Of a stretch of 11,304 nt of DNA, positions 1 to 11,304 are shown in pieces; the stretch's first letter is position 1, and the number at the start of each line of letters is the position of its first letter. Under the pieces are notes generated by a model, which saw only the letters and a list, made by a program, of their open reading frames with translations, searched no databases and was not told the origin of the DNA. This DNA comes from Candidatus Latescibacterota bacterium (GTDB lineage: Bacteria > JAAXHH01 > JACQVL01): positions 1-11,304 of the forward strand of contig JACQVL010000071.1 of the NCBI GenBank assembly GCA_016209865.1, given 5' to 3'. Made by a program: the position numbers and the translations under genes.

Positions 1-277
1 CTATTGCGATGATGCCCGCCCGGTCGAGATACGGGAGGTACAGCCTCTCCCGATTGAACACGTTGTTGATACTCTTGTTGAGAAACCCGCCCTCCGCCGG
101 GGTCTGATGTCGGTCGTAGTTTTCCGGTCTCGCCTCGAGCCGGTCCATGCTGTTCCGCAGCGCAGCGATGTCATCGGGGGTGAGCACCCCCGGAAGACAG
201 ACGAAACCGTCCCGTTCCAGGGCTTCGACCTGTTGCGCCAGACCCGGAGAGGCAACGAGTGGGAGTGGATTCGCCAT
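1..277 (-). CDS. Phytanoyl-CoA dioxygenase (PhyH) family protein, N-terminal part; runs off the left edge
   Basis: The frame opening at ATG 277-275 stays open for 92 codons to the window edge, so the C-terminus is missing. The start is well supported: a perfect AGGAGG (285-290 on the plus strand as cctcct) lies 7 nt upstream. Residues 18-36, VEALERDGFVCLPGVLTPDD, match the usual N-terminus of PhyH-family Fe(II)/2-oxoglutarate dioxygenases, in which a short helix precedes a GF/GY-x-x-x-x-G-x-L-x-x-x-x-I block. The later segment around FLNKSINNVFNRERLYLPYL also resembles this family. The iron-binding H-x-D...H residues would lie beyond the edge, so activity cannot be judged. Known members hydroxylate varied substrates, including halogenases and natural-product enzymes. 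Expanded PhyH families are typical of Poribacteria- and Latescibacterota-like genomes. Other overlapping frames in this stretch lack ribosome binding sites and family likeness. Confidence 0.8.
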   Translation of the reverse strand, partial: MANPLPLVASPGLAQQVEALERDGFVCLPGVLTPDDIAALRNSMDRLEARPENYDRHQTPAEGGFLNKSINNVFNRERLYLPYLDRAGIIAI

Positions 278-591
278 AGCGCTTCCTCCTGGAGGTAGGG
301 TGGAACGGATCCGTTCTGATGAGCGCCGGCGGCTCCTGTGAGCCGGAGACCCCACGTTGAATCGAGGGAGGACTCGGCCAACCAACAGTGTGCCAATTGC
401 GCCAGCGCGCGGTTAGCGAGCACCTCCATGTACTCTGCCCCTGATGAGCAGGCCAGCACGCCAAGGCATGGGATTCGCTAAGCTGGCGTGTGCGTGTTCA
501 ACACAGAATCGAAACTAAGACGCCACGTCCGCAGCCCCACGCCCGATGTCGCCACGCGATGAGCCAAGACGGGAGCGGACGGCGGGCTATG
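278..591. other. Gene-free stretch with short palindromes
   Basis: This 314-base spacer lies between the start of the PhyH-family gene and the stop of the phosphodiesterase gene. I see no supported gene in it. It holds the Shine-Dalgarno of the PhyH gene (285-290), a 14-bp perfect palindrome GAACGGATCCGTTC (303-316), and a small hairpin with arms CGGCTC/GAGCCG (330-345). The palindrome lies 26 nt upstream of the PhyH start codon and could be an operator. No good sigma70 promoter is visible. Confidence 0.45.
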
Positions 592-1317
592 CTACGACAC
601 GTGGTGCGAGAGGGCAGGACTCACCTCATCGGGACAGTCTGAACAAATGCCGTCCAGTCCCAAATCCAGGCACTGCTGCATCTTGGTCAGATCGTGGACG
701 CCCGTATCAATGACCGCCACGCCATGCTGATGGGCGATCTCCACCAGTCCGGCGGTGAGCCATCCCGACCTCGTCACTGCCATGATCACGTCAATAGCCT
801 CGAAATGCCGCTCACGCAGGACCTGAAAATCATGCAAGGCGACACAGTTACGTCCGACGCGCACGTCCGCACCGATCGATTTCATTCGGGTCGCAAAATG
901 GACGTCTTCGATGCCGATATCAAACAGGAACACCTGCGGCACCATCCGCTTCTCACGGAGCACCTCAATGACCTGTCGTTCAATCCCAGGACATTTCAGT
1001 TCCACCGCAAAGTGAGTCTCCGGAATGGCGAGCTCAAGCGCCGCGGCCAACGTGGGGACGCGCTCACCGGCATACTGCGCGGCAAACCACTGCCCCGCGT
1101 CCAGGGCTTGCAACTCTGCCAGCGCATAGCCCCAGACCATCCCGTCGACCGGCACCGTGCGGCCGAGTTCCGCATCATGCAAGCAGACAACCTGTTCATC
1201 GCGGGTCAGACGGACGTCCAGCTCAATACTAAAGCCGTGTCGGATGGCGAGACTGAAGGCGGCCAACGTGTTTTCGGGGGCCTGTCGTCTCATACCGCGA
1301 TGCGCGTAGATGCGCAT
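592..1317 (-). CDS. Glycerophosphodiester phosphodiesterase (GDPD) family protein
   Basis: A 241-residue protein of the length usual for stand-alone bacterial GDPDs such as UgpQ. These enzymes hydrolyse deacylated phospholipid glycerophosphodiesters to glycerol-3-phosphate and an alcohol in a TIM barrel. Family motifs appear in order: HRG at 6-8, PENT at 14-17, the metal-binding ELD at 32-34 (E32, D34), HD at 47-48 (H47 is the general acid in the family), RT at 53-54, VPTL at 87-90 and VELK at 105-108. All expected catalytic and metal ligands are present. There is no signal peptide, so it is probably cytoplasmic. The ATG at 1317 has GGAGG (1326-1330) 8 nt upstream. It lies 66 nt downstream of the permease gene on the same strand and may be co-transcribed with it. 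The exact substrate is unknown. Confidence 0.92.
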   Translation of the reverse strand: MRIYAHRGMRRQAPENTLAAFSLAIRHGFSIELDVRLTRDEQVVCLHDAELGRTVPVDGMVWGYALAELQALDAGQWFAAQYAGERVPTLAAALELAIPETHFAVELKCPGIERQVIEVLREKRMVPQVFLFDIGIEDVHFATRMKSIGADVRVGRNCVALHDFQVLRERHFEAIDVIMAVTRSGWLTAGLVEIAHQHGVAVIDTGVHDLTKMQQCLDLGLDGICSDCPDEVSPALSHHVS

Positions 1318-1383
1318 GAATCAACCCTCCCTGGGCCAGTGTGTCACGATATTGGCGGCTCCATTTCCCAGCGAACGAATCTC

Positions 1384-3300
1384 TCATTCATACCGCAGCG
1401 CCTCCACCGGGTTTGTCAGCGCTGCCTTCATCGCCTGGCCACTGACCGTCAGCACGGCAATGACCAGCGCCAGCAGGGCCGCCAGGAGGAAGGGGCCCGG
1501 CCCGAGCTCGATGCGGTAGGCAAAGTTCTGCAACCACCGCTGCATCGCGTAATACGCAACCGGCCAGCCCAGACGTGTGACCGCCGATTCCGTGAGCACA
1601 TACGCCGCCTCCGGGTCGGTGCCGAAGGTGCGCCACAAAAAGCGACCGGCCACCAGGGTCATCCCCAGGGTGGTGACAAAATCTTCATCGGCTCCGACCG
1701 AGCACATCTCCACCGACTCGGTCATGGGTGCCTTCGCCGATTGGTACAGGCTATACCCCAGGGTGTTCAGACGGCCGGGCGCAAAGTTGGATCGGGTCAC
1801 CCCCAGCACGGCCGGGTGTTGTAACGCCTCCCGTTTAAACACCGGGTAGCGTTCAGCAAACGGGGTAAACGTCATTGGGATGATGACCAGTTGGTCCGGA
1901 TTCAGCCCCAACTGTTTGTTTCGGACGTAGTGCAGTTGCTGCACCACGATGCCGGTACAGATCAGCAAGGCAATGGTGATGGTGAACTGGACCACCACCA
2001 GCAGCTTGCGAAACCCGCTCCGTCCCCGGCCAGCCTGTCCCATCCTGGTGAGCACCGCCACCGGCCGAAACGCGGACAGTACGAACGCAGGGTACGCGCC
2101 GGCGGCAAGGCCGACGACCAGGGTGATGCCGGCAAGGCCGCCCAGGGCTGTCCCATTCGTCGCCAAGTGCCTGGGAATGGCTTTTCCGGCGAGGGTATTG
2201 AAGGTCGGCAGGAAGAGCATCACCATACCTACCGCCAGGAGGGCGGCGAGGCACGACACCAGGAGGGATTCGCCCAGGAATTGGACGATGAGCTGGCGGC
2301 GCTGGGCTCCCACCACCTTGCGAACTCTGACTTCTTTCGCGCGCATCGCCGCACGCGCGGTCGCCAGGTTCATGAAATTGATACAGGCGATCAGGAGAAT
2401 AAAAACGGCGATAGCCGAGAAGAGATAGATGGAGGTGACCTCGCTGTTGGCCGAGAGTTCACGTTCCAGATGCGAGTGTAAGTGGATCGCGGTAAGGGGT
2501 TGGAGGGAAAACCGCATCGTCACCCCGGCCGCGTGCAACTCGCTGCCGGCGTATTTCTCGACCAGCGCAGGGAGTTTCTGTTCGAGGCGCGACGGGTCAG
2601 CACCTGGGGGTAGAAGGACGTAGGTATAAAAATTATAGGGACTCCGCCAGCGCGTCAGGTAGGTCTGGTTCAGCTGCCGATCCAACTGTTCCTGGGTACC
2701 CATGGACGCCAGGATCTCGAATGTGAGATGGGAGTTCGGGGGGAGCGAGGGCATGACACCGGTCACTTCCAGATCCATACTCTCCTCCCCGCGGATCAGT
2801 TTCCCGATCGGTTCCTCATTTCCGAAGTATTTGCGGGCCACCGTCTCGGTGAGCACCACGGTAAACGGCCGCTGGAGCGCGGTGGCGGGATTCCCCTTGA
2901 GGAGCGGGATAAAAAAGACATCAAAGACGGTGGAATCCGCGAGGTAGAAGTTGGTCTCATAAAAACTTTTATCCTCATACCGGAGCATCCAGGCGGCGTT
3001 CGGGGGTTTGAGGCGGACCACACGCCGCACCTCGGGGAACTCCTGCCGCAGAGCCGGGGCTAATGGAGCGGGGGTAATGGCCAGGTGGGTCACACGGCCG
3101 GGTGCTCGTTCTTCCCGGACCACACGATAGATCTGATCCGCGTTCGTGTGGAAGCGATCATAACTGAGCTCGTATTGCACATAGAGCAAGATGAGTAAAC
3201 AGCAGGCGATGCCGATGGCCAGGCCGACGATGTTGAGCAGAGAGTAGCCCCGGTGTCTGAGGAGTGTTCTCACTGCGACCATCAGATAGCTTTTCAGCAT
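1384..3300 (-). CDS. FtsX/MacB-type ABC transporter permease with a probable internal in-frame deletion
   Basis: A 638-residue permease of the large FtsX-like class paired with MacB/LolD-type ATPases. N-terminal half: membrane segment 21-43, extracytoplasmic MacB_PCD-type domain about 44-285, then membrane segments about 288-312, 337-365 and 386-410. The second half starts with a membrane segment at about 432-455 and an extracytoplasmic region to about 577. It then jumps straight to the last membrane segment (602-620) and the family C-terminus NPVEALRYE. Full-length relatives are near 790-800 residues and carry a further extracytoplasmic part, two membrane helices and a cytoplasmic loop between these points. 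The fusion lies at residues 577-580, LGW|PVAYYAM, near nt 1564-1569: 'AVxxLGW' belongs to the extracytoplasmic domain and 'WPVAYYAMxRWLQ' to the last helix. The gene is otherwise open, with AGAGGG 5 nt before the ATG. Loss of two helices from the second FtsX domain should impair function, so it may be a cryptic pseudogene. Family assignment is sure; the deletion is inferred from remembered relatives. Confidence 0.88.
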   Translation of the reverse strand: MLKSYLMVAVRTLLRHRGYSLLNIVGLAIGIACCLLILLYVQYELSYDRFHTNADQIYRVVREERAPGRVTHLAITPAPLAPALRQEFPEVRRVVRLKPPNAAWMLRYEDKSFYETNFYLADSTVFDVFFIPLLKGNPATALQRPFTVVLTETVARKYFGNEEPIGKLIRGEESMDLEVTGVMPSLPPNSHLTFEILASMGTQEQLDRQLNQTYLTRWRSPYNFYTYVLLPPGADPSRLEQKLPALVEKYAGSELHAAGVTMRFSLQPLTAIHLHSHLERELSANSEVTSIYLFSAIAVFILLIACINFMNLATARAAMRAKEVRVRKVVGAQRRQLIVQFLGESLLVSCLAALLAVGMVMLFLPTFNTLAGKAIPRHLATNGTALGGLAGITLVVGLAAGAYPAFVLSAFRPVAVLTRMGQAGRGRSGFRKLLVVVQFTITIALLICTGIVVQQLHYVRNKQLGLNPDQLVIIPMTFTPFAERYPVFKREALQHPAVLGVTRSNFAPGRLNTLGYSLYQSAKAPMTESVEMCSVGADEDFVTTLGMTLVAGRFLWRTFGTDPEAAYVLTESAVTRLGWPVAYYAMQRWLQNFAYRIELGPGPFLLAALLALVIAVLTVSGQAMKAALTNPVEALRYE

Positions 3301-3352
3301 GATGACCCTCTGCTTCCCGAGTGAGAAGGTATGTCATTTCGCGTCCCTGGGA

Positions 3353-3424
3353 TCATTCATATCGGAGCGCATTCACTGGATTCGTCAGCGCTGTCGTGAT
3401 TGCCTGATCGCTGACTGTCAGGAC
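3353..3424 (-). pseudogene. C-terminal relic of a second FtsX-type permease
   Basis: Reading leftward from 3424, an open stretch of 23 codons ends in TGA (3353-3355). It encodes VLTVSDQAITTALTN followed by PVNALRYE. Of these, 18 of 23 residues match the last 23 residues of the permease at 1384-3300, and by my alignment about 56 of 72 bases match. No start codon or permease body precedes it; only about 36 nt separate it from the ATPase stop codon. I infer a second permease gene, formerly between the ATPase and the surviving permease, lost except for its tail. Operons with an ATPase followed by two FtsX-like permeases are known in related phyla. Confidence 0.8.
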
Positions 3425-3460
3425 CGGTGAGGCGACACGGTGCAGCCTGTCAGGGAGTGG

Positions 3461-4144
3461 CTACACACGGACGGCTTCCGGGAGATGGTCGCTGACGATA
3501 TGCCCATCAAACAGGTGGACGATCCGGTGCGCGTACTCCGCATGGGAAGGGGAATGCGTCACCATCACAATCGTCGTCCCCGTGTCATTCAAGCCGGTCA
3601 ACAACTGCATCACTTCCGCACTGTTGGCCGAATCCAAGTTCCCCGTCGGTTCGTCTGCGAGAATCAGTTTTGGCTGCCCGATCACCGCCCGGGCCACCGC
3701 CACCCGCTGCTGCTGGCCGCCGGAGAGCTGCTGGGGGAAATGGTTTTTGCGGGGGAGGATCTGCATCTGGTCCAGCAGGGTTTCCACCCGTTTCCTTCGC
3801 TCGGACACCCCCAGGTACAGCAGCGGCAACTCCACGTTCTCGTACACGGTGAGTTCATCGATCAGGTTGAAGCTCTGGAACACAAACCCGATGCTGGCCT
3901 TGCGGAGATTCGCCCGCTGACGTTCGGAATAGTGGGAGACCTCATGCTCGAGAAAGCGGTACTGGCCATCAGTCGGGTTATCGAGCAGGCCGAGGAGGTT
4001 TAACAGAGTCGATTTCCCACAGCCCGAGGGCCCCATGATCGCCACGAACTCCCCGGCCTGGATCTCCAGGTTCACGTTGTTTAACGCTGTCGTTTCCACT
4101 TCTTCCGTCCGGTAGAGTTTCTTCAGGTTCGTCGTCTTGATCAT
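3461..4144 (-). CDS. ABC transporter ATP-binding protein, MacB/LolD type
   Basis: A 227-residue ATPase of normal length. Counting from the ATG at 4144: Walker A GPSGCGKST at 38-46, Q-loop Q90 (FVFQSFNL), signature LSGGQQQR at 140-147, Walker B LILADE at 160-165, D-loop NLDS at 169-172 and H-loop H197 (MVTHS). The protein looks fully functional. Such subunits energise FtsX-type permeases in efflux of macrolides, peptides or lipoproteins (mechanotransmission). An upstream in-frame ATG (4174) would add ten residues unlike the family. The 4144 start has AAGGAG (4152-4157) 7 nt before it and begins with the usual MIKTTNLKKLY. It follows a relic membrane-fusion protein and precedes a relic and a shortened permease, so its partners may be absent here. 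The substrate is unknown. Confidence 0.93.
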   Translation of the reverse strand: MIKTTNLKKLYRTEEVETTALNNVNLEIQAGEFVAIMGPSGCGKSTLLNLLGLLDNPTDGQYRFLEHEVSHYSERQRANLRKASIGFVFQSFNLIDELTVYENVELPLLYLGVSERRKRVETLLDQMQILPRKNHFPQQLSGGQQQRVAVARAVIGQPKLILADEPTGNLDSANSAEVMQLLTGLNDTGTTIVMVTHSPSHAEYAHRIVHLFDGHIVSDHLPEAVRV

Positions 4145-4193
4145 GCTCGGGCTCCTTTTTATGGAGAGAAACATGGCGGATGAACGCTGCCGA

Positions 4194-4304
4194 CCGGAGA
4201 TTATTGATCTGCTCGAAGAGTTGGGCCTCGCGGTACATCACATCGAGTTGGAGGTTGGTGTTCGACAACTGCAGGATAGAATCCCCCTGTTTGCCCTCAA
4301 CGAC
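4194..4304 (-). pseudogene. Relic of a HlyD/MacA-type membrane fusion protein
   Basis: One minus-strand frame encodes about 37 codons, VVEGKQGDSILQLSNTNLQL then DVMYREAQLFEQINNLR. This resembles the part of HlyD/RND-type periplasmic adaptors where the lipoyl-like half (EGxxVKKGDxILRLSNT) runs into the coiled coil (xxREAQLFEQINNLR). Neither a signal anchor nor the remaining domains are found on either side. Family likeness ends just before the ribosome binding site of the ATPase gene. The adaptor gene is expected immediately upstream of the ATPase in tripartite efflux operons, so position agrees with the assignment. The family match is from memory of the motif, not from a search. Confidence 0.65.
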
Positions 4305-4372
4305 CGCTTCCTGACGACGCCTCGATGGTGTCGTGACGAGATGCGACGAGAGGAGTTGTTGGCGCTGGCAGT

Positions 4373-4489
4373 ATCACAGATGACACAGATGAACACAGGA
4401 TGACACTGATCCCCTCCACCGTCCCCACCGTCCCCTATCGCGCAGATGGGCAACGGCGTGTCGCATCAGCCATCTGTGTCATCTGTGAT
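4373..4489. repeat. 19-bp perfect inverted repeat of the 'CACAGATGACACAGATG' type
   Basis: ATCACAGATGACACAGATG (4373-4391) recurs as its exact reverse complement at 4471-4489, with a 79-base spacer that shows no gene. Arms built of repeated CACAGATGA-like units occur as dispersed intergenic repeats in many environmental bacteria. It lies just upstream of the adaptor relic and could be a footprint of rearrangement. Confidence 0.75.
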
Positions 4490-4518
4490 CCCGTGATAAC
4501 TCTGCTTGCTCGTCACTT

Positions 4519-4633
4519 GTCCGCCCGCCCATGAATGGGCGTGCTCATAGGATCAAGCCCCTTCGGGGCTCCATCCCAGCCCCGTGCGCGGGGCTTCGTA
4601 CGATTAGCCCGCCCATTCGATGGGCGGGCGGAC
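4519..4633. repeat. Composite nested palindromic element (REP/MITE-like)
   Basis: A 115-base block bounded by a 14-bp perfect inverted repeat, GTCCGCCCGCCCAT (4519-4532) and ATGGGCGGGCGGAC (4620-4633). Each outer arm also starts a small local palindrome (CGCCCAT/ATGGGCG). Inside are two adjacent hairpins with identical arms AGCCCC/GGGGCT: 4556-4561 with 4565-4570 (3-nt loop) and 4578-4583 with 4590-4595 (6-nt loop). No reading frame in it looks coding. In a leftward transcript from the promoter at 4671-4698 it would lie in the leader RNA. Confidence 0.75.
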
Positions 4634-4670
4634 GAGAACGATGGTTGTATAGAGGGGGATACGGAGCTGT

Positions 4671-4698
4671 ATTATACAGGAATCCAGCGGGCTGTCAA
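4671..4698 (-). promoter_or_regulatory. Sigma70-type promoter with both consensus hexamers, facing left
   Basis: On the minus strand TTGACA (plus 4693-4698, tgtcaa) and TATAAT (plus 4671-4676, attata) are separated by 16 bp. Both hexamers match the consensus exactly; the spacer is one base short of the optimum. Transcription would start near 4664 and run left through the composite palindrome into the adaptor relic and ATPase. It sits after the end of the ceramidase-like gene, where a new transcription unit would be expected to begin. Confidence 0.65.
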
Positions 4699-4713
4699 TG
4701 GGGAAGATTTGGA

Positions 4714-4741
4714 GTAGGGGCGCAGAATTCTGCGCCCCTAC
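4714..4741. repeat. 28-bp perfect palindrome between operons
   Basis: GTAGGGGCGCAGAA is followed at once by its reverse complement, ending 3 nt past the stop codon of the ceramidase-like gene. The ends GTAGGGGC/GCCCCTAC match those of the element at 6123-6178, while the core differs. It could fold to a strong hairpin at the mRNA 3' end, but no U-tract follows on either strand, so a rho-independent terminator is not well supported. Confidence 0.8.
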
Positions 4742-4744
4742 TTC

Positions 4745-6109
4745 TCACCTCCACAGTGCCCCGATCAGCTCGACCGCCTTGTCGACGAGCTGCGGGCCGC
4801 CGGCCGGGCCGACGCGCGTCCACGGACCGGGGCTCACCTCGTAGCCGCCCTGTTCCCACGCGACCGGCGTGGTCAGGTAGCCGAGCCAGTCGTTCGCGTA
4901 CCCGACGACGAACGTGGACGGCGCGGCGGAGCGCGCCTTGATGTCCAGACCGAGGCCGCAGAACGGCTCGCCCGGCAGGGCGACGAGCGCGGCATCGCCC
5001 AGGCGCATGACCTGCACTTCCGCCGGGATCGGGTCGGTGCCCCGGTCGATCAGGATCAACGCTTCCTCGACCATCCGCCGCTCCCTGGCGAACCGGGCCC
5101 GGTCCTCGTCCGTCGCCGCCGCGTCCCGCTTCCGGCCGGCGTCCTCATGCGCTCGCTGAGCCGGCTCGCGGGCCGGCAGGTCGCGCACGGCGAGGGAGAG
5201 CACGTCCGACTTCACCGCCACGACCGGCTGACTCGCTGGATAATCCGGGGCGCGCATCGCGCCCGCCAGTTTGATCACCTCGCCGCCGAGCATCAGGCCA
5301 TACCGCTGGACATCGTTGAAATCGCGCGTATCCCCGCGCACCGGGTTTTGATCCCCGCAGGCGGCCTGGAGGAACAGGCTGTTCTCGCAGCCCGGCAGGG
5401 CACGCTCGACGAGCGCCATCGCCGCGCCCGGAAAATCCGCCGAGACGAGGGGCTGCACCTGCACGGTGACCGGATGGCAGGCGAAGTTGGACAGAACGGT
5501 GCACGTGCCCCCGTCGTGCGCCTCCAGCAGGAGGACGCCCACCCGGTGATCGATCGTCCCCCAGTCGGCGATCTCATCGTCGGGCGGGCGGTTGAGCCAC
5601 TGGTAGAGGCGTCCATTCTTGCCGACGATCCGACGGCTCCATGACAGCCCGTGAACTTCCCCGGTGCCGATCTTCAGCGTGTGCGGCCTGCGGCGCTCGA
5701 CCGCCATCGACGCCGCTGACGCGAGTTGATCGATCAACACCTCCAGCCAGGGACCGGCCGCCGGGGTGTCCAGCAACCGGCGCAGGTGGATGGTTTCTGG
5801 GGTCGAATGCGCATGGCTGGATGCCAGCATCACATGCTCAGCCGGCACGCCCGTTCGCTGATGAACCCGCTGGCGCACCTCGCGCGTGAAGTTCCGGTCA
5901 GGCCCCAGGATGGCGTTGCTGAAGCCGATCGAGTCCGCCGCGATCACCACCGCCTGCGTCGTCCCGTCGTCGACCGCCACCGCCCGCGCGTACAGCGGGT
6001 CATGCACCCCGTGAAACAACGCGTGCCGGGGTTCGTAGCCCAAGTACGGGATCGTCAACGGCGGGGTAATGTCAACTCTGGCTGTGCCCGCCTGGAAGGT
6101 CGGGGTCAT
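4745..6109 (-). CDS. Neutral/alkaline ceramidase-like hydrolase (N-terminal domain family)
   Basis: A 454-residue protein like the N-terminal catalytic domain of neutral ceramidases, which are zinc amidases. Counting from the ATG at 6109: AGTARVDITPP (7-17) is the usual opening; SSHAHSTPE (97-105) gives the first zinc/active-site histidines; NFACHPVTV (208-216) gives the second (H212); LPGE (378-381) and the ANDWLGY...GGYE region (405-424) carry the Glu and Tyr ligands. The segment ACGDQNPVRGD (250-260) replaces the GD-x-S-P-N motif holding the catalytic serine of true ceramidases, so the substrate probably differs. No signal peptide is visible, and the C-terminal domain of ~650-residue ceramidases is absent. 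A GTG at 6163 would add 18 residues translated from a repeat; the ATG at 6109 has GGAGG 7 nt upstream and fits the family. It is the last gene of the right-hand cluster. Confidence 0.87.
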   Translation of the reverse strand: MTPTFQAGTARVDITPPLTIPYLGYEPRHALFHGVHDPLYARAVAVDDGTTQAVVIAADSIGFSNAILGPDRNFTREVRQRVHQRTGVPAEHVMLASSHAHSTPETIHLRRLLDTPAAGPWLEVLIDQLASAASMAVERRRPHTLKIGTGEVHGLSWSRRIVGKNGRLYQWLNRPPDDEIADWGTIDHRVGVLLLEAHDGGTCTVLSNFACHPVTVQVQPLVSADFPGAAMALVERALPGCENSLFLQAACGDQNPVRGDTRDFNDVQRYGLMLGGEVIKLAGAMRAPDYPASQPVVAVKSDVLSLAVRDLPAREPAQRAHEDAGRKRDAAATDEDRARFARERRMVEEALILIDRGTDPIPAEVQVMRLGDAALVALPGEPFCGLGLDIKARSAAPSTFVVGYANDWLGYLTTPVAWEQGGYEVSPGPWTRVGPAGGPQLVDKAVELIGALWR

Positions 6110-6122
6110 GAGAATCCCTCCC

Positions 6123-6178
6123 GTAGGAGCGAATCTCGTATTCGCCCCGATACGGGCGATCACAAGGATCGCCCCTAC
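6123..6178. repeat. GTAGG...CCTAC-bounded two-hairpin repeat
   Basis: A 56-base element between the aminotransferase and ceramidase-like genes. Its ends, GTAGGAGC and GCCCCTAC, are inverted repeats (7 of 8). Inside are two hairpins: GCGAAT/ATTCGC (6129-6134, 6140-6145) and GGGCGATC/GATCGCCC (6154-6161, 6167-6174). It abuts the Shine-Dalgarno of the ceramidase-like gene (6117-6121). The same termini occur at 4714-4741 around a different core. Confidence 0.75.
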
Positions 6179-6199
6179 AACGATGACCGGTCTCGATCG

Positions 6200-7429
6200 T
6201 CAAACCTCTCGCGGCAACAACTCCGCTACCTTGTGGATGGCGCCCGCGATGTCTTCGATGTCTTTTTTCGTGTACTCCTCATGAAAGCCGAGGGTGATGA
6301 TATGCTGCAACGCGTCCTCCGTGCGGGGACACATGCCCTTCGTGTACTCGATCTGGCGAGCACCGTGACAGCCATCGAACGGATGGGAGGAGTTGCCGAA
6401 CGTCTTCTTGGCCGCCAACGCCTCCATGCAGAGAAAGATGGGCTCCCCGATGTAGAAGGCGCCGGCGCCCACCCCTTCCTTCGTCAGCGTCTCCGCAAAC
6501 CGGGCGACCGGCCAGCCGTCCACGCGCAGGGGATACGCCCAGTAGCTGTGCTCAGAGCCGGGAGTGACGGGCGCGGGCGTGATCCCCTCGATGTCACGGA
6601 TCGATGCGGTCAGGTACGACCCCAGCTCGATCCGCCGTTCGACGACGCTGCGGACTTTCTTCACCTGCGCCAGCCCGACCGCGCCGTGCAGCTCAGTCAT
6701 GCGGTAGTTCGGGGCCAGGAACGCATACGTCCGCGGCCCCCAGCCCGGCTTGCGGGTCCACCCTTTGTCCCGAAACAGCATCATCCGCTCGGCCCAGTCG
6801 TCTCGATTCGTGATCGTCATGCCGCCGTCTCCCGTCGTCATGTGCTTCGACTGCTGCAGGCTGAACGCGGCGAGGTCTCCCCAGGTGCCCAGATACCGGC
6901 CTTTGTACTTCGTCGCGTGCGCCTGGCTGCAGTCCTCGATCAGCGGGATGTTGTGGCGTCTGGCGATGTCGACCATCGCCTCCATGTGACAGGCATTGCC
7001 GAACAGGTGCACGACCATGATGGCCGCCGTCCGGTCGGTGATGTTGCGCTCGACATCGTCTGGATCGATGTTGTAGGTCTCATCGACATCCGCGAAAATG
7101 GGGATGCAGTTCTGGTAGATGATGGGCACGACCGACCCCCCGTCGGTGATCGGGGCGGTGATGATCTCATCGCCGGGGTTCGGGTTGACGGTACCGATGG
7201 CGATATGGATGGCCGAGGTGCCGGAGGTGGAGCCGACCGCGTGTTTCACCCCATACAGGCCGGCGAACTCAGTCTCCAGCGCCGTGACCTTCGGGCCGCC
7301 CAGGCCGAACAGGCTCTGAGAACGAATGGCTTCCGTGACCAGCGCGACCTCTTCATCCCCGAACGGCGTCCGCCGGGGAAACGGCTCCGCCCGGTACGGC
7401 TGTCCGCCGTCGATAGCTAATCGGGACAT
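6200..7429 (-). CDS. DegT/DnrJ/EryC1/StrS family PLP-dependent aminotransferase
   Basis: A 409-residue protein of the sugar aminotransferase family (aspartate aminotransferase fold), which moves an amino group onto keto-sugars or keto-cyclitols using glutamate or glutamine. Counting from the ATG at 7429: the cofactor-phosphate loop STSGTSAIH at 67-75, the pyridine-nitrogen aspartate in LIEDCSQAH (D166), and the Schiff-base lysine K195 in FSLQQSKHMTTGDGGM. An upstream in-frame start (7471) would add a lysine-rich stretch from repeat-like DNA. The 7429 ATG has AAGGAG (7436-7441) 6 nt upstream, lying within the end of the preceding gene. That gene's stop codon is one nt away, so translational coupling is likely. 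The neighbours are oxidoreductases that could make the keto substrate. The substrate itself cannot be read from sequence. Confidence 0.93.
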   Translation of the reverse strand: MSRLAIDGGQPYRAEPFPRRTPFGDEEVALVTEAIRSQSLFGLGGPKVTALETEFAGLYGVKHAVGSTSGTSAIHIAIGTVNPNPGDEIITAPITDGGSVVPIIYQNCIPIFADVDETYNIDPDDVERNITDRTAAIMVVHLFGNACHMEAMVDIARRHNIPLIEDCSQAHATKYKGRYLGTWGDLAAFSLQQSKHMTTGDGGMTITNRDDWAERMMLFRDKGWTRKPGWGPRTYAFLAPNYRMTELHGAVGLAQVKKVRSVVERRIELGSYLTASIRDIEGITPAPVTPGSEHSYWAYPLRVDGWPVARFAETLTKEGVGAGAFYIGEPIFLCMEALAAKKTFGNSSHPFDGCHGARQIEYTKGMCPRTEDALQHIITLGFHEEYTKKDIEDIAGAIHKVAELLPREV

Positions 7430-7430
7430 C

Positions 7431-8369
7431 TCACTCTCCTTTCTGTTTTCCCTTTTCGCCTTTTCCCCCATACAGTCTTTTCATCAACAGGGCGTCTACG
7501 TCTTGTTTGTCGCGGGACTCACAGATGACGGTCGGCGCCAGGTTCCAGCGATGGAGCGCCGCGATGAACGGCTCCGGACGCGGGCCGAACTCCGGTTCGT
7601 TGAACGCATGATGACATCGTTCTCCGCGGTCAGCATACTCGACCGGGTAGTAGTGGATGTGCGCCCGTTCGAGTTTCTCCCGTCCGAGCGTCCGTTCCAC
7701 CCGGCTGAAGACGTCATCGAACGCCGCGTCGTCGAACGGACGGCCGTTGGCGCGGGCGTGGATATGGGCAAAATCGAGGCAGGGGACGAGACGAGGATGG
7801 AGGGCGCAGAGGACGAGGATTTCATCCAGGCTGCCGACCTGCGCCTTCAGCCCGCACGTCTCCGGGGCTATCAGAACCTCCCCATCGGTCTCTTCGATTT
7901 CAACGAGCGCCGTCGACAGGGTGTCCAGGCAGCGGTCGAGCGCGGTGGCCGGGGTCGTGTGTCCTTTGTGCCAGCCCGGATGGAGGACGACGACCCGTGC
8001 CCCCATCATGGCGGCCAGATAGACGCTCTGCCGGAGGTGCCGGATGGAGTTGGCGACGGTGCCGGGGTCGAGGCTGGCCAGGTTGGTGTAATACGGGGCA
8101 TGGACGGAGAGGACGATCCCGTGCGCCCGTGCGGCCTCGCCGAGCGTCCGCGCCCGCTCGTCCGTCATCGTTACCCCGTGGACCGCCTCGTACTCGTACG
8201 CATCCAGCCCGATGGCGGCCAGCCAGTGCGGCGCGCGGGTCGATTCCCCTCTGTCGGCTGATTTCTTGAAGTTCGGCGGGTTTCCAGCGACACCGAAACG
8301 GGGAACAGGTTTCAGACTGGATTCCCGCTTACGCGGGAATGACACCAGATTGCTCTCGTCACTCGTCAC
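7431..8369 (-). CDS. Endonuclease IV-like (AP endonuclease family 2) TIM-barrel protein with repeat-derived ends
   Basis: A xylose isomerase/endonuclease IV-type TIM barrel. Counting from the GTG at 8369, the core starts at RFGVAGNPPNF (24-34). Metal-site motifs follow in Nfo order: HAPYYTNLAS (H90), VLHPGWH (H130), APET (E170), CLDFAH (D199, H202), HIHYYP (H237/H239), ADRGERCHH (D247 on) and CESRD (E284). It resembles the archaeal-type endonuclease IV-like branch; relatives also include sugar-phosphate isomerases/epimerases, and the sugar-enzyme setting favours that role. Residues 10-19, SFPRKRESSL, are the translation of a dispersed palindromic repeat. No ATG lies just before the core, so the start is uncertain: GTG 8369 (3 nt after the upstream stop, 7-bp repeats, no Shine-Dalgarno) or GTG 8345. 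The last 13 residues, lysine/glycine-rich GKGEKGKQKGE, also look like added repeat-like DNA. Confidence 0.82.
   Translation of the reverse strand: MTSDESNLVSFPRKRESSLKPVPRFGVAGNPPNFKKSADRGESTRAPHWLAAIGLDAYEYEAVHGVTMTDERARTLGEAARAHGIVLSVHAPYYTNLASLDPGTVANSIRHLRQSVYLAAMMGARVVVLHPGWHKGHTTPATALDRCLDTLSTALVEIEETDGEVLIAPETCGLKAQVGSLDEILVLCALHPRLVPCLDFAHIHARANGRPFDDAAFDDVFSRVERTLGREKLERAHIHYYPVEYADRGERCHHAFNEPEFGPRPEPFIAALHRWNLAPTVICESRDKQDVDALLMKRLYGGKGEKGKQKGE
8318..8347. repeat. 'GATTCCCG...CGGGAATGAC' palindromic repeat inside a coding start
   Basis: Arms ATTCCCGC (8321-8328) and GCGGGAAT (8333-8340) flank a 4-base loop, followed by GACACCA. This is the widespread intergenic repeat whose minus-strand translation gives FPRKRESS. 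Here it lies in frame between the possible start codons and the conserved core of the TIM-barrel gene. A diverged copy lies at 10984-11010. Confidence 0.8.
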
Positions 8370-8383
8370 TGGTCACTCGTCAC
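8356..8383. repeat. Four tandem 7-bp repeats at a gene junction
   Basis: TCGTCAC occurs at 8356-8362, 8363-8369 and 8377-8383, with the variant TGGTCAC at 8370-8376. The array spans the stop codon of the lipoprotein-like gene (8373-8375) and the GTG start of the TIM-barrel gene (8369). Because the unit is 7 bp, copy-number change would shift both frames. Confidence 0.8.
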
Positions 8384-8852
8384 TGATTTTACCAAACGCC
8401 CGGCTCGCACGCGGCTTGCTGAGAGCTAATTGGATCAAGAAGGACACCGCGACGATGGCCAGGATGACGCCCGCCGTGACCAGGACCGGGCCGGGCTGGG
8501 CGCCCGGCCACCGGTCGACCGCATCAAGCCGGTCTAAGGGCACCTCAAAGATCGCATCCTCCCCCGGCTGCCAGTCGGGGACGCGAATGGCGATCAGACG
8601 GTCGTCCCATCGCACCAGCCGGCCGGTGACCTCCCTCGTCCTCCATTCGACGGGCTGCAGGCTGAGCGAGTCCACCCCCGCCTGCCCGTTGATCGTCATC
8701 TCTTCACGGAGCACGGCGGTCACCTTCTCTCGCGGCTTCACCCGCTCCGACGGGCGGCGGATGGGATAGACATCGACCGGGACGCGCTTGGCGCATCCTA
8801 TCTCGGCGAGCAGAGCGAGCATCACGATGAGGCTGACGCATCGGCGAGTCAT
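8373..8852 (-). CDS. Small lipoprotein-like, membrane-anchored protein of unknown function
   Basis: A 159-residue protein I do not recognise as a named family. It begins with a basic stretch and hydrophobic segment (MTRRCVSLIVMLALLAEIGC), ending in Gly-Cys at 19-20. The lipobox is imperfect (E at -3), so lipidation is likely but not certain. The middle (about 40-115), with GRLVRWDDRLIAIRVP and FEVPLDRLDAV, reads like the small beta-barrel of SH3/LSm-like lipoproteins with a 'G-x-L-V-x-x-D-D-x-L-x-I' pattern. A second hydrophobic segment spans 123-144, with a short basic tail (KPRASR). The start has only GGGGA upstream. The last codons are made of the 7-bp tandem repeat. It lies 18 nt after the Gfo/Idh/MocA gene and 3 nt before the next start, so it belongs to the operon; its role there is unclear. 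Confidence 0.75.
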   Translation of the reverse strand: MTRRCVSLIVMLALLAEIGCAKRVPVDVYPIRRPSERVKPREKVTAVLREEMTINGQAGVDSLSLQPVEWRTREVTGRLVRWDDRLIAIRVPDWQPGEDAIFEVPLDRLDAVDRWPGAQPGPVLVTAGVILAIVAVSFLIQLALSKPRASRAFGKISDE

Positions 8853-8870
8853 ACGTTCCCCGCGGTGTGC

Positions 8871-9890
8871 TTATGCTTCCATGAACGAAGCGACGTCGAT
8901 ACACTCCCCGTTGCGGCGCGAGGATTCCCATCCGGCCAGGACGGGCGCTAACGAGAACAGGCCGTCGTGATAGTCGTTCAGGATGATCTGTCTGTCGCCC
9001 GTGCGGACGGCTTCGATGAAGACCCGATCCTGCTCGAACCAGGGGTCGAACTCATCCGCTTTGTACACCGTCTCTCCGTTGACCTCGATCCGGTCGTAGC
9101 CGTACACCGCTAAGCGTCCGCCTTCGTACACGATCGTGAACCAGGCCTCGCCGTCGAGGCCGGTGGGGTCGGCTAAGAGAAAGGTCATCGTCATCGTCGC
9201 CCCGTTGGAGAGGCGGAAGTGGAACGAGGAGGACAGGGGGAAATGGTACGCGGGAGGGTGATGGTAGAATGCCTGCGCCCGGACGACATTGAGGCCGGTC
9301 ATGAAGCGGGTATAGTCGACCGCGTGGACTCCCCAATCGAAGCCAGAGCCGCCCGCTTTCTCCATCTGGACATGCCAGTCGCCCTGAGACTCTGGTGGAG
9401 GCGGGGTGAGGAGTCCCCCGATGCTCTGAAACCGGACGTGCACGACCTGTTTGTCCTGGAGCCGCCGCCGGGCCTCCTGGAACAGCGGGCGGTAGCGTTC
9501 CCGGAAGCAGACGGTGCTGAGCACCCCGGACTGGCGAACGGCTGCGTCGATGGCGCGGGCCACCTTCATCGTCGTGGCCTGCGGTTTTTCGCTGAAGAGA
9601 TGGATGCCCTTCGCGGCCGCAGCCGCCTCGACATCCGACCGGGCGAACGCGGGCACGACAGAGTACAGCACGTCGATCCGCTCACGCGCCAGCATCTCGT
9701 GGCCGTCCTGGTAGGTGCGGGGAATCTGAAACGCCTCAGCCGTGGCCTTCAGCGCCTGCGGATTCGTGTCACAGAGCGCGACGATCTCCACGCCGTCGAG
9801 TCTCAAGAGGTTGGGGATGTGCGTCCGGTTCGCCCAGGAACCGGCCCCGTAGATGGCGATGCGGATGTTGTTGTGTGGAGATGTCATCAT
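8871..9890 (-). CDS. Gfo/Idh/MocA family NAD(P)-dependent oxidoreductase
   Basis: A 339-residue protein of the usual length. These enzymes oxidise or reduce sugars, inositols or glycosides with NAD(P). The N-terminal Rossmann domain shows IRIAIYGAGSWANRTHIP with GAGSWA at 15-20. The hinge motif SEKPQ (100-104) contains the catalytic lysine K102. DWGVHAVD (185-192) is the D-x-G-x-H-x-x-D motif with the active-site histidine H189. The C-terminal alpha/beta domain follows. Two adjacent ATGs (9890 and 9887) follow AGGA (9896-9899), and either could serve. A much longer open frame upstream overlaps the Ldh gene and does not resemble the family. The Ldh gene ends 17 nt upstream and the lipoprotein-like gene begins 18 nt downstream, so all three are probably co-transcribed. 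A plausible role is supplying a keto-sugar to the aminotransferase or processing 3-keto-glycosides; this is inference. Confidence 0.93.
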   Translation of the reverse strand: MMTSPHNNIRIAIYGAGSWANRTHIPNLLRLDGVEIVALCDTNPQALKATAEAFQIPRTYQDGHEMLARERIDVLYSVVPAFARSDVEAAAAAKGIHLFSEKPQATTMKVARAIDAAVRQSGVLSTVCFRERYRPLFQEARRRLQDKQVVHVRFQSIGGLLTPPPPESQGDWHVQMEKAGGSGFDWGVHAVDYTRFMTGLNVVRAQAFYHHPPAYHFPLSSSFHFRLSNGATMTMTFLLADPTGLDGEAWFTIVYEGGRLAVYGYDRIEVNGETVYKADEFDPWFEQDRVFIEAVRTGDRQIILNDYHDGLFSLAPVLAGWESSRRNGECIDVASFMEA

Positions 9891-9907
9891 GGGTATCCTG
9901 TGTGAGG

Positions 9908-10951
9908 TCAAACCGCTGGCATCGGCACGCCTAATTCTGCGGCGACCGCGCTGATCTCCGCCCAGGTCGGCTCCGGGATGTCGATCCCGTCCCGCAACCG
10001 GCGCTGGCGAACCTCTTCCTCGATCTCCCCGGGCGCGTACACCTTCTTGAACCCGGGCAGGGGACGCGCCGAGCCGACCCATTCGACCAGCCCTTCGACC
10101 TCGTTCGTGTACGTCTCCAAATCGGTAAAGTCCTCGATGTCGATGGCCAGGATCATGATGCCGCCGCCGCCGACTCCGTTCGTCTTCGTGCAGCCAGCCA
10201 GACACAGCGGGCCGACGATCATCTCGATCATCATCGCCAGGCCGTGTCCTTTGTGACCGAACTGCAGACCGCCTAACGGAAGGACTCCCACGTCGTCGGG
10301 ATTTCGGTACCGCGACCCGTCGGTGACGGACTTCCCGTCGTGGTCGATCAGCCACCCTTCTGGGATGGGCTGGTTGCGGACGAGCTTCTGCTCGATCTTG
10401 CCGCCCGCCACGACGCTCAGCGTCATGTCCAGCATGAACGGCGGGCCGTTCCGCCGGGGGACGGCGAACGCGATCGGTTCCGGCCGCAGGCGGCGGTCGG
10501 CGCTCCCGTACGGCGCTAAGAACAGCCCGCCCCCGTTCATCCAGACCATCCCGATCAGACCGTGCTGGGCGATGCGCGGGGGAAAGTCGCCGAGCCGCCC
10601 GATGTGCGTCACGTTCCGGAGGCCGACCATGCCGAACGTCGCGGCGCGCGCTTTCTCCACGGCCAGGTCGAGCGCGCGCGTCACGGCCACGATCCCGTTC
10701 GCGCTCCGGCCGTCGATCAGGATGAAAGAAGCGTTCTCACGCAAGACCTCGCGATCTTCCCATCGGATGTACCGCTGTTTCAGTCCCCCGACGTACCGGG
10801 GCAGAAACCAGACGCCGTGGGAATCGTGACCGACCAGGTTGCTGGTGGCGAGATGGTCGGCTAAGATGCGGGCATCCCCGGCCGGAATGCCGGTCGCGTT
10901 GAACACGTTGAAACTCAATTCACGAAGCACCTCGTACTGGACAACAGGCAT
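9908..10951 (-). CDS. Ldh family (malate/lactate/ureidoglycolate dehydrogenase type) oxidoreductase
   Basis: A 347-residue protein of the Ldh_2 family, NAD(P)-dependent 2-hydroxyacid or imine dehydrogenases with their own fold, unrelated to classical Rossmann lactate dehydrogenases. Motifs: GHDSHGVWFLPRYV (41-54) near the N-terminus, THIGRLG (115-121; relatives usually have NHFGxxG), LDMTLSVVAGGKI (174-186) and FGHKGHGLAMMIEMIVGPL (231-249). The ATG at 10951 has AGGAG (10961-10965) 9 nt upstream. Members act on malate, lactate, ureidoglycolate, 2,3-diketo-L-gulonate or delta-1-piperideine-2-carboxylate, so substrate is open. It is the first gene after the candidate promoter at 11047-11075, with a two-hairpin leader of about 90 nt. 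Confidence 0.9.
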   Translation of the reverse strand: MPVVQYEVLRELSFNVFNATGIPAGDARILADHLATSNLVGHDSHGVWFLPRYVGGLKQRYIRWEDREVLRENASFILIDGRSANGIVAVTRALDLAVEKARAATFGMVGLRNVTHIGRLGDFPPRIAQHGLIGMVWMNGGGLFLAPYGSADRRLRPEPIAFAVPRRNGPPFMLDMTLSVVAGGKIEQKLVRNQPIPEGWLIDHDGKSVTDGSRYRNPDDVGVLPLGGLQFGHKGHGLAMMIEMIVGPLCLAGCTKTNGVGGGGIMILAIDIEDFTDLETYTNEVEGLVEWVGSARPLPGFKKVYAPGEIEEEVRQRRLRDGIDIPEPTWAEISAVAAELGVPMPAV

Positions 10952-10989
10952 TAGCGTCAGCTCCTGTGACAGGGGAATGGAGAGGGATT

Positions 10990-11025
10990 CCCGTTTCCAC
11001 GGGCATGACGACCGTCTGTGGTCGT
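10990..11025. repeat. Two short hairpins in the leader of the Ldh-led operon
   Basis: CCCGT/ACGGG (10990-10994, 10999-11003) is a degenerate copy of the ATTCCCG...CGGGAATGAC repeat. It is followed by ACGACC/GGTCGT (11008-11013, 11020-11025). Both lie between the candidate promoter and the Shine-Dalgarno of the Ldh-family gene. No riboswitch architecture is evident. Confidence 0.5.
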
Positions 11026-11046
11026 ATCACGGAAAATCGAGAGTAC

Positions 11047-11075
11047 AATATAGAGAAAGTCATGTGAAGACACAA
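11047..11075 (-). promoter_or_regulatory. Candidate sigma70 promoter for the Ldh-led operon
   Basis: On the minus strand TTGTGT (plus 11070-11075) and TATATT (plus 11047-11052, 5 of 6 to consensus) are separated by exactly 17 bp. The -35 is weak (TTG conserved). The surrounding sequence is more AT-rich than the genes, and transcription would start about 90 nt before the Ldh start codon. Confidence 0.45.
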
Positions 11076-11202
11076 TCCCCTTCTCGAATTTTCTTAGTTG
11101 CCCTCCCACGTTTCTTGCGATACATTCGGAAGGAAGAATTCGATTCATGGGTATTCAGCATCGTTGCTCTGGTGTCATTCCCGTGCAACCCGGTTCGTAA
11201 CG

Positions 11203-11304
11203 TCACCGCGGCTCGTACGTGTCCGACCCTTCGAGCGGAAGGGACAGCACCCAGATGTTGCGGTACTTGACGAGGTTGCCATGGTCCTGCAACAAGAGCG
11301 GCCC
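11203..11304 (-). CDS. DUF1080 (3-keto-disaccharide hydrolase family) protein, C-terminal end
   Basis: The minus-strand frame ending in TGA (11203-11205) is open to the right edge and encodes 33 residues, beginning GPLLLQDHGNLVKYRNIWVL. This is the hallmark end of the PF06439 concanavalin-like domain, G-P-I-x-L-Q-x-H-G-x-x-V-x-[FY]-R-N-I-x-[VI]. Members include hydrolases of 3-keto-glycosides and are often secreted. Most of the gene lies outside the window. It is co-directional with the Ldh-led operon but 251 bases upstream, so it may be a separate transcript. Its closeness to a Gfo/Idh/MocA oxidoreductase is suggestive, because such enzymes can form the 3-keto sugars. Confidence 0.8.
   Translation of the reverse strand, partial: GPLLLQDHGNLVKYRNIWVLSLPLEGSDTYEPR

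Follow-up and report, generated by a model that had tools for sequence, protein, structure and literature searches.

How does a complete transport ATPase come to stand among fragments of an adaptor and of permeases, and what might keep it there? The window, by which we mean the whole stretch of DNA analysed, is the entire 11,304-bp contig C15 of a 3.75 Mb bin that comprises 356 contigs and is 83% complete. On its minus strand it carries, in order of transcription, an adaptor scrap, the ATPase, the tail of one permease and a 638-codon second permease. The sequence-only reading had recognised in this arrangement the skeleton of an adaptor-ATPase-permease operon, and intact operons present in other genomes bear this out. 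The locus is a decayed type VII ABC exporter operon of a known kind, similar to DarBCD and ADOP systems. We consider it probable that the operon was broken recently by four or more lesions, that its pump is inactive and that its ATPase was spared by chance; ordinary operon decay within one metagenome-assembled genome is likewise the probable account of the locus as a whole.

What did the operon look like before it was damaged? Adaptor, ATPase and permease genes follow one another around the ATPases of several relatives (L152, L154, L155, L157 and L158), so that intact counterparts with the same gene order exist, encoding an adaptor of 417 aa, an ATPase of 229 aa and permeases of about 800 aa. 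In L152 the 417-aa adaptor and 229-aa ATPase precede five permeases; four of them measure 789-804 aa, and the fifth runs off the end of the stretch. Between adaptor and ATPase this otherwise canonical operon has a 130-aa frame (3678-4070 of L152) that resembles proteins with a four-helix bundle. Relatives in the genome-contig scan come from Latescibacterota, KSB1, Aminicenantes, Bacteroidota and others, with no sister genome among them; a search of the bin for 16S rRNA gave no hit. We envision that the original operon, with the DarBCD and ADOP families as its nearest kin, encoded an adaptor, an ATPase and two double-unit permeases of the FtsX/MacB-like kind, and that its function, as far as homology can tell, was most likely type VII ABC exporter-like.

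The likeness to characterised systems has clear bounds. DarBCD, the darobactin exporter (NCBIfam NF038008, NF038010, NF038007), is an ABC transporter with DarC as its membrane fusion protein (PMC9055067). Its ATPase, adaptor and double-unit permease are separate genes, as in the present operon type. DarD is the best NCBIfam match of the window's ATPase (272.7 bits, below the cut-off of 375), DarC is the best match of an intact relative's adaptor, again below the curated cut-off, and DarB is the second match of the window's permease after ADOP (113.2, cut-off 700), so that both DarB and DarD scores fall short of equivalog assignment. None of the annotated neighbours was recognised as a darobactin gene, and the window's operon, unlike DarBCD, is broken. 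ADOP (TIGR03434) is the permease's best match at 183.7, below the cut-off of 622.3, which the permeases of intact relatives also fail to reach (273.0 and 330.3); these relatives carry two MacB_PCD-FtsX units per chain, as ADOP proteins do, whereas one unit is mostly deleted in the window. The type VII system MacAB-TolC has the adaptor and the MacB-like architecture in common with this operon, and the window's ATPase resembles the MacB ATPase domain; MacB, however, fuses its ATPase to a single four-helix permease unit and forms a dimer, whereas here the genes are separate and each chain holds two permease units (PMC5985334).

How much of the operon has been lost? The adaptor relic (4194-4310, minus strand) comprises about 39 codons, whose counterpart in intact adaptors is approximately residues 91-129 of a DarC/HlyD-like protein of 417 aa. 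Within it, 34 residues are 79% identical to residues 96-129 of the 417-aa L152 adaptor (E 3.6e-15, in a small database), and a search of the whole bin lands on the same relic (75% over 36 aa, adaptor residues 96-131, E 2.8e-11); the relic alone has no match in Pfam. An HlyD-like remnant of about 37 codons had been described before, and this stands with little change in size, but the remnant is an internal fragment with both ends gone, about 90 codons at the start and about 285 at the end. The interval from the adaptor scrap up to the promoter-like site contains two small palindromic elements. One (4373-4489) is 117 bp long and is bounded by perfect inverted repeats of 19 nt, with a similar end pair in the same genome at G000:C262:4324-4441 and single ends on C109, C135, C314, C73 and C288; the other is a 121-bp palindromic repeat element (4516-4636) with related copies on C165 and C347. 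Conceivably, such repeats were involved in breaking the 5' end of the adaptor gene. A perfect 30-nt palindrome, AGTAGGGGCGCAGAATTCTGCGCCCCTACT, lies further upstream at 4713-4742, where it separates the promoter-like site from the ceramidase-like gene, and has a near copy on C347 (L192).

Of the first permease only the final 22 codons and the stop remain (LTVSDQAITTALTNPVNALRYE*; 3353-3421, minus strand), as had been proposed. This tail is mostly 41-68% identical to the final 22 residues of full-length permeases, and 17 of its 22 residues are identical to the second permease's own tail. The second permease (1384-3300, minus strand; 638 aa, FtsX/MacB_PCD-type) matches relatives in two blocks, residues 1 to about 582 and 577-638, and has one MacB_PCD and one FtsX match where intact relatives have two of each. 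An internal gap had been noted here and is confirmed, although alignment with relatives puts it at about 170 residues rather than about 150, between TESAVTRLG and WPVAYYAMQRW. The junction is in frame and falls in the codons for LGWP, with G578-W579-P580 (GGC TGG CCG) at 1561-1569 on the minus strand. With helices assigned from the alignment, the deletion would have removed the end of the second periplasmic domain, TM6, the second coupling-helix region and the first half of TM7, and by helix count it would leave the C-terminus inside, on the correct side. Motion from the MacB ATPase is transmitted by the major coupling helix, which each unit carries between TM2 and TM3 (PMC5985334). An AlphaFold2 model of the shortened protein is confident in the N-terminal half and falls below a pLDDT of 50 around the junction (578-599). 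Another 638-aa permease frame, in G117:C270, was rejected as a second shortened case, being a full-length gene with a frameshift. That gene (L206) lies within a permease array and carries the single frameshift, a sign that arrays occasionally lose members.

Because the adaptor lost both ends, in addition to the losses from the first and the second permease, the operon has, on the evidence of the alignments, at least four lesions and has lost roughly 4 kb. The three deletions counted in the sequence-only reading were thus an undercount. The lesions would have taken both adaptor ends, nearly all of the first permease and an internal piece of the second, leaving a pump that presumably no longer works. 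Set against the parts of a type VII exporter, the window retains a complete MacB/LolD/FtsE-type ABC ATPase, about 39 of 417 codons of the HlyD-type adaptor, and, in place of complete permeases with MacB_PCD and FtsX, one full unit with a second that lacks about 170 residues, beside a 22-codon tail.

The ATPase itself (3461-4144, minus strand; 227 aa, DarD/MacB/LolD type by Pfam, alignment and NCBIfam) had been called complete, and rightly: it matches Pfam ABC_tran over positions 1-136 of 137 and aligns end to end with its relatives. Its start is probably at 4144 and not at 4174, judging from an RBS-like AAGGAG just 5' of the former (4152-4157, minus strand). Upstream of the operon remains lies a sigma-70-like promoter-like site on the minus strand, TTGACA-16-TATAAT (4671-4698), which agrees with the consensus at 12 of 12 positions and is assigned by that match only. 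The gene departs from its relatives at 3 of the 120 columns conserved in 90% of them, within the spread of intact relatives. The closest relatives are 67-79% identical and occur in genomes both inside and outside the same order; the nearest, at about 78% protein identity, belong to other families, and we judge synonymous sites to be saturated at this distance.

How old is the damage? The remnants, about 700 codons in all, contain neither a stop nor a frameshift. Roughly 200 of 6,300 possible single changes would create a stop (the 69-bp tail was read one frame off in this count, a negligible share), so that at a neutral divergence of about 4.5% per site or above the probability of finding zero stops would be below 0.05; this age estimate is an upper bound on neutral divergence only. 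Among 57 columns that 90% of relatives conserve, the second permease differs at 3; the relatives' mean is 4.5%, and 36% of them depart at least as much, with 204 permeases of 760-870 aa available for comparison. Third-position GC is 0.76 in the permease and 0.80 in the ATPase, similar to the 0.71 to 0.87 of the contig's other genes. The damage is therefore probably young, because reading frames are undisturbed and conserved columns are kept as in intact relatives, which supports the earlier suggestion of recent decay. Strictly, the choice is between young decay and continuing selection on some part of the locus. The second permease's frame, open over 638 codons, and the well-conserved ATPase tell against the decay reading to the extent that they also fit continued use.

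Might the ATPase then be kept to power permeases encoded elsewhere, with the local adaptor and permeases dispensable? We regard this as unlikely here. Sharing is plausible in the group, because the pieces often lie apart in relatives and permeases outnumber close ATPases: L153 and L159 have adaptor-ATPase pairs without an adjoining permease, L042 and L045 have permease arrays without an ATPase, and most genomes of the same order (G002-G010 and G012-G015) hold about 35-80 candidate double-unit permeases each and only 0-3 close ATPases, often at separate loci. The promoter-like and RBS-like sites of the window also remain. Such a role, raised in the sequence-only reading, thus finds precedent in how relatives place their genes, but nothing shows use in this genome. 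Apart from those of the window, the double-unit permeases found in the bin are all distant ADOP-type ones with 26-33% identity (one of 801 aa on C341, another cut by the end of C220), and the one on C220 adjoins an adaptor and an ATPase of its own, the latter 55% identical to the window's. The local adaptor, moreover, has itself been destroyed. Chance is enough to explain why the ATPase was spared: when four deletions of the observed sizes were placed at random on a model operon, it escaped in 29% of trials, and therefore no selection is needed and survival alone proves nothing. A literature search on ADOP orphan permeases, shared ATPases and orphan ATPases found no papers. That selection maintains the ATPase as a free-standing motor for distant permeases, and that the operon shows how a shared ATPase originates through loss of its partners, seems to us improbable. 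Under the favoured account of chance survival after recent deletions, the ATPase may still be produced, deprived of its own partners.

The junctions are known from the assembled contig alone, the window being a whole contig of a fragmented and incomplete bin, and the gaps could be artefacts of metagenome assembly. We think this very doubtful. An artefact would have to account for at least four separate gaps inside a single operon whose neighbours seem undamaged: GDPD, ceramidase-like, DegT aminotransferase, TIM-barrel, Gfo/Idh and Ldh2 genes flank the operon, and their Pfam matches span most of the model in each case, except that of the ceramidase-like gene, which covers the first 234 of 509 positions. 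Direct repeats within 3300-4760 are at most 13 nt long, and the lost adaptor and permease parts lie on no other contig of the bin. The composition of the window also fits its bin, with a GC content of 62.7% and a tetranucleotide distance to the mean of 0.094, compared with 0.068 to 0.223 for 20 other stretches. A second decayed set on contig C299, proposed from apparent stops in the matches, was rejected, as the frames listed there are open. The same contig carries a ribonucleotide-reductase-like frame, apparently with intein-like stretches (L180 6500-9340; G000:C299).

Least credible is the alternative in which the second permease functions in miniature and the short pieces are not relics at all. 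Its frame is open, and by helix count the in-frame deletion keeps the C-terminus on the side where it belongs; but TM6, the second coupling-helix region and half of TM7 have been lost, model confidence is low around the junction, and none of the relatives listed in the whole-genome searches matches through residue 638 unbroken.

The decay of this operon, routine in itself, provides a clear example of erosion by deletion. The wider question, raised by relatives in whose genomes double-unit permeases abound and matching ATPases are few, often at separate loci, is whether one ATPase serves many permeases.
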